Source: Halorubrum halophilum (GTDB lineage: Archaea; Halobacteriota; Halobacteria; Halobacteriales; Haloferacaceae). Taken from it: a stretch of DNA of 64,000 nucleotides. The notes below the pieces were generated by a model, which saw only the letters and a program-made list of their open reading frames with translations, was not told the DNA's origin and made no database searches. Made by a program: the position numbers and the translations under genes. Each line of letters opens with the position of its first letter. Position 1 is the first letter of the stretch. Positions 1-64,000 of the stretch are shown piece after piece. The stretch is taken from positions 62,001 to 126,000 of the forward strand of contig NZ_BBJP01000013.1 in the NCBI RefSeq assembly GCF_000739595.1. The letters run 5' to 3'.

Positions 1-457
1 CGACGTAGGTGAGCGTGGTGAACCGGCGTGGCGATCCGGACGCCGAGATAGCCAGCCGCCCGTCCTCCATGTCGTCGCCGAACCGGACCCACGTCTCGTC
101 GGGAGTGCGCTCGACCTCGCCGCCGCGGGCGCGGAACTCGCTCCCGTTGACGACCTCACCGTCGGGGTACTGGTACCGGAACGCCTCGAACTCGAAGGGC
201 TGATCGCCCGTGTACGGGGTCTGTCGGTAGAAGCGTATCTCTTCGACGTCGGAGACGTTGTACACGACGGTGTACCGCGTCTCGGTCGACAGGTTGATCG
301 ACGCGTCGCGGTCGGTCGCGAAGTCGTACGCGTGGGGCGGCTCGGCGTCGAGCGTCTCGTTCGCCACGTCGCCGCCGTCGTTGACATAGGTGAGACAGCC
401 GGCGCTGACGGCCAGCAGCGCGACGACCGCGACCGCGAGGGCGAAACGTCGGTTCAC
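1..457 (-). CDS. DUF5803-like lipoprotein, 3' end outside window
   Basis: The reading frame starts at a GTG 3 bases after the stop of the DUF2110 gene and runs off the left edge, so about 152 residues are visible. Residues 1-21 form a lipoprotein-type signal: basic NRR, a hydrophobic stretch, then a lipobox ending A-G-C at about residue 21. The mature part is acidic and predicted extracellular, anchored by lipid to the outer face of the membrane. The order TFE, DUF2110, this protein is common in haloarchaea, where the third gene is annotated as DUF5803; that name rests on my memory of the context and sequence style. Function is unknown. The tight spacing suggests one transcript with the two upstream genes. 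Confidence 0.75.
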   Translation of the reverse strand, partial: MNRRFALAVAVVALLAVSAGCLTYVNDGGDVANETLDAEPPHAYDFATDRDASINLSTETRYTVVYNVSDVEEIRFYRQTPYTGDQPFEFEAFRYQYPDGEVVNGSEFRARGGEVERTPDETWVRFGDDMEDGRLAISASGSPRRFTTLTYV

Positions 458-460
458 GGG

Positions 461-1156
461 TCAGACGACGCAGCGCATCTCCGCCGGGAGGTACGAGCCG
501 ATCGCGGCCAGCAGCCCCGGCGGGTCGGTGTCCTCGGTGCAGACGACGCTCTGTTCTAAGAGTCCCAGCCGCTCGACGGTGACGATGTCCTGCGCGTGGC
601 CCGCGCGGTTCACGGTCGCCCGGACCTCGCCGCGGGTCGCCGAGTTGACGTTGAGCCGCCCGTCGCCGCGCTGCCAGTCGTAGAGGCGGTCGCGCTCGGC
701 GTCCGACAGCCGACTCGGCTCCGAATCGGGGTCGCCGACGTCGCCGCCGTAGACGAACCGCACGGGGAGGTGCTGAACCAGCCCGAACCGCTCGACGACC
801 TGCTCGGGCGAGCCCCTGCCGAGGCCGATCTCGTCGGCCGGAATCCGCACGTCGACGCCGGCGTCGAAGACGAACCCGTCGTCGTCCCACGATTCGAGGG
901 TACCGACGTACTCCTCGCCGGCTTCCAGTCCCCCGTCGTGGGCGACGATCTCGCCCCACGTCTCCGCGAGGACGTTGCGGGCGACCTCGGCGTCCTCGCC
1001 GCTCACGTCCACCTGCACGAAGTCGTCGTCGCGGACGCCGACGTGCCAGTCGACGTCGAGCTCGCCAACGTCGTTGGCGACCAGCGAGTTCATGCCGTCG
1101 AGCGCGCGGTCGCGGGCGTCTCCCCCGACGTAGCACTTGGTTGCGAGAACGACCAT
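461..1156 (-). CDS. DUF2110 family protein
   Basis: A 231-residue cytoplasmic, acidic protein beginning MVVLATKCYV, typical of archaeal DUF2110 proteins. No catalytic motif is recognisable. Residues about 100-200 look like two small alpha/beta segments, including a possible helix-hairpin-helix-like stretch (VNSATRGEVRATVNRAG). The ATG overlaps the stop codon of the transcription factor E gene by one base, so the two are translationally coupled. Linkage to TFE hints at a role in transcription or RNA metabolism, but that is inference only. The family has no assigned function that I know of. Confidence 0.85.
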   Translation of the reverse strand: MVVLATKCYVGGDARDRALDGMNSLVANDVGELDVDWHVGVRDDDFVQVDVSGEDAEVARNVLAETWGEIVAHDGGLEAGEEYVGTLESWDDDGFVFDAGVDVRIPADEIGLGRGSPEQVVERFGLVQHLPVRFVYGGDVGDPDSEPSRLSDAERDRLYDWQRGDGRLNVNSATRGEVRATVNRAGHAQDIVTVERLGLLEQSVVCTEDTDPPGLLAAIGSYLPAEMRCVV

Positions 1157-1680
1157 TATCCCGTCACGTCCACGTTGAGCTCGTCACGGAGCTTCTCGAC
1201 GCGCTGCCCCATCGCCTCTCGGAGCCGGTCGTTGTCCATCGCCTCGACCGGGGAGCCGCACTCCGGACACTCGAAGCCGAAGTCCATCGCCTCGCCGAAC
1301 TCGAAGCGGATCGAACACACCTCACAGAGGTAGAACTCGTGGGTCCGTTCGTACTCCTCGCGCTCCTCTAACGCGTCGAGCAGGCGGTACATCTCCTCTT
1401 CGAGGTTCTCCGGGATGTTGTCGTAGTGGAACGTCCAGAGGTACGTGAGCCATCCCGAGTCCTCGTCGCGCACCCGGCGGTAGGTGGCGAGGTCGTTCTC
1501 GTACAGGATGAACAGCGCGCGTCGGACGTCGTTGAGCTCCAGTCCGAGCTCCTCCGCCAGCTCCTCGTCGGTGACCTCGCCGTCGGGCGGCGCGGCCGCG
1601 ACCGGCATCCCCGTCGGCCCCACCAGCTCGTGGAGGTACTTCTGGATGACGGGGTCGTTCAGTAGATCCTCAAAAGCCAT
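1156..1680 (-). CDS. tfe: Transcription factor E (TFE, TFIIE-alpha homologue)
   Basis: This 174-residue protein matches archaeal TFE, which stabilises the open promoter complex made by TBP, TFB and RNA polymerase. Residues 1-90 form the winged-helix domain (DEELAEELGLELNDVRRALFIL) followed by an aromatic segment (WLTYLWTFHYDN). The C-terminal zinc ribbon is visible as C-E-V-C and C-P-E-C pairs. The start at 1680 (MAFEDLL) is chosen because the longer upstream frame reads as low-complexity shadow sequence and this length is normal for TFE. It heads a minus-strand operon with the DUF2110 and lipoprotein genes. Confidence 0.96.
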   Translation of the reverse strand: MAFEDLLNDPVIQKYLHELVGPTGMPVAAAPPDGEVTDEELAEELGLELNDVRRALFILYENDLATYRRVRDEDSGWLTYLWTFHYDNIPENLEEEMYRLLDALEEREEYERTHEFYLCEVCSIRFEFGEAMDFGFECPECGSPVEAMDNDRLREAMGQRVEKLRDELNVDVTG

Positions 1681-1837
1681 TACGTGGATCTGGTGGAGGA
1701 ACCGGGTTAAAAGCTCCGGAAGGAGCGGTGACCGCGTCCGCGTCGCCGCCGATCCGGACTGCGATCGGGTCCCGCGGGGGTTCCGACCCGACCGCCTCCG
1801 GCAAAGCTTTACCCGACCTGTGACACGACACGGTCGT

Positions 1838-2917
1838 ATGGCATCGATCGGCGGCACGGGGGAGGGGTCGGACCCGCCAGCGCGATCGGAGGGGTCGGAC
1901 AGTGCGGACGGGGCGGGCGGGCCGAGTGGGCCGGAGCGGGCAGTCGCGACCGACTCCCCGACGACCGGGACGCGCGTCCGCCGAGCCGTCGGCGCGCTCG
2001 CGCTCCTCTCCGTCCCCGTCCCGCTCGCCGCCGTTCCGCTGGTCCCCGCCGCCGCCCTCCTCGGCCCCGCCGGGCTCGGCGTCGCCGGTCCGGGCGCGGC
2101 CGGGGGGCTCCTCGCCGCCGTCGTCGTCGGTATCGGCGGCTCCGCCCTCCTAGGCCCGATCGTCGTCGACCGCCGGATCGCTCGGCTCCCCGAGGCCGAG
2201 CTCGACGACCGCCCGGCCGACTTCGTCGCCGATCGCGTCGCGACGCTCGCGGACGAAGTCGGCGTCGACGCCCCCGAGGTGACGGTCGTCCGCGCCGACG
2301 CCGCCAACGTCGCCGTCGCCGACGGGTACCGCGGCTCGCGGCTCGTCGTCTCGACGCGGCTGCTCTCGCTGCCGAAGGCCGACCGAGACGCCGCGCTCCG
2401 ACACGCGCTCGTCCGGCTCCGAACTCGGGAGGCGCTCGTCGCGACCGCGCTGCTTCCGGCGCTCGCCGCGGTCGAGACGGTCGCGCTCCTCGCGACCCTG
2501 CTCGTCGGGCGCGGCGGCGAGCGGACGGCGGCGGATCGCGGCGTCAACCGCATCCACGGGTACGAGCCGGAGCGCGACCGGATCCCGTCGTGGGCGTACG
2601 CGGTTGCCGGGGTCGCGCTCTGGCTCCTGCTCCTCCCGGCGTGGCTCCCGGCGGCCGTCGGCGACCGGCTCTACGTCGCCGGCGGGCGTCGGGACGCCGA
2701 CGGAGCGGTCGCGCGGGTCGGGACCGCCGAGCGCGACGGGCTCGGCAACGCGGTCGCGTTCGCCAGCGACGCCGCGGGCGCCGCCGACTGGCCGCCGCTC
2801 CTCGACCGGCTCTCGCTCGTCTCGATGGCGGACGCCGAGACGGGTCGCGTGCGAGGGACGAGTCGGCAGGAGGCGCGGACGCGGCTCGCTCGGCTCCGCT
2901 CGAAGCGGGCTCTGTGA
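1838..2917 (+). CDS. M48 (HtpX)-like membrane protein without the HExxH motif
   Basis: A 359-residue protein with an acidic N-terminal tail (1-45), two hydrophobic segments (about 50-75 and 85-110), an HtpX-like cytosolic region, another membrane segment near 215-235 and one near 260-285. The stretch VTVVRADAANVAVADGYRGSRLVVSTRLL resembles the segment that precedes the catalytic helix in M48 proteases. Where M48 enzymes have HExxH, this protein has RHALVRLRTRE, so the zinc-binding histidine pair and catalytic glutamate are absent. It is probably an inactive paralogue that may act as a scaffold or regulator. The start is the ATG after the short GC-rich gap following divergent tfe. Assignment to the family is by pattern only. 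Confidence 0.7.
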   Translation: MASIGGTGEGSDPPARSEGSDSADGAGGPSGPERAVATDSPTTGTRVRRAVGALALLSVPVPLAAVPLVPAAALLGPAGLGVAGPGAAGGLLAAVVVGIGGSALLGPIVVDRRIARLPEAELDDRPADFVADRVATLADEVGVDAPEVTVVRADAANVAVADGYRGSRLVVSTRLLSLPKADRDAALRHALVRLRTREALVATALLPALAAVETVALLATLLVGRGGERTAADRGVNRIHGYEPERDRIPSWAYAVAGVALWLLLLPAWLPAAVGDRLYVAGGRRDADGAVARVGTAERDGLGNAVAFASDAAGAADWPPLLDRLSLVSMADAETGRVRGTSRQEARTRLARLRSKRAL

Positions 2918-2946
2918 GCTGGGACGGCGCGATCCGGGGCACGTGA

Positions 2947-4428
2947 TCAGGGGTGCGCCGGGACGACGATCCGGAGGATCGTTCCGCCCGTCTCCGACAG
3001 CGCCACCGAGAACTCCCCGCCCGCCTTGCCCACGACCCAGTACATCAGCCAGATCCCGAGCCGGTCCGCGTGCTTCAGCGACGTCTCGCCCCGTTCGAGT
3101 ACGTGTGTCTCGTGTTCCGGAATCCCCGGCCCGTCGTCTTCGATCTCGATCTCGATCCATCCCTCGTCCCCGCGCTCGACGCGTATCCAGACGGTCGGGT
3201 CCGGGTCGTCGTTGTGCTTGACCGCGTTCTCTACCCCCTCCTCGATCGCCGTCTGGAGGCCGAGCACGCTCACGCAGAGGGGATCGTCGTCGGGGAGCGA
3301 GAGGTGAAACGTCGCGTCCGGGTACCGATCGGTCATCTGACTCAGCAGCTCGGACAACCGGTCGCGGAGCTCGACGGCGGCCTCGGCGGGCTCCGTTTTC
3401 GAAAGCGTGTGGTCGATCTTTCGCACCGCCTCCGCGATCCGCATCAGGTCGTCGGTCGTCTCCGCGATCACGTCGAGCGACTTCCGGAGCTGCTCTTCGT
3501 CGGGATTCGTGCGTAGGAGGTCCGTGTACCCCTCGATGAGGTTCATCTTGTTCCGGAGGTTGTGGTTGAGCACCCGGCCCATCACCTCCAGCCGACGCTC
3601 GCGGATCTTCCGGTCCGTGATGTCCGTCTGAAAGCCGACGAAGCGGATCACGTCGCCGTTCTCGTGGATCGGCGCGACGGTGAGCTGGTTCCAGAACTTC
3701 TGGCCGTTCGCGCGGTAGTTCAGAACGTCGACGGATATCGGCCGCTCGTCGTCGATCGCCTCGCGGACCGCCGCCGTCTTCTCCGGGTTCGTGTGCTCTC
3801 CCTGGAGGAACCGACAGTCCTTCCCCAGCATCTCCGGACCGTAGCCGGTGAGCCGCTCGAACTCCCCGTTGACGTAGGTCAGCGGGTTGTTCCCCGTCCC
3901 CGGCTCCGCGAGGGTGATTCCCACCGGAGCCTCGTCCATCGCCCGCTCCTTCTGTCGGAGCTCCTCGACGGCGGCCGCGAGCCGCCGCTCGCGGTCGGCG
4001 AGCCGGAGGGAGGTGCGCCGTCGCTCGACGAGGTTCCCGATCCGGGTGCGGAGCGCCCCCTTGCGCACCGGGAGCTCGATAACGTCGTCGACGTGATCCC
4101 ACGCGCTCCCCGTCGTCTCCCGGTCAGTGTCGCCGCTCGCGAGGAGGACGAACGGGAGGAAGGCGGGCGCCGCGCGCTCCCGTCGTGATTCGATCCCCTC
4201 GGCGGCCCGCTCGAACGCCTCGGCGCCGAAGACGCAGCAGTCGAACGTCGAGTCGAGCGCCGCCGCGTCCGTCGTCGAATCGACGCGGAAGCGGTCGCCG
4301 AGGGCCTCGGCCACCAGCTCGCGGTCGCGTCCCGGCCGCATGAACAGCAGGACGCGGACCTCCTCGTCCGCGTCGGGCGGTCCGCCGAACGGGGCGTCGG
4401 AGGCGGTCCTCGCGGGGTCTGGGACCAT
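2947..4428 (-). CDS. LOV/PAS-domain sensor histidine kinase
   Basis: A 493-residue soluble kinase. Residues 24-130 form a receiver-like domain whose phospho-acceptor position reads G (CCVFGAEAF), so it is probably not phosphorylated. A coiled segment (about 135-165) leads to a PAS domain with LOV hallmarks: G-K-D-C-R-F-L-Q-G at 202-210 with the candidate photoactive Cys at 205, N-Y-R-A-N-G-Q-K-F-W-N near 237-247, and a Gln in GFQTDIT near 267. The H-box is LNHNLRNK with His 289, followed by an ATPase domain with an N box (EEGVENAVKHND) and G box (EDDGPGIP). It reads divergently from a KaiC-like gene across 72 bp, so the two may share regulation. FMN binding and blue-light sensing are inferred. 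Confidence 0.93.
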   Translation of the reverse strand: MVPDPARTASDAPFGGPPDADEEVRVLLFMRPGRDRELVAEALGDRFRVDSTTDAAALDSTFDCCVFGAEAFERAAEGIESRRERAAPAFLPFVLLASGDTDRETTGSAWDHVDDVIELPVRKGALRTRIGNLVERRRTSLRLADRERRLAAAVEELRQKERAMDEAPVGITLAEPGTGNNPLTYVNGEFERLTGYGPEMLGKDCRFLQGEHTNPEKTAAVREAIDDERPISVDVLNYRANGQKFWNQLTVAPIHENGDVIRFVGFQTDITDRKIRERRLEVMGRVLNHNLRNKMNLIEGYTDLLRTNPDEEQLRKSLDVIAETTDDLMRIAEAVRKIDHTLSKTEPAEAAVELRDRLSELLSQMTDRYPDATFHLSLPDDDPLCVSVLGLQTAIEEGVENAVKHNDDPDPTVWIRVERGDEGWIEIEIEDDGPGIPEHETHVLERGETSLKHADRLGIWLMYWVVGKAGGEFSVALSETGGTILRIVVPAHP

Positions 4429-4500
4429 GTCTCCTAGAAAGATACCGCGTGACCACTAAGTGCTACCCATTGTTAACTATCCCCGCCCGGAGTGGAACGT

Positions 4501-5979
4501 ATGTCAACACCACTCGCCGATCGCACCTCGACCGGTATCGCGGGGCTCGACGAGATCCTGTCGGGGGGGCTCGTCCCGAGGCGGAGCTACATGGTCCGCG
4601 GACAGGCCGGCAGCGGGAAGACGATTCTGAGCTTCCACTTCCTTCAGCAGGGGATCGACGAGGGGGAGACGGCGCTGTTCATCAACCTCGAAGAGGACCT
4701 CCGAGACCTGAAGGCGAACGCGGCGGCGCTCGGCTTCGACACCGAGGCGATCGAGTTCCTCGATCTGAGCCCGAGCGCTGACGTGTTCGTCGAGGACGAG
4801 TCGTACGAGGTGTTCGAGCCCGCCGAGGTCGAGCGGGAGTCGCTGACCGATAGAATCGTCGAAGGCGTGACCGCGGTCGAACCCGACCGCGTCGTCGTCG
4901 ACCCGCTGACACAGCTCCGGTTTCTCCTGTCCGACGACTACCAGTTCCGGAAGCAGGTGGTCGGATTCATGCGCTTCTTAAAAGACCGGGAAGCGACGGT
5001 GCTCTTCACCGTCCAGAACACCAAGTCGCTGCCGACGGACGACCTCGAGTTCATCACTGACGGGACGATCCGGCTGGACGCCGCGGAGTACGGCAAGACG
5101 GTCAGCGTACCGAAATTCCGGGGATCGTCGACGCAGAGCGGCGATCACGCCTACCGCGTCACCGACACGGGCATCCGCGTGTACCCCGCGCTCCAGCCCG
5201 GAAGCCGCGACGGCAACCTCGAGTTCGAACAGATCTCTTCGGGGATCCCGGAGGTCGACGAGCTGCTCCACGGCGGGATCGAACGCGGCACCGTCACCAT
5301 CGTGAGCGGACCGACCGGAGTGGGGAAGACGACCCTGAGCACGCAGTTCATGAAAGAGGCCGCCGGTCGGGGGGAACGTTCCGTCATCTACCTGTTCGAA
5401 GAGAACCGGGAGACGTTCCTCACCCGGTCGCGCGCCGTCAACATCCCGGTCGACGAGATGCTGGAGCGGGGGACCCTGCAGGTGAACGAGGTGGAGGCGT
5501 TAGAGCGGTCGCCACAGGAGTTCGCGCGGATGGTCCGCGGGGAGGTGGAAGAGCAGGACGCCGACATCGTCATGGTCGACGGGATCTCCGGGTACCGGCT
5601 GACGCTGCGCGGCGACGAGGACATGATGCTCCAGCAGATGCACGCGCTCGGTCGCTACCTCAAGAACTCCGGCGTGACGGGGATTTTCATCGACGAGACG
5701 CGGAACGTCACGGGCGAGTTCCACGCGACGATGGAGAACATCAGCTACCTCGCGGACAACATCGTTTTCCTCCGGCATCTGGAGGTCGAGGGCGAACTCC
5801 GCAAGGCGATCGGCGTCCTCAAAAAGCGGACGAGCGACTTCGAGCGGACGATCCGCGAGTTCCGGATCACGGAACACGGAATCACCGTCGGCGAGCCAAT
5901 GTCGGGGCTCCGCGGTATCCTGAGCGGCACGCCCGAGGTCGTCGATCAGGCGTCTAACCGCGGCTCTCGGGACGAGTAG
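4501..5979 (+). CDS. KaiC-like circadian/RecA-superfamily ATPase
   Basis: 492 residues with two tandem RecA-like KaiC domains. The first P-loop, GQAGSGKT, is at residues 34-41 and the second, GPTGVGKT, at 270-277; each repeat has the typical lead-in (TGIAGLDEIL and SGIPEVDELL). Walker B-like hydrophobic-Asp segments are present (DRVVVDPLTQLR and DIVMVDGISGYR). Haloarchaeal KaiC homologues are signalling ATPases, often paired with histidine kinases, and some show diurnal expression. An in-frame GTG lies 9 bases upstream at 4492, but ATG 4501 fits the family start. KaiA and KaiB are absent here, so a true oscillator is not implied. Confidence 0.95.
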   Translation: MSTPLADRTSTGIAGLDEILSGGLVPRRSYMVRGQAGSGKTILSFHFLQQGIDEGETALFINLEEDLRDLKANAAALGFDTEAIEFLDLSPSADVFVEDESYEVFEPAEVERESLTDRIVEGVTAVEPDRVVVDPLTQLRFLLSDDYQFRKQVVGFMRFLKDREATVLFTVQNTKSLPTDDLEFITDGTIRLDAAEYGKTVSVPKFRGSSTQSGDHAYRVTDTGIRVYPALQPGSRDGNLEFEQISSGIPEVDELLHGGIERGTVTIVSGPTGVGKTTLSTQFMKEAAGRGERSVIYLFEENRETFLTRSRAVNIPVDEMLERGTLQVNEVEALERSPQEFARMVRGEVEEQDADIVMVDGISGYRLTLRGDEDMMLQQMHALGRYLKNSGVTGIFIDETRNVTGEFHATMENISYLADNIVFLRHLEVEGELRKAIGVLKKRTSDFERTIREFRITEHGITVGEPMSGLRGILSGTPEVVDQASNRGSRDE

Positions 5980-5985
5980 GACGAG

Positions 5986-6624
5986 TCAGTCGCGGTCGGC
6001 GGGTGCGGGGTCGTCACCGGTTCCGGCGTCGTCGTCGCCCGCGACCTCCTCGCCGGCGTCGACGACCGTTTTCCCGGTCGCCTCCGGCAGCACCCGGCGG
6101 TCGGCGTTCTCCCACTCCCGGTCGAGCTCCGCGCCCTCGAACAGCCGGTCGAGGAACACCGCGAGCCCGGCGACCTCGGAGTGCGGCTGGTTCGTCACGC
6201 CCACGTTGAAGTCGGCGCGCTCGTACAGCGCCCACGGCACCTTCTCGCCGCCGACCACGACGAGGAGGTCCCGGGGCGTCGACGCCTCTCCGTCGGTCCC
6301 GTCCGAGCCGTCGAGCCCGACCGCCTCGCGAACCTCCTCCTCTACGTCCTGGACGCGCTCGCCGTACATCGTGAGGTGGACGACGATCCCCTCGAAGTCC
6401 CGGACGATCGCCTTCTGGTCCTCGCGGAGCTCGACCGCGAACGGGCCGCCGAACCGGTCGGTGATGTCCCGCACCGTCTCCGCCGACTGCCCGGCGTTGT
6501 CGGGGAAGATCACCCGGTCGGCGCCGAGCGCTCGGGCCGTGAGTCCGACGTGCGTCGTCATGCGGTCGTCGCGCCCCGGCCGGTGGCCGTACCGGAGGAC
6601 GACGACCTCGCGCGCATCGTGCAT
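5986..6624 (-). CDS. trm56: tRNA (cytidine(56)-2'-O)-methyltransferase Trm56
   Basis: A 212-residue SPOUT-type methyltransferase. The N-terminal block VVVLRYGHRPGRDDRMTTHV and the later LLVVVGGEKVPWALYERADFNVGVTNQPHSEVAGLAVFLD region are the archaeal Trm56 signatures; the second is the knotted SAM-binding part. It methylates the 2'-O of C56 in the T-loop of tRNAs, a role that in some archaea is taken by a guide RNA. The acidic tail after residue 190 is a haloarchaeal addition. The start at 6624 removes a long N-terminal extension that has no family match. It converges on the KaiC-like gene with only 6 bp between the stops. Confidence 0.92.
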   Translation of the reverse strand: MHDAREVVVLRYGHRPGRDDRMTTHVGLTARALGADRVIFPDNAGQSAETVRDITDRFGGPFAVELREDQKAIVRDFEGIVVHLTMYGERVQDVEEEVREAVGLDGSDGTDGEASTPRDLLVVVGGEKVPWALYERADFNVGVTNQPHSEVAGLAVFLDRLFEGAELDREWENADRRVLPEATGKTVVDAGEEVAGDDDAGTGDDPAPADRD

Positions 6625-6793
6625 ACTCGGCAGTGCGCCCGCGAGCCGCGTGGTCCTTTCGATGCGGAGTCGCCGGCGGCTCGTGTTCGCCGCCGCCTGA
6701 TCATCCCACGGTCGTGGATCGTTTATCGAAGCGAAGGCGAGAGGTGACCACGTAAGTGAAAGATTCATGGGGAAGGCGGTCGCCGGATGAGGT

Positions 6794-7867
6794 ATGACGA
6801 GCGTCAAGGAGTTCCGCGTCGACGAGCCCGCGACCGCCGACGCGCTCGGCCGCGGTCGGTTCGTCTTCACGGACGCCTACTCGGTGTTCGACTGGGGCCA
6901 GATGCCGGACGCGATCCCGAACAAGGGCGCGAGCCTCTGTGCGATGGGCGCGTTCAACTTCGAACTGCTGGAAGACGAGGGAATCCCGACCCACTACCGG
7001 GGCGTCATCGACCCCGGCCGTGACGCCGACGTGGACGGGGAGGGCGGGCCCGAAGTCGTCCCCCTCGCCGAGGCGACCGCCCCGCCGACGGAGATGGCCA
7101 TCGACCTGACGCAGGTGCCGGATCTCCCGTACGAGGGCCCGGAGGCCGGCTACGACTACGACGCCTTCCACGCCGCGGGCGGGGAGAACTACCTCGTCCC
7201 GCTGGAGGTCGTCTTCCGCAACCGGGTGCCCGTCGGGTCCAGCCTGCGACGCCGCAGGGACCCCGCCGACTTCGGGTTCGGCGACCTCGCCGGCGCCGAC
7301 GGCGACTGGCCCGACGAGCCGGTCGACCTCCCCGAGCCGGTCGTGGAGTTCTCGACGAAGTACGAGCAGCAGGACCGCTACCTCACCCGCGCTGAGGCCG
7401 ACCGGATCGCGGGCGTCGCCGACGTCGACGCCCTCGAATCGCTCGCGCGCGACGTGAACCGGGTCGTCACCGAGCGCGCCGAGGCGGCCGGGTTCGTCCA
7501 CGAGGACGGGAAGATCGAGTGCCTGTACGTCGACGGCGAGCTCCGGGTCGCCGACGTAGTCGGGACGTTCGACGAGAACCGCTTCTCGTACGGCGGGCGC
7601 GGGATCTCGAAGGAGGTCGTCCGCCAGTGGTACAAGGCGAACGACCCCGCGTGGGTCGAGAGCGTGAAGGAGGCGAAGGCGGCGGTCGCCGACCGCGACA
7701 TCGACGACTGGCGCGAGCTCTGCGAGCGCGACCCCGAGCCGCTCCCGCCGGCAGTCGTCGGCGCGGTCTCGGAGCTGTACGCGGCCGGCACGAACGCGTA
7801 CACCGACCGGGAGTGGTTCGACGTCCCCGACATCGAGGCGGCGCTCGACGCGGTCGACGGGCTGTAG
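6794..7867 (+). CDS. purC: Phosphoribosylaminoimidazole-succinocarboxamide synthase
   Basis: A 357-residue SAICAR synthetase that joins CAIR and aspartate with ATP in purine synthesis. Family motifs are clear: [25 protein letters not shown] near the N terminus (ATP-binding SVFD region), [21 protein letters not shown] (substrate binding) and the [27 protein letters not shown] segment. The protein is longer than bacterial PurC because of acidic insertions around residues 75-125, normal for haloarchaea. It stands alone between divergent trm56 and the disrupted transducer, with no other pur gene nearby. Confidence 0.96.
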
Positions 7868-8011
7868 GCCGGGGACAGGCGCCGACTGCGGCGCCGGACC
7901 GACGAGTACGCCGACCACCGCGTCTGACCGAACGACCGCGATCGAGGTCGACACGACTCCGGTGACTCACAGTCGCGTCGCGGGGGATCGGCGTGTCGCC
8001 CGCGTCGGTAC

Positions 8012-9550
8012 TCAGACGGACCTGTCCATGACTTCGGCCAGCTGTCGGTCTATCTCCTCGACTTGCTGGGTGAGGCGCGAGACCATCTCCGTCTGACTCT
8101 CGTTTTCGTCTGCGATCTCCGAGATTTCCTCCGTGATGACGCGAGCCCGCTGTGAGACATCGTCAACGACGCTTGCCATCTCTTCGGCTACGCCCGCTTG
8201 CTCGTCCGTTGCGTCTGCTATTTCGCTGATCCCACCTTCGGTCTGTTCTACCGCCGACAGAATCTGTTTCTGATTTTCGAGGACTCGTTGGATATCCTCT
8301 CTCGCAGACTGAATCTGGTCATTGGCCGACTCCATCTCCGTTGTGGTTTGGCCAGCTTTCCGTTTGATCGTCGTGACGATCTCTTCGATTTCGGCGGCTT
8401 GGTCCTGTGATCGAGTCGCTAAGTCCTTTACTTCGTCCGCGACGACCGCGAATCCGTCACTGTCGCTTCGCGCAGCCTCAATATTGGCGTTCAACGCCAG
8501 CATGTTCGTCTGCTCGGCGATACTGTTAATCACACCGACGAACTCCTCTACCTGCTCGATCTCGTCCCGTAGATCAGCCACGTCTTCCGCTACTGTTGCT
8601 GACTTTTCAGCGGTTTCGTCCACCTGATCAATGACCTCCGTCACAGTCTCCACGGATTCCTGTGCCAGTTCCCGCGACTCGGCGCTCTGCGTATTCACTT
8701 CGTCGGCACTGGAGGCGATCTCTTCGACGGTAGCGCTGAACCCGGAGACGTCTTCCTGGGCGCTGTCGAGTTCGTCCGCTTGGTCGGAGACGAGCTGGGT
8801 GATCTCGTTCGATCGGCTCGCGATCTCGCTCGTCGATGCCCCCAGTTCTCCCATCGATGCCTCGACGTTATTCGACAGTTCTTGCTGGAGTTCGCTCAGT
8901 GATTCACGCTGCTCGACGACCGTTGTAACATCGAAGAGCAACTCGACCGCACCAACGGTCTCACCCGTCGGCGTCTGTATCGGCGTCCCGATCGCGCGAG
9001 CGTGTGCTTGTGATCCGTCTGGTCGCTCCGCAGATCGGAACTCTTCTTCTCGGATCGGCGTTCCAGTGCGAACGACCTTCTCGGCGAGCGTTTCGTCTTT
9101 TCCTTTCGTCTGCTCTGTTGAATCCACAGAGGGCAGCGGGATCGGGTCATTCTGTACACAATTCAGGACCGCTGCCGAGAGAATGTAGAGATGGACTCTT
9201 GCCAGGGAGCGCACGGATCGAGATCGCTGGGTGGATCGATCCAATCATCGACAACGAAAAACGAGATAACCGCGTCTTCAGCGATCGTGATCACGGTGCC
9301 GTCATCGGATTCAACAGAGCACTTTCGTCCCGAACACATCATATGCGTTTGTTCCGACCGCTTCGCTTGCAGGGAGGCCCAGCAGATTTTCCGTGGCCGC
9401 GTTCCATTGGGTGATATCGCCATTAGCATCGACGACGAATGCTGCCTCAGGAAGTTCCGAAATGAACTGCTCGAACGTATTTCGCCAAAATGCACCGTCC
9501 GGTTCGGCACTCGCCTGCTGGAGATGTGAATTCTGCGTGGCCTGAGCCAT
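8012..9550 (-). pseudogene. PAS-domain soluble halobacterial transducer (methyl-accepting type), disrupted by a MITE
   Basis: Two in-frame pieces make one gene. The 5' part (9550 down to 9330) encodes a PAS start: FISELPEAAFVVDANGDITQWNAATENLLGLPASEAVGTNAYDVFGTK. The 3' part (from 9102 down) continues with KDETLAEKVVRTGTPI, a second half of the PAS fold, and a long coiled-coil signalling domain whose hairpin tip is INSIAEQTNMLALNANIEAAR, the CheA/CheW contact region. Between them lies a 211-bp element plus an 8-bp target duplication, 219 bp in all. That insert is a multiple of three but brings TGA stops. Removing it restores a 439-residue ORF. No membrane helices or HAMP domain are seen, so the intact protein would be a cytoplasmic transducer. 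Confidence 0.92.
9111..9321. mobile_element. 211-bp MITE with 15-bp terminal inverted repeats and 8-bp target duplication
   Basis: The left end is TGCTCTGTTGAATCC (9111-9125) and the right end is its perfect reverse complement GGATTCAACAGAGCA (9307-9321). The flanks carry a perfect 8-bp direct repeat, CTTTCGTC, at 9103-9110 and 9322-9329. The interior has no transposase and no credible ORF, so it must have been moved in trans. Base composition is lower in GC than the surroundings. An 8-bp duplication fits IS5-family (ISH1 group) elements of haloarchaea, but other families also make 8-bp repeats and no parent element lies in this window. Confidence 0.94.
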
Positions 9551-9633
9551 ATCGATTGGCTCCGATCTGACTACATGTGTGTTTCGTCGGTATTATTGAA
9601 ACTGATAGATTGCGAGTCGAGCCACCGATCGCC

Positions 9634-12363
9634 TCACCGCCGCGCCCAGTCGAGCATCCGCGCGTAGAAGGGATCGGAGCCGAGCGCGTCGGCGTCGCCG
9701 ACCAGCGTCAACTGTTTTTTCGCCCGGGTGAGCGCCACGTTCATCCGGCGGTGGTCCTCGAAGATCGGGCCGTCGAGGTCGCCGGTCGCGACCAGCGAGA
9801 CGACGATCACCTCCTTCGAGGAGCCCTGGAAGCGGTCGACCGTGTCGACGGTGACTCCAGTTCGTCGGCCGATCTCGGCGACCTGCGCGCGGAAGGGCGC
9901 GATCACGCCGATGTCGTCCGGGTCGACACCGGCCGCGACGTAGGCGTCGACGACCTCTGCGACGCGCTCGGCCTCCCGGACATTCCGGTTGCCGTCGCGG
10001 CTCCCGTCCGGGTCGACGAAGCTCACGCCGCCGGCGAGCCCCTCGGGGAGGTCGGCGGGGTCGACGCCGAGGTCGCGGAGGGTCTGGCCCGCGACCTCGG
10101 GGGTCGCCGGGCGGAGCGCGCCGTCGTAGAACTCCGCGGAGGCGAACGCCTGAATCCGCTGGCTCATCCGGTACTGGCGGTCGAGCATGACGCTCGCGTC
10201 GGGGTACTCCTCGATGAGTCGCTGGAAAAGGGACGTTTGGAGGTCGTTCTCCGCGCGCACGACCGGCGGGAGCTGCTCGTGGTCGCCGACGAGGACGAAC
10301 CGGTCCGCGCGGTTGATCGCGGCGTGGGTGCCCGGCTCCGTGAGCTGCGAGGCCTCGTCGACGAGCGCCACGTCGAACTCGCACTCGCGGAGGACGCGGG
10401 AGCCGCAGGCCGCAGTGGTGGCGGCGACGACGGGCGCGTCCCGCAGTTCGGCGGCCTTCGCGTTGGGGTCGCCGCGCTGGACGAGCCGCACGTCCTGCAT
10501 GTCGCCGCGGACGCCGGTCTCGCTCCCGACCCGCAGCACGTCGTCGAATCCTTGCTCTCGGAGCGCTTCGAGGGCGTTGTCGACCGCGCGGTTGGTGAAC
10601 GCCGACAGCAGCACCCGGTTCCCCTCCTCGACCAAAGCCCGGATCGTCCGCGCGATGGTGTACGTCTTCCCGGTGCCCGGCGGCCCGTGGATCAGCGCGC
10701 AGTCCTCGGCGTCGACGGCGAGTTCGACGGCCTCGTTCTGGGACGCGTTGTTGTCGATGTAGGCGTCGGGGGCGTCCGGGTCATCGCTCCCGGGAACTCC
10801 GGCCGGGCGGTCGCTCTCCGCCCGGAACTCCGGCTCCCGACGCCCGAACAGCACGTCCTTGCGCGCGTCGCTCCCTTTTAAGATCGCGTCGTGAAGTGCG
10901 GTGAGCGAGCGGTCGACCGAGATCTCGGAGGGGTAGACGTCGAGCCGCCGGAGCTCGACCGGCTCGTCCGTCTCGACGACGACCTCGTCGCCGTCGAGCG
11001 CCGTGATGCGCCCGAGTTCGCCGTGCCCGGTCACGGGGTCCCCGTCGCTCGCGAGCGCCACGTCGCCCTCGCGGAGCTTCGAGACGGCGTCGCCCGGCTT
11101 TCGGGCGCGGAGTTTCCACCGGGCGTCGTCGATCTCGGTCTGCGAGACGGGTTCGAGGTCGATGAGCGCGCGGTCGTCTGCGGCGCGCTCCTCGGGCGAC
11201 TGCTCCCACAGCTTCCGGTACTCGGCGTGGGTCTCGCGGCGCTCCTCCTCTAAGGCGACGTAGAAGCGGTCGAAGTAGTCGCGCTCCTCGTCGGGGACCG
11301 GCGTCCCGACCGAGCCCGCCTTCGACTCCTGATCGAGCCGGCCGGAGACGACCATGCAGGTGTCCTGCTCGAAGCAGTACTGGCACTTCGCGTCGGCCTC
11401 GTACCCTGTCGGGACCGTGGGGCGCTCGCCGGGATCGTGGAGCGCGCGCCACTCCATCGCCGCGAGGGCGTTGCGCTCGCGGACGACGAACTCCAGCAGG
11501 CCACGACCGACGGAGAACTCCTTGGCGGGCGCCAGATCGCCCGATTCCTCGTTGCGGTCCAGCGCGGTGTTTTTGGTGTAGAGGAGGGTTCCGATGTCGG
11601 GGTCGACGCCGCGCTCCTCCAGCATGAGCGCGTAGCAGGCCGCCTGGATCTTGTCGTGGAAGCGCGGCTCGCGCTTGGTGTTCTTCCCGGTCTTCAGCTC
11701 GACGGGGGTCCCGCGCCGGAGCGCGTCTGCCCGGCCCTTCAGGCCGAACGTCGGCGAGATGAGCGTGAACTCCGATCGCCACGTGTCCTCGTCAGTGAGG
11801 GTTCCCTGCGCGAGCCACCCCTCGATCGCGGCGGCGTTGCGGCGCACCTCGTCGGCGACCTCCTCGGGCTCGTAGCCCAGCAGGCCCAGTTCGAGGCCGG
11901 CCTCCTCGACGCGGTCGACGACCGACTCCTCCAGCTCCATCCCCCGGAGCAGGTCGCCGAACACCTCGTGGACGACGGTCCCCTTGACCACGGGGTAGTT
12001 GAGGGGGATCCCGGAGAGCTTGTTCAGGTAGTACATCCGCGGGCACTGCACCCACGACCGGATCCCGGTCACGTCGACGAGGAAGTCGGGCTCGAGCACG
12101 ACCCACGAGTCGCCCGTGGTCGCGTACCCCGTCTCGCCGCCGAACTCGTCCGCCTCGGCGTCGGTGACGAGCAGTTCCATGCCCGGCTCGGCGTGCTCGG
12201 CGGTCTCGGTCCACTTGCCCCACAGTGTCACGTCGACCGGATCGCCCGCGCCGCGGTCGGGGCGGATCCGGAGCTCGCGGAGCTCCCGGTCGCCGTACGA
12301 CGTCGACACGGTCCGCGCGTCTCCCACGGAGAGGATCGGCCCCCGAACGTTCACGGCCGTCAT
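9634..12363 (-). CDS. Dna2-like nuclease-helicase (Cas4-type nuclease fused to SF1 helicase)
   Basis: A 909-residue protein. Residues about 115-330 form a Dna2/Cas4-type PD-(D/E)xK nuclease: an iron-sulfur cysteine in VQCPRMYYLN, the catalytic VELKTGKNTK, and the clustered C-x2-C-x5-C of CQYCFEQDTC. After a linker with an OB-like region, a superfamily 1 helicase follows: Walker A GPPGTGKTY, DEAD-like VDEASQ, motif III GDHEQLPP, motif V/VI VDRFQGSSKEVIVVS and RRMNVALTRAKK. It probably processes DNA ends or flaps during replication and repair. The start at 12363 (MTAVNVRGPIL) follows the conserved beginning; upstream sequence is noncoding and faces a divergent gene. Confidence 0.92.
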   Translation of the reverse strand: MTAVNVRGPILSVGDARTVSTSYGDRELRELRIRPDRGAGDPVDVTLWGKWTETAEHAEPGMELLVTDAEADEFGGETGYATTGDSWVVLEPDFLVDVTGIRSWVQCPRMYYLNKLSGIPLNYPVVKGTVVHEVFGDLLRGMELEESVVDRVEEAGLELGLLGYEPEEVADEVRRNAAAIEGWLAQGTLTDEDTWRSEFTLISPTFGLKGRADALRRGTPVELKTGKNTKREPRFHDKIQAACYALMLEERGVDPDIGTLLYTKNTALDRNEESGDLAPAKEFSVGRGLLEFVVRERNALAAMEWRALHDPGERPTVPTGYEADAKCQYCFEQDTCMVVSGRLDQESKAGSVGTPVPDEERDYFDRFYVALEEERRETHAEYRKLWEQSPEERAADDRALIDLEPVSQTEIDDARWKLRARKPGDAVSKLREGDVALASDGDPVTGHGELGRITALDGDEVVVETDEPVELRRLDVYPSEISVDRSLTALHDAILKGSDARKDVLFGRREPEFRAESDRPAGVPGSDDPDAPDAYIDNNASQNEAVELAVDAEDCALIHGPPGTGKTYTIARTIRALVEEGNRVLLSAFTNRAVDNALEALREQGFDDVLRVGSETGVRGDMQDVRLVQRGDPNAKAAELRDAPVVAATTAACGSRVLRECEFDVALVDEASQLTEPGTHAAINRADRFVLVGDHEQLPPVVRAENDLQTSLFQRLIEEYPDASVMLDRQYRMSQRIQAFASAEFYDGALRPATPEVAGQTLRDLGVDPADLPEGLAGGVSFVDPDGSRDGNRNVREAERVAEVVDAYVAAGVDPDDIGVIAPFRAQVAEIGRRTGVTVDTVDRFQGSSKEVIVVSLVATGDLDGPIFEDHRRMNVALTRAKKQLTLVGDADALGSDPFYARMLDWARR

Positions 12364-12465
12364 CGGCGGCCGTCTCGAAAAACGCTGTCGGTGGGGGCGA
12401 CGGGCCCGACCTAACTGGCCGGGACCGACACGCTCATGCGCCGCTGCCCGGTAGTGCACGCCGAC

Positions 12466-13017
12466 ATGCGCGTGCGAGACTGGGACGACATCCTCGCCGA
12501 CGTCGCGAGCGACTCGACCGACCCCGACGGCTGGCGCGCGGTCGCCGGCTCCCGACGCGAGGGGCTCGGCGAGGACCTCTACTTCGGTCACCCGGGCGTC
12601 GGCGTCTACCACCTGAAGACGTACGCGAAGAACCCCCGCGACCTCCGCGGCGTGGGCGCGAAGATCGCCCGCAGCGTCGACGACGAACTCGACCCCCTGC
12701 TCCCGAGCGAGGAGTCGGCCGGGCGGTTCGCGGTGCGGTCGCCGCCGGAGGACGAGTCGGAGGCGGAGGACGTTGCGACCCGACTGCGCGAGACGCTGAA
12801 GGTCCACGCGGAGGCGCCGACGAGCCCCGATCACCTGTTCGAGGACGTGATGGAGGCGATCGACTCGCCCGCGTTCGGTCCGATGGACTACGAGTTCGAC
12901 GGGCGGCCGGACGAGCTTGACGAGCTCTCGGACACCTTCGAGGAGGCCGAGGAGCTCCTCTCGTCCGAGCTAGAGGACCTGATCGACGACGACGACGTGG
13001 ACCGCGGGTTCCACTGA
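12466..13017 (+). CDS. Haloarchaeal conserved hypothetical protein
   Basis: 183 residues, highly acidic, with no cysteines and no membrane segments. The central part (GLGEDLYFGHPGVGVYHLKTYAKNPRDLRGVGAKIARSVDDELDPLLP) looks like a folded domain and the C-terminal half is a Glu/Asp-rich helical region. I do not recognise a function. It is divergent from the Dna2-like gene with about 100 bp between them, which hints at a shared DNA-processing context but proves nothing. An in-frame ATG at 12436 would add ten residues; the start at 12466 (MRVRDWDD) is preferred because the extra residues look unstructured. Confidence 0.75.
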   Translation: MRVRDWDDILADVASDSTDPDGWRAVAGSRREGLGEDLYFGHPGVGVYHLKTYAKNPRDLRGVGAKIARSVDDELDPLLPSEESAGRFAVRSPPEDESEAEDVATRLRETLKVHAEAPTSPDHLFEDVMEAIDSPAFGPMDYEFDGRPDELDELSDTFEEAEELLSSELEDLIDDDDVDRGFH

Positions 13018-13028
13018 TAGATCGTTTA

Positions 13029-13535
13029 TATAAGATCAAGGAGAATACCTGCGGCTTTAGCCGCAGGATGAATCCGACAGCTTGGAATCAAACCACGTTG
13101 GACTCCCTAGTTCGAGTTACTAATAGATACTTTGAAGTTTCAAGAATCGCTATATGTCGGTAAGGTCAGGTCGGAACGGAGCGGATTCCGAACGACCTTC
13201 GGAGGCGGCCTGTCCGCCCTCGCAACGAGGCAGTATCGGAAACGCTGACGCGGTGAACACGAACCCTCGAAGGGTTTGCCGAGTGCCCGTCGGTCTGAGA
13301 AAGCCCAACGATACCTCCGAGTCTGACGATGTGTCAGCGACTCCCTGCTGGCAAAAACAACAGGTGGGAGTCACCAACACCGAGGATAGGAGTAACGGCC
13401 ACTTGGCATGGCCAGTCAGCCACCGACCACGACGACTGGGTTAAACGGACTCCCGTGAAGTGGCGGAGTCATGGTTGCGAACCTGAAACTCCCACCGCTC
13501 GGGATTCCTCCGCCTGAAGGCGGAGGAGGATGTCA
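13029..13535 (+). mobile_element. Transposase-less IS200/IS605-derived element (PATE-like)
   Basis: The left end has a palindrome CCTGCGGCTTTAGCCGCAGG at 13048-13067 followed by ATGAATCCGACAG. This matches the layout of the left end of the complete IS element in this window, where the hairpin is followed by ATGAAGCCGACAA. The right end has the hairpin CTCCGCC-TGAA-GGCGGAG (13508-13525) followed by AGGATGTCA, also found at the right end of that IS. About 440 bp lie between and encode no tnpA or tnpB, though short open frames may be eroded remains. A TTAT just before 13030 could be the target tetranucleotide. Such deletion derivatives are called palindrome-associated transposable elements in haloarchaea. 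Confidence 0.65.
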
Positions 13536-13597
13536 AACGTCCGATTCCGGTGTTTCTACGTGATCGATTTCTTCGCGGTGAGGACCGCAAAATCCCC

Positions 13598-13711
13598 AGC
13601 CGCTCGCTTATAAGTGATCGACGGTAGATCTGCAGTGGAGACGTCCAAAGCCCTAGCCGCTCGCTTATAAATGGTTGACTACGGATCGACCGCAAACACC
13701 TCCAAAGCCCC
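13598..13711. repeat. Two tandem 57-bp units carrying TTATAA boxes, leading into hairpin element A
   Basis: The string AGCCGCTCGCTTATAA begins at 13598 and again at 13655, exactly 57 bp apart, and a third truncated match (AGCCGCG) starts at 13712, another 57 bp on, where the multi-hairpin element begins. The end of each unit reads (T)CCAAAGCCC. At the 56-kb copy the same box begins at 56091 and AGCCGCG at 56148, again 57 bp. TTATAA resembles a haloarchaeal TATA box, so the units may drive transcription into the hairpin element. Confidence 0.85.
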
Positions 13712-13999
13712 AGCCGCGAGGACTCGCGTGACTCGCTGCGCTCCTCGCCACTCGCGTTGCTCGTTCCTGCGGTGCTTGCGTCGTCAGGCGTTGCCCTCGC
13801 GGCTGCCCCTTTGAATCCCACCCGACCGCACCGTAACCGCGCCTCACGCCTCCCCAGCCTCGTCGGTCGCCGCAGGCGACCGACTCCCTCGCGGGCGTCG
13901 CCGGCGGCGAAGCCGCCGGCTGCCAGAGGGACCGAAGGTCCCTCGCGGTTCGCGGCCCTTCGGGCCGCTCACCGGCGCGCCACCGCAACTATTTATAAG
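13711..13999 (+). repeat. Multi-hairpin intergenic element, copy A
   Basis: About 290 bp with no credible gene, shared with copies at 28.8 and 56.1 kb in the same orientation. Visible stems: 13711-13721 with 13795-13805 (CAGCCGCGAGG and its complement); 13862-13871 with 13875-13884 (GTCGGTCGCC, loop GCA); 13900-13920 (GCCGGCGGC-GAA-GCCGCCGGC); a GAGGGACC/GGTCCCTC hairpin near 13925-13945; and GGCCC-TTC-GGGCC after it. Conserved single-stranded blocks between stems include CTGCCCCTTTGA and CCTCCCCAGCCTCGTCGG. The right terminus is GCGCCACCGC followed by TTATAAG at 13993-13999. Confidence 0.85.
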
Positions 14000-14065
14000 C
14001 GATCGCAACCGAGTCAGCGGCACACCCGCCGACGCTCCTTTATAAATGACGACCGTACGATCCGC

Positions 14066-14518
14066 ATGAGCTATCCGGTCACGTACTACTGTCCGCACTG
14101 CGGGACCCTCGTCGAACTGGAGCGCGACGGCTACCTCGCGGACAAGTCGGTGACGCCGTATCCCCTCGAAGGATGGGAGTACGTCGATCCGACGGCGCCG
14201 TTCGAGGGCGACGACGCCGACGGCGTCCGGTTCGTCTGCGGCGAGAGCGACGGCGTCGACTGGGACCCGCACGACGGCGTCCGCGGGTCGGACGTGGGCG
14301 GCGACGAGCCCTACCGAGAGCCGGACGCCGAGGGGAGCGGCTGCGGCGAGCCCTTCTACCTCTCGTTCGTGCGCTACGAGGAGGGCCGCGAGATCGACCC
14401 GCGATCGGAGTCGGAGCTCGTCGAGATCGATCCCGATCCCCGCCCGAGCGGTCCGCGCGGACCGGGCGGGCCAGATAGGTCGGGGGGACCCGGAGGCTCC
14501 GACGGCGGCTTCTGGTGA
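14066..14518 (+). CDS. Small zinc-ribbon-like hypothetical protein
   Basis: 150 residues starting MSYPVTYYCPHCG. The CPHCG pair and later single Cys-Gly motifs (RFVCGES and GCGEPFYLSF) could make a zinc-binding fold. The C-terminal 30 residues are Gly/Pro/Arg-rich and probably disordered. A TATA-like box, CTTTATAAAT at about 14038-14047, sits the right distance upstream of ATG 14066 for a leaderless mRNA. It follows the multi-hairpin element directly. I do not recognise a function. Confidence 0.75.
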   Translation: MSYPVTYYCPHCGTLVELERDGYLADKSVTPYPLEGWEYVDPTAPFEGDDADGVRFVCGESDGVDWDPHDGVRGSDVGGDEPYREPDAEGSGCGEPFYLSFVRYEEGREIDPRSESELVEIDPDPRPSGPRGPGGPDRSGGPGGSDGGFW

Positions 14519-14581
14519 GCGGTCGCCGGAGTCCGCTCCCGACTGACAAACCCCTTAACGGGTGAGCGAGTACACCGGCGT

Positions 14582-15520
14582 ATGGAAAGCATCAACCGGA
14601 CCGCGATCGAGCTCGTCGACGAGGCGCTCGACTTCGCCGGCGAGCTCGACGTCGTCGGCTACGAGCTGGACAACGGCGCCACCGTCGTCGACTTCGGCGT
14701 CGACGCCGCGGGCGGCGTCGAGGCGGGACTGCTACTCGCCGAGATCCAGACCGCCGGCCTCGCGAACCTCCGCACCCGCATGGGCGAGGTCGCGGGCGCG
14801 CCGCGCCAGTACGTCGAGCTGTCGACCGACCACCCCGCCATCGCGCTGCTCTGCTCGCAGAAGGCCGGCTGGGAGCTCGCCTTCGACTCCGGCTTCGAGG
14901 GGCTCGGCTCGGGGCCGGCCCGGGCGCTCGTCGGACAGGAGACCGAGTTCGAGCGCGTCGGCTACTACGACTCCTCGGAGTTCGCGACGCTCGCCGTCGA
15001 GTCGACGACGCTCCCCACCGAGGAGGTCGCCGAACACGTCGCCGACCTCGCCGAGGTCGACCTCGAAGGCGTGTTCCTCCCGGCCTACGCAACCGGCTCG
15101 ACCGCAGGATCGGTCGCGACCGCGGCCCGCGCCGCGGAACTCGCCGTCTTCCGCCTGCTGGAGCTCGGCTACGAGCCGACCGACGTGCTCCACGCCTCCG
15201 GCGCGGCGCCGATGGCCCCGGCCACCCGCGACGAGGACCTCGCGATGGGGCGCACGAACGACGCCTTAGCCTACGGCGGGGAGGTCCACCTGCAGGTCGC
15301 GCGCGACGACGACCGCTTCGACCAGATCGTCTCGACCGCCCGCGAGGAGTACGGGACGCCCTTCGTCGAGGTGTTCGAGGACGCCGACTGGGACTTCTAC
15401 GAGGTCGACGAGCGCGTCTTCGCGCCCGCAAAGGTCACCGTCGACGTCGTCGACGGCCCCGTCTACACGGTCGGCGAGACGGACGAGGAGCTGCTTGCGG
15501 AGTCGTTCGACTACCGCTGA
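14582..15520 (+). CDS. mch: Methenyltetrahydromethanopterin cyclohydrolase
   Basis: 312 residues matching archaeal Mch, which reversibly hydrolyses methenyl-tetrahydromethanopterin. In haloarchaea, which do not make methane, it serves folate-type one-carbon metabolism. Family blocks include FGVDAAGGVEAGLLLAEIQTAGLANLRTRMGEV, DHPAIALLCSQKAGWEL, the glycine-rich GLGSGPARALVG and SGAAPMAPATRDEDLAMGRTNDALAYGG. Length is standard for the family. The start codon ATG 14582 lies about 30 bases after a CTTAAC stretch that may act as a TATA element. A downstream hypothetical gene follows within 40 bp and may be co-transcribed. Confidence 0.96.
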   Translation: MESINRTAIELVDEALDFAGELDVVGYELDNGATVVDFGVDAAGGVEAGLLLAEIQTAGLANLRTRMGEVAGAPRQYVELSTDHPAIALLCSQKAGWELAFDSGFEGLGSGPARALVGQETEFERVGYYDSSEFATLAVESTTLPTEEVAEHVADLAEVDLEGVFLPAYATGSTAGSVATAARAAELAVFRLLELGYEPTDVLHASGAAPMAPATRDEDLAMGRTNDALAYGGEVHLQVARDDDRFDQIVSTAREEYGTPFVEVFEDADWDFYEVDERVFAPAKVTVDVVDGPVYTVGETDEELLAESFDYR

Positions 15521-15557
15521 TGCCGGCCGCCGCGTCGGCCCGCCCGGGTCGTTGACG

Positions 15558-16091
15558 ATGCGTCTCAAGCCGGTCCCCGAACCCCCCGACTCGCTCGATG
15601 ACCTCCGCGCGTTCCAGCGGGCGGTCCCGCTCGTCCCCGGGAGCACCGACGACTGCTGTGCCCGGCTCCGCGAGCGCCGGGGGCTCTCCGACCGCCAGAC
15701 GGCGAACGACTGGCTGGCGTTTCTGCGCGCGCTCGGACTGGCCCGGGAGACGCCCCGCGGGTTCGTGAGAACCGACGCGGAGCCGACCCCGGAGCGCGTC
15801 CGCGAGGGGCTCCGCGAGGGCGTGCTCCTCGTTCCCGAGGCGCTCGCCGCCCTGCGGGACGCCTCGCCCGCGGACCCGCTCACGCCAGATGCCCTGTTCG
15901 AGGCGACGCGGGAGTCAGTGCCGCGACACGACCGCGCTCGCGACCCGAACTGGGAGGCGACGTGGCGCGAGCGCGCCGACCGGCTCCTCCGGTGGCTCGC
16001 GCTCGTCGACCTCGCCGAGGAGATCGAACCGGGCGAGCGTGGAGATCCGGACGAGCGCTCGGTCGCCTACGTCGCGGGCGATGTCGCCTGA
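15558..16091 (+). CDS. Conserved hypothetical protein downstream of mch
   Basis: 177 residues, soluble and helical. The N-terminal half (DLRAFQRAVPLVPGSTDDCCARLRERRGLSDRQTANDWLAFLRALGLARETPRGFVRTD) has the spacing of a winged-helix fold, so a DNA- or protein-binding role is possible. The C-terminal half contains NWEATWRERADRLLRWLALVDLAEEI, another amphipathic helical pair. The start at 15558 is chosen over an upstream ATG at 15495 that would overlap the end of mch and code for low-complexity sequence. No function is recognised. Confidence 0.75.
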   Translation: MRLKPVPEPPDSLDDLRAFQRAVPLVPGSTDDCCARLRERRGLSDRQTANDWLAFLRALGLARETPRGFVRTDAEPTPERVREGLREGVLLVPEALAALRDASPADPLTPDALFEATRESVPRHDRARDPNWEATWRERADRLLRWLALVDLAEEIEPGERGDPDERSVAYVAGDVA

Positions 16092-16160
16092 GACGACGCT
16101 TCTCGGAACCTGCGGGCGACCCGTGACAAGCCTTTTACTCGGAGCCGGAGAGGGAGTCCC

Positions 16161-17366
16161 ATGGGACGATTCGACGGGCGGGACGGGCCGCTGACGGTCC
16201 GGTACGAGCCGACGAGCGTGAAGGACCTGCTCGTGGAGATGAAGGACACCGCCGAGCTGCTGATCGACCTGTCGTACTCCGCCGTCCTCCACGGGAGCCC
16301 GACGATCGCCCACGAGGTCGTCGAGCTTGAACACCGGATGGACGTGCTCCAGATGCGCGCGCGCATGAGCCTCATGCTCGCGGCTCGGAGCCCGGACGAG
16401 GCCGAGACGCTCGCGCCGGTGCTCGGCGTGATCGGCGCGGCGGACAAGATCTCCGACGCCGCCGGAGACATTGCGAAGATCGTCACCGAGGAGATCGGGC
16501 TCCCCGACGCGATGCGCGGCGCGCTCACCGAGGGCGTCGAGACGCTGGTCCGGGGCACCGTCTCGTCGGACTCCGCGTACGCGGGGCGGACGCTGAAGGA
16601 CATCGACTTAGAGTCGGAGACGGGCGTGCGCGTCATCGCGATCCGACGCGACGACGACTGGATATTCAACCCCGGCCCGAAGACCCGGATCGAGGTCGGC
16701 GACGTGACGCTCCTCCGCGGCCCCGAGACGGGCGTCGCCGACGTCCACCCGACGCTGACCGGCGACCCGTTCGACCCGGAGGAGCCCCCGGAGCCCGCCA
16801 TCGACGACTTAGAGCGCGCGGTCGACTCCATCGTGCTGATGAAGAACCTCTCGGAGCTGGCGGTCGACCTGGCGTACGGCTCCGTGCTGTTCGACAACGA
16901 GGCGCTCGCCGAGGAGGTGTCGAACCTGGAGATCGAGGTCGACGCGCTCCAGTCGCGGTTCGAGGCGTGGACCCTCCGGGCCGCCCGCGAGGCCCACGAC
17001 CCCGTCTCGCTGCGCGGGCTGATCCACCTCGGCGTCGCGACCGAGGAGATCTCCGACGCCGCCCTGGAGATCACCGAGGGCGTCATGCGCGACATCGGCG
17101 TCCACCCGGTCGTGGAGATGGCGGTCCAGGAGTCCGACGAGATCATCACCCGGACCGTGATCAAAGAGGGGAGCGACCTCGACGGTACCCGGATCGAGAA
17201 CGGGATCCCCGCGACCGACATCTCGACGAGCGTCATCGCGATCCGGCGCCCCGACGAGGGGTGGCTCGTCGGCCACGACATCGACACCACCCTCCGGGGC
17301 GGCGACGCCGTCATCGCGAAGGGGACCCGCACCTCCGCCGAGGAGTTCGAGGCGCTCGCGGCGTGA
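16161..17366 (+). CDS. Tandem PhoU / RCK_C (TrkA-C) domain protein
   Basis: 401 residues built as a duplicated PhoU-like helical domain plus RCK_C domain. Unit 1 has helices about 15-130 (VKDLLVEMKDTAELLIDLSYSAV and VIGAADKISDAAGDIAKIV) and an RCK_C at 130-200 (AYAGRTLKDIDLESETGVRVIAIRR). Unit 2 repeats this with SIVLMKNLSELAVDLAYGSVLF and ATEEISDAALEITEGVMRDIG, then RTVIKEGSDLDGTRIENGIP. RCK_C domains bind small ligands such as nucleotides and gate cation transport; PhoU domains bind metals and partner proteins. It is cytoplasmic and probably regulates a K+ or Mg2+ channel encoded elsewhere, since none is adjacent. Confidence 0.9.
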   Translation: MGRFDGRDGPLTVRYEPTSVKDLLVEMKDTAELLIDLSYSAVLHGSPTIAHEVVELEHRMDVLQMRARMSLMLAARSPDEAETLAPVLGVIGAADKISDAAGDIAKIVTEEIGLPDAMRGALTEGVETLVRGTVSSDSAYAGRTLKDIDLESETGVRVIAIRRDDDWIFNPGPKTRIEVGDVTLLRGPETGVADVHPTLTGDPFDPEEPPEPAIDDLERAVDSIVLMKNLSELAVDLAYGSVLFDNEALAEEVSNLEIEVDALQSRFEAWTLRAAREAHDPVSLRGLIHLGVATEEISDAALEITEGVMRDIGVHPVVEMAVQESDEIITRTVIKEGSDLDGTRIENGIPATDISTSVIAIRRPDEGWLVGHDIDTTLRGGDAVIAKGTRTSAEEFEALAA

Positions 17367-17728
17367 CGGGGCCCCGAACCGACGCTCCGTCTGACCCGTC
17401 TCGACTCGTCCGCGCGTACTACGACGCGCTCGACGCCGGCGAGTACGACCGGCTCGCGGCCCTGCTCGATCCGGAGTTTGTCCAGCGACGCCCCGACCGC
17501 ACCTTCGAGGGGCGCGACCGCTTCGTCGCGTTCATGCGCGACGAGCGCCCGATGACCGACACAAGCCACGCCGTCGACGCGGTGTACCCCGAGGGGCCCG
17601 GCGTCGCCGTCCGCGGGAGACTGCTCGACGCCGACGGCGACGAGCTGTTCGCGTTCGTGGACGTCTTTTCGGTCGAAGGCGGTCGGCTCGCGGCGCTGGA
17701 GACGTACGCGGCGGCGGACGACGAGTAA
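17363..17728 (+). CDS. SnoaL/NTF2-like fold protein
   Basis: 121 residues with the cone-shaped NTF2-like pattern: an N-terminal helix (PSRLVRAYYDALDAGEYDRLAALLDPEFVQRRPD), then FEGRDRFVAFMRDERPMTD, and a C-terminal beta-sheet ending in DVFSVEGGRLAALETYAA. Members include isomerases, hydrolases and ligand-binding proteins, so no substrate can be given. It starts at a GTG that overlaps the stop codon of the upstream PhoU/RCK_C gene by 4 bases, which indicates translational coupling. Confidence 0.85.
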   Translation: MTGPRTDAPSDPSRLVRAYYDALDAGEYDRLAALLDPEFVQRRPDRTFEGRDRFVAFMRDERPMTDTSHAVDAVYPEGPGVAVRGRLLDADGDELFAFVDVFSVEGGRLAALETYAAADDE

Positions 17729-17754
17729 GGTTCAGTAACGGTTCCAAAGCCCGG

Positions 17755-18351
17755 CTATGACTCGTACTCCGCCCAGACGTACCGCGTCCCGTAGCTCCGG
17801 TAGGGCCGCCACGCCTCGCCGATCTCGCCCATCTCCGCGCGGGTCAGCTCTGCTCCGTCGTTGTACACTTGCTCGATCCCCTTCCGCACCGCGAGGTCGC
17901 CCAGCGGGAGCACGTCCTCGCGGCCCAGCGCGAAGATGAGGTACATCCGCGCGGTCCACTCGCCGACGCCGCGGATCTCGGTGAGCGCGGCGACGACTGC
18001 CTCGTCGCTCGCGTCCGCGAGCCCCTCCCGCGTCAGATCGCGGTCGCCGTCCCGGAAGGCCGCCGCGACGTTCCGCAGGTACTCGACCTTCGTGCCGCTG
18101 AGCCCCGCCTCGCGGAGGTCGTCCTCGTCGGCCGCGAGCACGAGGCCGGGCGTCGGATCACCACCCAGTACGTCGAGGAACCGCTCGTGGATCGCCGCCG
18201 CCGAGGCGGTCGAGAGCTGCTGGTTCACGATCGAGGTGCAGAGGCGCGCGAACTCGTCGCCGGCGGGTTCGACCGCCAGGGGACCGTGTCGGTCGATCAG
18301 CCGCGCCATCGTCGGGTCCTCGCGCAGGGTCACCGCGACTCGCTCGTTCAT
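17755..18351 (-). CDS. DNA-3-methyladenine glycosylase (AlkA-type, HhH-GPD)
   Basis: 198 residues. The helix-hairpin-helix of the HhH-GPD family is ALTEIRGVGEWTARMYLIFALGREDVLPLGDLAVRKG, with the catalytic aspartate in LGDLAV. The upstream FARLCTSIVNQQLSTASAAAIHERF block is the AlkA-like core. It removes alkylated bases such as 3-methyladenine to start base-excision repair. The start at 18351 (MNERVAVTL) gives normal length for this short archaeal group. It is convergent with the NTF2-like gene and divergent from the HADH/ECH fusion gene. Confidence 0.93.
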   Translation of the reverse strand: MNERVAVTLREDPTMARLIDRHGPLAVEPAGDEFARLCTSIVNQQLSTASAAAIHERFLDVLGGDPTPGLVLAADEDDLREAGLSGTKVEYLRNVAAAFRDGDRDLTREGLADASDEAVVAALTEIRGVGEWTARMYLIFALGREDVLPLGDLAVRKGIEQVYNDGAELTRAEMGEIGEAWRPYRSYGTRYVWAEYES

Positions 18352-18438
18352 CGGGAGTGGGTAGGGCCCCGAGACGGGAGTGAGTTTCTCCCGCGAGACG
18401 CGTACGGATAAACTTACAGTGAGTTTTTCGTTTGGAAG

Positions 18439-20463
18439 ATGGAAACGTTCAACCATGACGGTTCCGACCGTTTCGGTATGCAACTCGAAGACGTCCAGCG
18501 CGTCGCGGTTCTCGGCGCCGGGAACATGGGGCACGGCATCGCGGAAGTGGCCGCGCTCGCCGGCTACGACGTGGCGCTGCGGGACATCGAGGAGGAGTTC
18601 GTCCAGGACGGCTACGACCAGATCGAGTGGTCGCTCGGCAAGCTCGCCGAGAAGGACCGGATCGGCGAGGAGGAGGCCGACGCCGCGCTCGACCGCGTGG
18701 AGACCTTCGTCGACCTCGGGGACTCCCTCGCCGACGCCGACGTGGTGGTCGAGGTCGTCCCCGAGAAGATGGCGATCAAGAAGGACGTGTACGACGAGGT
18801 GGTCGAGTACGCGCCCGAGGAGGCGGTCTTCGTCACCAACACCTCCAGCCTCTCGATCACGGAGCTCTCCGAGGTGACCGACCGCCCCGAGCGCTTCTGC
18901 GGGATGCACTTCTTCAACCCGCCGGTGCGGATGGACCTCGTCGAAGTCATCTCCGGGAAACACACGTCCGAGGACACACTCGAACTGATCGAGGGGCTCG
19001 CGGAGTCGATGGGGAAGACCCCCGTCCGCGTCCGGAAGGACAGCCCCGGCTTCATCGTCAACCGCATCCTCGTCCCGCTGATGAACGAGGCGGCGTGGAT
19101 CGTCGAGTCCGGCGACGCGACGATGGAGGCGGTCGACTCCACGACCAAGTTCGACATGGGCCTCCCGATGGGCTCGTTCGAGCTCGCCGATCAGGTCGGC
19201 ATCGACGTGGGCTACCACGTCTTGGAGTACATGCACGAGGTGCTGGGCGAGGCGTACCGCCCCTGCCCGCTGCTCGTCGAGAAGGTCGAGGCCGAGGAGC
19301 TCGGGAAGAAGACCGGGAAGGGGTTCTACGACTACGAGAACGGCGACGGCGCGCAGATCCCTAGCGACGCGATCGACGCCGACGTCCGCAGGCGACTGCT
19401 CGCCGTGATGGCCAACGAGGTCGCCGGGCTCGTCGGCAACGACGTGGCGGACGCGCCCGCGATCGACCGCGCGGTGATGCTCGGCGCCGGCTTCCCGGAC
19501 GGCCCCGCGAAGCTCGCCGACGGCGAGGGGCTTGACACGTTGGTCGAGACGCTCGACGCACTCGCCGAGGAGACCGGCGAGGCGCGCTACGAGGCGACCG
19601 ACCACCTCCGCGAGGCCGCCGAGGCGGGCGGCTTCCACGGCGGAGGCGACGGCGCCGAGGGCGACGCGGAGGACGACACCGACTTCGAGGTGCTGAACGT
19701 CGAGGTCGACGAGCGGGTCGGCCACGTGGAGATCGACCGCCCCCACCGGATGAACACCATCAGCGGCGAGGTGCTCGATGAGCTCGCCGACGCGATCGAC
19801 CGCCTCGACGCCGACGACGAGGTGCGCGCGATCCTGCTCTCCGGCGCCGGCGACCGCGCGTTCTCCGCCGGCGCCGACGTACAGAGCATGGCCGCCGGCG
19901 GCGCCGAGCCGATCGGCGCCGTCGAGCTCTCCCGACAGGGTCAGCAGACGTTCGGCAAGCTGGAAGACTCCGACAAGCCCGTGGTCGCCGCCATCGACGG
20001 CTACTGCCTCGGCGGCGGGATGGAGTTGGCGACCGCGGCGGACATGCGGATCGCCTCCGAGCGTTCCGAGCTCGGCCAGCCCGAGCACAACCTCGGGCTC
20101 CTCCCGGGGTGGGGCGGCACCCAGCGGCTCGCCCGCATCGTCGGGGAGGGGCGCGCGAAGGAGATCATCTTCACCGCCGAGCGCTACGACGCGGAGACGC
20201 TGGCGGACTACGGCTTCCTCAACGACGTGGTCCCGGGCGACGAGCTCGACGAGCGCGCGCGGGAGCTGGCCGAGTCGCTCGCCGCCGGGCCGCCGATCGC
20301 CCAGAAGTACACGAAGCGCGCGATGCACGCCGGGCGCACCGACGGCGAGGCCGGCCTCGAAGTGGAGGCGATGGGCTTCGGCCACGTGATGAACACCGAC
20401 GACCTCATGGAGGGCGTCACGGCGTTCATGGGCGACGGCGAGCCCGAGTTCGAAGGGAAGTAA
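18439..20463 (+). CDS. 3-hydroxyacyl-CoA dehydrogenase / enoyl-CoA hydratase fusion
   Basis: 674 residues. The N-terminal half is a 3-hydroxyacyl-CoA dehydrogenase with the NAD-binding GAGNMG near residue 30, FVTNTSSLSITEL, and GMHFFNPPVRMDLVEVI with the catalytic His, followed by the C-terminal dehydrogenase domain ending KKTGKGFYDYENG. A Gly/Asp/Glu linker (about 395-420) leads to an enoyl-CoA hydratase/crotonase domain with FSAGADVQSM and GYCLGGGMELATAADMRIA forming the oxyanion hole. It performs two steps of beta-oxidation. Domain order is the reverse of bacterial FadB. A GATAAACT box at 18407-18414 favours leaderless ATG 18439, but ATG 18478 (MQLEDVQRVAVLG) matches the usual family start. 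Confidence 0.95.
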   Translation: METFNHDGSDRFGMQLEDVQRVAVLGAGNMGHGIAEVAALAGYDVALRDIEEEFVQDGYDQIEWSLGKLAEKDRIGEEEADAALDRVETFVDLGDSLADADVVVEVVPEKMAIKKDVYDEVVEYAPEEAVFVTNTSSLSITELSEVTDRPERFCGMHFFNPPVRMDLVEVISGKHTSEDTLELIEGLAESMGKTPVRVRKDSPGFIVNRILVPLMNEAAWIVESGDATMEAVDSTTKFDMGLPMGSFELADQVGIDVGYHVLEYMHEVLGEAYRPCPLLVEKVEAEELGKKTGKGFYDYENGDGAQIPSDAIDADVRRRLLAVMANEVAGLVGNDVADAPAIDRAVMLGAGFPDGPAKLADGEGLDTLVETLDALAEETGEARYEATDHLREAAEAGGFHGGGDGAEGDAEDDTDFEVLNVEVDERVGHVEIDRPHRMNTISGEVLDELADAIDRLDADDEVRAILLSGAGDRAFSAGADVQSMAAGGAEPIGAVELSRQGQQTFGKLEDSDKPVVAAIDGYCLGGGMELATAADMRIASERSELGQPEHNLGLLPGWGGTQRLARIVGEGRAKEIIFTAERYDAETLADYGFLNDVVPGDELDERARELAESLAAGPPIAQKYTKRAMHAGRTDGEAGLEVEAMGFGHVMNTDDLMEGVTAFMGDGEPEFEGK

Positions 20464-20584
20464 TCGGCGAGCAGATCGGCGGTGGCGGTACCCACCGCCA
20501 CCTCGCCGACCGGTCATATATAACTGGATATTTAAAGAGACAGTCCGCCGCTGGGGGCGACGGCGCTTGACCCGGATTCGCGCC

Positions 20585-21631
20585 CTAGACGTACCCTTCC
20601 TCGACGAGCAGCTCGCCGTTGAGCAGCGAGGCGCCCGCGGCGCCGCGGATCGTGTTGTGCGCGAGGCAGTTGTACTTCGCGCCGGCGTTCGTCTCCTGCA
20701 CGCCGCCGGCGACGATGCCCATCCCGTCCGCGTACGTGCGGTCGAGGCGCGGCTGCGGCCGCTCCGGCTCGTCCTCGCCGAACACCTTGATGAGCTGGTC
20801 GGGAGAGCTGGGGAGTTCGCCGGCGCCCTCGAACGAGCGCATCGCCTCGCGGAGGTCCTCCGGGGAGGGGTCCTCGGCGAACTCGGCGAAGACGTTCTCC
20901 AAGTGCCCGTCGAGCGTCGGGATCCGGTTACAGGAGGCGGCCACGTCGGCGCCGTGGAGGTGGACCTCCGCGCCGTCGAACTCGCCCAGCAGCTTCCGCG
21001 ACTCCGTCTCCATCTTGTCCTCCTCGCCGCCGATGTGCGGGATGGCGTTGTCGATGATCTCCATCGAGGTGACGCCGGAGTAGCCGGCGCCGGAGACGGC
21101 CTGGAGCGTCGAGACGCGGACGCTCTCCAACCCGAACTCGTCGATCGCGGCGAGGGTCGGGACCATCGTGATCGTCGAGCAGTTCGGGTTCTTGACGAGG
21201 GCGCCGTCCCAGCCGCGCTCGTCGCGCTGGACCTCGATCAGGTCGAGGTGGCCGGGGTTGATCTCGGGGATCGTCAGCGGCACGTCCGCCGCCATGCGGT
21301 CGTTCGAGGAGTTCGAGGAGACGACGTATCCTTCCTCCAAGAACGCCGGCTCGACCTCGGCCGCGACGCCCGAGGGAAGCGACGAGAAGAGGAGATCGAC
21401 GTCGTCGTCCGCGATCCCTGCGGGCGTCGTCTCCGCGACCTCCATCTCGGTCACGTCGTCCGGGATCGGGGTGTTCACGCGCCACTTGGCGGCCTCGCGG
21501 TACGTCTTCCCCGCGCTCTCCGAGCTCGCGGTGACCGCGGCGAGGTCGAACGTCGGGTGGTCGTCGAGGAGCTGGATGAACCGCTGTCCCACGGCGCCGG
21601 TGGCGCCGAGGATGCCGACTCGTACAGACAT
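20585..21631 (-). CDS. asd: Aspartate-semialdehyde dehydrogenase
   Basis: 348 residues. The NADP-binding start VRVGILGATGAVGQRFIQLL, the phosphate loop and SSLPSGVAAEVEPAFLEEGYVVSSNSSNDRM, and the active-site NPNCST with its catalytic Cys mark it as Asd, which makes aspartate semialdehyde for threonine, methionine and lysine synthesis. GGVQETNAGAKYNCLAHNTIRG near the C terminus belongs to the archaeal/fungal-type subgroup. The start at 21631 gives the standard length; the longer open frame upstream is noncoding. It is divergent from nhaC. Confidence 0.96.
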   Translation of the reverse strand: MSVRVGILGATGAVGQRFIQLLDDHPTFDLAAVTASSESAGKTYREAAKWRVNTPIPDDVTEMEVAETTPAGIADDDVDLLFSSLPSGVAAEVEPAFLEEGYVVSSNSSNDRMAADVPLTIPEINPGHLDLIEVQRDERGWDGALVKNPNCSTITMVPTLAAIDEFGLESVRVSTLQAVSGAGYSGVTSMEIIDNAIPHIGGEEDKMETESRKLLGEFDGAEVHLHGADVAASCNRIPTLDGHLENVFAEFAEDPSPEDLREAMRSFEGAGELPSSPDQLIKVFGEDEPERPQPRLDRTYADGMGIVAGGVQETNAGAKYNCLAHNTIRGAAGASLLNGELLVEEGYV

Positions 21632-21754
21632 TGCGCGTGAGTCGGTCACAGGGACGTAAGTGCGTTCGGATACGCGCCGATGCCGCCGGTCGGTGAACGG
21701 CGCCCGCGCCAGCGCGACCGACCGCGCCCCGGCGCCGCGAGCGCGGCACGCGGC

Positions 21755-21764
21755 GTTTATATAC
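21755..21764 (+). promoter_or_regulatory. TATA box of the nhaC-type antiporter gene
   Basis: GTTTATATAC stands out in a GC-rich stretch and is centred about 27 bases before ATG 21787. That spacing is typical of leaderless haloarchaeal transcripts, so it supports ATG 21787 over the GTG at 21781. Confidence 0.75.
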
Positions 21765-21786
21765 TTTCCCGTGGCAGTACGTGGCA

Positions 21787-23466
21787 ATGACCGATTTCGG
21801 AGCGCTGTCCGTCGCGCCGCCGGTGCTCGCGATCGTGCTCGCTGTGATCACTCGGAAGGCCGTCCTGTCGCTGTTCCTCGGGATCTGGTCCGGGGCCGTC
21901 ATCGTCACGGGCGGGCTCGGGATCGTCCAGACGTTCGAGTGGATCGTCGCGGCGGTCTCCGACGAGTTCCAGGCGACCATCCTCGTGTTCACCCTGCTGC
22001 TCGGCTCCGGCGTCGCCATGGTGTGGAACCTCGGCGGCACCGCCGCGGTCCGCGACTGGGCGCTCGAACGCCTCAACTCCCAGCGCCAGGCCGGGCTCGT
22101 CGCGTGGGGGCTCGGGATCGTCCTCTTCTTCGACGACTACGCGAACACCGCGATCGCCGGCTCGGCGATGAAAGACGTCTCCGACCGCCTCCGGATCTCC
22201 CGCGAGAAGCTCTCGTACATCGTCGACTCCACCGCCGCCCCGGTGGCGACGCTGGGGATCTCCTCGTGGGTCGCGTTCCAGCTATCGCTCATCACGGAGG
22301 GGTACGAGTCCGCCGGGGTCGCCGAGGCGAACCGCCCCGGCACCTTCGAGGTGTTCGTCTCGTCGATCCCGTTCAACATGTACGCGATCTTAGCGATCGT
22401 GATGGTGCTGTTGATCGTCGGTTCGGGCCGCGACTACGGCGAGATGCTGACCGCCGAGAACCGGTCGTGGACCTCGGGGAAGGTGACCCGCGACGAGGCC
22501 GTGCCGATGCAGGACGTGGCCGGCGAGCTCGGCGAGCCGCCGGCGTCGACGCCCCGACTCGTCAACTTCTTCGTCCCCGTGGCGGTGCTGATCGCGGTCA
22601 CGGTCGCGACCGCACTGTGGTCCGGCGAGTTCTCGCCCGCCGGATTCGGTAGCGACCTCCTCGCCGGGGAGTTCGAGGCGGCCGGCGGTCGGCTGTGGGA
22701 CGCCGCACTCAACGCCTCCTACGAGGTGGCGCTGATGATCGGGTCGTTCGCGATGGTCGCCAGCGGCTTCGCCCTCGGGAAGGCCTACGGGATCTTCGGC
22801 GTCGGCGACGCGACCGAGTACACGATCGACGGGTTCGGGATCATGCTCACCGCGGCCTCCATCCTCGCGCTGGCGTGGGGGATCGGCGAGGCGATCGACG
22901 CGCTCGGCACCGGCGACTACGTCGCGAACATCGCGGTGGGGTCCGTCTCGCCCGCACTCCTGCCCGCGCTGGTGTTTGTCGTCGCCGGCCTCATCGCCTT
23001 CTCGACCGGCACCTCGTGGGGGACGATGGGGATCGTCACCCCCATCGCGATCCCGATCGCGTGGGAGGTCAGCGGCGGCGGCGCGGCGGGCCACACCCTC
23101 GTGGCGGCGATGGTCGGCGTCATCTTCTCGGGCGCCATCTTCGGCGACCACAGCTCGCCCATCTCCGACACCACGGTCCTCTCGGCGACGTTCACCGGCG
23201 CCGACCTGATCGACCACGTCCGAACGCAGATCTACTACGCGGTCACGGTCGCCGCCGTGGTCGTCCTGCTGCTCGTCGTGTGGGGGGTCACCCGGGTGAC
23301 GCCGCTGGCGCTGCTCCCGCTCGGCGCCGTCCTGCTCGCCGGGCTCGTCTACCTCCTCTCCGAGTTCGACGCCTCCCGTCGCGGGATCGATCCGGTCTCG
23401 GTCTCGGAGCCGCAGACCGACGACGGCGAGCGCGTGGTCGTCGCCGGCGAGGATCAGAGCGACTGA
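21787..23466 (+). CDS. nhaC: Na+/H+ antiporter NhaC family protein
   Basis: 559 residues with about 12 hydrophobic segments, matching the NhaC/ArsB superfamily. Motifs include LFFDDYANTAIAG in an intramembrane region, DSTAAPVATLGISSW, FSTGTSWGTMGIVTPIAIPIAW and IFSGAIFGDHSSPISDTTVLSA; the last two are the conserved substrate-pathway segments of NhaC transporters. It would exchange Na+ for protons at the cell membrane, an important task in high salt. The acidic C-terminal tail faces the cytoplasm. It is a single-gene unit with its own TATA box. Confidence 0.94.
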   Translation: MTDFGALSVAPPVLAIVLAVITRKAVLSLFLGIWSGAVIVTGGLGIVQTFEWIVAAVSDEFQATILVFTLLLGSGVAMVWNLGGTAAVRDWALERLNSQRQAGLVAWGLGIVLFFDDYANTAIAGSAMKDVSDRLRISREKLSYIVDSTAAPVATLGISSWVAFQLSLITEGYESAGVAEANRPGTFEVFVSSIPFNMYAILAIVMVLLIVGSGRDYGEMLTAENRSWTSGKVTRDEAVPMQDVAGELGEPPASTPRLVNFFVPVAVLIAVTVATALWSGEFSPAGFGSDLLAGEFEAAGGRLWDAALNASYEVALMIGSFAMVASGFALGKAYGIFGVGDATEYTIDGFGIMLTAASILALAWGIGEAIDALGTGDYVANIAVGSVSPALLPALVFVVAGLIAFSTGTSWGTMGIVTPIAIPIAWEVSGGGAAGHTLVAAMVGVIFSGAIFGDHSSPISDTTVLSATFTGADLIDHVRTQIYYAVTVAAVVVLLLVVWGVTRVTPLALLPLGAVLLAGLVYLLSEFDASRRGIDPVSVSEPQTDDGERVVVAGEDQSD

Positions 23467-23724
23467 GCGTCTCAACGGACCTTTTAAACCCGGCGAGGGG
23501 CTATCCGTGGACGCGCGCCCTCAGTCCCCGCCCGAGTACTCCCCGATGGGAGCGATGACCGCGCGGAGAACCCAGGCGCGTCACATGTGGTCGCACACGC
23601 GACCCGCCCGTCGCCGCGGAGGCGACCGCCCGCCACGAGGGTTTCCCGGTCGACGCGGCACGCCGCCGGAGATGAGACCGGTCGTTAGTGTTGCGGGCGA
23701 CATTTACTCCAGCAGTCCGAGCAC

Positions 23725-24312
23725 CTACTCCAACAGCACCGAGAACCCCCACTCCGCGGAGGACTCGGGCTCGGCGTCCTCCGAGACGATCGATATCGTC
23801 GTCTCGAAGCGGTGTTCTCCGACCGGGAGGCAGCCGTCAGCGTCGGTGGTGGCGTACGGATCGACGAGCCGGTCGCTCGACCCGCCGGCCTCGATCTCGA
23901 ACGTCCGGTACTCCTCGGTGACGGCGACCCCCTCGGTGAGCCGCCAGCAGTCGGGCTCCGCGGGGTACGTCTGACCGCTTTCTCCCGGGAGCAGGACGAG
24001 TAACCCGGAGTCGCTGGTGACGTATTCGAAGTGGACGGCTCGGCCCTCGCCGACGCGCAGCGGCTCGTCGCTCGTGTTCGCGAGCGTCGTCCGAAGCCGC
24101 GGCGGGTGCTCCGACGTAGCGTTGTCTCGGACGACCTCGACGGACGGTTGAACCGGGAGGTCGACAGCCTCGTCGGCGGAGGCGATGGCGACGCCGGGGC
24201 CTCCCGTCCCGGAGGGGCGAGTTCCGTCGGGGTCACCGCCGAGACAGCCGGCGAAACCCCCCGCGAGCGCGGCTCCGATCCCGCCGATGTACTGTCGTCG
24301 TATCGGGTGCAT
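23725..24312 (-). CDS. Predicted lipoprotein with intracellular-protease-inhibitor-like beta domain
   Basis: 195 residues. The start MHPIRRQYIGGIGAALAGGFAGC is a twin-arginine-like signal with a lipobox ending A-G-C at residue 23, so the mature protein should be lipid-anchored outside the cell. The remainder is beta-rich, with LRTTLANTSDEPLRVGEGRAVHFEYVTSDSGLLVLLPGE resembling BsuPI-type beta domains; that resemblance is weak. Function is unknown. About 260 bp of noncoding sequence separates its stop from the nhaC stop, in which I see no further gene. Confidence 0.8.
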   Translation of the reverse strand: MHPIRRQYIGGIGAALAGGFAGCLGGDPDGTRPSGTGGPGVAIASADEAVDLPVQPSVEVVRDNATSEHPPRLRTTLANTSDEPLRVGEGRAVHFEYVTSDSGLLVLLPGESGQTYPAEPDCWRLTEGVAVTEEYRTFEIEAGGSSDRLVDPYATTDADGCLPVGEHRFETTISIVSEDAEPESSAEWGFSVLLE

Positions 24313-24380
24313 GCGTCTCCTACGGGTCGCAGAGACGTATCGTTATCTGTGCGTTAGTCCCCCGAAACGCCGCACTACCG

Positions 24381-25407
<1,027 letters not shown>

Positions 25408-25411
<4 letters not shown>

Positions 25412-26025
25412 CGCGACTCGACGGTCACCGCGAGGTCGTCGACGTAGTGGGTCGCGTCGGCCTCCCAGATCACTGCCGTGCCGACGGCGAGGTGGAGCGT
25501 GTCCGTCGACAGTTCCGGGGTGGTCCACTCGAAGGAGTACTCCCGCCAGCCGTCGGCGAGCCATAGCGCGTCGCGGAGCCCGCCGTAGGGCGTCTCGCCG
25601 AGGTCCGTCGTGTTGAGCCCGGGCTGCGGGAAGTCCTCCTCGGTCTCCGGCGGCTCCGGGCCGAGACGCATCAGCGCGTGCCGAATCGTGTTGAACGACT
25701 CCGACTCGCTCCAGAACTGCCCCGTCACCTCGATCCGATACGCGTTCCCCGACTCGATGGCTATCGGGTGGGTGGCCCACGTGACGCCGTCGTCGTAGTC
25801 GCCCTGGTTCCAGATCCGGAGCGAGCGCTCTCCGGAGGCCGCCTCCTCCTCGGAGAACGACGCCTCCCAGTCGAACTCGTCGATGTCCACCTCGGGACCG
25901 ATCGCGGCGCCGAACGTCCAGTCACCGATGTCCTCCTCGAACCCCTCCTCGAAGGCCGGGTCGTCGCTCCCACCCGTACACCCCGCGACGCCGGCGCTCC
26001 TCCGGAGCAGACCGCGTCGTCTCAC
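25408..26025 (-). CDS. Lipoprotein with carbohydrate-binding-module-like fold
   Basis: 205 residues from a GTG start. The N terminus has MRRRGLLRRSAGVAGC, an unusually short basic and hydrophobic stretch with a lipobox ending A-G-C at residue 16. The mature part (FEEDIGDWTFG, SGERSLRIWNQGDYDDGVTWATHPIAI, GWREYSFEWTTPE, HYVDDLAVTVES) has the strand and closing pattern of CBM4/9-like jelly-roll domains that bind sugars; this is by pattern only. Its stop overlaps the ATG of the frameshifted membrane gene by 4 bases, so the two were one operon. Confidence 0.8.
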
Positions 26026-26166
26026 GGCGTCTCACGTCCGTCCATAACGAACGACACGACGCTCGACCGACACATAAGTACCCGGTGCGTTACGGGTTTG
26101 ATCAGGTCGAGTGATCGCGGTTCGGTGGATCGATTTTAACACCGCTTTGCGAGAACGACTACGCAC

Positions 26167-27147
26167 ATGGCTCTCGGAGGGCCGGCCGCCCAGCTCGCGA
26201 TCGTCGCGCTCACCGTCATCGGCCTGTGGATCGGCGCCCGCGCGCTCGTCGATTCGACGGTGCGGATCGCTCGGCGGTTCGGGGTCAGCGAGCTCACGAT
26301 CGGGCTGACGATCGTCGCGATGGGAACGTCGACGCCCGAACTCGTCGTGACGGTCGACGCGGCACTGGCGGGGCTCGGGGAGATCGGCGTCGGCAACGTC
26401 GTCGGCTCCAACGCCTACAACCTCGCGTTCATCCTCGGCGCGGTGTCGCTGTTGCGGGTCATCCCCGTCGAGCGCTCGCTGGTCCACCGCGACGGCGCCG
26501 CGCTGGTGTGCTCGACGCTGGCCGGGTTCGCGGTCCTGTTCGACCGAACTGTGACCGGCGTCGAGGGCGCCCTGCTCGTGGGGCTGTTCGTCGCGTACAC
26601 GGCCTATCTCGTCCGCGACGAGCAAACGGCGCACTCGATCGAGACGGAGTACGCGGAGTCGCGGGTCACGGGGGCGATCCCGACCGGACTCTCGCATCGG
26701 GCCCGCGACGCGCTGCTGCTCGTCGGCGGGCTGGCGATCGTCCTAGTCAGCGGGCACTTCATGGTCGAGGCCGCGTCGACACTAGCCCGCGGAGTCGGTA
26801 TCTCCGACTGGGTGATCGGCGGGACGATCGTCGCGGCGGGGACCTCGACGCCGGAGCTCGCCGTCTCGCTCGTCGCGATGCGACAGGGCCACGTCGGGAT
26901 GTCGGTGGGCAACGTCGTCGGAAGCAACGTGTTCAACGTGCTCGGTATCCTGGGGATCGCCGCTCTCCTCCGCCCGCTCGCGGTCGGCGGCGCAGCGATC
27001 GAGACGCTCCTCTGGTTGACGGTCCTCACGGTGCTGATGGTCGCGGCGCTGTGGTCCGGGCGACGGCTCTCCCGCACCGAGGGCGCCCTGTTCGTCTGCT
27101 CCGAGCTGGCCCGGTGGACGCTCGGACTCCTGCGGATCTTCGGGTGA
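26167..27147 (+). CDS. Sodium/calcium exchanger (NCX/CaCA) family protein
   Basis: 326 residues with about ten membrane helices and two inverted alpha-repeats: GTSTPELVVTVDAALAGLGEIGVGNVVGSNAYNL (about 58-90) and GTSTPELAVSLVAMRQGHVGMSVGNVVGSNVFNV (about 225-258). The paired G-T-S-T-P-E-L and V-G-S-N motifs hold the ion-binding glutamates and asparagines. It probably exports Ca2+ in exchange for Na+ or H+. A TTTTAAC stretch about 26 bases before ATG 26167 supports a leaderless mRNA. Confidence 0.95.
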   Translation: MALGGPAAQLAIVALTVIGLWIGARALVDSTVRIARRFGVSELTIGLTIVAMGTSTPELVVTVDAALAGLGEIGVGNVVGSNAYNLAFILGAVSLLRVIPVERSLVHRDGAALVCSTLAGFAVLFDRTVTGVEGALLVGLFVAYTAYLVRDEQTAHSIETEYAESRVTGAIPTGLSHRARDALLLVGGLAIVLVSGHFMVEAASTLARGVGISDWVIGGTIVAAGTSTPELAVSLVAMRQGHVGMSVGNVVGSNVFNVLGILGIAALLRPLAVGGAAIETLLWLTVLTVLMVAALWSGRRLSRTEGALFVCSELARWTLGLLRIFG

Positions 27148-27234
27148 CCCCGCGTCGACGCCGCGATCGCGTCGGCGTCGGTACCGGATCGCTCCCGTCA
27201 CAAGACACAACCCGCCGCTCGCCGAAGGGAACGT

Positions 27235-27969
27235 ATGTCCGCGAACTCCGGTGCCAGCGTCACCCTCGTCCGAAACGCCACGGTCCTCGCGACCGTCGGC
27301 AAGACGACCTTCCTCGTCGATCCGCTGTTCTCGCCGCAGGGCGCGCTGCCACCGATCGATAACACGCCGAACGACCGACCGAACCCGCTGGTCCCGATGC
27401 CCGATATCGATCTCTCGTACGACGCGGTGATCGTCACCCACCGCCACCCCGACCACTTCGACGAGGCGGCGAAGGAGGAGCTCGACGCGGACGTGCCGCT
27501 GTTCTGTCAGCCCGCCGAGGCGGACGCGTTCGCCGAGGAGGGGTTCACCGACGTGCGGCCCGTCGAGGACGCGGCGTCGTTCGGGGGCGTCACCCTCCAC
27601 CGGACGCCCGGCCGTCACGGACACGGGGAACTGGCCGAGCGGATGGGACCGGTCTCCGGGTTCGTCCTCGAGGGCGACGAGACGCTGTACCTCGCCGGCG
27701 ACACGGTCTGGTACGAGCCGGTCGCGGAGACGCTGGACCGGTTCGAGCCCGACGCGGTCGTCCTCAACGGCGGCGCGGCGCGGTTCAACGAGGGCGAGCC
27801 CATCACCATGGGCGTCGACGACGTCGCCGCCGTCCGCGAGGCAACCGACGCCGCGGTCGCCGTGGTCCACATGGAGGCGATCAACCACTGTCTGCTCTCG
27901 CGGGAGGAGCTGCGCTCGGAGACGGAGGACGTGCTGGTTCCGGAGGACGGCGAGCGGATCGAGTTCTAG
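27235..27969 (+). CDS. MBL-fold metallo-hydrolase
   Basis: 244 residues. The metal-binding motif is THRHPDHFD (H-x-H-x-D-H), with later ligands in TPGRHG, YLAGDTVWYEP and AVVHMEAINHC. This resembles the UPF0173/UlaG-like subgroup (FLVDPLFSPQG, LYLAGDT). The substrate is not predictable; relatives include lactonases, phospholipases and RNA nucleases. No signal peptide is visible, so it is cytoplasmic. It runs in the same direction as the NCX gene, but an 87-bp gap with a possible promoter separates them. Confidence 0.92.
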   Translation: MSANSGASVTLVRNATVLATVGKTTFLVDPLFSPQGALPPIDNTPNDRPNPLVPMPDIDLSYDAVIVTHRHPDHFDEAAKEELDADVPLFCQPAEADAFAEEGFTDVRPVEDAASFGGVTLHRTPGRHGHGELAERMGPVSGFVLEGDETLYLAGDTVWYEPVAETLDRFEPDAVVLNGGAARFNEGEPITMGVDDVAAVREATDAAVAVVHMEAINHCLLSREELRSETEDVLVPEDGERIEF

Positions 27970-28005
27970 CTGCACCGCTATTTCAAAAGCGCTGTTCCGT
28001 AGAAG

Positions 28006-28079
28006 GTCCGGGTGCGAGAATCGAACCCGCGTCTCAGCCTCCACAAGGCTGAAGGATAGTCCACTACCCTAACCCGGAC
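28006..28079 (-). tRNA. tRNA-His (GTG)
   Basis: On the minus strand the cloverleaf closes well: D-stem GGGT/ATCC, anticodon stem CAGCC/GGCTG with loop TTGTGGA (anticodon GTG), and T arm GCGGG-TTCGATT-CTCGC. The first base is the extra G(-1) and the last base the matching C73, the tRNA-His identity pair, so G(-1) is encoded in the genome. CCA is not encoded. Confidence 0.95.
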
Positions 28080-28239
28080 ACGCGTCGATATCTATCCCGC
28101 TTTGATAAATAACCGTTACGACTCCCGGACGGGCGTGTGACGCGGTGGCGTCCGGTGATCGGTCCCGCCGGTCGGCCCGCCGATCGCCCCCTGACGACCA
28201 CGCCGCTTTTACTCCCAGCCGGCGTATCAATGGGCAACC

Positions 28240-28695
28240 GTGGCGTTCACCGACAAGATCTACGTGAAGAACCACCGGCAGCTCGCCTCCCAGCTGGAGA
28301 CGAACATCCCGAAGGGGGCCTTCGCCGGCGCGACTCTCGACATGCTGTTCACCGGCGACGGGCTCTCGAAGCTCGACTCGACGACGCGGGACCGGATCCT
28401 GGACTTCGCGGAGGACTTCCTCGACTGCGACTGTCAGGCGAACCCCTACTGCGGCTGTCCGGAGGAGAAGTTCATGGCGTACGTGTTGGAGCTTCGCGCC
28501 GAGGGGCTCGGCCCGCAGGCGATCGTGGACGTGATGAGCGACGACTACATGGTGTACGCGTACACCGGCGACGTGCTCTCGTTCCTCGACGACTCGGTGC
28601 GGCAGCTGGAGGCGATCGAGACCCTCGCCGACGTCGAGAGCAACGAGGAGATGTCGGAGCGGGCGCGGCGAGCGAAGCGGGAACTGTCGGGATAA
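28240..28695 (+). CDS. DUF5814 family protein
   Basis: 151 residues, GTG start. The sequence has a cysteine cluster, CDCQANPYCGCPEEKFM (about 64-80), that could bind zinc, and helices MAYVLELRAEGLGPQAIVDVMSDDYMVYAYTGDVLSFLDDSVRQLEAIE. The same domain occurs at the C terminus of some haloarchaeal helicase proteins and is named DUF5814; here it stands alone. A role in nucleic acid handling is inferred from that association only. The next feature, hairpin element B, begins about 70 bp after the stop. Confidence 0.8.
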   Translation: MAFTDKIYVKNHRQLASQLETNIPKGAFAGATLDMLFTGDGLSKLDSTTRDRILDFAEDFLDCDCQANPYCGCPEEKFMAYVLELRAEGLGPQAIVDVMSDDYMVYAYTGDVLSFLDDSVRQLEAIETLADVESNEEMSERARRAKRELSG

Positions 28696-28764
28696 GCGGT
28701 ATTCGTGAGTAGATTCCCTGTCGATCGTTTCTGGGCTGTTGCCGACAGATCGACGGTGAAGGCC

Positions 28765-29082
28765 TCCAAAGCCCCAGCCGAGAAAACGGCTCACGCTCGC
28801 TGTGCTCCTCACTCGGTCGCTCACTTCGTTCGCTCCCTCGTTGCGGTGCTTACGTCGCCTGAGCCGTTTTCGCGGCTGCCCCTTTGAGCCCCACCCCGCA
28901 CCGCAGCCTCACACCTCCCCAACCTCGTCGGTCGCCCGTCGCTTTGCTCGGGCGACCGACTCCCTCGCATCGTCGTCGCCGGCGGCTTCGCCGCCGGCTG
29001 CCAGAGGGACCGGAGGTCCCTCGCGGTTCGCGGTCCTCCGGACCACTCACCGGGGCGCGCCACCGCCTCGTTCAGTTATAAG
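28765..29082 (+). repeat. Multi-hairpin intergenic element, copy B
   Basis: Starts with TCCAAAGCCCCAGCCG, as in copies A and C. Stems: 28775-28793 with 28860-28878 (18 of 19 pairs); 28927-28937 with 28950-28960 (GTCGGTCGCCC and complement, longer loop than in A); 28978-28998 (GCCGGCGGC-TTC-GCCGCCGGC); GAGGGACC-GGA-GGTCCCTC; and GGTCC-TCC-GGACC. Shared blocks CTGCCCCTTTGA and CTCGTCGGTCG lie between them. The end is GCGCGCCACCGC followed by TTATAAG at 29076-29082. The open frames here are not credible genes. It sits between a plus-strand gene end and the ctaA start. Confidence 0.87.
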
Positions 29083-29181
29083 TAGAACACGGCCCCGTGG
29101 CGGTTTCTGCCCGGCCCATCGAATTCTCGCCTCCCCGGAGCGTCCGAACGGTCTAAGTGCGCTCAAACCCGAACTTGACCA

Positions 29182-30075
29182 ATGAGTCTTCGGCCCGCGT
29201 GGTTGACATTCAGGCGGTACGCGGCGACGACGACCGGGATGACGCTGGTGCTGTTCGCGCTCGGCGTCTACACCGCGGCGACCGGCTCGGGACTGGCGTG
29301 TCAGGCCCAGTGGCCGCTCTGTTCGGACCAGCTCATCCCCGCGATGACGATCAACCCGGACTTCATCGAGTGGTTCCACCGCGTGTGGGCGATGGTCACC
29401 GGGTTCCTCATCATCGGCGTCGCCGGCTGGTCGTGGTTCGGCGGTCGAGATCGCCGGACCCGGCTGGCGGCGACGCTCGCGGTCGCGATCCTCCCGCTGC
29501 AGATCACTGTCGGCGCGCTCACCGTCACCCTCGGCGGCCTCGTCCCCGGCGGCTACACGGTGTCGACGCACGCGGCCCACCTGATCGTCGCGCTCGGGAT
29601 CTTCACGCTGCTCGGGCTGGCGACCATCTGGGGCGGCGGCCGCGGCTCCCCGCGGCTGCTCCGGGCCGCGATCGGAGTCGCCGCGGTCGGGATCGTCGCC
29701 AGCGCGGTGTTCTCGCGGGCGGTCCCGTTCGTCACCTACTCGCCGGGCGCGCAGGCGGGCTTCTACGTGAGCGGGCTGGCGGGCCACCTCGGACTAGTGG
29801 CGGCCGTCGCGTACGCCACGGAGGCTGTCAGAACCGGGTATCCGGGACTCGATCGGTCGACCGCGAAGACCGTTCGCCTGCTCGCTGCCGGGTCGATGGC
29901 CGCGCTGGTCGGCACCCTGCTTCTGGGCCGCGACCTGGTGTTGTACACCGCGTTCTGGCAGCGGCTCAACCTCGCCGCGCTCGGCGTCGCCGCGGCGCTG
30001 GCGCTCGGCGCCGCGTGGGCGGTCAGAGGCGTCGGGCCGGAGGGGACGACGGCCGATCCCGTGCGCGGCGACTGA
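29182..30075 (+). CDS. ctaA: Heme A synthase (CtaA/COX15 family)
   Basis: 297 residues with eight membrane helices. It begins with FRRYAATTTGMTLVLFALGVYTAATGSGLACQAQWPLC, the CtaA signature with paired cysteines in an outer loop, followed by EWFHRVWAMVTGF, THAAHLIVAL, GLAGHLGLV and WQRLNLAALG, which supply the heme-ligand histidine positions; the last conserved position reads Q-R-L-N rather than the usual His. It oxidises the C8 methyl of heme O to make heme A for terminal oxidases. No heme-copper oxidase gene is adjacent in this window. Confidence 0.93.
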   Translation: MSLRPAWLTFRRYAATTTGMTLVLFALGVYTAATGSGLACQAQWPLCSDQLIPAMTINPDFIEWFHRVWAMVTGFLIIGVAGWSWFGGRDRRTRLAATLAVAILPLQITVGALTVTLGGLVPGGYTVSTHAAHLIVALGIFTLLGLATIWGGGRGSPRLLRAAIGVAAVGIVASAVFSRAVPFVTYSPGAQAGFYVSGLAGHLGLVAAVAYATEAVRTGYPGLDRSTAKTVRLLAAGSMAALVGTLLLGRDLVLYTAFWQRLNLAALGVAAALALGAAWAVRGVGPEGTTADPVRGD

Positions 30076-30203
30076 CCGGGTCGGTCGAATCGGGTCGGTC
30101 GGGTGGAGATCCGCCGGAGACCGGTGCGGCGCTCCGTCCGAGTGGAGTGTAACACCCCAACCGAGGAGGAAAGCTTAAAATCAGTTCCCGTTCACCCACG
30201 GGT

Positions 30204-31001
30204 ATGTCATACCGCACGGAGACGGACATGAGCCGTCGGACGTACCTGAAGCTGACCGGCGGGGCCAGCGCCGTCGGCCTGACCGGCGTCGCCGGCTGTC
30301 TCGGCGACGACAGCACCACCATCACCCCGGGCACCGCGCCCGGCTTCCCGCCGTTCGAGATGCAGGAGGACGGCGAGCTGGTCGGCTTCGACGTCGACCT
30401 GCTGGAGGCCGTCGTCGGGGAGACCGACTACGAGCTCGGCGAGTGGGCCACCTTCGAGTTCGACTCGCTCATCCCCGCGCTCACGCAGAACGAGGAGATC
30501 GACGTGATCGCGGCCGCGATGACGATCACCGAGGACCGGCAGGAGACGATCGCTTTCTCGGACCCCTACTGGGAGTCCGATCAGGCGATCCTCGTACGGG
30601 AGGGCGGCGACTTCCAGCCCTCGTCGTGGGAGGACTTCGAGGGCGTCCGCGTGGGCGCGCAGTCGGGGACGACCGGGGCGGACCAAGTGTCGGCGAACCT
30701 CGTCGAACCCGGGATCATCTCCGAGGACGACTACTCCTCGTACGACAGCTACGTGTTCGCGGTCGAGGACCTCGCGAACGAGAACGTCGACGCGGTCGTC
30801 ATCGACCTCCCGGTCGCGGAGACGTTCGCGGCCAACCGCGACGTGGAGGTCGCGTTCATCGAGGAGACCGGCGAGCAGTTCGGCTTCGGCATCCGGCAGG
30901 GCGAGTCGGAGTTCCAGTCGGCGCTGAACGACGGGATCGCGACCGTCCGGGACGACGGGACGTATGAGGAGATAACCAACACCTGGTTCGGACAGGAGTA
31001 G
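30204..31001 (+). CDS. Polar amino acid ABC transporter, substrate-binding lipoprotein
   Basis: 265 residues. MSRRTYLKLTGGASAVGLTGVAGC is a twin-arginine lipoprotein signal (S-R-R-T-Y-L and lipobox G-V-A-G-C). The mature domain has the SBP_bac_3 pattern: GFPPFEMQEDGELVGFDVDLLEAV, WATFEFDSLIPALTQNEEIDVIAAAMTITEDRQETIAFSDPYW, and GVRVGAQSGTTG. It captures an amino acid such as glutamine or arginine outside the cell and delivers it to the permeases encoded just downstream. Start 30204 gives ten residues before the twin arginines; an in-frame ATG at 30228 is a possible alternative. A CTTAAAA box lies about 26 bases upstream of 30204. Confidence 0.94.
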   Translation: MSYRTETDMSRRTYLKLTGGASAVGLTGVAGCLGDDSTTITPGTAPGFPPFEMQEDGELVGFDVDLLEAVVGETDYELGEWATFEFDSLIPALTQNEEIDVIAAAMTITEDRQETIAFSDPYWESDQAILVREGGDFQPSSWEDFEGVRVGAQSGTTGADQVSANLVEPGIISEDDYSSYDSYVFAVEDLANENVDAVVIDLPVAETFAANRDVEVAFIEETGEQFGFGIRQGESEFQSALNDGIATVRDDGTYEEITNTWFGQE

Positions 31002-31002
31002 G

Positions 31003-31788
31003 ATGTCGGACCCGGGGACGCTCGCGCTCGCGGCGGCCGCCAGCGCCGCGGTCGAAATTCCGACGGGCGACGGTCTCGCGACGCTCGCGTTTATCGGCGA
31101 ATCCGCGGACTGGGATTTCGTCTTCAGCAATGCCGATTACCTCGGTGTCGGCGCCCTGCTAACGATCGGACTCACGATCGCGTCGATCCTCCTCGGGTTC
31201 GTCGTCGGGTTCCCGGCCGGCGCGGTCGAGGTGTACGGCGACGGGCTCCTGAAGCGAGTCGTTAGCACGGTCGGGATCGTGCTCCGCGGGACGCCGATCG
31301 TCGTCATCCTCATCGTGATGTACTTCGTCGTCGGCGTGCCGCAGATCAACCTCGGCGTCGCCTCGATATCCTCGGCGATGACGGCCGGAATCCTGGGGCT
31401 CGGCCTGCGCAGCGCGGCGTACCAGTCGCAGATCTTCCGGGCGACCCTCTCAAGTGTCGACGAGGGGCAACTGGAGGCCGGTCGGTCGATCGGGCTCTCG
31501 CGGTTCGAGGCGGTCCGGTACGTCGTCGTGCCGCAGGCCCTGCGCCGGTCGATTCCGGGGTTTCAAAACGAGTTCACGATCGTGTTGAAGGACACGAGCA
31601 TCGTGTTCGCGATCGGGCTTGCGGAGCTGCTCACGCGGGGGTACGACCTGTTCTCGGAGCAGACGACCGCAGTGCTCGAAGTCATCCTCTTCATCAGTGC
31701 AATCTACTTCGTCCTCACGTTCACGACGAACCGCGCGCTCGACTACCTCGGCGATCACTACGCGATCCCGGAGGGTGAGTCGGCATGA
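31003..31788 (+). CDS. Amino acid ABC transporter permease (HisM/GlnP type) 1
   Basis: 261 residues with five or six membrane helices. The cytoplasmic coupling loop of ABC permeases is EAGRSIGLSRFEAVRYVVVPQALRRSIPGFQNEFTIVLKDTSI, and an early GVGALLTIGLTIASILLGFVVGFPAG is typical of HisM-type proteins. It starts 1 base after the stop of the binding-protein gene and its own stop overlaps the ATPase start by 4 bases. With the second permease downstream it probably makes a heterodimeric channel. Confidence 0.93.
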   Translation: MSDPGTLALAAAASAAVEIPTGDGLATLAFIGESADWDFVFSNADYLGVGALLTIGLTIASILLGFVVGFPAGAVEVYGDGLLKRVVSTVGIVLRGTPIVVILIVMYFVVGVPQINLGVASISSAMTAGILGLGLRSAAYQSQIFRATLSSVDEGQLEAGRSIGLSRFEAVRYVVVPQALRRSIPGFQNEFTIVLKDTSIVFAIGLAELLTRGYDLFSEQTTAVLEVILFISAIYFVLTFTTNRALDYLGDHYAIPEGESA

Positions 31789-32534
31789 GTGACGACAACG
31801 ACTTCCTCCGGGTGACGGACGTCTCGAAGTGGTACGGCGACGAGAAGGTGCTCGAAGACGTCTCCTTCGAGATGGACCGAGGGGACGTGACCGTCCTGAT
31901 CGGTCCCTCCGGCTCCGGGAAGTCGACCATGCTGCGGTGCGTAAACCGGCTCGCGGAGGCGCAAGAGGGATCGATCCTGCTGGACGGCGAAGAGGTGCTC
32001 TCGCCGGACCTCGACGTCGACGAGCTCCGCCGCGAGGTCGGGATGGTGTTCCAGGGGTTCAACCTGTTCGCGCACCTCACCGCGGTCGGCAACGTCGCCC
32101 TCGGCCCGCGCCGCGTGCTCGGGCTCTCCGAGACCGAGGCCCGCGAGCGCGCCGAGGCCCAACTGGAGCGCGTCGGCCTCGGCGAGCAGTTCGACTCGTA
32201 TCCCGCGGAGCTGTCCGGGGGCCAACAGCAGCGCGTCGGTATCGCCCGCGCGCTGGCGATGGAGCCGAAGCTGATGTTGTTCGACGAGCCGACGAGCGCG
32301 CTCGACCCCGAACTCATCGGCGAGGTGCTGGAGGTGATGCACGGGCTCGTCGACGAGGGGATGACGATGCTCGTAGTCACCCACGAGATGAGCTTCGCCC
32401 GCGAGGTCGCCGACGAGATCGTGTTCCTCGACGACGGCCGCGTGGTCGAACGCGGCCCGCCCGAACAGCTGTTCGACCGCCCCGAGGAGGAACGGACCGG
32501 CCGGTTCCTCGAACGGATCGCGAGTCACGACTGA
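31785..32534 (+). CDS. Amino acid ABC transporter ATP-binding protein (GlnQ type)
   Basis: 249 residues. Walker A GPSGSGKSTM, Q-loop GMVFQGFNLFAHLTA, signature LSGGQQQRVGIARALAM, Walker B LMLFDEPTSALDPE and switch HEM (VVTHEMSFAREVADEI) are all intact. It powers uptake by the two flanking permeases. Its ATG overlaps the first permease stop, and its stop overlaps the second permease ATG (TGATG), so four genes form a tight operon. Confidence 0.96.
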   Translation: MSDDNDFLRVTDVSKWYGDEKVLEDVSFEMDRGDVTVLIGPSGSGKSTMLRCVNRLAEAQEGSILLDGEEVLSPDLDVDELRREVGMVFQGFNLFAHLTAVGNVALGPRRVLGLSETEARERAEAQLERVGLGEQFDSYPAELSGGQQQRVGIARALAMEPKLMLFDEPTSALDPELIGEVLEVMHGLVDEGMTMLVVTHEMSFAREVADEIVFLDDGRVVERGPPEQLFDRPEEERTGRFLERIASHD

Positions 32535-33460
32535 TGGCGAGCGCGACGAGACCCGCGGCGGTACGGGAGCGCGTTGCCGACGCCGACCGCTCGGTCGGCC
32601 GGCTCCTCCTCGTCGCCGCCGGCGCGCTGTTCTGGGGCTGGCTCGTCGTGAGCTGGGTCAACCGCTGGCTCGGCGGCGTGATCGTCCCGGTCGGCCAGCC
32701 GCTCGTGCCGCCGGGGGCCGTGGAGGCGACGTTCGGGGCGATTCCGGGGCTCGCCGCGTACGCGGCCGACGCCGCCTTCGTTGTCGAGCTGACCCCGGAG
32801 CTGTCTCGGGGAACGTGGCTCACGGTCGTGATCACCGCCGTGAGCCTCTTCGTCGGGTTCCTCATGGCCGTGCCGCTGGCGGTGTCCCGCGTGTACGGCC
32901 GATTCTCGGCGTGGATCTCGCTCGGGTACACCGAACTGCTGCGCGGCACGCCCCTCCTCGCGCAGCTGTTCGTGCTCTACTACGGGCTCAACCTCGCGAG
33001 CTACGTCCCCGGCGCGTTCTCGGGCGTGTTCGCGCGGGACGTGGTCTGGGTGGCGATCGTCGGGTTCACGCTCAACGGGGCCGCGTATCAGGCCGAGTAC
33101 ATCCGCGGGGCCTTAGAGAGCGTCGAGGAGGGCCAGATCACCGCCGGCCGCGCGATCGGGCTCTCGAAGCTGGAGACGATCTACTACGTCGTGCTCCCGC
33201 AGGGGCTCCGGTACGCGATCCCGTCGTGGACCAACGAGTTCGTCTACCTGATCAAGTACTCGTCGCTGGCGGCGTTCATCACGGTTCCCGAGCTTTACTA
33301 CCGGGCCGACCAGATCGCCTCCGAGACCTTCCGGTACACGCTCATCTTCGTCGTGACCGGGGTGACGTACCTCGCCTTGGTCCTCACCGCGTCGAAGCTG
33401 ATGGAGGGCGTCGAAGACCGCGTCGCGATCCCCGGGCTCGGCGCCGAGCGCGAGGAGTGA
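32534..33460 (+). CDS. Amino acid ABC transporter permease 2
   Basis: 308 residues, longer than permease 1 by an N-terminal helix and an extracellular loop. The start MASATRPAAVRERVADADRSVGRLLLVAAGALFWGWLVVSW places a first helix at about 22-43. The permease core follows: LTVVITAVSLFVGFLMAVPLAV, ELLRGTPLLAQLFVLYYGL, and the coupling loop ITAGRAIGLSKLETIYYVVLPQGLRYAIPSWTNEFVYLIKYSSL. It most likely pairs with permease 1. The operon ends here; an alcohol dehydrogenase gene converges 12 bp later. Confidence 0.92.
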   Translation: MASATRPAAVRERVADADRSVGRLLLVAAGALFWGWLVVSWVNRWLGGVIVPVGQPLVPPGAVEATFGAIPGLAAYAADAAFVVELTPELSRGTWLTVVITAVSLFVGFLMAVPLAVSRVYGRFSAWISLGYTELLRGTPLLAQLFVLYYGLNLASYVPGAFSGVFARDVVWVAIVGFTLNGAAYQAEYIRGALESVEEGQITAGRAIGLSKLETIYYVVLPQGLRYAIPSWTNEFVYLIKYSSLAAFITVPELYYRADQIASETFRYTLIFVVTGVTYLALVLTASKLMEGVEDRVAIPGLGAEREE

Positions 33461-33472
33461 GGGGAGCCGCCG

Positions 33473-34552
33473 CTACCTCGAGAACTCGGTGACGACCTCG
33501 ACGCCCCGCGCGTCGTACTCGCCCATCGCGGCGAGCCGCTTTGAGACCTCGGAGAGCGCCAGCTCGTCGCTCACCAGCGCGGCTGGATCCACGTCGGTCG
33601 CCTCGATCAGGTCGAACAGGTCGTCGTAGCTGGTCGGCGGCATCCCGCGCGAGCCGACGAACGACACCTCCCAGCGAGTCATCCAGTCGGTCGGCAGCGA
33701 CACCTCGCCGCGCTCGGCCTCGGTGGTCAGCCCCACCTGCACGTGGATCCCGCGGGGACGCACCGAGCGAACCGAATTGCGGCAGGTCTCGGCGATTCCG
33801 AGCGCGTCGACCGACACGTCGACCCCGCCGTCGGTGAGGGTCCGAATCCGGTCCGGCACCGCCGTTTCGCCGTCACCGAGGTCGCTCGGATTTACAGCCT
33901 CGTCGGCGCCCAGATCGCGGGCGAGCGAGAGGGCCTCCTCGTCGACATCGACCGCGAGGACGCGCGCGCCGAGCGCGTCGCCGAGCTGGACCGTCGAGAG
34001 CCCGACGCCGCCGCAGCCGTGGACGGCCAACCAGTCGCCGCCGCCGATCCCGGCCCGCTCTGCGAGGGCGTGGTAGGCCGTCATGTACCGGCAACCGAGC
34101 GCGGCCGCGGCGGTGGAGCCGAGCCACGGCGGACGCTCGACGAGGTTGTAGTCGGCGTCCGGGACGGCGACGCGCTCGGCGAACGCGCCGGGGGCGTCGG
34201 GCTCGAAGCCGAGCGCTCGCCCGTCGTCGCAGACGTTCCCGTGTCCTCGGCGGCAGCGCGGACAGGTGCCGTCGCCGAGCGAGAAGGGAACGACGACGCG
34301 GTCACCCGGCGCGAACCGATCGACGGAGTCGCCGACGGCGACCACCTCGCCGGCGGGTTCGTGGCCGAGCACCTGTCCGCGGGGGACGCGGTCGTCGGCC
34401 CACTCGCCGTGGCCCGCCCACGCGTGCCAGTCGCTCCGGCAGACGCCGCAGGCCGTCACGCGGACCACGGCGTCGTCGGGGCCGGGCTCCGGCTCTGGGA
34501 CCTCGCGGACCGCCAGCGGTTCGCCGTACTCGCGGAGGATCGCCGCGCGCAT
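33473..34552 (-). CDS. Zinc-dependent alcohol dehydrogenase
   Basis: 359 residues of the medium-chain dehydrogenase family. Catalytic zinc site: CGVCRSDWHAW and GHEPAGEV. Structural zinc site: a cysteine cluster in DGTCPRCRRGHGNVC. NAD(P)-binding: VHGCGGVGLSTVQLGDALG. Residue spacing matches class I-like alcohol dehydrogenases of unknown substrate. It converges on the ABC transporter operon and reads away from the histidine kinase; the 225-bp AT-rich gap upstream carries both promoters. Confidence 0.92.
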   Translation of the reverse strand: MRAAILREYGEPLAVREVPEPEPGPDDAVVRVTACGVCRSDWHAWAGHGEWADDRVPRGQVLGHEPAGEVVAVGDSVDRFAPGDRVVVPFSLGDGTCPRCRRGHGNVCDDGRALGFEPDAPGAFAERVAVPDADYNLVERPPWLGSTAAAALGCRYMTAYHALAERAGIGGGDWLAVHGCGGVGLSTVQLGDALGARVLAVDVDEEALSLARDLGADEAVNPSDLGDGETAVPDRIRTLTDGGVDVSVDALGIAETCRNSVRSVRPRGIHVQVGLTTEAERGEVSLPTDWMTRWEVSFVGSRGMPPTSYDDLFDLIEATDVDPAALVSDELALSEVSKRLAAMGEYDARGVEVVTEFSR

Positions 34553-34756
34553 ACCGACGCCAGGACCCGACGAGAATTAAAGCCATCTTCCGAGCTCGAT
34601 CGGCGTCAAACACGTGATTCGAACGTGATACGATCTCCGTGAGAGACGGAAGCAGACTTTGTTTCGCTCGTTAAACCATCTTTTAACGGCTTTGAGAAGC
34701 GTATTATGAAAATTCACTGACCGTACAACGAGTAACTAAAATGATGTTTGAGAAAG

Positions 34757-34766
34757 GTTTATAATC
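34757..34766 (+). promoter_or_regulatory. TATA box of the histidine kinase gene
   Basis: GTTTATAATC, in an unusually AT-rich stretch (about 34640-34780), is centred about 26 bases before GTG 34788. This spacing suggests a leaderless transcript starting at that codon. Confidence 0.65.
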
Positions 34767-34787
34767 CTATAATAAGGTGTGTGTGGT

Positions 34788-35990
34788 GTGACGCAGCCGA
34801 TGGGGCGTCGACCGGGAGTCGCGTATCGGCGACCGGACGGCGATCCGACGCAGCTCGTCGTTGAGGCCGCCGGCGAGTCCCGTCTGGACCCGGAGCAGCT
34901 GCCGCGGTCCGACTGGCTTCGTGTCGTCAAATCGGACGACAGAGGCCGGCTCCGCGACGCGCTCGACGAGGGCGCGGTCGACGTGACGTACCGACTCACG
35001 GTCGGCGACGAGTCCGAGTGGGTCCACGAGCGCGGCGCGCGCGACGAGAACGGCGATATCGTCGGCTACCTCTTCCCTGCCGACGACCGGGTCGAACACC
35101 GCAAACGGCTCGAACGGCAGCGGGAGCGGTTGGAGGAGTTCGCCAGCGTGGTCTCTCACGACCTCCGGAACCCGCTCTCCGTCGCAGTCGGAAACGTAGA
35201 ACTCGCCCGCGATCTGGACGGTGAGGAGACGGACGAGCGGTTGGATCGCTCCCTCGACGCGCTCGACTACATGGACGACCTCATCTCGGACCTCCTCGCG
35301 CTCGCCCGCGAGGGACGAACGGTCGAGGAGACGGCGACGGTCGACCTCCGGGGCATCGTGGATCAGGCGTGGCGGACGGTCGGCGCGCCGGACGGCGTCG
35401 TCCTCGTCGTCGACGAGTCCCTGCCGTGGGTCGAGTGCGACCGGAGCCGGCTCCGGCAGGCGTTGGAGAACCTCTTCCGCAACGCGATCGAACACGGGGC
35501 GGGGGACGCGCTCTCGGTCGATCCCGTCGAACGGAGCGCCGGAGAAACAAGCGGCGACACCAACCCGGAGACGCTGGGAGGAGGCGCCTCCGTCTCCGTA
35601 TCCGGGATCGACGGTTCCGAGACCGCGACCGGTTCCGACCCTTCCTTTCGGGTCTTCGTAGGGGAGCTTCCCGACGGCTTCTACGTCGCTGACGACGGCG
35701 GGGGGATCGACCCGTCGGAGCGCGACGCCGTCTTCGACCCGGGCCACTCGACCGACAAGGACGGAACGGGGTTCGGGCTCTCCATCGTCGAACGCATCGC
35801 GGAGGCCCACGGCTGGGAGGTGTCCGTGGTTGAGAGTCGGGTGAGCGGCGCCCGGTTCGAATTCACCGGCGTCGACCTCATCGATCCCGAAGGGACCGGC
35901 GTCGTCGACGCCGCACCGAGCGGACACGTCGCCTCCGAACCCGGCAAAAGAGACTCAGCGAGCGGATCGGAACCGCCGCCGGGAGAGTAG
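34788..35990 (+). CDS. Sensor histidine kinase
   Basis: About 400 residues, soluble. The N-terminal 100 residues carry a PAS-like end (SEWVHERGARDENGDIVGYLFPADDR), then a coiled segment and the dimerisation/phosphoacceptor helix EEFASVVSHDLRNPLSVAVGNVELA (His in S-H-D-L-R). The ATPase domain has QALENLFRNAIEHG (N box), FYVADDGGGIDPSERDAVFDPGHST (G1/F boxes) and GTGFGLSIVERIAEAHGW (G2). A Ser/Gly-rich insert of about 45 residues sits inside the ATPase domain. The start is uncertain among GTG 34779, GTG 34788 and ATG 34800; the TATA position favours 34788. No response regulator is adjacent. Confidence 0.9.
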   Translation: MTQPMGRRPGVAYRRPDGDPTQLVVEAAGESRLDPEQLPRSDWLRVVKSDDRGRLRDALDEGAVDVTYRLTVGDESEWVHERGARDENGDIVGYLFPADDRVEHRKRLERQRERLEEFASVVSHDLRNPLSVAVGNVELARDLDGEETDERLDRSLDALDYMDDLISDLLALAREGRTVEETATVDLRGIVDQAWRTVGAPDGVVLVVDESLPWVECDRSRLRQALENLFRNAIEHGAGDALSVDPVERSAGETSGDTNPETLGGGASVSVSGIDGSETATGSDPSFRVFVGELPDGFYVADDGGGIDPSERDAVFDPGHSTDKDGTGFGLSIVERIAEAHGWEVSVVESRVSGARFEFTGVDLIDPEGTGVVDAAPSGHVASEPGKRDSASGSEPPPGE

Positions 35991-36029
35991 CGCCGGGGCG
36001 ACCAGTACCGGTGGACCCCCTTGTCCCGC

Positions 36030-37508
36030 TCAGACGAAGTCGCTCAGTCCCGCCTGTCCGTCGTCGTCACCGTCACTCGCGGATCCGTCGGTCTCCTCGT
36101 CACCGTCATCGTCGTCGGGGACCGGCGCGTCGGCCTCGTTCGCCCCCTCGTCGGCCGATGGGTCGACATCGTCCGTCGCGCGGCGACCGCCGGCGAAGGC
36201 CCCCTCGGCGTGGTCCTCCATCCGCTCCTCGCGGATCGCCTGCGCGTCCTCGACGATCGATTCCACCTTGTTCGTCGACTCGCCGGAGCCGGTGACGAAG
36301 GCGACGCCCGCCTCGTCGAGGTCGTAGGCGGCCGCCATCGCGACCGTCAGCTCGCGGGGCTTGCAGTGATGCGTGACCGCCTGTAGGAACGGGAGCACCT
36401 CCCGGCGCGCGGTCGCGACGCTGCACCCGCTCGCGGCGGCGATCCCCCCGACGACCTCGTCCGCGGTCGCGTCCGAGGAGCTCCAGAACTGTGGGCGGCC
36501 GTACCGCGTCCACCCGCCCTTCTCCCCGTCGCGCGCGGCGGCGACGCCGGCGGCCGCGTTATCGGTGGCGTAGCGCCAGTAGGTGTAGTTCTGGGTGGCC
36601 CGGACGCGGCCCAGCCACACGTCGGCGTTCGCGAGGAAGTCGTACGCGCGGACCGCCTCCCCCGGCTCGTACACGTCGAGGACGTTGTTCTCGATCCACA
36701 TCGTGAGGTCGTCCGGCGTCTCGTCGACCGCGTACGCCGACTGAAGCGCCTCCTCCGCCGACTCCTCTTTGAGGACCGCGTCGAGAAATGGAAACAGCCC
36801 GAGCGCCTTGTCGCGGTCGCCGGTGACTACGTCCTCGACCGCGATCGAATCGCGCCCCTCCGTGGCGGCCTGCAGGTCGTTGATCGCGCCGCGGAGGTCG
36901 CCGCGGTTGCGCTCCGCGATCCGTTCGAGCGCGTCCGACTCGAACTCGATCCCCTCCTTCCGGCACACGTCGCGGAGGACGGGGACGATGGAGCGCGCCG
37001 AGACGTCGCGGAACTCGATCTCCTCGGTGGCGTTGCGGAGCCCCCGCGCCATGTCGTAGTAGTCGTTGGCGATGAGCACGATGGGCTGGCCCGACTCTTT
37101 GACCAGTTTCGTGATCGCCGAGGCCCCGCCGCGGTCGTAGTTGCCGTGGATGTTGTCGGCCTCGTCCAAGATCACGAGCTGGCGCGAGGCCGTGTCGCCG
37201 CCGGCCGCGCCGCCGCCCGCCGCGCTCCCGCCGAGGGTGGCGTTGCGCGCGGCCCGCCCCGCGAAGCGCTCGATGACGTCGGCGGTGCGCTGGTCCGAGG
37301 CGTTCAGCTCGACCGTCTCCCACCCCATGTCGTTCGCGAGCGCGTGGGCCGCGCTCGTCTTCCCGACGCCCGGGCTCCCGTGGAGGACGACGGCCTCGTG
37401 GTGGTCGTCCCACGAGCGCGCCCACTCCGCGAACGCGTCGCGGGCCTTGTCGTTGCCGCGGACCTCCGAGAGCGTGCTCGGGCGGTACTTCTCCGTCCAA
37501 TCGGCCAT
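36030..37508 (-). CDS. rfcL: Replication factor C large subunit
   Basis: 492 residues. It starts ADWTEKYRPSTLSEVRGND, the RFC box, followed by Walker A HGSPGVGKTSAAHALA, Walker B LVILDEADNIHGN and the sensor and arginine-finger region. The C-terminal collar domain includes YTYWRYATD. The last 90 residues are very acidic and finish with a PCNA-interacting (PIP) box, QAGLSDFV. With the small subunit it loads the PCNA clamp on DNA. A Gly/Ala insert near residues 90-110 between Walker A and B is a lineage addition. Confidence 0.96.
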   Translation of the reverse strand: MADWTEKYRPSTLSEVRGNDKARDAFAEWARSWDDHHEAVVLHGSPGVGKTSAAHALANDMGWETVELNASDQRTADVIERFAGRAARNATLGGSAAGGGAAGGDTASRQLVILDEADNIHGNYDRGGASAITKLVKESGQPIVLIANDYYDMARGLRNATEEIEFRDVSARSIVPVLRDVCRKEGIEFESDALERIAERNRGDLRGAINDLQAATEGRDSIAVEDVVTGDRDKALGLFPFLDAVLKEESAEEALQSAYAVDETPDDLTMWIENNVLDVYEPGEAVRAYDFLANADVWLGRVRATQNYTYWRYATDNAAAGVAAARDGEKGGWTRYGRPQFWSSSDATADEVVGGIAAASGCSVATARREVLPFLQAVTHHCKPRELTVAMAAAYDLDEAGVAFVTGSGESTNKVESIVEDAQAIREERMEDHAEGAFAGGRRATDDVDPSADEGANEADAPVPDDDDGDEETDGSASDGDDDGQAGLSDFV

Positions 37509-37644
37509 TACCGGTGCAACGAGCGAGCCGCGTTTAGTGGTTGCGGAGCGGTACCCACCGCGGTTGTTCGACGGCGGAGCATACCCGGGACAACGGTTGG
37601 CCCGGCGTCGTTGTCGCCGGAAGCTGATTAAAATATTCTGATAT

Positions 37645-37737
37645 ATGGCCGTCGCAGTAGAGGCAACGACCGGCCTCGTCGGAACCGCCGTGAAGACGGT
37701 TCATAGCACACCTTTGAACCCGGTTTTTGGGCGTTAA
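37645..37737 (+). CDS. Possible 30-residue small protein
   Basis: An ATG at 37645 opens a frame coding for MAVAVEATTGLVGTAVKTVH followed by ten more residues and TAA. An AT-rich TTAAAATATT stretch lies 15-25 bases upstream. The product would be a small, weakly amphipathic peptide. It sits in a 270-bp gap between divergent rfcL and tRNA-Pro that otherwise holds nothing I recognise. No homologue is known to me; the support is only the clean start, promoter-like sequence and non-shadow composition. Confidence 0.25.
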   Translation: MAVAVEATTGLVGTAVKTVHSTPLNPVFGR

Positions 37738-37781
37738 ATGGATCTAAGGCTACGATAATGGAAACCAGTCAAAATATTTAT

Positions 37782-37851
37782 GGGACCGCTGAGAGTCGAA
37801 CTCAGGTCATACGGACCCCATCCGCATAGGATACCACTACCCCACGGTCCC
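37782..37851 (-). tRNA. tRNA-Pro (GGG)
   Basis: On the minus strand a 70-base cloverleaf: acceptor GGGACCG/CGGTCCC, D arm GGGTAGTGGTATCC, anticodon stem TGCGG/CCGTA with loop ATGGGGT (anticodon GGG), T arm CTGAG-TTCGACT-CTCAG. No intron and no encoded CCA. The AT-rich sequence on its 5' side (about 37855-37890) can carry its promoter. Confidence 0.94.
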
Positions 37852-37923
37852 TGTCTGCATCCGAAAAAATGAGAGTCCGGTAATTAAGGACTTCGTTTCA
37901 TTCGTCTCTCGGTCCCGCTCCGC

Positions 37924-38910
37924 TCAGACGAGGACGCGCTCCAGCGAGACGACGACGCCCGATTCGGCGTCGGGATCGCCGACCAGTCGCCCGAGACAGA
38001 CCGCGGCGCCGTCGGGGGTGTGGCAGGCGACGAGCGGGGGATCGCGATCGGCGTCGTCGGCCTCGTCTCCCTCCTCGCCTTCCGACACCGAGTCCGCGTC
38101 GATGACGCCGGGCGCGTAGACGGGCGCGCCGGTGGCCACGTTGCGCGCGGCGGAGGGCGCGATCGTCACAGACGGGAGGTGGACCAGCGCGTCCTCGGCG
38201 GGACGGACGACCTCGCGGAGGAGCGCGTCGTCGCTCTCCTCGGCCCACGCAAGCCCGTCGACGAGGTCCTGTAAGGGATGGAGATCGGTATCGTCGAACG
38301 GGTCGGTGGCGGTCCGGCGGAGGTGGCCCATGTGCGCGCCGACGCCCGTGGCGAGGCCGATGTCGTGGCACAGCTTTCGGACGTACGTCCCGGACTCACA
38401 CCGGATCCGGAGGAGCGCCTGCCGGTCGTCGACCTCCAGCACGTCGAGGTCGTAGATCGTGCGGGTCCGGAGCCGGCGGGTTACCGCGCTCTTGCGCGGC
38501 GGTTTCTGGTAAATCTCCGCCTCGAACTCGGCGACCACGTCGCGGAAGTCCGCCGGCGGCGACCCGTGAAGCTCCAGTACCGAGACGTACTCCTTGCTCC
38601 CCTCTAGGAAGACCTGCGCGGCGCGGGTCGCGTCGCCGGTCAGGGTCGGGAGACAGCCGGTGACCTTGGGGTCGAGCGTCCCGGCATGCGCGACCCCGTC
38701 GATCGGAGGCCCGTCCGGGTCCAGCGTCGCCAGCGACTCGTTGATCGCGTCGCGCACCCACGCGGAGAGCTGGTGGGACGAGGGCCCGGCGGGCTTGTCC
38801 ACGTTGACGACGCCGAACCGGAGCAACTCCGGGACCGAGCGCTCCTCCGGTGGGGCCCGGAGAGGGTCAACGTCGGGATCGGCGTCGGTGTCGTCGAAGT
38901 GTCGGGTCAT
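37924..38910 (-). CDS. truB: tRNA/rRNA pseudouridine synthase (TruB/Cbf5 family)
   Basis: 328 residues. The N-terminal GVVNVDKPAGPSSHQLSAWVRD and the catalytic HAGTLDPKVTGCLPTLTGDATRAAQ, with its conserved Asp, identify TruB/Cbf5. CESGTYVRKLCHDIGLATGVGAHMGHLRRT is the second family block and the C-terminal PUA domain begins near residue 245. In archaea this enzyme works with Nop10, Gar1 and L7Ae in H/ACA guide complexes and also makes pseudouridine 55 in tRNA. The PUA region carries an acidic insert (EGEEGDEADDADRD). It follows cmk, a standard haloarchaeal order. Confidence 0.96.
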   Translation of the reverse strand: MTRHFDDTDADPDVDPLRAPPEERSVPELLRFGVVNVDKPAGPSSHQLSAWVRDAINESLATLDPDGPPIDGVAHAGTLDPKVTGCLPTLTGDATRAAQVFLEGSKEYVSVLELHGSPPADFRDVVAEFEAEIYQKPPRKSAVTRRLRTRTIYDLDVLEVDDRQALLRIRCESGTYVRKLCHDIGLATGVGAHMGHLRRTATDPFDDTDLHPLQDLVDGLAWAEESDDALLREVVRPAEDALVHLPSVTIAPSAARNVATGAPVYAPGVIDADSVSEGEEGDEADDADRDPPLVACHTPDGAAVCLGRLVGDPDAESGVVVSLERVLV

Positions 38911-38958
38911 GCGGGATTGTGGGGGTCGTGGTGAGTGTAGGGAGTGTGGGTTCGGCGG

Positions 38959-39537
38959 TCAGAACTCGTAGCTCACGCCCTCGATCGGCGCCTTCCCCTC
39001 GTCGGTCGCGGGGTCGTACGCGTCGATGGTCGCGACGAGGACGTCGATGAACGGCTCTGGCCCCCAGCGGGCGGTGTTGTACGCGGCGTCGTAGATCGAG
39101 AGGTCGTCGATGTCGATGTCGTAGTACCCGCGGTACCGCTTCTTCTCGGAGGCCTCGCGGCGTTCGGTCTCGGCCTTCGCGCGGTCGACCGGCTTCCCTT
39201 CGCGCTCGGCGATGCGCTCGGCGCGGATCGACACGGGGGCGTCGAACCAGAACCGAAAGTCGGCGCGGTCCGCGGAGAGCCACCCGGCGAGCCGCGACTC
39301 CAGCACGAGGTCGTCGCGGGTCGTGGCGATCTCGTGGAGCCGTCGGTCCAGGTCGCGGTCGATCTGCGGGTCCTCCTCCGCGAACTCGTTGAACTCGACC
39401 GGCGTCATGTCGCGTTCGGCAGCCATCTCGCGGAAGATGTCGCCGCCGGAGACGTGATCGAGGCCGAGCCGATCGGCGAGCCCCGCGGCGTTCGTGCTCT
39501 TCCCGCTTCCCGGCGGGCCGGAGACGGTGATCAACAT
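38959..39537 (-). CDS. cmk: Cytidylate kinase
   Basis: 192 residues. P-loop [23 protein letters not shown] at the N terminus, [12 protein letters not shown] and a lid region with [21 protein letters not shown] match archaeal (d)CMP kinase. It phosphorylates CMP and dCMP. It lies 48 bp upstream of truB on the same strand. In many haloarchaea adk and a DUF106 gene precede cmk; here they are replaced by a small membrane protein gene and an oxidoreductase. Confidence 0.94.
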
Positions 39538-39624
39538 ATCAATACTGCGCGGGTGTCGTTCAAAACGGTTGTCGTTCGACCCGCGGAGAGACGTTGGGGA
39601 GACACGTCGACCCGCAGACGATCC

Positions 39625-39948
39625 CTACCGATCCCGCGTCGCCGCCGTCATCGACCAGACCGCGACCATCCCGAGCAGGATCGCCGGGACGAGCGGTAAG
39701 GCGAGGTACGTCGCGAAAAACGAGAACCCGAGCGCCCCCGCCGCGTACGGGTACACGTAGATGATCCCGGGGATGACGAGGACGCAGGTGAAAAGCGCCG
39801 CCGTCAGCGCCCACCCCTTCCGACCGAAGCCGTCGGCCTCGGGTTCGGACTCGGCGGTGTCGTCTTGGACGGCCCCGTCCTCGCCGGGGACGTGGACGTA
39901 GCCGCCGTCGGTGCTTTCGCCCCCGTCGCCGTCGGCGTCAGAACTCAC
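39625..39948 (-). CDS. Small two-helix membrane protein
   Basis: 107 residues from GTG 39948, chosen because a longer frame would run far into the upstream oxidoreductase gene; the chosen start still overlaps that gene's end by 11 bases. The first 45 residues are acidic and probably disordered. Two helices follow: WALTAALFTCVLVIPGIIYVYPYAA and GFSFFATYLALPLVPAILLGMVAVWSM. Function is unknown. Coupling to the oxidoreductase by overlap suggests co-expression. Confidence 0.72.
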   Translation of the reverse strand: MSSDADGDGGESTDGGYVHVPGEDGAVQDDTAESEPEADGFGRKGWALTAALFTCVLVIPGIIYVYPYAAGALGFSFFATYLALPLVPAILLGMVAVWSMTAATRDR

Positions 39949-40978
39949 TGTCGGGTTTAACGACCACTTTGCCAAAGCCCTCACGGTTCTCGATCATCTC
40001 GTGGGCGCGCGCGGCCTCGCTCATCGGCAGCGTCTCGCGGATGTGCGGCTCGAACGTGCCGTCCCAGACGAGCTCGAGGGCGTCGTCGACCTCGCCTGGG
40101 GTCGCCATCGTCGAGCCGATGATCGACAGCTGGTTCCAGAAGATCCGGTTAAGCCCGGCGTCGGGATTCGGGCCGGTCGTCGCGCCGCAGGTGACGAGGC
40201 GACCGCCTTTCACCATCGACTTCAGCGAGTCGGGATAGGTGGCCTCGCCGATGTGGTCGACGACGACGTCGACGCCGCGCCGGTCGGTGAGCTCCGAGAT
40301 CTCCTCGGCGAAGTCGTTCGTCTCGTAGTCGATGACGTGGTCCGCGCCGCACTTCTCGGCGTGCGAGAGCTTCTCCTCGGTGGAGGCGGTCGCGAACACC
40401 TCACAGCCCGCGTGGTCGGCGATCTGCACCGCCGCGTGACCGACGCCGCCGGACGCGCCGAGCACGAGCACCTTCTCGCCGGCCTCGATGTCGGCGCGGG
40501 TCTGGAGCATCCGCCACGCGGTCTGGAAGACGAGCGAGGCGGAGCCGGCGACCTCCCAGTCGACGCCCGAGGGAACGGGGACGAGGTTCTCCGCGGGCAC
40601 GGCCGCGCGCTCGGCGTGGACGCCGCGAACGTGTTCGCCGATGATGTGGAACGACGGGCAGAGCGACTCCTCGCCGTGCCGGCAGAACTCGCACTCGCCG
40701 CAGGAGACGCCGGCGCTCACCGCGACGCGATCGCCGGGCTCGAAGCGCGTCACGTCCTCGCCGACGGCCTCGACGACGCCCGCCGCGTCGCTGCCGGGAA
40801 TGTGGGGCAGCTCCAGGTCGATCCCGGGCATCCCGCGACGCGTCCAGATGTCGAGGTGGTTCAGCGCCCCGGCCTTGACGTCGACGAGGACCTCGCCGCG
40901 GTCGGGGTCGGGGTCGGGGAACTCGCCGTACTCGATCACGTCGCGGTCGCCGTGGGAGTCGAACTGGACTGCCTTCAT
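39938..40978 (-). CDS. Zinc-binding dehydrogenase / quinone oxidoreductase family
   Basis: 346 residues starting MKAVQFDSHGD. Medium-chain dehydrogenase layout: NHLDIWTRRG (quinone-reductase-like in place of the catalytic zinc Cys), HIPGSDAAGVV, a structural zinc cluster CGECEFCRHGEESLC, and the dinucleotide-binding VLGASGGVGHAAVQIADHAG. It probably reduces an enone or quinone using NADPH. The start at 40978 removes seven upstream residues (MPRLDHS) that are not typical of the family. Confidence 0.92.
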   Translation of the reverse strand: MKAVQFDSHGDRDVIEYGEFPDPDPDRGEVLVDVKAGALNHLDIWTRRGMPGIDLELPHIPGSDAAGVVEAVGEDVTRFEPGDRVAVSAGVSCGECEFCRHGEESLCPSFHIIGEHVRGVHAERAAVPAENLVPVPSGVDWEVAGSASLVFQTAWRMLQTRADIEAGEKVLVLGASGGVGHAAVQIADHAGCEVFATASTEEKLSHAEKCGADHVIDYETNDFAEEISELTDRRGVDVVVDHIGEATYPDSLKSMVKGGRLVTCGATTGPNPDAGLNRIFWNQLSIIGSTMATPGEVDDALELVWDGTFEPHIRETLPMSEAARAHEMIENREGFGKVVVKPDSEF

Positions 40979-41128
40979 GGAGTGATCCAGCCGCGGCACC
41001 CACTAAACAGTACGCCAAACGGAACTCCTTCCGGGCCCTCTCCTCCCGCTTCCGGCGAGCGCGCGTCACCCACGTTAACCCCTCACACCCGTGCGAATCA
41101 GGCCCATTCGCCCCGAGCCTTTCGTGAT

Positions 41129-41138
41129 GTTTAAGTAC
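41129..41138 (+). promoter_or_regulatory. TATA box upstream of tRNA-Ser and the S13 operon
   Basis: GTTTAAGTAC is the only AT-rich box in the region before tRNA-Ser. A start site about 26 bases on (near 41160) would give a leader of about 55 bases before the tRNA, so tRNA-Ser and the ribosomal protein genes may be processed from one transcript. Confidence 0.5.
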
Positions 41139-41215
41139 CGAAAGGGGGACCATACGGATGCACGAACTGCAGGGGCATCGGGTCCCGAGTCCACGAGGGC
41201 GATGATACAACGCGG

Positions 41216-41301
41216 GTTGCGGTAGCCAAGCCTGGCCCAAGGCGCAGGGTTGCTAACTCTGTGGCGTCACTGCCTCCGGGGTTCGAATCCCCGCCGCAAC
41301 G
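41216..41301 (+). tRNA. tRNA-Ser (GCT)
   Basis: An 86-base class II tRNA: acceptor GTTGCGG/CCGCAAC with discriminator G, anticodon stem CAGGG/CTCTG with loop TTGCTAA (anticodon GCT), a long variable arm (GGCGTCACTGCC) and T arm GGGG-TTCGAAT-CCCC. It lies directly before rps13, a position conserved in haloarchaea. Confidence 0.95.
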
Positions 41302-41358
41302 CTCGAACGGACCGAGTACCGCCGGATTCGCGCCGGTAGGGCTCACCACAACCAACAC

Positions 41359-41883
41359 ATGAGCACGGAAGAATCACAGGACGACTCGCCGGAGGAGGAG
41401 GAAGACCTCCAGTACTTCGTTCGGATCGGGGGCGCGGACCTCGACGGGACGAAGACGGTCGAGCGAAGCCTGTCCGAACTCGACGGCATCGGCACGCGCA
41501 CGGCGCGGCTGGTCGCCGAGAAGGCCGACGTGGACCGAAACGCCACGTTCGGGCTCCTCGACGAGGATGACCTTGACGCGGTGGTCGACATCGCCGAGAA
41601 CCTCGAAGACCACGTCCCGTCGTGGATGACGAACAGACAGAACGACTTCTACTCCGGAGAGACGACGCACCTCGTCGGCACCGACGTCAGCGAGAAGCGT
41701 CGCCACGACATCAACCGGATGAAGATCATCGAATCGTACAAGGGCGTTCGCCACAAGCGCGGCCAGAAGGTACGCGGCCAGCGCACGAAGTCCACGGGTC
41801 GCTCGGAGGGGACCATCGGGGTCAATGTCGAGGAGATCCGCGAGGAGATGGCGGAAGAAGAAGCAGCGGGTGACGAGGAATGA
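41359..41883 (+). CDS. rps13: 30S ribosomal protein S13 (uS13)
   Basis: 174 residues. After an acidic N-terminal tail, [42 protein letters not shown] is the uS13 start, and [42 protein letters not shown] is the archaeal C-terminal part that contacts tRNA. It forms part of the head of the small subunit. It opens the cluster S13-S4-S11-RpoD and its stop overlaps the S4 ATG by 4 bases. Confidence 0.97.
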
Positions 41884-42407
41884 GCACCGGCAAGAACACG
41901 AAGGGCTACGAGACGCCGAATCACCCGTACCAGGGCGAGCGCATCGCCGAGGAGTCCGATCTTCTCTCACGGTACGGTCTCAAGAACAAAGAGGAGTTCT
42001 GGCGCGCCCAGTCCGAGCTGCGCAGCATGCGACGCGAGGCGCGTCGCCTGCTCGGCGAGGCTCAGGGTGACGCCGACGTCGCTCAGGAGGCCGGCTCGGA
42101 GTTCGTCGCACGGCTCCGCCGGATCGGCATCCTCGGCGACAACGACGACATCTCCGCGGTCCTCTCGCTGGACGTGACCGACCTGCTCGAGCGCCGTCTC
42201 CAGACGGTCGCTTACCGGCAGGGGTTCGCGTCCTCGACCCAGCAGGCCCGCCAGTTCATCGTTCACGGTCACATCACCGTCAACGGCGCACGCGTTACGC
42301 GCCCCTCGGTGAAGGTCGACGTGGACGACGAAGGCGCCATCGCCTTCGACGAGAACAGCCCGCTCGCGGACGATCTCCACCCCGAGCGCGCGGAGTCACA
42401 GGAGTAA
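41880..42407 (+). CDS. rps4: 30S ribosomal protein S4 (uS4)
   Basis: 175 residues. The S4 RNA-binding domain is [42 protein letters not shown], preceded by the helical N-terminal region ([37 protein letters not shown]). It is a primary rRNA-binding protein in small-subunit assembly. ATG overlaps the S13 stop; S11 follows after 6 bases. Confidence 0.97.
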
Positions 42408-42413
42408 TCAACC

Positions 42414-42806
42414 ATGAGTGAATCCGAGGACGGAGGAAAGTGGGGCATCGCCCACGTGTACGCGTCGTTCAACAACACGCTCATCACGGTCACCGACGAG
42501 ACGGGCGCCGAGACGATCGCCAAGTCGTCCGGCGGCACCGTGGTGAAGCAGAACCGCGACGAGGCGTCGCCGTACGCCGCCATGCAGATGGCGGAGGTCG
42601 TCGCCGAGCGCGTCAAGGACGCCGGTCTGGAGGGCGTGCACGTTCGCGTGCGCGGCCCCGGCGGCAACCTCAACAAGTCCACCGGTCCCGGTGCGCAGGC
42701 GACGATCCGCGCGCTCTCGCGTGCGGGCGTCGAGATCGGCCGGATCGAGGACGTCACGCCCATCCCGCACGACGGGACGAAGGCGCCAAAGAACAAGCGA
42801 GTCTGA
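42414..42806 (+). CDS. rps11: 30S ribosomal protein S11 (uS11)
   Basis: 130 residues with the uS11 signatures [67 protein letters not shown] and [14 protein letters not shown]. It sits on the platform of the small subunit. It is one base from the rpoD start (stop at 42806, ATG at 42808). Confidence 0.97.
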
Positions 42807-42807
42807 C

Positions 42808-43560
42808 ATGACGGAAGACGACTTCGACGTCCAGTACGTCGAACGGGACGAACGTAGCGCGCGGGTACTGATCCGCGGGCTCACGCCGGCGTTCGCCAAC
42901 GGCATCCGCCGCGCGATGATCGCCGACGTCCCGACGTTCTCGATCGACACCGTTCGGTTCGTCGAGAACTCCTCCGTCATGTTCGACGAGATGATCGGGC
43001 TTCGGCTGGGGCTCGTGCCCCTGACGACGCCGCTCGACGACTTCGAACTCGGCGACGAGGTCACCCTCGCGCTCGACGTCGAAGGCCCGGCGACGGCGTA
43101 CTCCGGCGACATCGAGAGCGCTGACCCGCTCGTTGAGGTCGCCGACGACAACATCCCGATCATCGAGCTGAAGGAGGGACAGCGGCTGGAGTTCGAGGCC
43201 GACGCGGTGCTCGACACCGGCAAGGAGCACGCCAAACATCAGGGCGGCGTCTCAGTTGGTTACCGCCACCTTCAGCGCGTCTCCGTCGAGGGCGACCTCG
43301 GCGAGTTCGACGACGACGAGCCGCGAATTCTCCGCGGCGTCATCGAGACGCCCGACGGAGAAGTCGAACTCACCGACGAGTTCGACAACGACCTCTCGGA
43401 GCGGTTCTCCGGGAAAGAGGTCAGCGTCGAGGACGTCCCCGGCGCGTTCGTATTCCATATCGAGACGGACGGCTCGTTCGACGTCGAGGAACTGCTGCTC
43501 CGCGCGATCGACTCCATCGAGGAGCGCGCGGACGAACTACAGACGAAAGTCGCGGTCTAA
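42808..43560 (+). CDS. rpoD: DNA-directed RNA polymerase subunit D (Rpo3)
   Basis: 250 residues. [57 protein letters not shown] is the alpha-like assembly domain. In many archaea an inserted domain binds a 4Fe-4S cluster; here the whole protein has no cysteine, so no cluster can form. It nucleates polymerase assembly with subunits L, N and P. It lies between S11 and tRNA-Leu, as in Haloarcula. Confidence 0.96.
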
Positions 43561-43667
43561 CGTAATGACGGACCTTCAAACCGCACACACGGCGCTCGCC
43601 CCTGCACGGAGTCGCGACGCCGGGACCGAAAGTGGTTTGAAGGGAGCCGGATTACGCAGGAGTGCAC

Positions 43668-43752
43668 GCAGGGATAGCCAAGTCAGGCCAACGGCGCAGC
43701 GTTCAGGGCGCTGTCCTGTAGAGGTCCGCAGGTTCAAATCCTGCTCCCTGCA
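43668..43752 (+). tRNA. tRNA-Leu (CAG)
   Basis: An 85-base class II tRNA: acceptor GCAGGGA/TCCCTGC with discriminator A, anticodon stem CAGCG/CGCTG with loop TTCAGGG (anticodon CAG), a variable arm, and T arm GCAGG-TTCAAAT-CCTGC. It sits between rpoD and rpl18e, the conserved haloarchaeal position. Confidence 0.95.
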
Positions 43753-43791
43753 CTCCGTTTTCACTAACTCTCCGACACAGGAGAGACAGCT

Positions 43792-44145
43792 ATGAGTAGC
43801 AAGACGAATCCGAAACTACAGAACCTCATCGCCGATCTGAAGTCGGTCTCGCGCGATTCCGGTGCCAACGTGTGGCAGGACATCGCCGACCGACTGGAGA
43901 AGCCACGGCGCACGCACGCTGAGGTCAACCTGGGCCGTATCGAACGATACGCGCAGGAAGACGAGACGGTCGTCGTCCCCGGCAAGGTGCTGGGCAGCGG
44001 TGTGCTCGAAAAGAACGTCACCGTCGCCGCCGTCGACTTCTCGGGAACCGCCCGCACGAAGATCGATCAGGCCGGCGAAGCGGTGTCGCTTGAACAGTTC
44101 GTTGAACAGAATCCCGACGGGAGCAACGTCCGGGTGATTCGATGA
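43792..44145 (+). CDS. rpl18e: 50S ribosomal protein L18e (eL18)
   Basis: 117 residues. [82 protein letters not shown] is the eL18 pattern. It belongs to the large subunit and has no bacterial orthologue in sequence, though it resembles bacterial L15 in fold. Its stop overlaps the L13 start by 4 bases. Confidence 0.96.
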
Positions 44146-44591
44146 GTCTCGCGAAGATCGACGCGGACGTCGTCGTCGACGCCCGCGACTGCATCCTCGG
44201 TCGCGTCTCGTCGAAGGTCGCGCAGCGCGTCCTCGACGGCGAGACCGTCGCCGTCGTCAACGCCGAGAATGCCGTCATCACCGGCAACGAGGAGGCGACG
44301 ATGGAGACGTACCACACCCGCGCGGAGCTCGGCTCCGACAGCGGGCCGTACTACCCCAAGCGCCCCGACCGGATCTTCAAGCGTGCCATCCGCGGCATGC
44401 TGCCGTACAAGACGGAGGACGGCCGCGAGGCGTTCTCGAACGTGCGCGTGTACGTCGGGAACCCCTACGAGCGCGACGAGGACGCCGAGAGCGTCGTCCT
44501 CGACGGCACCTCGCTCGACCGCCTCTCGAACATCAAATTCACGACGCTCGGGGACATCTCCGAGTCTCTGGGAGCCAACGTCACATGGTAA
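44142..44591 (+). CDS. rpl13: 50S ribosomal protein L13 (uL13)
   Basis: 149 residues. [40 protein letters not shown] and [40 protein letters not shown] are the uL13 blocks. The stop overlaps the S9 ATG by 7 bases, indicating coupled translation. Confidence 0.97.
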
Positions 44592-44983
44592 CTAACACCT
44601 CAGGCAAGAAGAAGACGGCCGTCGCCCGCGCCACCGTGCGCGAGGGCGAGGGCCGCGTTCGCATCAACTCCCAGCCAGTCGAGCTGGTCGAACCGGAGCA
44701 GGCGCGGCTCAAGATGCTGGAGCCGTTCCGCATCGCGGGCGAGGAGCTCCGCGACGGCGTCGACATCGAGGTCAACGTCGAGGGCGGCGGCTTCAGCGGC
44801 CAGGCGGACGCGACGCGGACCGCCATCGCCCGCGGACTCGTCCAGCACCTCGGCGACGCCGAGCTGCGCGACGCGTACATGAACTTCGACCGCACGCTGC
44901 TGGTCAACGACGTGCGCCAGTCCGAACCCAAGAAGTGGGGCGGACCCGGCGCGCGTGCCCGCTACCAGAAGTCCTACCGCTGA
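44585..44983 (+). CDS. rps9: 30S ribosomal protein S9 (uS9)
   Basis: 132 residues. [32 protein letters not shown] at the N terminus and [26 protein letters not shown] at the C terminus, with the basic tail that reaches the P-site tRNA, are diagnostic. It starts inside the last codons of rpl13. Confidence 0.97.
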
Positions 44984-44995
44984 GGTGATCCAGTC

Positions 44996-45190
44996 ATGAT
45001 GATCCCCGTCCGGTGTTTCACGTGCGGCAACGTCGTGGGTGAACACTGGGAGGAGTTCAAGGAGCGCGCCAAGGAGGGCGACGAGGACCCGGGCGAAGTG
45101 CTCGACGACCTCGGCGTCGACCGGCACTGCTGCCGCCGGATGATGGTCAGCCACCGCGACCTCGTCGACGTCGTCTCGCCGTACCAGTAA
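44996..45190 (+). CDS. rpoN: DNA-directed RNA polymerase subunit N (Rpo10)
   Basis: 64 residues, the normal Rpo10 size. It has the zinc-binding C-F-T-C-G near the start and the unusual H-C-C-R-R-M motif, which together form the atypical CX2C...CC zinc bundle. It stabilises the D/L heterodimer platform of RNA polymerase. It lies 12 bases after S9. Confidence 0.97.
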
Positions 45191-45193
45191 CCC

Positions 45194-45373
45194 ATGTCAG
45201 AACAGAGATACAATCGGTACGAGAAGGCACGAATCCTCGGCGCGCGAGCGCTGCAGGTGTCCTACGGGGCGCCCGTGCTGATCGAGACGGACCAGACGGA
45301 GCCCATCCTCGTCGCCGCGGAGGAGTACGACGCGGGTGCGCTCCCCTTCACCGTCCGGAGGGAGTCCAACTGA
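45194..45373 (+). CDS. rpoK: DNA-directed RNA polymerase subunit K (Rpo6)
   Basis: 59 residues: [26 protein letters not shown] and [23 protein letters not shown] match Rpo6, the orthologue of bacterial omega, which clamps the large subunit. The protein lacks the longer acidic N terminus of eukaryotic Rpb6. Its TGA overlaps the enolase ATG by 1 base (TGATG). Confidence 0.96.
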
Positions 45374-46575
45374 TGACCCGAATCACCAGCATTTCGCTGC
45401 GTCGCGTGCTCGACTCGCGCGGGAATCCGACCGTCGAGGCCGACGTGCTCACCGAGTCCGGCGGCTTCGGCCGCGGGGCGGCGCCCAGCGGGGCCTCGAC
45501 CGGGGAGTACGAGGCGATCGAGCTCCCGGCCAACGAGTCTATCGCGAAGGCCCGCGAGCACGCGGTCCCTCGACTCGAAGGCGTCTACGCGGGCGACCAG
45601 CGCGCCGTCGACAGCGCCCTACGCGCCGCCGACGGCACGGACGACTTCTCGGCGATCGGCGCCAACAGCGCGGTCGCGATCTCGATGGCGGCCGCGAAGG
45701 CCGCCGCCGACGTGCTCGGCGCGCCGCTGTACCAGCACCTCGGGGGCGCGTTCCGCGGCGAGAACTTCCCCGTTCCGCTCGGCAACGTCGTCGGCGGCGG
45801 GGAGCACGCCAAGGAGGCGACCCACATCCAGGAGTTCCTCGCGGCGCCCGTCGGCGCGCCGAGCGTCTCGGAGGCCGTCTTCGCGAACGCCGCGGTCCAC
45901 GCGGCGGTCGCAGACGTGCTCGACGAGCGCGGCGTTCCCGCGGCGAAGGGCGACGAGGGCGCGTGGGCGCCCCCGATCTCGGACGCCGACGCGTTCGAAG
46001 TCGTCGACGAGGCGGTCGACCGCGTCGAGGAGGACGTGGGCTTCGAGATCCGCTTCGGGCTCGACATGGCGGCCGCCGAGCTGTACGACGACGATCAGGA
46101 GGCGTACGTCTACGGCGACGAGACCAAATCGGTCGACGAGCAGATCGAGTACGTCGCCGGCCTCGTCGACGAGTACGACCTCGCGTACGTCGAGGACCCG
46201 CTCGACGAGAACGACTACGAGGCGTTCGCGGAGCTGACCGACCGGGTCGGCGACCGGACGCTGATCTGCGGCGACGACCTGTTCGTCACCAACGTCGAGC
46301 GGCTTCAGGAAGGGATCGACGTCGGCGCGGCCAACAGCATCCTGATCAAGCCGAATCAGATCGGGACGCTGTCGGACACGTTCGACGCGGTCGAACTCGC
46401 CGCCCGCAACGGGTACGAGACGGTCATCTCGCACCGGTCGGGCGAGACCGAGGACACCACCATCGCACACCTCGCCGTGGCGACCGACGCCGGGTTCATC
46501 AAGACCGGCACGGTCGGCGGCGAGCGCACCGCCAAGCTGAACGAACTGGTCCGCATCGCGGACGACGCAGTATGA
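45373..46575 (+). CDS. eno: Enolase (phosphopyruvate hydratase)
   Basis: 400 residues. [46 protein letters not shown] (substrate loop), [15 protein letters not shown] (Mg ligand), [24 protein letters not shown] (catalytic Lys) and [28 protein letters not shown] are the family motifs in order. It interconverts 2-phosphoglycerate and phosphoenolpyruvate. Its presence inside the ribosomal operon is typical for haloarchaea and couples a glycolytic enzyme to growth-rate genes. Confidence 0.97.
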
Positions 46576-46591
46576 CGGACCGACACCACGC

Positions 46592-47410
46592 ATGAGCGAA
46601 GACAACGACGCGGTCGAACTCGACGACGACGCGGAGACCGAGGCGGTCGACGCGGCGGTCGAGGAGGAGGCCGACACGACCGAGGAACCGACCGCCGACG
46701 CGGCTGCCGAGGAGGCATCCGCCGACGCCGAGACCGACGCGACCGCCGAGGCCGACGCGGGCGACGACGCCGCCGAGGAGGACGAGGAAGACGCCTCCCC
46801 GTTCGACGACGACGTCATGCCCGACGACGACGTCGACCTGCTGATCCCGGTCGAGGACTACCTCTCCGCCGGTGTCCACATCGGGACCCAGCAGAAGACG
46901 AAGGACATGGAGCGGTTCATCCACCGCGTCCGCGACGACGGCCTGTACGTGCTCGACGTGAGCACGACGGACCAGCGGATCCGCACCGCCGCGGACTTCC
47001 TCGAGAACTACAACCCCGAGCAGATCCTCGTCACGTCCTCGCGCCAGTACGGTCGATTCCCGGCCGAGAAGTTCGCGGACGCCATCGGCGCCCGCGCCCG
47101 CACGGGACGCTTCATCCCCGGCACGCTGACGAACCCCGATTACGCCGGCTACATCGAGCCGGACGTCGTCGTGGTCACTGACCCGATCGGCGACGCGCAG
47201 GCCGTCAAGGAGGCCATCACGGTCGGCATCCCGGTCATCGCGATGTGCGACTCCAATAACCAGCTGTCGAACGTCGACCTCGTCATCCCGACGAACAACA
47301 AGGGCCGACGCGCGCTGTCGGTCGTCTACTGGCTCCTCGCCAACGAGACGCTCGACCGCCGCGGCGCAGACACCGTGTTCGCCCTCGAGGACTTCGAGGA
47401 CGAACTGTAA
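46592..47410 (+). CDS. rps2: 30S ribosomal protein S2 (uS2) with long acidic N-terminal extension
   Basis: 272 residues. The S2 fold starts at about residue 83 ([32 protein letters not shown]) and continues with [54 protein letters not shown] and [38 protein letters not shown]. The first 80 residues are almost only Asp, Glu, Ala and Thr, a low-complexity tail. It is the last gene of the ribosomal cluster here. Confidence 0.96.
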
Positions 47411-47523
47411 GTCGGTCTTCGACGTCGAGTTCGACTTTTCGCGAACGTTCTGAACCAGTGTCTGTTCCTAGCGGCACTCGGGCAGAAAACATGTCATCCC
47501 CGGAAAGGGGTGCGAGCCGCCGT

Positions 47524-47892
47524 CTACAGCAGATCGATCGTGAGCGGGTAGCTCCACACCTCGCCGTCGGTCGCCTTCACGGCGGCGATAACGATGAACA
47601 CGAGGTCAATGAGGCCGAGAATGGAGAACAGTATCGGCGCGATCAAGAGGCCGACTCCGATGACTGCGGTCACTAACACGAACAGGCCTCCAACGATCGA
47701 GTAGATCGTGAGCCAGATCTGCCAGTTGATCGCTTTGCGGGCGTTCGCCTTCACGAACTCGTCGTCGGTGACGAGGAGGACCACGAGCGGGCCAATCAGC
47801 CACGTGAACAGCGCGAGGATGTGCGTTATCGCCGCTAGGGAGGTGTTACCGTTCGGGCCGCCGGCACCGACGCTCTTCGTTGTAGACGCCAT
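47524..47892 (-). CDS. DUF4870 family membrane protein
   Basis: 122 residues with three or four helices: LAAITHILALFTWLIGPLVVLLV, INWQIWLTIYSIVGGLFVLVTAVIGVGLLIAPILFSILGLIDLVFIVIAAV. The D-D-E-F-V-K-A-N-A-R-K-A-I-N-W-Q block after the first helix is the DUF4870 hallmark. Function is unknown. It is on the opposite strand to the ribosomal operon and to mvk, so it is a later addition between them or a lineage-specific neighbour. Confidence 0.9.
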   Translation of the reverse strand: MASTTKSVGAGGPNGNTSLAAITHILALFTWLIGPLVVLLVTDDEFVKANARKAINWQIWLTIYSIVGGLFVLVTAVIGVGLLIAPILFSILGLIDLVFIVIAAVKATDGEVWSYPLTIDLL

Positions 47893-47942
47893 AGGTTTGG
47901 GATCTTCGTCCCGGTATTTAGGTATTTGCCGGCTCGGTGTTT

Positions 47943-48557
47943 TTAGCTAGTGTCCGGCTCGGCGTTCGCGGTCGCGTCACGCTCCTCGGCTCCCGCCTCC
48001 ACGGGCACGTCGTGGGTCCACCGCGACTCGATCTCTCGGTTCGCGAGGACGACGCGGTCGCCGGTGTCCGTGTCGATCCGGGTCTTTCGGAGCTCGATCG
48101 CGGCGACCGTTCCCGTCACGCCCTTCGCTTCGACGCGGTAGCCTGGGTTGAAGTCGGGGTCGCGGAGGAGGTAGACACCCGCCACCGTGTCCTCGATCAT
48201 CTCGGAGAGCGCGTACGAGATACCCAACGCGATGAAGCCGACGGCGGTACCCAGACTCGCCGCGATGTCGCCCATGCCGAGGATCTTGAGGAACGTCAGC
48301 GCGACGCCGAACCACAGGAAGATCGCTACGAGCGTGACGAGGAGGTCGCCCACGAGCTCGCGGTCACCGACGTAGAGCCGATTGATCGAGGTTCGAACCA
48401 GAGAGAGGACGATTCGCACGGTCACGTACGCCAGCGCGAGGAAGACCAGCCCCGAGAGCAGCCGCGGTATCGCGACGGCCACGCCGTCGACGAAGTTCGC
48501 GATCGACCGCGTCAGAAGCGACGGGAGCGTCGTCATGGCGCGCACGACGGCGGCCAT
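47943..48557 (-). CDS. Small-conductance mechanosensitive channel (MscS family)
   Basis: 204 residues. One long hydrophobic region (IPRLLSGLVFLALAYVTVRIVLSLV), a second (GDLLVTLVAIFLWFGVALTFLKI), and a pore-like third helix (GTAVGFIALGISYALSEMIEDTVAGVYLL) lead into the MscS beta domain (FNPGYRVEAKGVTGTVAAIELRKTRIDTDTGDRVVLANREI). It relieves turgor on osmotic downshock. The start at 48557 is chosen over the open frame to 48623, whose extra residues are not hydrophobic and run toward the IS end. Confidence 0.88.
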   Translation of the reverse strand: MAAVVRAMTTLPSLLTRSIANFVDGVAVAIPRLLSGLVFLALAYVTVRIVLSLVRTSINRLYVGDRELVGDLLVTLVAIFLWFGVALTFLKILGMGDIAASLGTAVGFIALGISYALSEMIEDTVAGVYLLRDPDFNPGYRVEAKGVTGTVAAIELRKTRIDTDTGDRVVLANREIESRWTHDVPVEAGAEERDATANAEPDTS

Positions 48558-48646
48558 TAGTGAAAAGCTGGCGGGGTCGGAGGGGCTTGCCGCTCCGAAT
48601 ACTCCTCTGCTCGCCCCGCCCACAAGCGCAACGCCTCTGACATCCT

Positions 48647-48800
48647 CCCACGGCTAAAGCCGTGGGGCTCCCCCACTGGGGGTTGAACCCACGGATACAG
48701 AGAGGTTCGCAGGTTCGTCGTCGCGGTGGACGATGACCTGCGTTTCGGGCCGTGCCAGTACGGCCCCCGCCTCGGACAGCGGTTTCGAGAACTTGCCCAG
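48647..48800 (-). ncRNA. Predicted omega/reRNA region at the right end of the tnpA-tnpB element
   Basis: TnpB nucleases use a guide RNA made from the 3' end of the tnpB gene and the right end of the element. Here the right-end hairpin overlaps the tnpB stop, and the sequence just beyond it on the minus strand (from 48638 downward) would be the guide. Exact ends cannot be set by eye. Confidence 0.4.
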
Positions 48801-49808
48801 GGCTCGTTTGCCGATGTTCAGCGCACCGTTCTTGTCGGCGTTGTCGTCCAGTCCACACTCCGGACACTCAAAGCGTCCCTGCGTCTCTCGGACACCCTCG
48901 CAGGCACAGCGGTTGCACGTTTTCGACGTCTCGTATTCGTCGACCAACTGCACGTCGATACCCGCGTCGTAGGCTTTGTACTCGATGTAGGTGAGCAGGC
49001 GGGCGAACGGCATCTTGTGGGTCTTGTCGTTGACGTACCGTCCCTTGTCGTTGTCCTTGCGAATCCCACCGAGGTCCCCCACGACGATCACCGCGTTCCG
49101 CTTCTCAGCGTCTTCCACGATTTGGCGGGCAGTCTTGTGGAGGCGGTCGTCCACTTTGCGTGCCTCAGCGTCACCGATACGCTCGACCACCTGCTGGCCC
49201 TGTCGTGGTTTCGCCTTCCCGATCGACTTCCGCAGTTGCTTGTAGTGCTCACGGGTACGACGGACTTCCTCGCCGTAGAACGTGGTCTTGCGGTCAGAGA
49301 GGAACGCGCAGGTGGCGACCCACCGTGCGCCCATATCGATAGCCAGTACGTCGTCGTACTCGTCTTGAACGGTCACAGACCGCTTGACGACGAGATGCAC
49401 GTACCAGTCACCGTCACGGCGCACCAGTTCACTGTCCCGAACGTTGCCCTCTCGAACGAGTTGTTCGTCCTTCTTCGGGACGTGGGCGGGACACCAGATG
49501 GAGTTGCCCCGCCCTTTGTCAGGGTCGTAGACGGGGACTTTCACCCACCACGACGATAGGACAGTAGCCTCGTCACAGGACACGTCGAACACGTCGTTGC
49601 GAAGGACGACGGGTTGTTCGGTGTCAGGATTCGGGTCTTTCTGTCGTTGTACCTTCGACGCCTGTTGCTTGGTCGCGGAGTAGAGGTCGGCGTCTCCGCC
49701 GTGTACCTCGGTCTGGAACGCCTCGTACTCACGGGCGAGCAGATCGGTCTTCCTGTTGGTCAGCGAGTGGAGTTTGACCCGCACCGTGGTTGAGACGGTC
49801 CGTTCCAT
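48654..49808 (-). CDS. tnpB: RNA-guided nuclease TnpB (IS605 orfB), possible catalytic variant
   Basis: 384 residues starting MERTVSTTVRVKL two codons downstream of the tnpA stop. RuvC-I aspartate: DVLAIDMGARWVA. RuvC-II region: AVIVVGDLGGIRKDN, where most TnpB proteins have E-D-L or E-E-L the sequence is G-D-L. Zinc finger: CNRCACEGV and FECPECG. RuvC-III aspartate: NADKNGALNIG. TnpB cuts DNA guided by a right-end RNA and helps keep the element. Loss or shift of the glutamate may reduce or alter activity. An upstream ATG at 49928 would overlap tnpA and is rejected. Confidence 0.93.
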   Translation of the reverse strand: MERTVSTTVRVKLHSLTNRKTDLLAREYEAFQTEVHGGDADLYSATKQQASKVQRQKDPNPDTEQPVVLRNDVFDVSCDEATVLSSWWVKVPVYDPDKGRGNSIWCPAHVPKKDEQLVREGNVRDSELVRRDGDWYVHLVVKRSVTVQDEYDDVLAIDMGARWVATCAFLSDRKTTFYGEEVRRTREHYKQLRKSIGKAKPRQGQQVVERIGDAEARKVDDRLHKTARQIVEDAEKRNAVIVVGDLGGIRKDNDKGRYVNDKTHKMPFARLLTYIEYKAYDAGIDVQLVDEYETSKTCNRCACEGVRETQGRFECPECGLDDNADKNGALNIGKRALGKFSKPLSEAGAVLARPETQVIVHRDDEPANLSVSVGSTPSGGAPRL

Positions 49809-49809
49809 G

Positions 49810-50223
49810 CTATTCACCTGCTTGGGAGTCGATGTATTCCTCAATGACCTCGCTGGATACGTCGCCCGCACTTGAGACGAAGTACGAGCGCGTCCACAGC
49901 GACGGCAGACCAAAATCGAACTCGTCACGAAGTCGGCGCGATGAATAGCCCTTGATCTGTTGCATTATTTTGTTCGGGGCAAGCGTCGGAGCGCCCGTGA
50001 TGAACAGGTGTACGTGGTCGGGGCGAATTGCCAACTCCAAGATTTCGAGGTCGAGTTCGTCGGCTTTCTCCTCGATGAGTGCTTCGAGACGGTCGCGTAC
50101 CTCGCCTTCGAGTACCGACTTGCGGTACTTCGGGCACCAGATGAAGTGGTACTGGAGTTTGTGGATGTTGGTACGTTCCCTGTCGAACCCACGAGGCATC
50201 GCCAATATATAGACACTACTCAT
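49810..50223 (-). CDS. tnpA: IS200/IS605 Y1 (HUH) transposase TnpA
   Basis: 137 residues. LQYHFIWCPKYRKSVLEG is the family start, HVHLF the HUH metal site and SSEVIEEYIDSQ the catalytic tyrosine helix (Y1). The short length is normal. It moves single-stranded DNA by cutting at the hairpin ends. ATG 50223 (MSSVYIL) is used; ATG 50199 (MPRGFDR) is nearly as good. tnpB follows with a one-base gap, which suggests one mRNA. Confidence 0.94.
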   Translation of the reverse strand: MSSVYILAMPRGFDRERTNIHKLQYHFIWCPKYRKSVLEGEVRDRLEALIEEKADELDLEILELAIRPDHVHLFITGAPTLAPNKIMQQIKGYSSRRLRDEFDFGLPSLWTRSYFVSSAGDVSSEVIEEYIDSQAGE

Positions 50224-50371
50224 CTAAAGATATTACGCAAGTATCTAACCCCAGCTGTGGCTACGGACGTGGATCGAGTCCCAGTTGTCGGCTTCATCCC
50301 ACCCGTGAACGGGTGGGCTTTCGCCTCGCTATCGCTGTAAGCACGCGGAGAGAGGGAGTTCGTGTCACCTT

Positions 50372-50520
50372 CTCCGCCCTAAAAGGCGGAGCTTGTCGGT
50401 GGACTCCCGTTCTGGCCGACCCTACTGGGTGGCAGGCGAGTAGCCGCCGTTCACGTTCAGCGTCCCCGACTTTAGGGCGAGGTGAGTGATCGCCCCTCCG
50501 TGCGGAGACTTTTGCCCCGC
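50372..50520 (-). ncRNA. Predicted omega/reRNA region at the right end of the solo tnpB element
   Basis: As in other IS1341-type elements, the tnpB 3' end and right-end hairpin (50372-50391) are expected to be transcribed as a guide RNA, with the guide formed by sequence past about 50363 on the minus strand. Boundaries are approximate. Confidence 0.4.
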
Positions 50521-51636
50521 ACGGAGTAGTCGAAACCCGATGTTCTTCGCCGCGTTGTAATCCGCGTTGACCTCGTACCCACACTTCTGGCAACAGAACC
50601 GCGTTTGCGACGGACGATTCTCGTCCAGCGTCGTCCCGCATTTCGAGCACCGTTTGGACGTGTACGCCGGGTCTACCTGCATGGCGTCGATGTCTTCCGC
50701 TTCGGCCTTGTATGCGGTATAGTCGTACAAGCGGCGGAATGCCCACGCATGGAGCTTCTTTGCGCCCGGCATCCGATCGCGGATGCCCGTCAACTCCTCG
50801 AACGCGATCTTGTCGCACCCGTGTGCGACCGCCTCTTGGACGATGGCTTTCGAGATGCGGTGGAGGTAATCCTCTACCCACCGCGTCTCTCGGTTGCCCA
50901 TCTGATCAATAGTTCGATGGGCCGACTCCGTACCCGTCCGTTGCAGGTCGCCGCGCACGCGCTCGTGCTCCCGGCGACGGTGGGCGAGGTAGTCGCCGCT
51001 CCAGAACTGTCCGGTCGACGTGACGGCTATCTGTTCGATACCGAGGTCCACGCCGAGGACTGTGCTGTTCTCGGCGTCGCCTTGGTCCGGTATCTTGGAC
51101 TCCACGTCGGCCTTCGTTCCGATGTGGAGGAAAAAGGTGTCCGTCGCGTCGCGGTACTGAAGCGTCGCACCCGTGAGTTCGTACTCGTCGTTGCGGAGGT
51201 ACTTGGTGTGCGGGTTGTCTCCCTCCGGCGGGAGGACGTATTCGGCTTCGATACGTCCGTTCACCGTGGAGAGGGACACGTGATCATCGTGGAACGTCGC
51301 ACTCCGTTTGTCGTACCGGATAGAGGGCGTCGTGAAGTGTGGTTGTGACGCCTTCTTGCCGCGCTTCCACCGAGCGACGACGCCCTTGATGGCTTCGGCG
51401 GCCTTGCTGCGTGCAGATTGAACGAGATTTGCTTGGAGGCGTGTCTGTTCGCGCACGTCCGAGTACGTTCGGTCATGAAGCTTGGTCTTGGAGGTGGGCT
51501 TGTAGTCGTCTTTCCATGCGTCTTTGACGACGTAGTTACACGCCCACAGATACTCCTCGATGGTTTCGTGGAGGAGAGTCGCGTCGCTGTCGTCTACGTC
51601 GAGTTTGACGACGACCGTGCGACGCACCTCCGCCAT
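50422..51636 (-). CDS. tnpB: RNA-guided nuclease TnpB (IS1341 type)
   Basis: 404 residues with all RuvC positions in place: LGVDLGIEQIAVT (Asp), KIAFEELTGIRDRM (Glu) and YEVNADYNAAKNIGFRLLR (Asp). The zinc finger is CSKCGTTLDENRPSQTRFCCQKCGYE. N-terminal KLDVDDSDATLLHETIEEYLWACNYV is the helical recognition part. It is only distantly similar to the TnpB of the adjacent element. An AT-rich ATTATAAATC stretch about 26 bases upstream supports ATG 51636. Confidence 0.95.
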   Translation of the reverse strand: MAEVRRTVVVKLDVDDSDATLLHETIEEYLWACNYVVKDAWKDDYKPTSKTKLHDRTYSDVREQTRLQANLVQSARSKAAEAIKGVVARWKRGKKASQPHFTTPSIRYDKRSATFHDDHVSLSTVNGRIEAEYVLPPEGDNPHTKYLRNDEYELTGATLQYRDATDTFFLHIGTKADVESKIPDQGDAENSTVLGVDLGIEQIAVTSTGQFWSGDYLAHRRREHERVRGDLQRTGTESAHRTIDQMGNRETRWVEDYLHRISKAIVQEAVAHGCDKIAFEELTGIRDRMPGAKKLHAWAFRRLYDYTAYKAEAEDIDAMQVDPAYTSKRCSKCGTTLDENRPSQTRFCCQKCGYEVNADYNAAKNIGFRLLRAGQKSPHGGAITHLALKSGTLNVNGGYSPATQ

Positions 51637-51772
51637 ATTTCATATGTAGTGAAGTAGATTTATAATAATTCTGCTCGTAGTGGGGAGTATGTCAGCAACC
51701 GAGAGTAGCGTAGATTCGCACCGTGTCACGTTCCTCCCCGCCGTGAACGTCGGGGTTTCCCATTTGTAAAAG

Positions 51773-52807
51773 ATGACCCTCTGTGAAGCGCCGGGGAAGG
51801 TGTACCTCTTCGGCGAACACGCCGTCGTCTACGGCGAGCCCGCGGTTCCGGCAGCGATCGAGCGACGCGCCGCGGTGACCGCCGAGCCCCGGTCGGACGA
51901 CCACGTCCGCGTCGAGGCCGAGGACCTCTCGCTGAACGGGTTCACGGTGGAGTACTCCGGCGGCACCGGCGACCGCCCCGACGTGGACGTTCCGACCCCG
52001 CTGGTCGAGGCCGCGATGGGCTACGTCGACGCCGCGGTCGAGCAGGCGCGGGACGCGGCCGACGCCCCCGACGCCGGCTTCGACATCACCGTCGAGAGCG
52101 ACATCCCGCTCGGGGCCGGGCTCGGCTCCTCCGCGGCCGTCGTGGTCGCGGGGATCGACGCCGCGACCCGCGCACTCGGCGAGCCGCTCGACCGCCGCGA
52201 GCTGGCCGACCGCGCGTACCGCGCCGAGTACGAGGTGCAGGACGGGCAGGCCTCCCGGGCGGACACGTTCTGCTCGACGATGGGCGGCGCGGTCCGCGTC
52301 GAGGGCGACAACTGCGAGCCGATCGAGGCGCCGAACCTCCCGTTCGTCGTCGGCTTCGACGGCGGTGCGGGCGACACCGGCGAGCTCGTCGCTGGCGTCG
52401 GCGAGCTCCGCGAGGAGTACGAGTTCGCGGCCGACACCGTCGAGTCGATCGGCGATCTGGTCCGGACGGGTGAGGGGCTGCTCGCGGACGCCGTCTCGGA
52501 AGAAGAGCCGGGCGCCGACGCGGAGGCGTCCCCGGAGCTGCTCGCGGAGCTTGGCGAGCTGATGGACTTCAACCACGGGCTGCTCTCGGCGCTCGGCGTC
52601 TCCGCGCGCTCGCTCGACGCAATGGTGTGGGCCGCTCGGGACGCCGGCGCCCACGGCGCGAAGCTCACCGGTGCGGGCGGCGGCGGCTGCATCGTCGCGC
52701 TCGATCCGAGTGACGCGACCGAGACCGCACTCTCCTTCACCCAAGGCTGTGAGGAGGCGTTCCGCGCCGAACTGGCGACCGAGGGCGTCCGGGTGGTGGA
52801 GCCGTGA
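51773..52807 (+). CDS. mvk: Mevalonate kinase
   Basis: 344 residues of the GHMP kinase family: CEAPGKVYLFGEHAVVYGEPAVPAAI, the ATP loop DIPLGAGLGSSAAVVVAGIDA, FCSTMGGAVRV and KLTGAGGGGCIVAL. It phosphorylates mevalonate on the path to archaeal isoprenoid lipids and is expected to be essential. The start codon lies only 7 bases past the end of an IS1341-type element, so its native promoter or upstream operon has been replaced. Its stop overlaps the ipk GTG start by 4 bases. Confidence 0.96.
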   Translation: MTLCEAPGKVYLFGEHAVVYGEPAVPAAIERRAAVTAEPRSDDHVRVEAEDLSLNGFTVEYSGGTGDRPDVDVPTPLVEAAMGYVDAAVEQARDAADAPDAGFDITVESDIPLGAGLGSSAAVVVAGIDAATRALGEPLDRRELADRAYRAEYEVQDGQASRADTFCSTMGGAVRVEGDNCEPIEAPNLPFVVGFDGGAGDTGELVAGVGELREEYEFAADTVESIGDLVRTGEGLLADAVSEEEPGADAEASPELLAELGELMDFNHGLLSALGVSARSLDAMVWAARDAGAHGAKLTGAGGGGCIVALDPSDATETALSFTQGCEEAFRAELATEGVRVVEP

Positions 52808-53613
52808 CGGGCGACGGCACGGGCTCCGCCGCCGACGCCGCTGCCGGCTCCGAGCCCGAACCCCCGGTCGTCCTCAAGCTCGGCGGGAGCCTGATCACGG
52901 AGAAGGACTGCCCGGAGACGCTCGACGACGACGCGCTCGACGCGGCCTGCGACGCGGTCGCGGACGCGCTCGTCGACGGCGCGGTCGACCGACTCGTCGT
53001 CGTCCACGGCGGCGGAAGCTTCGGCCACCACCACGCCAGCGAGCACGGCGTCTCGACGATGGCGGGGACAGACGACGCGGACGCGGTGATGGACATTCAC
53101 GGCGCGATGACGACGCTGAACCGGGCCGTTCTCGACCGGCTCCACGAGCGAGGCGTGCCCGCGGTGCCGGTCCATCCGCTCTCGCTTTCGGCGCGCCCAG
53201 CGGGAGCCGACGGCGACCTCGACCTGCCGCTCTCCTCGACGGCGACGCTGCTCGACGAAGGGTTCGTCCCGGTGCTCCACGGCGACGGCGTCGCGACCGC
53301 GGGAGCCGGCGTCACCGTCGTCTCCGGAGACGAGCTCGTCGTCGAACTGGCCGCCGGGCTGGGCGCGCAACGGGTCGGGGTCTGTTCGACGGTTCCGGGC
53401 GTCCTCGACGCCGACGGCGCGGTGATCCCCGCCGTCGACTCGTTCGAGGCGGTCGCCGACGCGCTGGGCGCGAGCGACGCGACCGACGTGTCGGGCGGGA
53501 TGGCCGCGAAGGTACGGGAACTGCTGGCGCTCGACGCGCCGGCGCACGTGTTCGGTGCCGCGGGATTGGCGCCGTTCTTACGCGGAGAGGACGCCGGGAC
53601 GCGGATCGACTGA
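52804..53613 (+). CDS. ipk: Isopentenyl phosphate kinase
   Basis: 269 residues, GTG start overlapping mvk. Amino acid kinase fold: VVLKLGGSLITEKDCPETLDDDAL, LVVVHGGGSFGHHHASEHGV with the family histidine that contacts the substrate phosphate, VLHGDGVATAGAGVTVVSGDELVVELA, and DVSGGMAAKVRELLAL. It converts isopentenyl phosphate to IPP in the alternative mevalonate pathway. In many haloarchaea ribonuclease J and a prenyl synthase follow; here they do not. Confidence 0.95.
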   Translation: MTGDGTGSAADAAAGSEPEPPVVLKLGGSLITEKDCPETLDDDALDAACDAVADALVDGAVDRLVVVHGGGSFGHHHASEHGVSTMAGTDDADAVMDIHGAMTTLNRAVLDRLHERGVPAVPVHPLSLSARPAGADGDLDLPLSSTATLLDEGFVPVLHGDGVATAGAGVTVVSGDELVVELAAGLGAQRVGVCSTVPGVLDADGAVIPAVDSFEAVADALGASDATDVSGGMAAKVRELLALDAPAHVFGAAGLAPFLRGEDAGTRID

Positions 53614-53647
53614 CGGGACAGCCGGACGAGGCGATCGCGGGCAGCGA

Positions 53648-54427
53648 TCAGTCGTCGTCCGCCCTCTCGCTGTCGGCGATCTGTTCGGCCCCGCGAATGA
53701 TACACACGTGCCCGCCGTCGGTCGTGTGGGTGAGGACGAGCCGTTCGCGCACCCGTCCGCCGTCGACGCAGTCGACCGTCGCCTCGCCGGTCCAGTACCC
53801 CTCTTCGGTGACCATCGGGAGGATCTCGTCGGTGAACCGCTCGACCTCGTCGTCGGGGTAGAACCGCTCCCAGTGGGTCCCGATCAGCGTCTCCCGCTCG
53901 ATCCCGTACACCGACGCGTACGCCTCGTTGGCGAAGAGGTACGTCCCGTCGGCGCCCAAGATCCCGATCGGCTCGCTCGCGGCCTCCAGCGCGGCGACGC
54001 TGCGCTCGACCTGCCGGCCGAGCCGATACCGATCGACCGCGTTGCGGAGCCGGTTGACGAGCATCTCGAACTGGTCGGCGCCCCCGCCCTTCTGGAGGTA
54101 GTCGGTGACGCCGGCGGAGATCGCCTCGCTGGCGACCTCCTCGCTCCCCTTCCCGGTGAAGAGGACGAAGGGAAACTCGGGATCGATCTCGCGAACGCGT
54201 TCGAGGAAGTCGATCCCGGTGCCGTCCGGGAGGTCGTAGTCAGAGACGACCGCGTCGAACGCCTCCTCGTCGAACCGCTCTGTGGCCGCCGCTACCGTTC
54301 GAACGGTCTCGTGGTCGATGGCTTCGTCGAGCCGGCCGAGGTACGTCGCGGTGAGATCAGCGAAGGCCGGGTCGTCTTCGACGTGGAGCAGCCGGGTCGT
54401 CGCCGTCGGCTCCGTCCCGTCGCGCAT
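53648..54427 (-). CDS. Response regulator with C-terminal PAS domain
   Basis: 259 residues. Receiver domain: LLHVEDDPAFADL (acidic pair), DAVVSDYDLPDGTGIDFL (phospho-acceptor Asp), VLFTGKGSEEVA (Thr) and YLQKGGG (Lys). PAS domain from about residue 150: ALEAASEPIGILGADGTYLFANEAYASVYGIERE. No kinase, HTH or other output domain follows, so it may relay signals by protein contacts or binding to a kinase. ATG 54427 is chosen; the frame upstream is antisense to mrp. It reads divergently from mrp. Confidence 0.9.
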   Translation of the reverse strand: MRDGTEPTATTRLLHVEDDPAFADLTATYLGRLDEAIDHETVRTVAAATERFDEEAFDAVVSDYDLPDGTGIDFLERVREIDPEFPFVLFTGKGSEEVASEAISAGVTDYLQKGGGADQFEMLVNRLRNAVDRYRLGRQVERSVAALEAASEPIGILGADGTYLFANEAYASVYGIERETLIGTHWERFYPDDEVERFTDEILPMVTEEGYWTGEATVDCVDGGRVRERLVLTHTTDGGHVCIIRGAEQIADSERADDD

Positions 54428-54502
54428 AACCGATTGCTTTTTCCTCACACCATAAGCACTTCGGGGATCGCACGGCGTTGAGCCGAGTCCTCCCGGCTCG
54501 CC

Positions 54503-54556
54503 CGAACTGCTCGAACTGTTCGAACCGGCCGAACTGCTCGAACCACCCGAACAAGA
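54503..54556. repeat. Six tandem 9-bp CGAAC-core repeats in a divergent promoter region
   Basis: Starting at 54503, CGAAC recurs exactly every 9 bases with a varying 4-base spacer (TGCT, TGTT, CGGC, TGCT, CACC, AAGA). TTCGAA-type palindromes arise at the joins. The array lies between the divergent response-regulator and mrp genes, about 75 bp from each start. Confidence 0.8.
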
Positions 54557-54631
54557 TCGAAGCGCGCGTGCTTCGCCGACCGGGACGCCCCGTACAGAAC
54601 CCTTATTCGACCCACGACCTTCCCTCCGGGC

Positions 54632-55669
54632 ATGAAGGAAGCGGACGTACGGGAGCGGCTCGCGGACGTGCGGGACCCCGACCTCGACGACGACATCGTC
54701 TCGCTCGGGCTGGTGAACGACATCGAGGTCGACGAGAGCGAGGTCCGCGTCTCGCTCGCGCTGGGCGCGCCCTTCTCCCCGCACGAGTCGGAGATCGCCG
54801 ACGACGTGCGCGAGGCGCTCGCGGACACCGGCCTCGACGTGGAGCTGTCGGCGTCGATCCCGGACGATCTGGACGCGGACGAGCAGGTGTTGCCGGGCGT
54901 GAAAAACGTGATCGCGGTCGCGTCCGGGAAGGGCGGCGTCGGCAAGTCGACGATGGCGGTCAACATCGCCGCGGGGCTCTCGGAGCTCGGAGCGCGCGTC
55001 GGGCTGTTCGACGCCGACGTGTACGGCCCGAACGTCCCGCGGATGGTGTCGGCCGAGGAGCGCCCGCAGACCGACGGCGAGACGATCGTCCCCCCCGAGC
55101 GCTTCGGCGTGAAGCTGATGAGCATGGACTTCCTCACCGGTGAGGACGACCCGGTCATCTGGCGCGGGCCGATGGTCCACAAGATCATCACCCAGCTCGT
55201 CGAGGACGTGGAGTGGGGCGAGCTCGACTATCTCGTGATGGACCTGCCGCCGGGGACGGGCGACACCCAGCTCACGATCCTCCAGACGCTCCCGCTGACG
55301 GGGGCCGTGATCGTCACGACCCCGCAGGAGGTCGCGCTCGACGACGCGGTGAAGGGGCTCCGGATGTTCGGCAAACACGACACGAACGTCCTCGGGATCG
55401 CGGAGAACATGGCGGGCTTCCGGTGTCCGGACTGCGGCGGCTTCCACGAGATATTCGGCTCCGGCGGCGGGAAGGCGCTCGCGCAGGAGCACGAGCTTCC
55501 CTTCCTCGGCGGCGTGCCGCTCGATCCCGCGGTCCGGACCGGCGGCGACGACGGCGAGCCGGTGGTCTTGGAGGAGGGTGAGACCGCGGACGCGTTCCGG
55601 GTGATCGTGGAGAACGTCGCGAACAACGCCGGCGTGGTGCGTCGCCGCGAGGTGAGCGGAGGGCAATGA
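54632..55669 (+). CDS. apbC: Mrp/NBP35-family iron-sulfur cluster carrier ATPase
   Basis: 345 residues. An N-terminal MIP18-like domain (VRERLADVRDPDLDDDIVSLGLVNDIEV) precedes the P-loop ATPase IAVASGKGGVGKSTMAVNIAAGL, followed by FDADVYGPNVPRM, YLVMDLPPGTGDTQLT and VTTPQEVALDDAVKGLRMF. The C-P-D-C pair in GFRCPDCGGFHEIFG binds the transferred cluster at the dimer interface. It assembles or delivers Fe-S clusters in the cytosol. Its stop overlaps the next gene by 4 bases. Confidence 0.96.
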   Translation: MKEADVRERLADVRDPDLDDDIVSLGLVNDIEVDESEVRVSLALGAPFSPHESEIADDVREALADTGLDVELSASIPDDLDADEQVLPGVKNVIAVASGKGGVGKSTMAVNIAAGLSELGARVGLFDADVYGPNVPRMVSAEERPQTDGETIVPPERFGVKLMSMDFLTGEDDPVIWRGPMVHKIITQLVEDVEWGELDYLVMDLPPGTGDTQLTILQTLPLTGAVIVTTPQEVALDDAVKGLRMFGKHDTNVLGIAENMAGFRCPDCGGFHEIFGSGGGKALAQEHELPFLGGVPLDPAVRTGGDDGEPVVLEEGETADAFRVIVENVANNAGVVRRREVSGGQ

Positions 55670-55995
55670 GCGGGGAAGACGAAGCCGACGAAGACGGCCG
55701 CGAGAGCGACGACCCCGCCGACCCCCTCGACGCGGCCGGCGTCGACCCGGTCGTCCCCGAGTCGGCCGCGGACGCGGCGGACGAGGGGTTCGCCGAGGAC
55801 GACGCGGTCCGGGAGTTCCTCCGCGAGATCGCGGCCGACGTGCGCGGCGACAGCTCCGAGAGCAAACAGCTCTCGGCGATCCTCTACCGCGTGTCGGACC
55901 TGTACGACTCGGAGGAGCAGACCTCCCCCGAGGAGATCTACCTGAACGTCCGGCACATCATGAAGATCAAGGAGCAGGGCGGGATCGAGCGATAG
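55666..55995 (+). CDS. Small acidic protein coupled to mrp
   Basis: 109 residues. The first 45 are almost all acidic; the rest is helical (DDAVREFLREIAADVRGDSSESKQLSAILYRVSDLYDSEEQTSPEEIYLNVRHIMKIKEQGGI). Translational overlap with mrp suggests a partner role in cluster assembly, but this is inference and I do not recognise the family. Hairpin element C starts about 95 bp after its stop. Confidence 0.8.
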   Translation: MSGEDEADEDGRESDDPADPLDAAGVDPVVPESAADAADEGFAEDDAVREFLREIAADVRGDSSESKQLSAILYRVSDLYDSEEQTSPEEIYLNVRHIMKIKEQGGIER

Positions 55996-56090
55996 GATGT
56001 GGTTGGCGGTGGAGCGGTCGGCTGGGAGGATTTATTCGGTCGCATTTATACGGATTTCACGGGTATCGTAGTGAATACCTTCGAAGCACC

Positions 56091-56398
56091 AGTCGCTCGC
56101 TTATAAGTGTCTGCTGGAAGATCGGCAGCAAACGTCTTCAAAGCCCCAGCCGCGACGGCTCGCGCGCCTTGTTGTGCTCCTCGCTCATTCGCTCCGCTCA
56201 CTCGCTGCGGTGCTTACTGCGGCGTGCTTCGCCCTCGCGACTGCCCCTTTGAGTCCCGCCTCGCACAGCACCGCACCTCACGCCTCCCCAGCCTCGTCGG
56301 CCGGCCTCCGCTTCGCTCCGGCCGCCCGATTCCCTCGCGCGTGCTCTTCGCGCCCAGTGGGCGCTCAGAGGCACGCGCCACCGCAGTTCATTTATAAG
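56091..56398 (+). repeat. Multi-hairpin intergenic element, copy C, with one 57-bp leader unit
   Basis: AGTCGCTCGCTTATAA at 56091 is followed 57 bp later by AGCCGCG at 56148, as in copy A. Stems: 56147-56155 with 56234-56242 (one G-T pair); 56298-56304 with 56318-56324 (CGGCCGG and complement, sequence unlike A and B); and a CGCGTGC/GCACGCG pair around 56337-56378. Shared blocks: CTGCCCCTTTGAGTCCC and CACGCCTCCCCAGCCTCGTCGG. It ends ACGCGCCACCGC then TTATAAG at 56392-56398. It lacks the GAGGGACC hairpin of A and B. No credible gene lies inside. Confidence 0.85.
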
Positions 56399-56432
56399 CC
56401 TGAGAGGTCAGATTCCGGCCTCACCCGCTTGT

Positions 56433-56900
56433 TCACACCCGCTCGTCGAGCACCGTCTCGTCGCCGTGGCGGACTTCGACGCGTTCCGGAACGGCCGCCT
56501 CCGTGAATTCGACGGCGATCTCGTAGGGATGCGTTTGGCCGATATCGGAGCACGGGCCGCCGTCCCAGTCGGGATCGTCCTCGGTGGTCAGCCGGAGCAG
56601 TAGGCGGTCGGCGTCGAGGTCGGCCTCGATCAGGTCGACGCGGTAGCAGTCCCGCGATCCGCCGAACAACCACCCCCTGACGGTGACGCGCGGCGGGTCG
56701 GCGTCGACCGCGCGGAGCAAGACGGGGGTGTCACTGAAACTCGGCTCGTCGGGTTCGAACTCGTCAGTGTGCTCGCGGCGGAAGGTCACTTCCGCGCCGT
56801 CGACGGTTTCCGGAATCTCGCCCCACGGCGGAGTCGGACACCCCGCGATCGAGGCGGTCGAGACAGCGGCCGCGGTCGAGAGGAGGGCTCTGCGGCGCAT
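56433..56900 (-). CDS. Predicted small lipoprotein
   Basis: 155 residues. [21 protein letters not shown] gives a Tat/Sec-type signal with a lipobox ending A-G-C at residue 21. The mature part has two cysteines (RDCYRV and GGPCSD) that may form a disulfide, and a beta-rich pattern ending [30 protein letters not shown]. Function unknown. The start at 56900 is used; the longer upstream frame overlaps the divergent CobW promoter region. Confidence 0.82.
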
Positions 56901-56997
56901 AGTGGAGGGCCTCCCGGCGGCCATGGTAAACTTTGTGACGGGTGGAATCCCACCGATCGATCGTTTCATACTGATAGCACGTCTCACGGTAACACAC

Positions 56998-58122
56998 ATG
57001 AGCGACGACCGAATTCCCGTGACCGTTCTCAGCGGGTACCTCGGCGCCGGGAAGACGACGATGGTGAATCACCTGCTCGCGAATCCCGGCGACAGGCGGA
57101 TCGCCGTCATCTTAAACGACATGGGCGAGGTGAACGTCGACGCCGAGCTCGTCGCGCGCGAGAACGACGACGAGGGGATCGTCGACCTCTCGAACGGCTG
57201 CATCTGCTGTCGGCTGCAGGACGACCTGCTGAGCGAGGCCGCGGCGCTCGCGGAGTCCCGCGAGTTTGACTACCTCCTCGTCGAGTCGTCGGGCATCTCC
57301 GAGCCGATCCCGATCGCGCGGGCGTTCACGGAGGGGACCGAGGACAGCGAGGTCGACCCGACCGAGCGCTTCCGGCTCGACACGATGGTGACCGTCCTCG
57401 ACACCTACGGGTTCTGGAAGGAGTTCGACGCCGGGGAGAGCCTGCCGGGCGACGGGGAGTCGACCGCGGACCGCCCCCTCGCGGACGTGCTCGTCGAGGG
57501 GATCGAGTTCTGCGACGTGCTCGTGCTGAACAAGACGGACATGGTCCCCGACGACGTGCTCGACGAGATCGAGTCGGTCGCCGACCGTCTCGGTCCCCGA
57601 GCGAAGCGGATCCGGACGAGCTACTCCGAGGTCGACCCGGACGACGTGCTCGACACCGGGCGGTTCGACTTCGAGACGGCCAAGCGGTCGCCGGGGTGGA
57701 AGCGGGCGATCGCCGAGAGCGAGGGCGGCGGTCACGAACACGGAGGGGAGGGAGAGAGTCACGCGCACGACCACGCCGAGGGCGCCGCCGCGGCCCACGG
57801 GGTCGACTCGTTCGTCTACCGCTCCGGCGACGCCCTCGATCCCGAGTCGTTTGCGGAGTGGCTCGACGACTGGGACGGCGCGATCGTGCGGGCGAAAGGG
57901 GTCGCCAACGTCGCGGGCACCGACGAGGTCATCGGCGTGAGTCAGGCCGGGCCTTCGGTGCAGGCGGGACCGATCGGCGAGTGGGGCCCCGACGACGATC
58001 GCCGCTCGCGGCTCGTGTTCATCGGCAGCGAGATGGACGAAGCGCGGATCCGCGGGGAGCTCGACGGGCTGGCGACGACCGACGCCGACGAGGCGTCGGC
58101 CGCCGACGCCTTCCCGCTGTGA
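56998..58122 (+). CDS. CobW/COG0523-family GTPase metal chaperone
   Basis: 374 residues. G1 [16 protein letters not shown], the metal-binding C-x-C-C in [30 protein letters not shown] (G3-like) and VLNKTDMV (G4). A His-rich insert ([11 protein letters not shown] and SHAHDHAEG, about residues 240-262) and a C-terminal CobW_C domain ([17 protein letters not shown]) follow. COG0523 proteins hand zinc, cobalt or other metals to client enzymes. The His-rich loop suggests zinc or nickel; the exact metal cannot be read. Two small Cys/His proteins lie just downstream. Confidence 0.94.
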
Positions 58123-58143
58123 GGCCGCGCTAACGCTGTCGAG

Positions 58144-58296
58144 TCAGATCCCCAGTTCCGCCTGCAGGTCGTCCCAGTCCTCGTGGAACCCGTGGGTGGA
58201 CTCGGTCTCGGCGCCGACCGCCGACTGGTAGACGTCGTCGTACTTCAACAGCTCCCCCCAGCCGTCGTGGAACGCCCAGTTGCAGTACTTACACAT
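58144..58296 (-). CDS. 50-residue CxxC small protein
   Basis: Starting MCKYCNWAFHDGWGELLKYDD, the C-x2-C pair and two later histidines could hold a metal. The C-terminal half is acidic (FHEDWDDLQAELGI). An ATG at 58323 would add nine residues (MSVPRVAVR). Small zinc-finger-like proteins of this size are frequent in haloarchaea. It converges with the CobW gene, 21 bp away. Confidence 0.7.
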   Translation of the reverse strand: MCKYCNWAFHDGWGELLKYDDVYQSAVGAETESTHGFHEDWDDLQAELGI

Positions 58297-58435
58297 ACGG
58301 ACCGCAACGCGCGGGACCGACATACCGGTTTCGGCGGGTCGGACGCGGAGACTGCGCTCTCCGAGCGCCGACAGAGTGAACCCCGCTCGTGGCGTACGGT
58401 ACCTATCAACGCGGTCAAGCCGCGACGAGACACTC

Positions 58436-58603
58436 ATGGTCACCTACAGGCGCGGCGGACACGTGCAGGGGAGCGACGACGCGGTCGAACGCACCTGCAA
58501 GCACTGCGGTTGGCACTGCGTCGCCGACGGCTACCCGGAGCTCGTCGGGCGGTACCAGTCCCACCTCCGGGACGAACACCCGAAGGCGTGGCTCCGAGCC
58601 TGA
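58436..58603 (+). CDS. 55-residue zinc-finger protein
   Basis: MVTYRRGGHVQG, then C-K-H-C-G-W-H-C and later Y-Q-S-H-L-R-D-E-H give a C-x2-C...H-x4-H pattern close to a C2H2 finger. It may bind DNA, RNA or a protein partner. It is divergent from the small CxxC gene, with the two starts about 140 bp apart. Confidence 0.75.
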   Translation: MVTYRRGGHVQGSDDAVERTCKHCGWHCVADGYPELVGRYQSHLRDEHPKAWLRA

Positions 58604-58659
58604 TCGTCCTCGGGGTCTAAAAAGTCGGAACGCGGGCGGCGAGGCCTCGCCTCGACGGT

Positions 58660-59829
58660 TCAGGGTTCGAGCAGAACTTTCGTGACGCCCTCCTCGCGGG
58701 CGTCGAACGCCTCGTACATCTCCGGCGCCTCGTCGAGGTTGACGCGGTGGGAGACGACCCAGCTCGGGTCGGCACGGCCCTCGATGATCATGTCGCGGAG
58801 GTACCGGTTGTACGCCTTCACGTTACACTGGCCCGTGCCGCACTTGAGCCCCTTCTCGAAGAACTTCCCGAAGTCGATGCCGAGCCGCCCCTGCGCGGCC
58901 ATGTCGTCGGGCGCGCCCGGGTCCTCCGGCACGTAGAGCCCGGGGATACCGAGCTCGCCCGTCGGTCGGACCACGCGGATGAGGTTGTTGATCACGACCG
59001 CCGGGTTCTCCTTGGCCGGCTGGTAGGAGTAGTCCTCGGTGTCGGTGTCGACGTCGTCGGGGTCGGTCGCCTGATACCCGACCGCGTCGACGCCCTTGTC
59101 GACCATCCCGCCGTGCTCCTCGATGATCTGGTCGACCGGGTCACCCTCGGAGAAGTCGATCGCGTGGGCGTCGCAGTGCTCCTCGGCCAGCTCCAGCCGG
59201 CTCGGCACCTGATCGACGATGTATATCTCGGCGGCGCCCTTGAGCTTCGCGCTGTAGGCGGCCATCAGTCCGACCGGGCCGGCGCCGAAGATGGCGACGG
59301 ACTCGCCCGATTCGAGGTTCGCCAGTTCGGTGCCGTGCCACCCCGTCGGGAAGATGTCCGCGAGCAGCGAGAACGAGTCCTCGTGTTCGCGCCCCTCGGG
59401 CAGTTTCAGCGCGTTGTGGTCGGCGTACGGGACGCGCAGTTTTTCGGCCTGTCCGCCCGGATACGGGCCCATCGCGACGTATCCGTACGCCCCGCCGGCG
59501 AAGCCGGGGTTGACGTTGGTACAGAAGCCGGTGTACCCCTCCTCGCAGTTCTGACAGAACCCGCAGGAGACGTTGAACGGCATCACGACACGGTCCCCCT
59601 CTTCCAGCGTCGAGACAGCCTCGCCGACCTCGGAGACGATTCCCATGTTCTCGTGACCGAACACGATCCCCTCTTCGGCGGCGGTCCGTCCCTCGTACAT
59701 GTGGAGGTCCGAGCCACAGATACAGGAGGTCGTGATGTCGACCACGACGTCGTTCGGGTGTTCTATCTCCGGGTCATCGACTTCTTCGACGGCCACGTCG
59801 TACGGGCCTTGGTATACAACAGCTCTCAT
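58660..59829 (-). CDS. Zinc-dependent dehydrogenase, glutathione-independent formaldehyde dehydrogenase-like
   Basis: 389 residues. Catalytic zinc: SCICGSDLHMYEGRTAAEEGIVFGHENMGIV; structural zinc cluster CGFCQNCEEGYTGFC; NAD-binding VAIFGAGPVGLMAAYSAKLKGAAEIYIVDQV. The GYVAMGPYPGGQAEKLRVPYAD and PTGWHGTELANLESG stretches are typical of FdhA-like enzymes that oxidise formaldehyde without glutathione. It may detoxify aldehydes; the substrate is inferred. The upstream 90 bp is strongly AT-rich. Confidence 0.92.
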   Translation of the reverse strand: MRAVVYQGPYDVAVEEVDDPEIEHPNDVVVDITTSCICGSDLHMYEGRTAAEEGIVFGHENMGIVSEVGEAVSTLEEGDRVVMPFNVSCGFCQNCEEGYTGFCTNVNPGFAGGAYGYVAMGPYPGGQAEKLRVPYADHNALKLPEGREHEDSFSLLADIFPTGWHGTELANLESGESVAIFGAGPVGLMAAYSAKLKGAAEIYIVDQVPSRLELAEEHCDAHAIDFSEGDPVDQIIEEHGGMVDKGVDAVGYQATDPDDVDTDTEDYSYQPAKENPAVVINNLIRVVRPTGELGIPGLYVPEDPGAPDDMAAQGRLGIDFGKFFEKGLKCGTGQCNVKAYNRYLRDMIIEGRADPSWVVSHRVNLDEAPEMYEAFDAREEGVTKVLLEP

Positions 59830-59834
59830 GTGTG

Positions 59835-59925
59835 ATCCGTGTGATCAATGGGCTGCATGTATTCTAAACGTTTTTACATGATATTATACTATTAATAAAC
59901 TAAGGTATAATTTAATTATGCGAGA
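59835..59925 (-). promoter_or_regulatory. AT-rich control region upstream of the dehydrogenase
   Basis: About 90 bp that is far richer in A+T than its surroundings, with several TATA-like runs (TATTCTAAAC, TATTATACTATTAATAAA, TATAATTTAATTA) and dyad TGTGATCCGTGTGATCA near the start codon. It likely carries the promoter and possibly an operator of the minus-strand dehydrogenase. Confidence 0.4.
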
Positions 59926-60052
59926 CTCGTTCGCGCATTCCGCCGGAGACGAGAAACGAGCGGCCGAATTGGCCGGCCCTGACCGCCGGACCGATCCGAG
60001 CCACGTCTAGTCTTCCGAAATGACTATGCCCGGTCCCGATGAATCGGGAGGT

Positions 60053-60370
60053 ATGGACTGGCCACACGACCCCGACGGCGAACAGGGGAGCGAGGGCAGG
60101 CGGCAGTACGGACATGCGGTGCTCGCGAAGAAGATCGACGAAGGGGAAGATTTCCCGCTGTCGGCCGCCGACTACGTCGAGCAGTACGGCGACCACCCGA
60201 TCCGGATCGACTTCGAGACCGTCGTTTCCGTCGAGGAGATCTTCGAGCACGTCGAGAAGGAGGAGTTCGCGGACTTCGTCGAGTTCCACCAAGAGCTCGG
60301 CCGCGCGATGCGCGAGAACGGCTACTGGTTCTACGAGGGCGCCGAGCAGTTCGTCGACGGCAGCGCGTAG
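60053..60370 (+). CDS. DUF5785 family protein
   Basis: 105 residues beginning MDWPHDPDGEQGSEGRRQYGHAVLAKKIDEGEDFPLSA, then YVEQYGDHPIRIDFETVVSVEEIFEHVEKEEFADFVEFHQELGRAMRENGYWFYEGAEQFV. This matches haloarchaeal DUF5785 proteins of unknown function. An ATG at 60020 would add 11 residues, but a GGGAGG ribosome-binding-like run just before 60053 supports the shorter start. Confidence 0.82.
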   Translation: MDWPHDPDGEQGSEGRRQYGHAVLAKKIDEGEDFPLSAADYVEQYGDHPIRIDFETVVSVEEIFEHVEKEEFADFVEFHQELGRAMRENGYWFYEGAEQFVDGSA

Positions 60371-60395
60371 GCGGTCTCGCTCTTTTGACCGGATC

Positions 60396-61838
60396 TCACC
60401 GACTCTCGCCGGCGATCCCCCTCCGGTTCCGGATCTCGATCCGACCTTCGATTCGCGGGTCGATCCCGCGTTCCCGAGCGTAGTCGGCGAGCACCTCGTA
60501 CTGGATATCACCCTCGTCGATCCGGTGGCGCTGCGCGAGCGTCGGGAACTCGTGGTCGGAGTGGAGCAGGTACTCCGAGACGGCGACGGTGTAGCGCGCC
60601 TCGGGGTCGATCGGCTCGCCGCCGACGGCGGCCTCCAGAAGGAGCTCGGCGTCGGCGTCCCAGACGACTCGGGCGTTCGAGACGTGGCCGTGCCACCAGT
60701 CGTCCTCGCCGAAGTCCACGTCGGGCGCGGCCATCTCGCGGAGCACGTCCCGAAGCTCCGCGCCGGTAACGGACGCGAGCGTTACGGGTTCTTCGAACGG
60801 AATCAGGCTGATCAGGTCGGCCTTCGTCACGTCGCCGTGCCACGGGTTGCCCTGTCGGAGCCCGCCCGCGTTCGACAGCCCCACGTCGGCGTCGAGGGCC
60901 CAGCGGAACGCGTCCGCGACGAAGTTGCCGACGCGGCACTCCCCGCCGTGGACGACCTCGCCGTCACGCTCGATCGGCTCAGCGACCCGGTCGACGGCCT
61001 CGTCGAGGTCGGCGGCGGCCATCCGCTCTTCGAGGGCGGCCTCCAGCCCGGCGATTGGCTCGGCGCCGTCCGGCTCGTGGAGGGTCGCGGTGGGGGCGGA
61101 CTCCCCCTCGGCGTCTCCCCCCCGGCCGTCTCTCGTCCCGCCGAACTCGACCTCGACGACAGCCTCGCCGTTGACGCCGGGGCGGACCAGCAGGGTGTCG
61201 GTCACGCGCTCGTTGCGCGGGCTGTGAATGTGCCCGCCGAGAACCGCGTCCACGTCGAGCTCGCGGGCGAGGTCGTCGTCGCCCGCGCCGAGATGGGAGA
61301 GGACGACGGCGTAGTCGAGGCCGTCACCGCTTTCGGCGGCATCGGCGCGCATCTCGACGAGCGCGTCCCGCGCGGCGGCGACGGGGTCGTCGAACGAGAG
61401 GTCGGCGGCCATCGGATTCAACGAGTCGGTCGCGGGGTCGGTGACACCGACGAATCCGACGGTCGCGCCGTCGATCCGCCGCGTCGTCCACGGGACGACG
61501 CCCTCGTCGCGGCCGAAGGGGTTCCCGTCCTCGTCGCGGACGTTCGCGGAGACGAAGGTCGCGGTGGCGTCGTCGACGAGCCCGCGAAGCGGGTCCGGCC
61601 CGTAGTCGAACTCGTGGTTGCCGAACGTGTCGAGGACGGTGTCGGTCGCGGCGTAGAAGTCGAGGACCTGCCGACCGGTCGCGACCAGCGAGAGGACCCC
61701 CGGCGCGGTGGTGTCGCCGGTGGCGACGACGGCGGCGTCCGGGCCCGAGAGCTCCCGGATCCGGCCGGCGAGGCGGGCCGCCCGCTTGGGGGCGTCGAAG
61801 ACGTTCTCGATGTCGGAGTAGTGAACGAGGCGGACCAT
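60396..61838 (-). CDS. 5'-nucleotidase / UDP-sugar hydrolase-type metallophosphatase
   Basis: 480 residues. The metallophosphatase domain (about 1-230) has VHYSDIENVFD (where the usual D-x-H reads D-I-E), VVATGDTTAPGVL, DTFGNHEFDYGPD, VLSHLGAGD and VLGGHIHSP. The C-terminal 5'-nucleotidase domain has GGECRVGNFVADAFRWALDADVGLSNAGGLRQG and DLISLIPFEEPV. No signal peptide is visible, unlike bacterial UshA, so it acts in the cytoplasm or leaves by an unrecognised route. An acidic insert lies near residues 255-275. Confidence 0.92.
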   Translation of the reverse strand: MVRLVHYSDIENVFDAPKRAARLAGRIRELSGPDAAVVATGDTTAPGVLSLVATGRQVLDFYAATDTVLDTFGNHEFDYGPDPLRGLVDDATATFVSANVRDEDGNPFGRDEGVVPWTTRRIDGATVGFVGVTDPATDSLNPMAADLSFDDPVAAARDALVEMRADAAESGDGLDYAVVLSHLGAGDDDLARELDVDAVLGGHIHSPRNERVTDTLLVRPGVNGEAVVEVEFGGTRDGRGGDAEGESAPTATLHEPDGAEPIAGLEAALEERMAAADLDEAVDRVAEPIERDGEVVHGGECRVGNFVADAFRWALDADVGLSNAGGLRQGNPWHGDVTKADLISLIPFEEPVTLASVTGAELRDVLREMAAPDVDFGEDDWWHGHVSNARVVWDADAELLLEAAVGGEPIDPEARYTVAVSEYLLHSDHEFPTLAQRHRIDEGDIQYEVLADYARERGIDPRIEGRIEIRNRRGIAGESR

Positions 61839-62005
61839 TGGACGTGGAAGAGGAAGGGCGAGCGACGCTTAAAAAGCGCGGAGTTCGAGTGGCGGGTCGT
61901 CGCCGTTGTGCGCCGCGGCGGATCGGTCGAACCGTCACGAACGCCGTAAGTGAGGCGGGTCCACCCCCGTGATCCCCGCTCGCACACGCGCAGGACATTG
62001 AAAGC

Positions 62006-62128
62006 GCTTTTATGGATGTCCGGACTACGTCGCTTCACAGCCTCTGCGGGGTTGATGATGTGCCGTGCCGTTAGGGATCGACCACGGTACGAGCACGCGA
62101 GCCCGCGCGGAGGATAGGTGAACAACAT
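62006..62128 (+). promoter_or_regulatory. Promoter and long leader of the L7Ae operon
   Basis: GCTTTTATGG at 62006-62015 is the only TATA-like box; a start near 62035 would leave a leader of about 90 bases. It ends with GGAGGATAGGTG, a ribosome-binding-like run, about 10 bases before ATG 62129. The leader contains TTGATGATG, with the UGAUGA core of a kink-turn/C box. The preceding 160 bp (61839-62005) holds the divergent nucleotidase promoter and no gene. Confidence 0.5.
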
Positions 62129-62491
62129 ATGCCCGTTTACGTAGACTACGAAACCCCAGCCGACCTCGCAGAGCGATCGCTTGAGGCGCTCGAGGTCGCC
62201 CGAGACACCGGTACCGTGAAGAAAGGAACCAACGAGACCACGAAGGCCGTCGAGCGCGGCAACGCGGACCTCGTCATCGTCGCCGAGGACGTCTCCCCCG
62301 AAGAGATCGTGATGCACCTCCCCGAACTCGCGGAGGAGAAGGGCATCCCGGTCGTCTTCGTCGACACGCAGGACGAAGTCGGCCACGCCGCCGGCCTCGA
62401 AGTCGGCTCGGCCGCCGCCGCCATCATCGACGCCGGCGACGCCGACGACGACGTCGAGGACATCGGCGAGAAGGTCGCGGAGCTTCGATAA
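62129..62491 (+). CDS. rpl7ae: 50S ribosomal protein L7Ae
   Basis: 120 residues: [87 protein letters not shown]. The [14 protein letters not shown] segment is the kink-turn RNA-binding site. Besides the ribosome it joins C/D and H/ACA guide complexes and RNase P. It heads the conserved L7Ae-S28e-L24e-Ndk operon. Confidence 0.97.
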
Positions 62492-62497
62492 CCACCC

Positions 62498-62722
62498 ATG
62501 AGCGCAGAAGAGGGCACCGGCGACTCGACGACCGCGGAGGTCATCGAGGTCGTCGGCAAGACCGGGATGCACGGCGAGGCCATGCAGGTCAAGTGCCGCA
62601 TCCAGGAGGGATCGAACCAGGGCCGGATCATCACCCGGAACGTCCTGGGCCCCGTCCGCATGGGCGACGTGCTCCAGCTCCGGGAGACCCAGCGCGACGC
62701 CGACTCAATCGGAGGGCGATAA
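62498..62722 (+). CDS. rps28e: 30S ribosomal protein S28e (eS28)
   Basis: 74 residues: [56 protein letters not shown]. It is a small-subunit OB-fold protein found in archaea and eukaryotes. It starts 6 bases after L7Ae and L24e follows after 3. Confidence 0.97.
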
Positions 62723-62725
62723 CCA

Positions 62726-62914
62726 ATGGTCGAGACACGAACCTGCGACTACACCGGCGAGGAGATCGAGCCCGGCACGGGCACGATGTACGTCAAGAAG
62801 AACGGACAGATCCTCCACTTCGTCGACTCGAAGGCCGAGAAGAACTACTTCCTCGGCCGCGAGGCGCGCGACCTCGAGTGGACCGAGGAAGGGCGCGAGC
62901 AGGGTGGCGAGTAG
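62726..62914 (+). CDS. rpl24e: 50S ribosomal protein L24e (eL24)
   Basis: 62 residues. TRTCDYTGEEIEPGTGTMYVKKNGQILHFVDSKAEKNYFLGREARDLEWT has the eL24 fold, but the zinc-ribbon cysteines are reduced to one (R-T-C-D-Y), so zinc binding is doubtful here. It ends directly against the ndk ATG with no gap. Confidence 0.95.
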   Translation: MVETRTCDYTGEEIEPGTGTMYVKKNGQILHFVDSKAEKNYFLGREARDLEWTEEGREQGGE

Positions 62915-63394
62915 ATGAGTCACCACGACGAGCGCACCTTCGTGATGGTCAAGCCCGACGGCGTCCAGCGCGGCCTCATCGGCGAGATCGTCTCTCGCTT
63001 CGAGGAGCGCGGGCTGAAGCTCGTCGGCGGGAAGTTCATGCAGATCGACGAGGACCTCGCTCACGAGCACTACGGTGAACACGAGGACAAGCCGTTCTTC
63101 GACGGCCTCGTCGACTTCATCACCTCCGGCCCCGTCTTCGCGATGGTGTGGGAGGGTGCGGACGCGACCCGGCAGGTCCGCGCGATGGTCGGCGAGACCG
63201 ACCCCGCCGAGTCCGCCCCGGGCACGATCCGCGGCGACTTCGGTTTGGACCTCGGCCACAACGTGATCCACGCGTCGGACCACGAGGATGAGGGCGCCAA
63301 CGAGCGCGAGATCGACCTGTTCTTCGACGAGGACGAACTCGTCGACTACGGCCTCGACACCGCCGCGTGGGTGTACGAGGACGAGCAGCACTGA
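62915..63394 (+). CDS. ndk: Nucleoside diphosphate kinase
   Basis: 159 residues. [76 protein letters not shown] and the catalytic histidine in HNVIHASD are standard. It transfers the gamma-phosphate of ATP to other nucleoside diphosphates. The C-terminal part is more acidic than in bacteria. Last gene of the L7Ae operon. Confidence 0.97.
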
Positions 63395-63555
63395 GCGGCG
63401 CACCACTTTTCGGTTTCTTCGACGCCGCGTTCCCGCGAGCGGTAGCTATTCCGACACACCTCGTTTCCGGTGAAACCACATCTGAAATTCGGTGACTGCG
63501 ACGCCGATCCGGAGAAAGTTACCTGATAAACTCGCCCGCAATGGGTCTCCGCCCC

Positions 63556-64000
63556 TCAGTCGGAGAACGCCACAATCCGACCGTCCTCGGTGACCACGAG
63601 CACCTCGACGCTCCCGTCGCCGGTCGCGTCCGCGAACAGCGGGCCCGCGTAGACGACGGCGCCGCCGGCGCCGCCGACGTCGCCGCGAGCGATCGCCTCG
63701 CCGTTCTGGTTCAGCGCGAGCACGCCCCCGTTCTGGTTCACGGCGACCGGCCCCGGTGAGCCGTCGCCGTCGACGTCTGCGACGCCCGGCGCATTCACCC
63801 GGGTATCGCCGCCGTACTGCTGTTTCCAGACGACCTCGCCGTCGAGCAGGTCGACCGCCCAGACGCTCCCGCTCCCGCTGACGTAAACGCGACCGGGGTC
63901 TGCGTCGCCGACGGTGACGGGCAGATCTTGGAGCCCGACCTCGTAGCGGCTCCCACCGTCGGCGACGTCGATCGTCTCCAAGTTCCCGTTCGCGCCGCCG
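63556..64000 (-). CDS. PQQ/FG-GAP-type beta-propeller protein, 5' end outside window
   Basis: The frame runs off the right edge, so only the C-terminal 147 residues are seen. It has propeller blades: RVYVSGSGSVWAVDLLDGEVVWKQQYGGDTRV (PQQ-like), PGVADVDGDGSPGPVAVNQNGGVLALNQNG and GPLFADATGDGSVEVLVVTEDGRIVAFSD (FG-GAP-like, with Ca-binding D-x-D-G-D/G type loops). Such proteins are usually extracellular or membrane-anchored; the signal would lie outside the window. The 161-bp gap to ndk holds no gene. Confidence 0.85.
   Translation of the reverse strand, partial: GGANGNLETIDVADGGSRYEVGLQDLPVTVGDADPGRVYVSGSGSVWAVDLLDGEVVWKQQYGGDTRVNAPGVADVDGDGSPGPVAVNQNGGVLALNQNGEAIARGDVGGAGGAVVYAGPLFADATGDGSVEVLVVTEDGRIVAFSD

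Follow-up and report, generated by a model that had tools for sequence, protein, structure and literature searches.

The window, by which we mean the whole 64-kb stretch of Halorubrum halophilum DNA that was analysed, carries on its minus strand a transducer gene that begins with an ATG at 9550 and ends with a stop codon at 8012. The gene lies in two pieces. The 5' fragment (9311-9550, minus strand) encodes 76 codons of a PAS domain, followed by VLC and a stop inside the end of an inserted element, and the 3' fragment (8012-9102, minus strand) encodes the remainder of the PAS domain and the MCP signalling domain. The two are separated by an insert of 211 bp with perfect 15-bp terminal inverted repeats (TIRs) and a perfect 8-bp target site duplication (TSD), the whole arrangement spanning 9103-9329. 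The left copy of the TSD, CTTTCGTC, occupies 9103-9110 and matches the right copy at 9322-9329 in 8 of 8 positions. The left TIR, TGCTCTGTTGAATCC, runs from 9111 to 9125 on the plus strand and its perfect partner (15 of 15, as the reverse complement) from 9307 to 9321 on the minus strand. The core between them (9126-9306) is non-coding and conserved at the family level, without significant similarity to the interior of the insertion sequence (IS) described below. A transposase reading frame is absent from the insert. The first-pass annotation had given the positions of both TIRs, the 8-bp duplication and the length of 211 bp, and all of these proved exact to the base.

In the 64-kb window, only this site combines a perfect inverted repeat of 15 bp (span 100-1500) with a perfect direct repeat of 8 bp immediately outside it, and the combination was not found in any of 30 Markov-resampled windows. 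In the genome as a whole, the TIR sequence with at most one mismatch occurs 13 times, compared to 0 occurrences of the same pattern read backwards. This anatomy is thus not due to chance. Judged by its sequence the insert is a MITE, and the earlier proposal to that effect held up on every count: the element has TIRs and a TSD, is short, lacks a transposase, is present in multiple dispersed copies and has ends in common with an autonomous IS.

We also considered whether an assembly error or contamination had placed a repeat within the gene, given that the assembly is a draft of 103 contigs with an estimated contamination of 3% and contains seven related repeats. The site is, however, interior to a 225-kb contig, and a TSD that is perfect over 8 bp bears the signature of a biological process. 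Collapse of a repeat was rejected as a source of the artefact because the window copy matches no other copy in the genome exactly (the best is 94% identical). We regard an error of this kind as extremely improbable and treat the insert as genuine.

Both halves of the gene share one reading frame. When the flanks were joined in silico, they yielded 439 codons with no stop, and the predicted protein matched both MCPsignal (PF00015, E=1.5e-31) and PAS (PF00989, E=2.2e-14); the 5' fragment is a 100% match to query residues 1-76, after which the orthologues run on without a gap. The transducer is of the soluble PAS-MCP type, transmembrane segments having been judged absent by eye only. The insert contributes four in-frame stops, of which the first lies at 9313-9311 inside the TIR and the last at 9247-9245. 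As assembled, the allele is null, since these four stops are put into the PAS domain and cut it, and a loss of function would be expected. The main lines of the first-pass annotation are borne out here: a soluble transducer gene is split (PF00015 and PAS matches, intact orthologous loci), its joined flanks give an uninterrupted PAS and MCP-signal protein of 439 residues, and only stop codons inside the insert break a frame that the two halves share.

The frame of the gene reopens past 9245, and a putative open reading frame of 410 codons (8012-9244, minus strand) starts at a TTG within the MITE and extends into the 3' fragment. It could be argued that translation from this TTG at 9244, or from an internal start, makes a new protein, a sensor-less MCP module that acts on CheA. 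The open frame does join the MITE to the MCP domain, and a further short MCP frame, of 308 aa, is present in the genome together with a CheA/CheW pair. Against this, the start is a TTG that four stops precede, the first ATG start (8854) is well within the coding part, and no TATA-like motif is present in the MITE on the transducer (minus) strand. A product of this sort seems very unlikely, and a null allele is the reading that we carry forward.

Close orthologues of the transducer were found at 14 loci in 12 genomes. Eleven of these genomes are Halorubrum and hold 13 of the loci, and the remaining locus belongs to another genus. The insert was absent from all 14. Twelve of these loci were aligned in full and showed no gap at the insertion point, while in the other two an open frame of 443-444 codons matched query residues 1-163 continuously; at none of them were the same 219 bp (insert plus one copy of the duplication) in place. 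Two genomes, G016 (L059, L158) and G030 (L064, L159), each contain two paralogous copies of the transducer, which suggests repeated acquisition. In G048, an intact orthologous transducer has a partial MITE (L061:3180-3276, about 98 bp, 73%) at a distance of about 1.3 kb.

The gene is missing from most of the genus, with a close orthologue in only 11 of 51 other Halorubrum genomes. At window 7868-9633, it lies between a purC-like gene with a SAICAR synthetase domain and a gene for a Dna2-like nuclease-helicase. In most relatives with enough flanking sequence, these two neighbours are adjacent without the transducer. The spacer of roughly 380 bp that then separates the Dna2-like and purC-like genes had no similarity to the transducer stretch in those examined (L154). 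The GC content of the transducer stretch is 55-58%, compared to 71-72% for its neighbours. By its distribution and composition, the transducer is an accessory, horizontally acquired gene. The genome encodes ten MCP-domain proteins, this transducer and nine others, together with a CheA-like protein and a CheW; the cell should tolerate losing one accessory receptor, and the gene is probably dispensable.

The MITE belongs to a family that is widespread in Halorubrum. Matches (E<=0.001) were obtained in 41 of the 97 genomes searched, nearly all of them Halorubrum, a count in which some of the short matches are the ends of full insertion sequences. The same element occurs at dozens of places across the genus. 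Neither of the two findings that the first-pass annotation had named as refuting it, orthologues with the 219 bp in place or a lack of other elements with these ends, was therefore obtained. Extraction of near-complete copies gave 28 elements (209-213 bp), of which 18 are 212 bp long; seven have perfect 8-bp TSDs and one has a TSD with a single mismatch. A clear TSD is lacking in most other copies. This genome has about seven copies, the window copy and others that are 94, 81, 78 and 73% identical to it, with two at about 60%. Copies are also carried on Halorubrum plasmids and on one Haloplanus plasmid, and none was found in phages or viral contigs, either in a search of a phage collection or in two pattern scans. 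When the flanks of 27 copies were joined, only the window copy restored a verified gene; three others (L032, L043 and L050) sit in long frames that may be genes, and the rest appear intergenic. At L031, a partial MITE (1408-1498, the first 91 bp, 85%) directly precedes a complete one (1499-1710), a tandem or nested insertion.

A single strand of the MITE can fold with its ends paired (z of -3.6 as RNA and -2.9 as DNA), and it is these inverted ends that explain why the single copy has a low folding energy. The MITE was considered as a structured RNA and rejected, as a search of Rfam returned nothing near threshold. A conserved internal RNA was likewise rejected: an alignment of 26 copies folds mainly via the terminal repeats, and the covariation term is only -0.5 kcal/mol.

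A search for a full-length IS with the same ends, suggested by the first-pass annotation, led to an IS5-family element of 935 bp in the same genome (G000:C35:14696-15630). It encodes a 276-aa DDE transposase that matches PF01609 and scores above the cut-off for NF033579 (IS5 family), and its TIRs differ from those of the MITE by at most one mismatch. The similarity extends inward from the termini, reaching 44 bp into the left end of the MITE (9111-9154, 77-84% identity) and 35 bp into the right end (9287-9321, 86-89% identity). The possibility that the MITE core is an internal remnant of this IS was discarded, as no significant match was found. The 935-bp element has no TSD at its own flanks in this genome; perfect 8-bp TSDs flank four siblings that are 93-98% identical to it and lie in other Halorubrum genomes. 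A TSD of 8 bp would agree with placement in the ISH1 subgroup of the IS5 family. The 935-bp element is thus a likely source of the transposase for the MITE, which would act in trans, yet with ends that are only 77-89% identical it may not be the actual donor. The same genome contains two further IS5-type elements of 940 and 929 bp (L010:1415-2354, L011:1466-2405, L015:1454-2382, L016:1454-2382) with related ends and perfect 8-bp TSDs; their transposases are 39-46% identical to that of the 935-bp element.

The copy nearest to that in the window is intergenic and lies in another Halorubrum species (G008:C27:35232-35442; L029:1501-1711). The two are identical at 210 of 211 positions and share a 1-bp deletion relative to all other aligned copies, whereas the DNA of the Dna2-like gene is only 83-84% identical between the two genomes. 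The common ancestor of the two copies must therefore be much younger than the split of the species, and so the element has moved between species. Unlike the window copy with its perfect TSD, the G008 copy has none, and a simple insertion does not account for that. For the transducer itself, most pairings with an orthologue gave a dN/dS of about 0.06-0.11, a level not raised above that of the intact copies, and no relaxation of selection since the insertion was visible in a comparison where dS exceeds 1, which gives little power for a recent event. No further stop or indel was found in the 439 joined codons. From the identical TSDs, the lack of a second lesion and the unraised dN/dS we infer that the insertion is recent. 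The first-pass annotation had also called it recent, and the near-identical copy in a species with a core identity of 83-84% agrees with this. The MITE family has apparently been active in Halorubrum in recent times.

The insert plus one copy of the duplication comes to 219 bp, a multiple of three, which had been offered as the means by which the two halves are kept in one frame. The arithmetic and the shared frame are correct, but the length is a coincidence, as the family norm is 212 bp and a typical member plus 8 would give 220. That 211 plus 8 is divisible by three results from the 1-bp deletion, which is common to one other copy and older than the insertion in the window. Precise excision, in which the insert and one copy of the duplication are deleted, restores the frame at any insert length, so that the divisibility of 219 is irrelevant to excision. 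Departure of the element by transposase that left both duplications behind would add 8 bp and shift the frame.

It had further been proposed that excision switches the taxis receptor back on. In its full form this is a reversible switch, in which precise loss of the MITE between the 8-bp duplications turns the receptor on and gives rise to phase variation in populations. Precise deletion would restore the gene, as the TSDs are perfect and the halves intact, and the ability of a single strand to fold with its ends paired also favours the idea. In haloarchaea, trace-free removal of elements via the target duplication has been proposed from genome comparisons, including deletions between repeats of 7-9 bp, and has been connected with the reported tendency of transposon mutations in Halobacterium to revert at high rates (PMC3119063). 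This was the one relevant proposal that we found on precise excision in haloarchaea, and a literature search on excision of insertion elements or revertants in Halobacterium returned nothing. In Sulfolobus, however, no more than 14% of altered sites could be attributed to precise excision of an IS, imprecise loss being far commoner (PMC4390865). With one genome per species compared, the insert was absent from every orthologue found, and no excised allele, footprint or pair of occupied and empty sites within a species was seen. The length that keeps the frame arose by accident, through a deletion older than the insertion, and the copies of the family are mostly intergenic, which does not suggest a regulatory use within genes. 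An on-switch is thus unsupported, and we consider it very improbable. Reversion at a low rate, as for any insertion flanked by a TSD and with nothing special to this gene, is plausible.

Taken together, the results make it highly probable that the locus records a recent insertion of a non-autonomous MITE, mobilised by the IS5 family, into an accessory, acquired PAS-MCP transducer gene. An IS5-family transposase, that of the 935-bp element, would have acted in trans on the MITE, and the 211-bp element would have inserted into the transducer gene with an 8-bp duplication made in the process. Four stops would then have entered the PAS domain to give a null allele of the transducer. The insertion would persist because the transducer is dispensable, being one of ten MCP-domain proteins and missing from most of the genus. 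A deletion between the two copies of the 8-bp duplication could reverse the event at whatever background rate the host has, without being programmed.

The locus is an unambiguous but unremarkable example of insertional inactivation. For chemotaxis it is of little consequence, as a null allele of an accessory receptor. Its value lies in documenting a MITE family of Halorubrum with a plausible autonomous partner and spread across species. The locus is also a natural construct, with intact halves, a perfect TSD and an identifiable empty site, for measuring trace-free, TSD-mediated loss in haloarchaea.

Among known systems, the transducer resembles other soluble PAS-MCP taxis transducers of haloarchaea in its PAS and MCP signalling domains, and the 14 orthologous loci are uninterrupted (438-447 aa), in contrast to the allele in the window. 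The MITE resembles haloarchaeal IS5-family insertion sequences such as the 935-bp element in its 15-bp TIRs, its 8-bp TSD and the match at both ends, but it lacks a transposase and has an unrelated core. The HqIRS MITEs of Haloquadratum walsbyi are likewise short, non-coding and multicopy, with a core unrelated to the full transposon, TIRs in common with it and TSDs of the length that it generates, and one copy interrupts a CRISPR spacer (PMC3119063). Going by the published description, the Halorubrum family differs in genus and sequence, and the part that it has in common with its autonomous element goes beyond the outermost bases, to about 44 and 35 bp of the ends. A small MITE within an archaeal gene is also known from ORF108 of the Sulfolobus plasmid pTC1 (PMC4390865). 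The pTC1 element is 142 bp long, has imperfect ends, is plasmid-borne and belongs to the Crenarchaeota, and its empty-site variants are known from sequenced populations, whereas the empty sites described here come from one genome per species.
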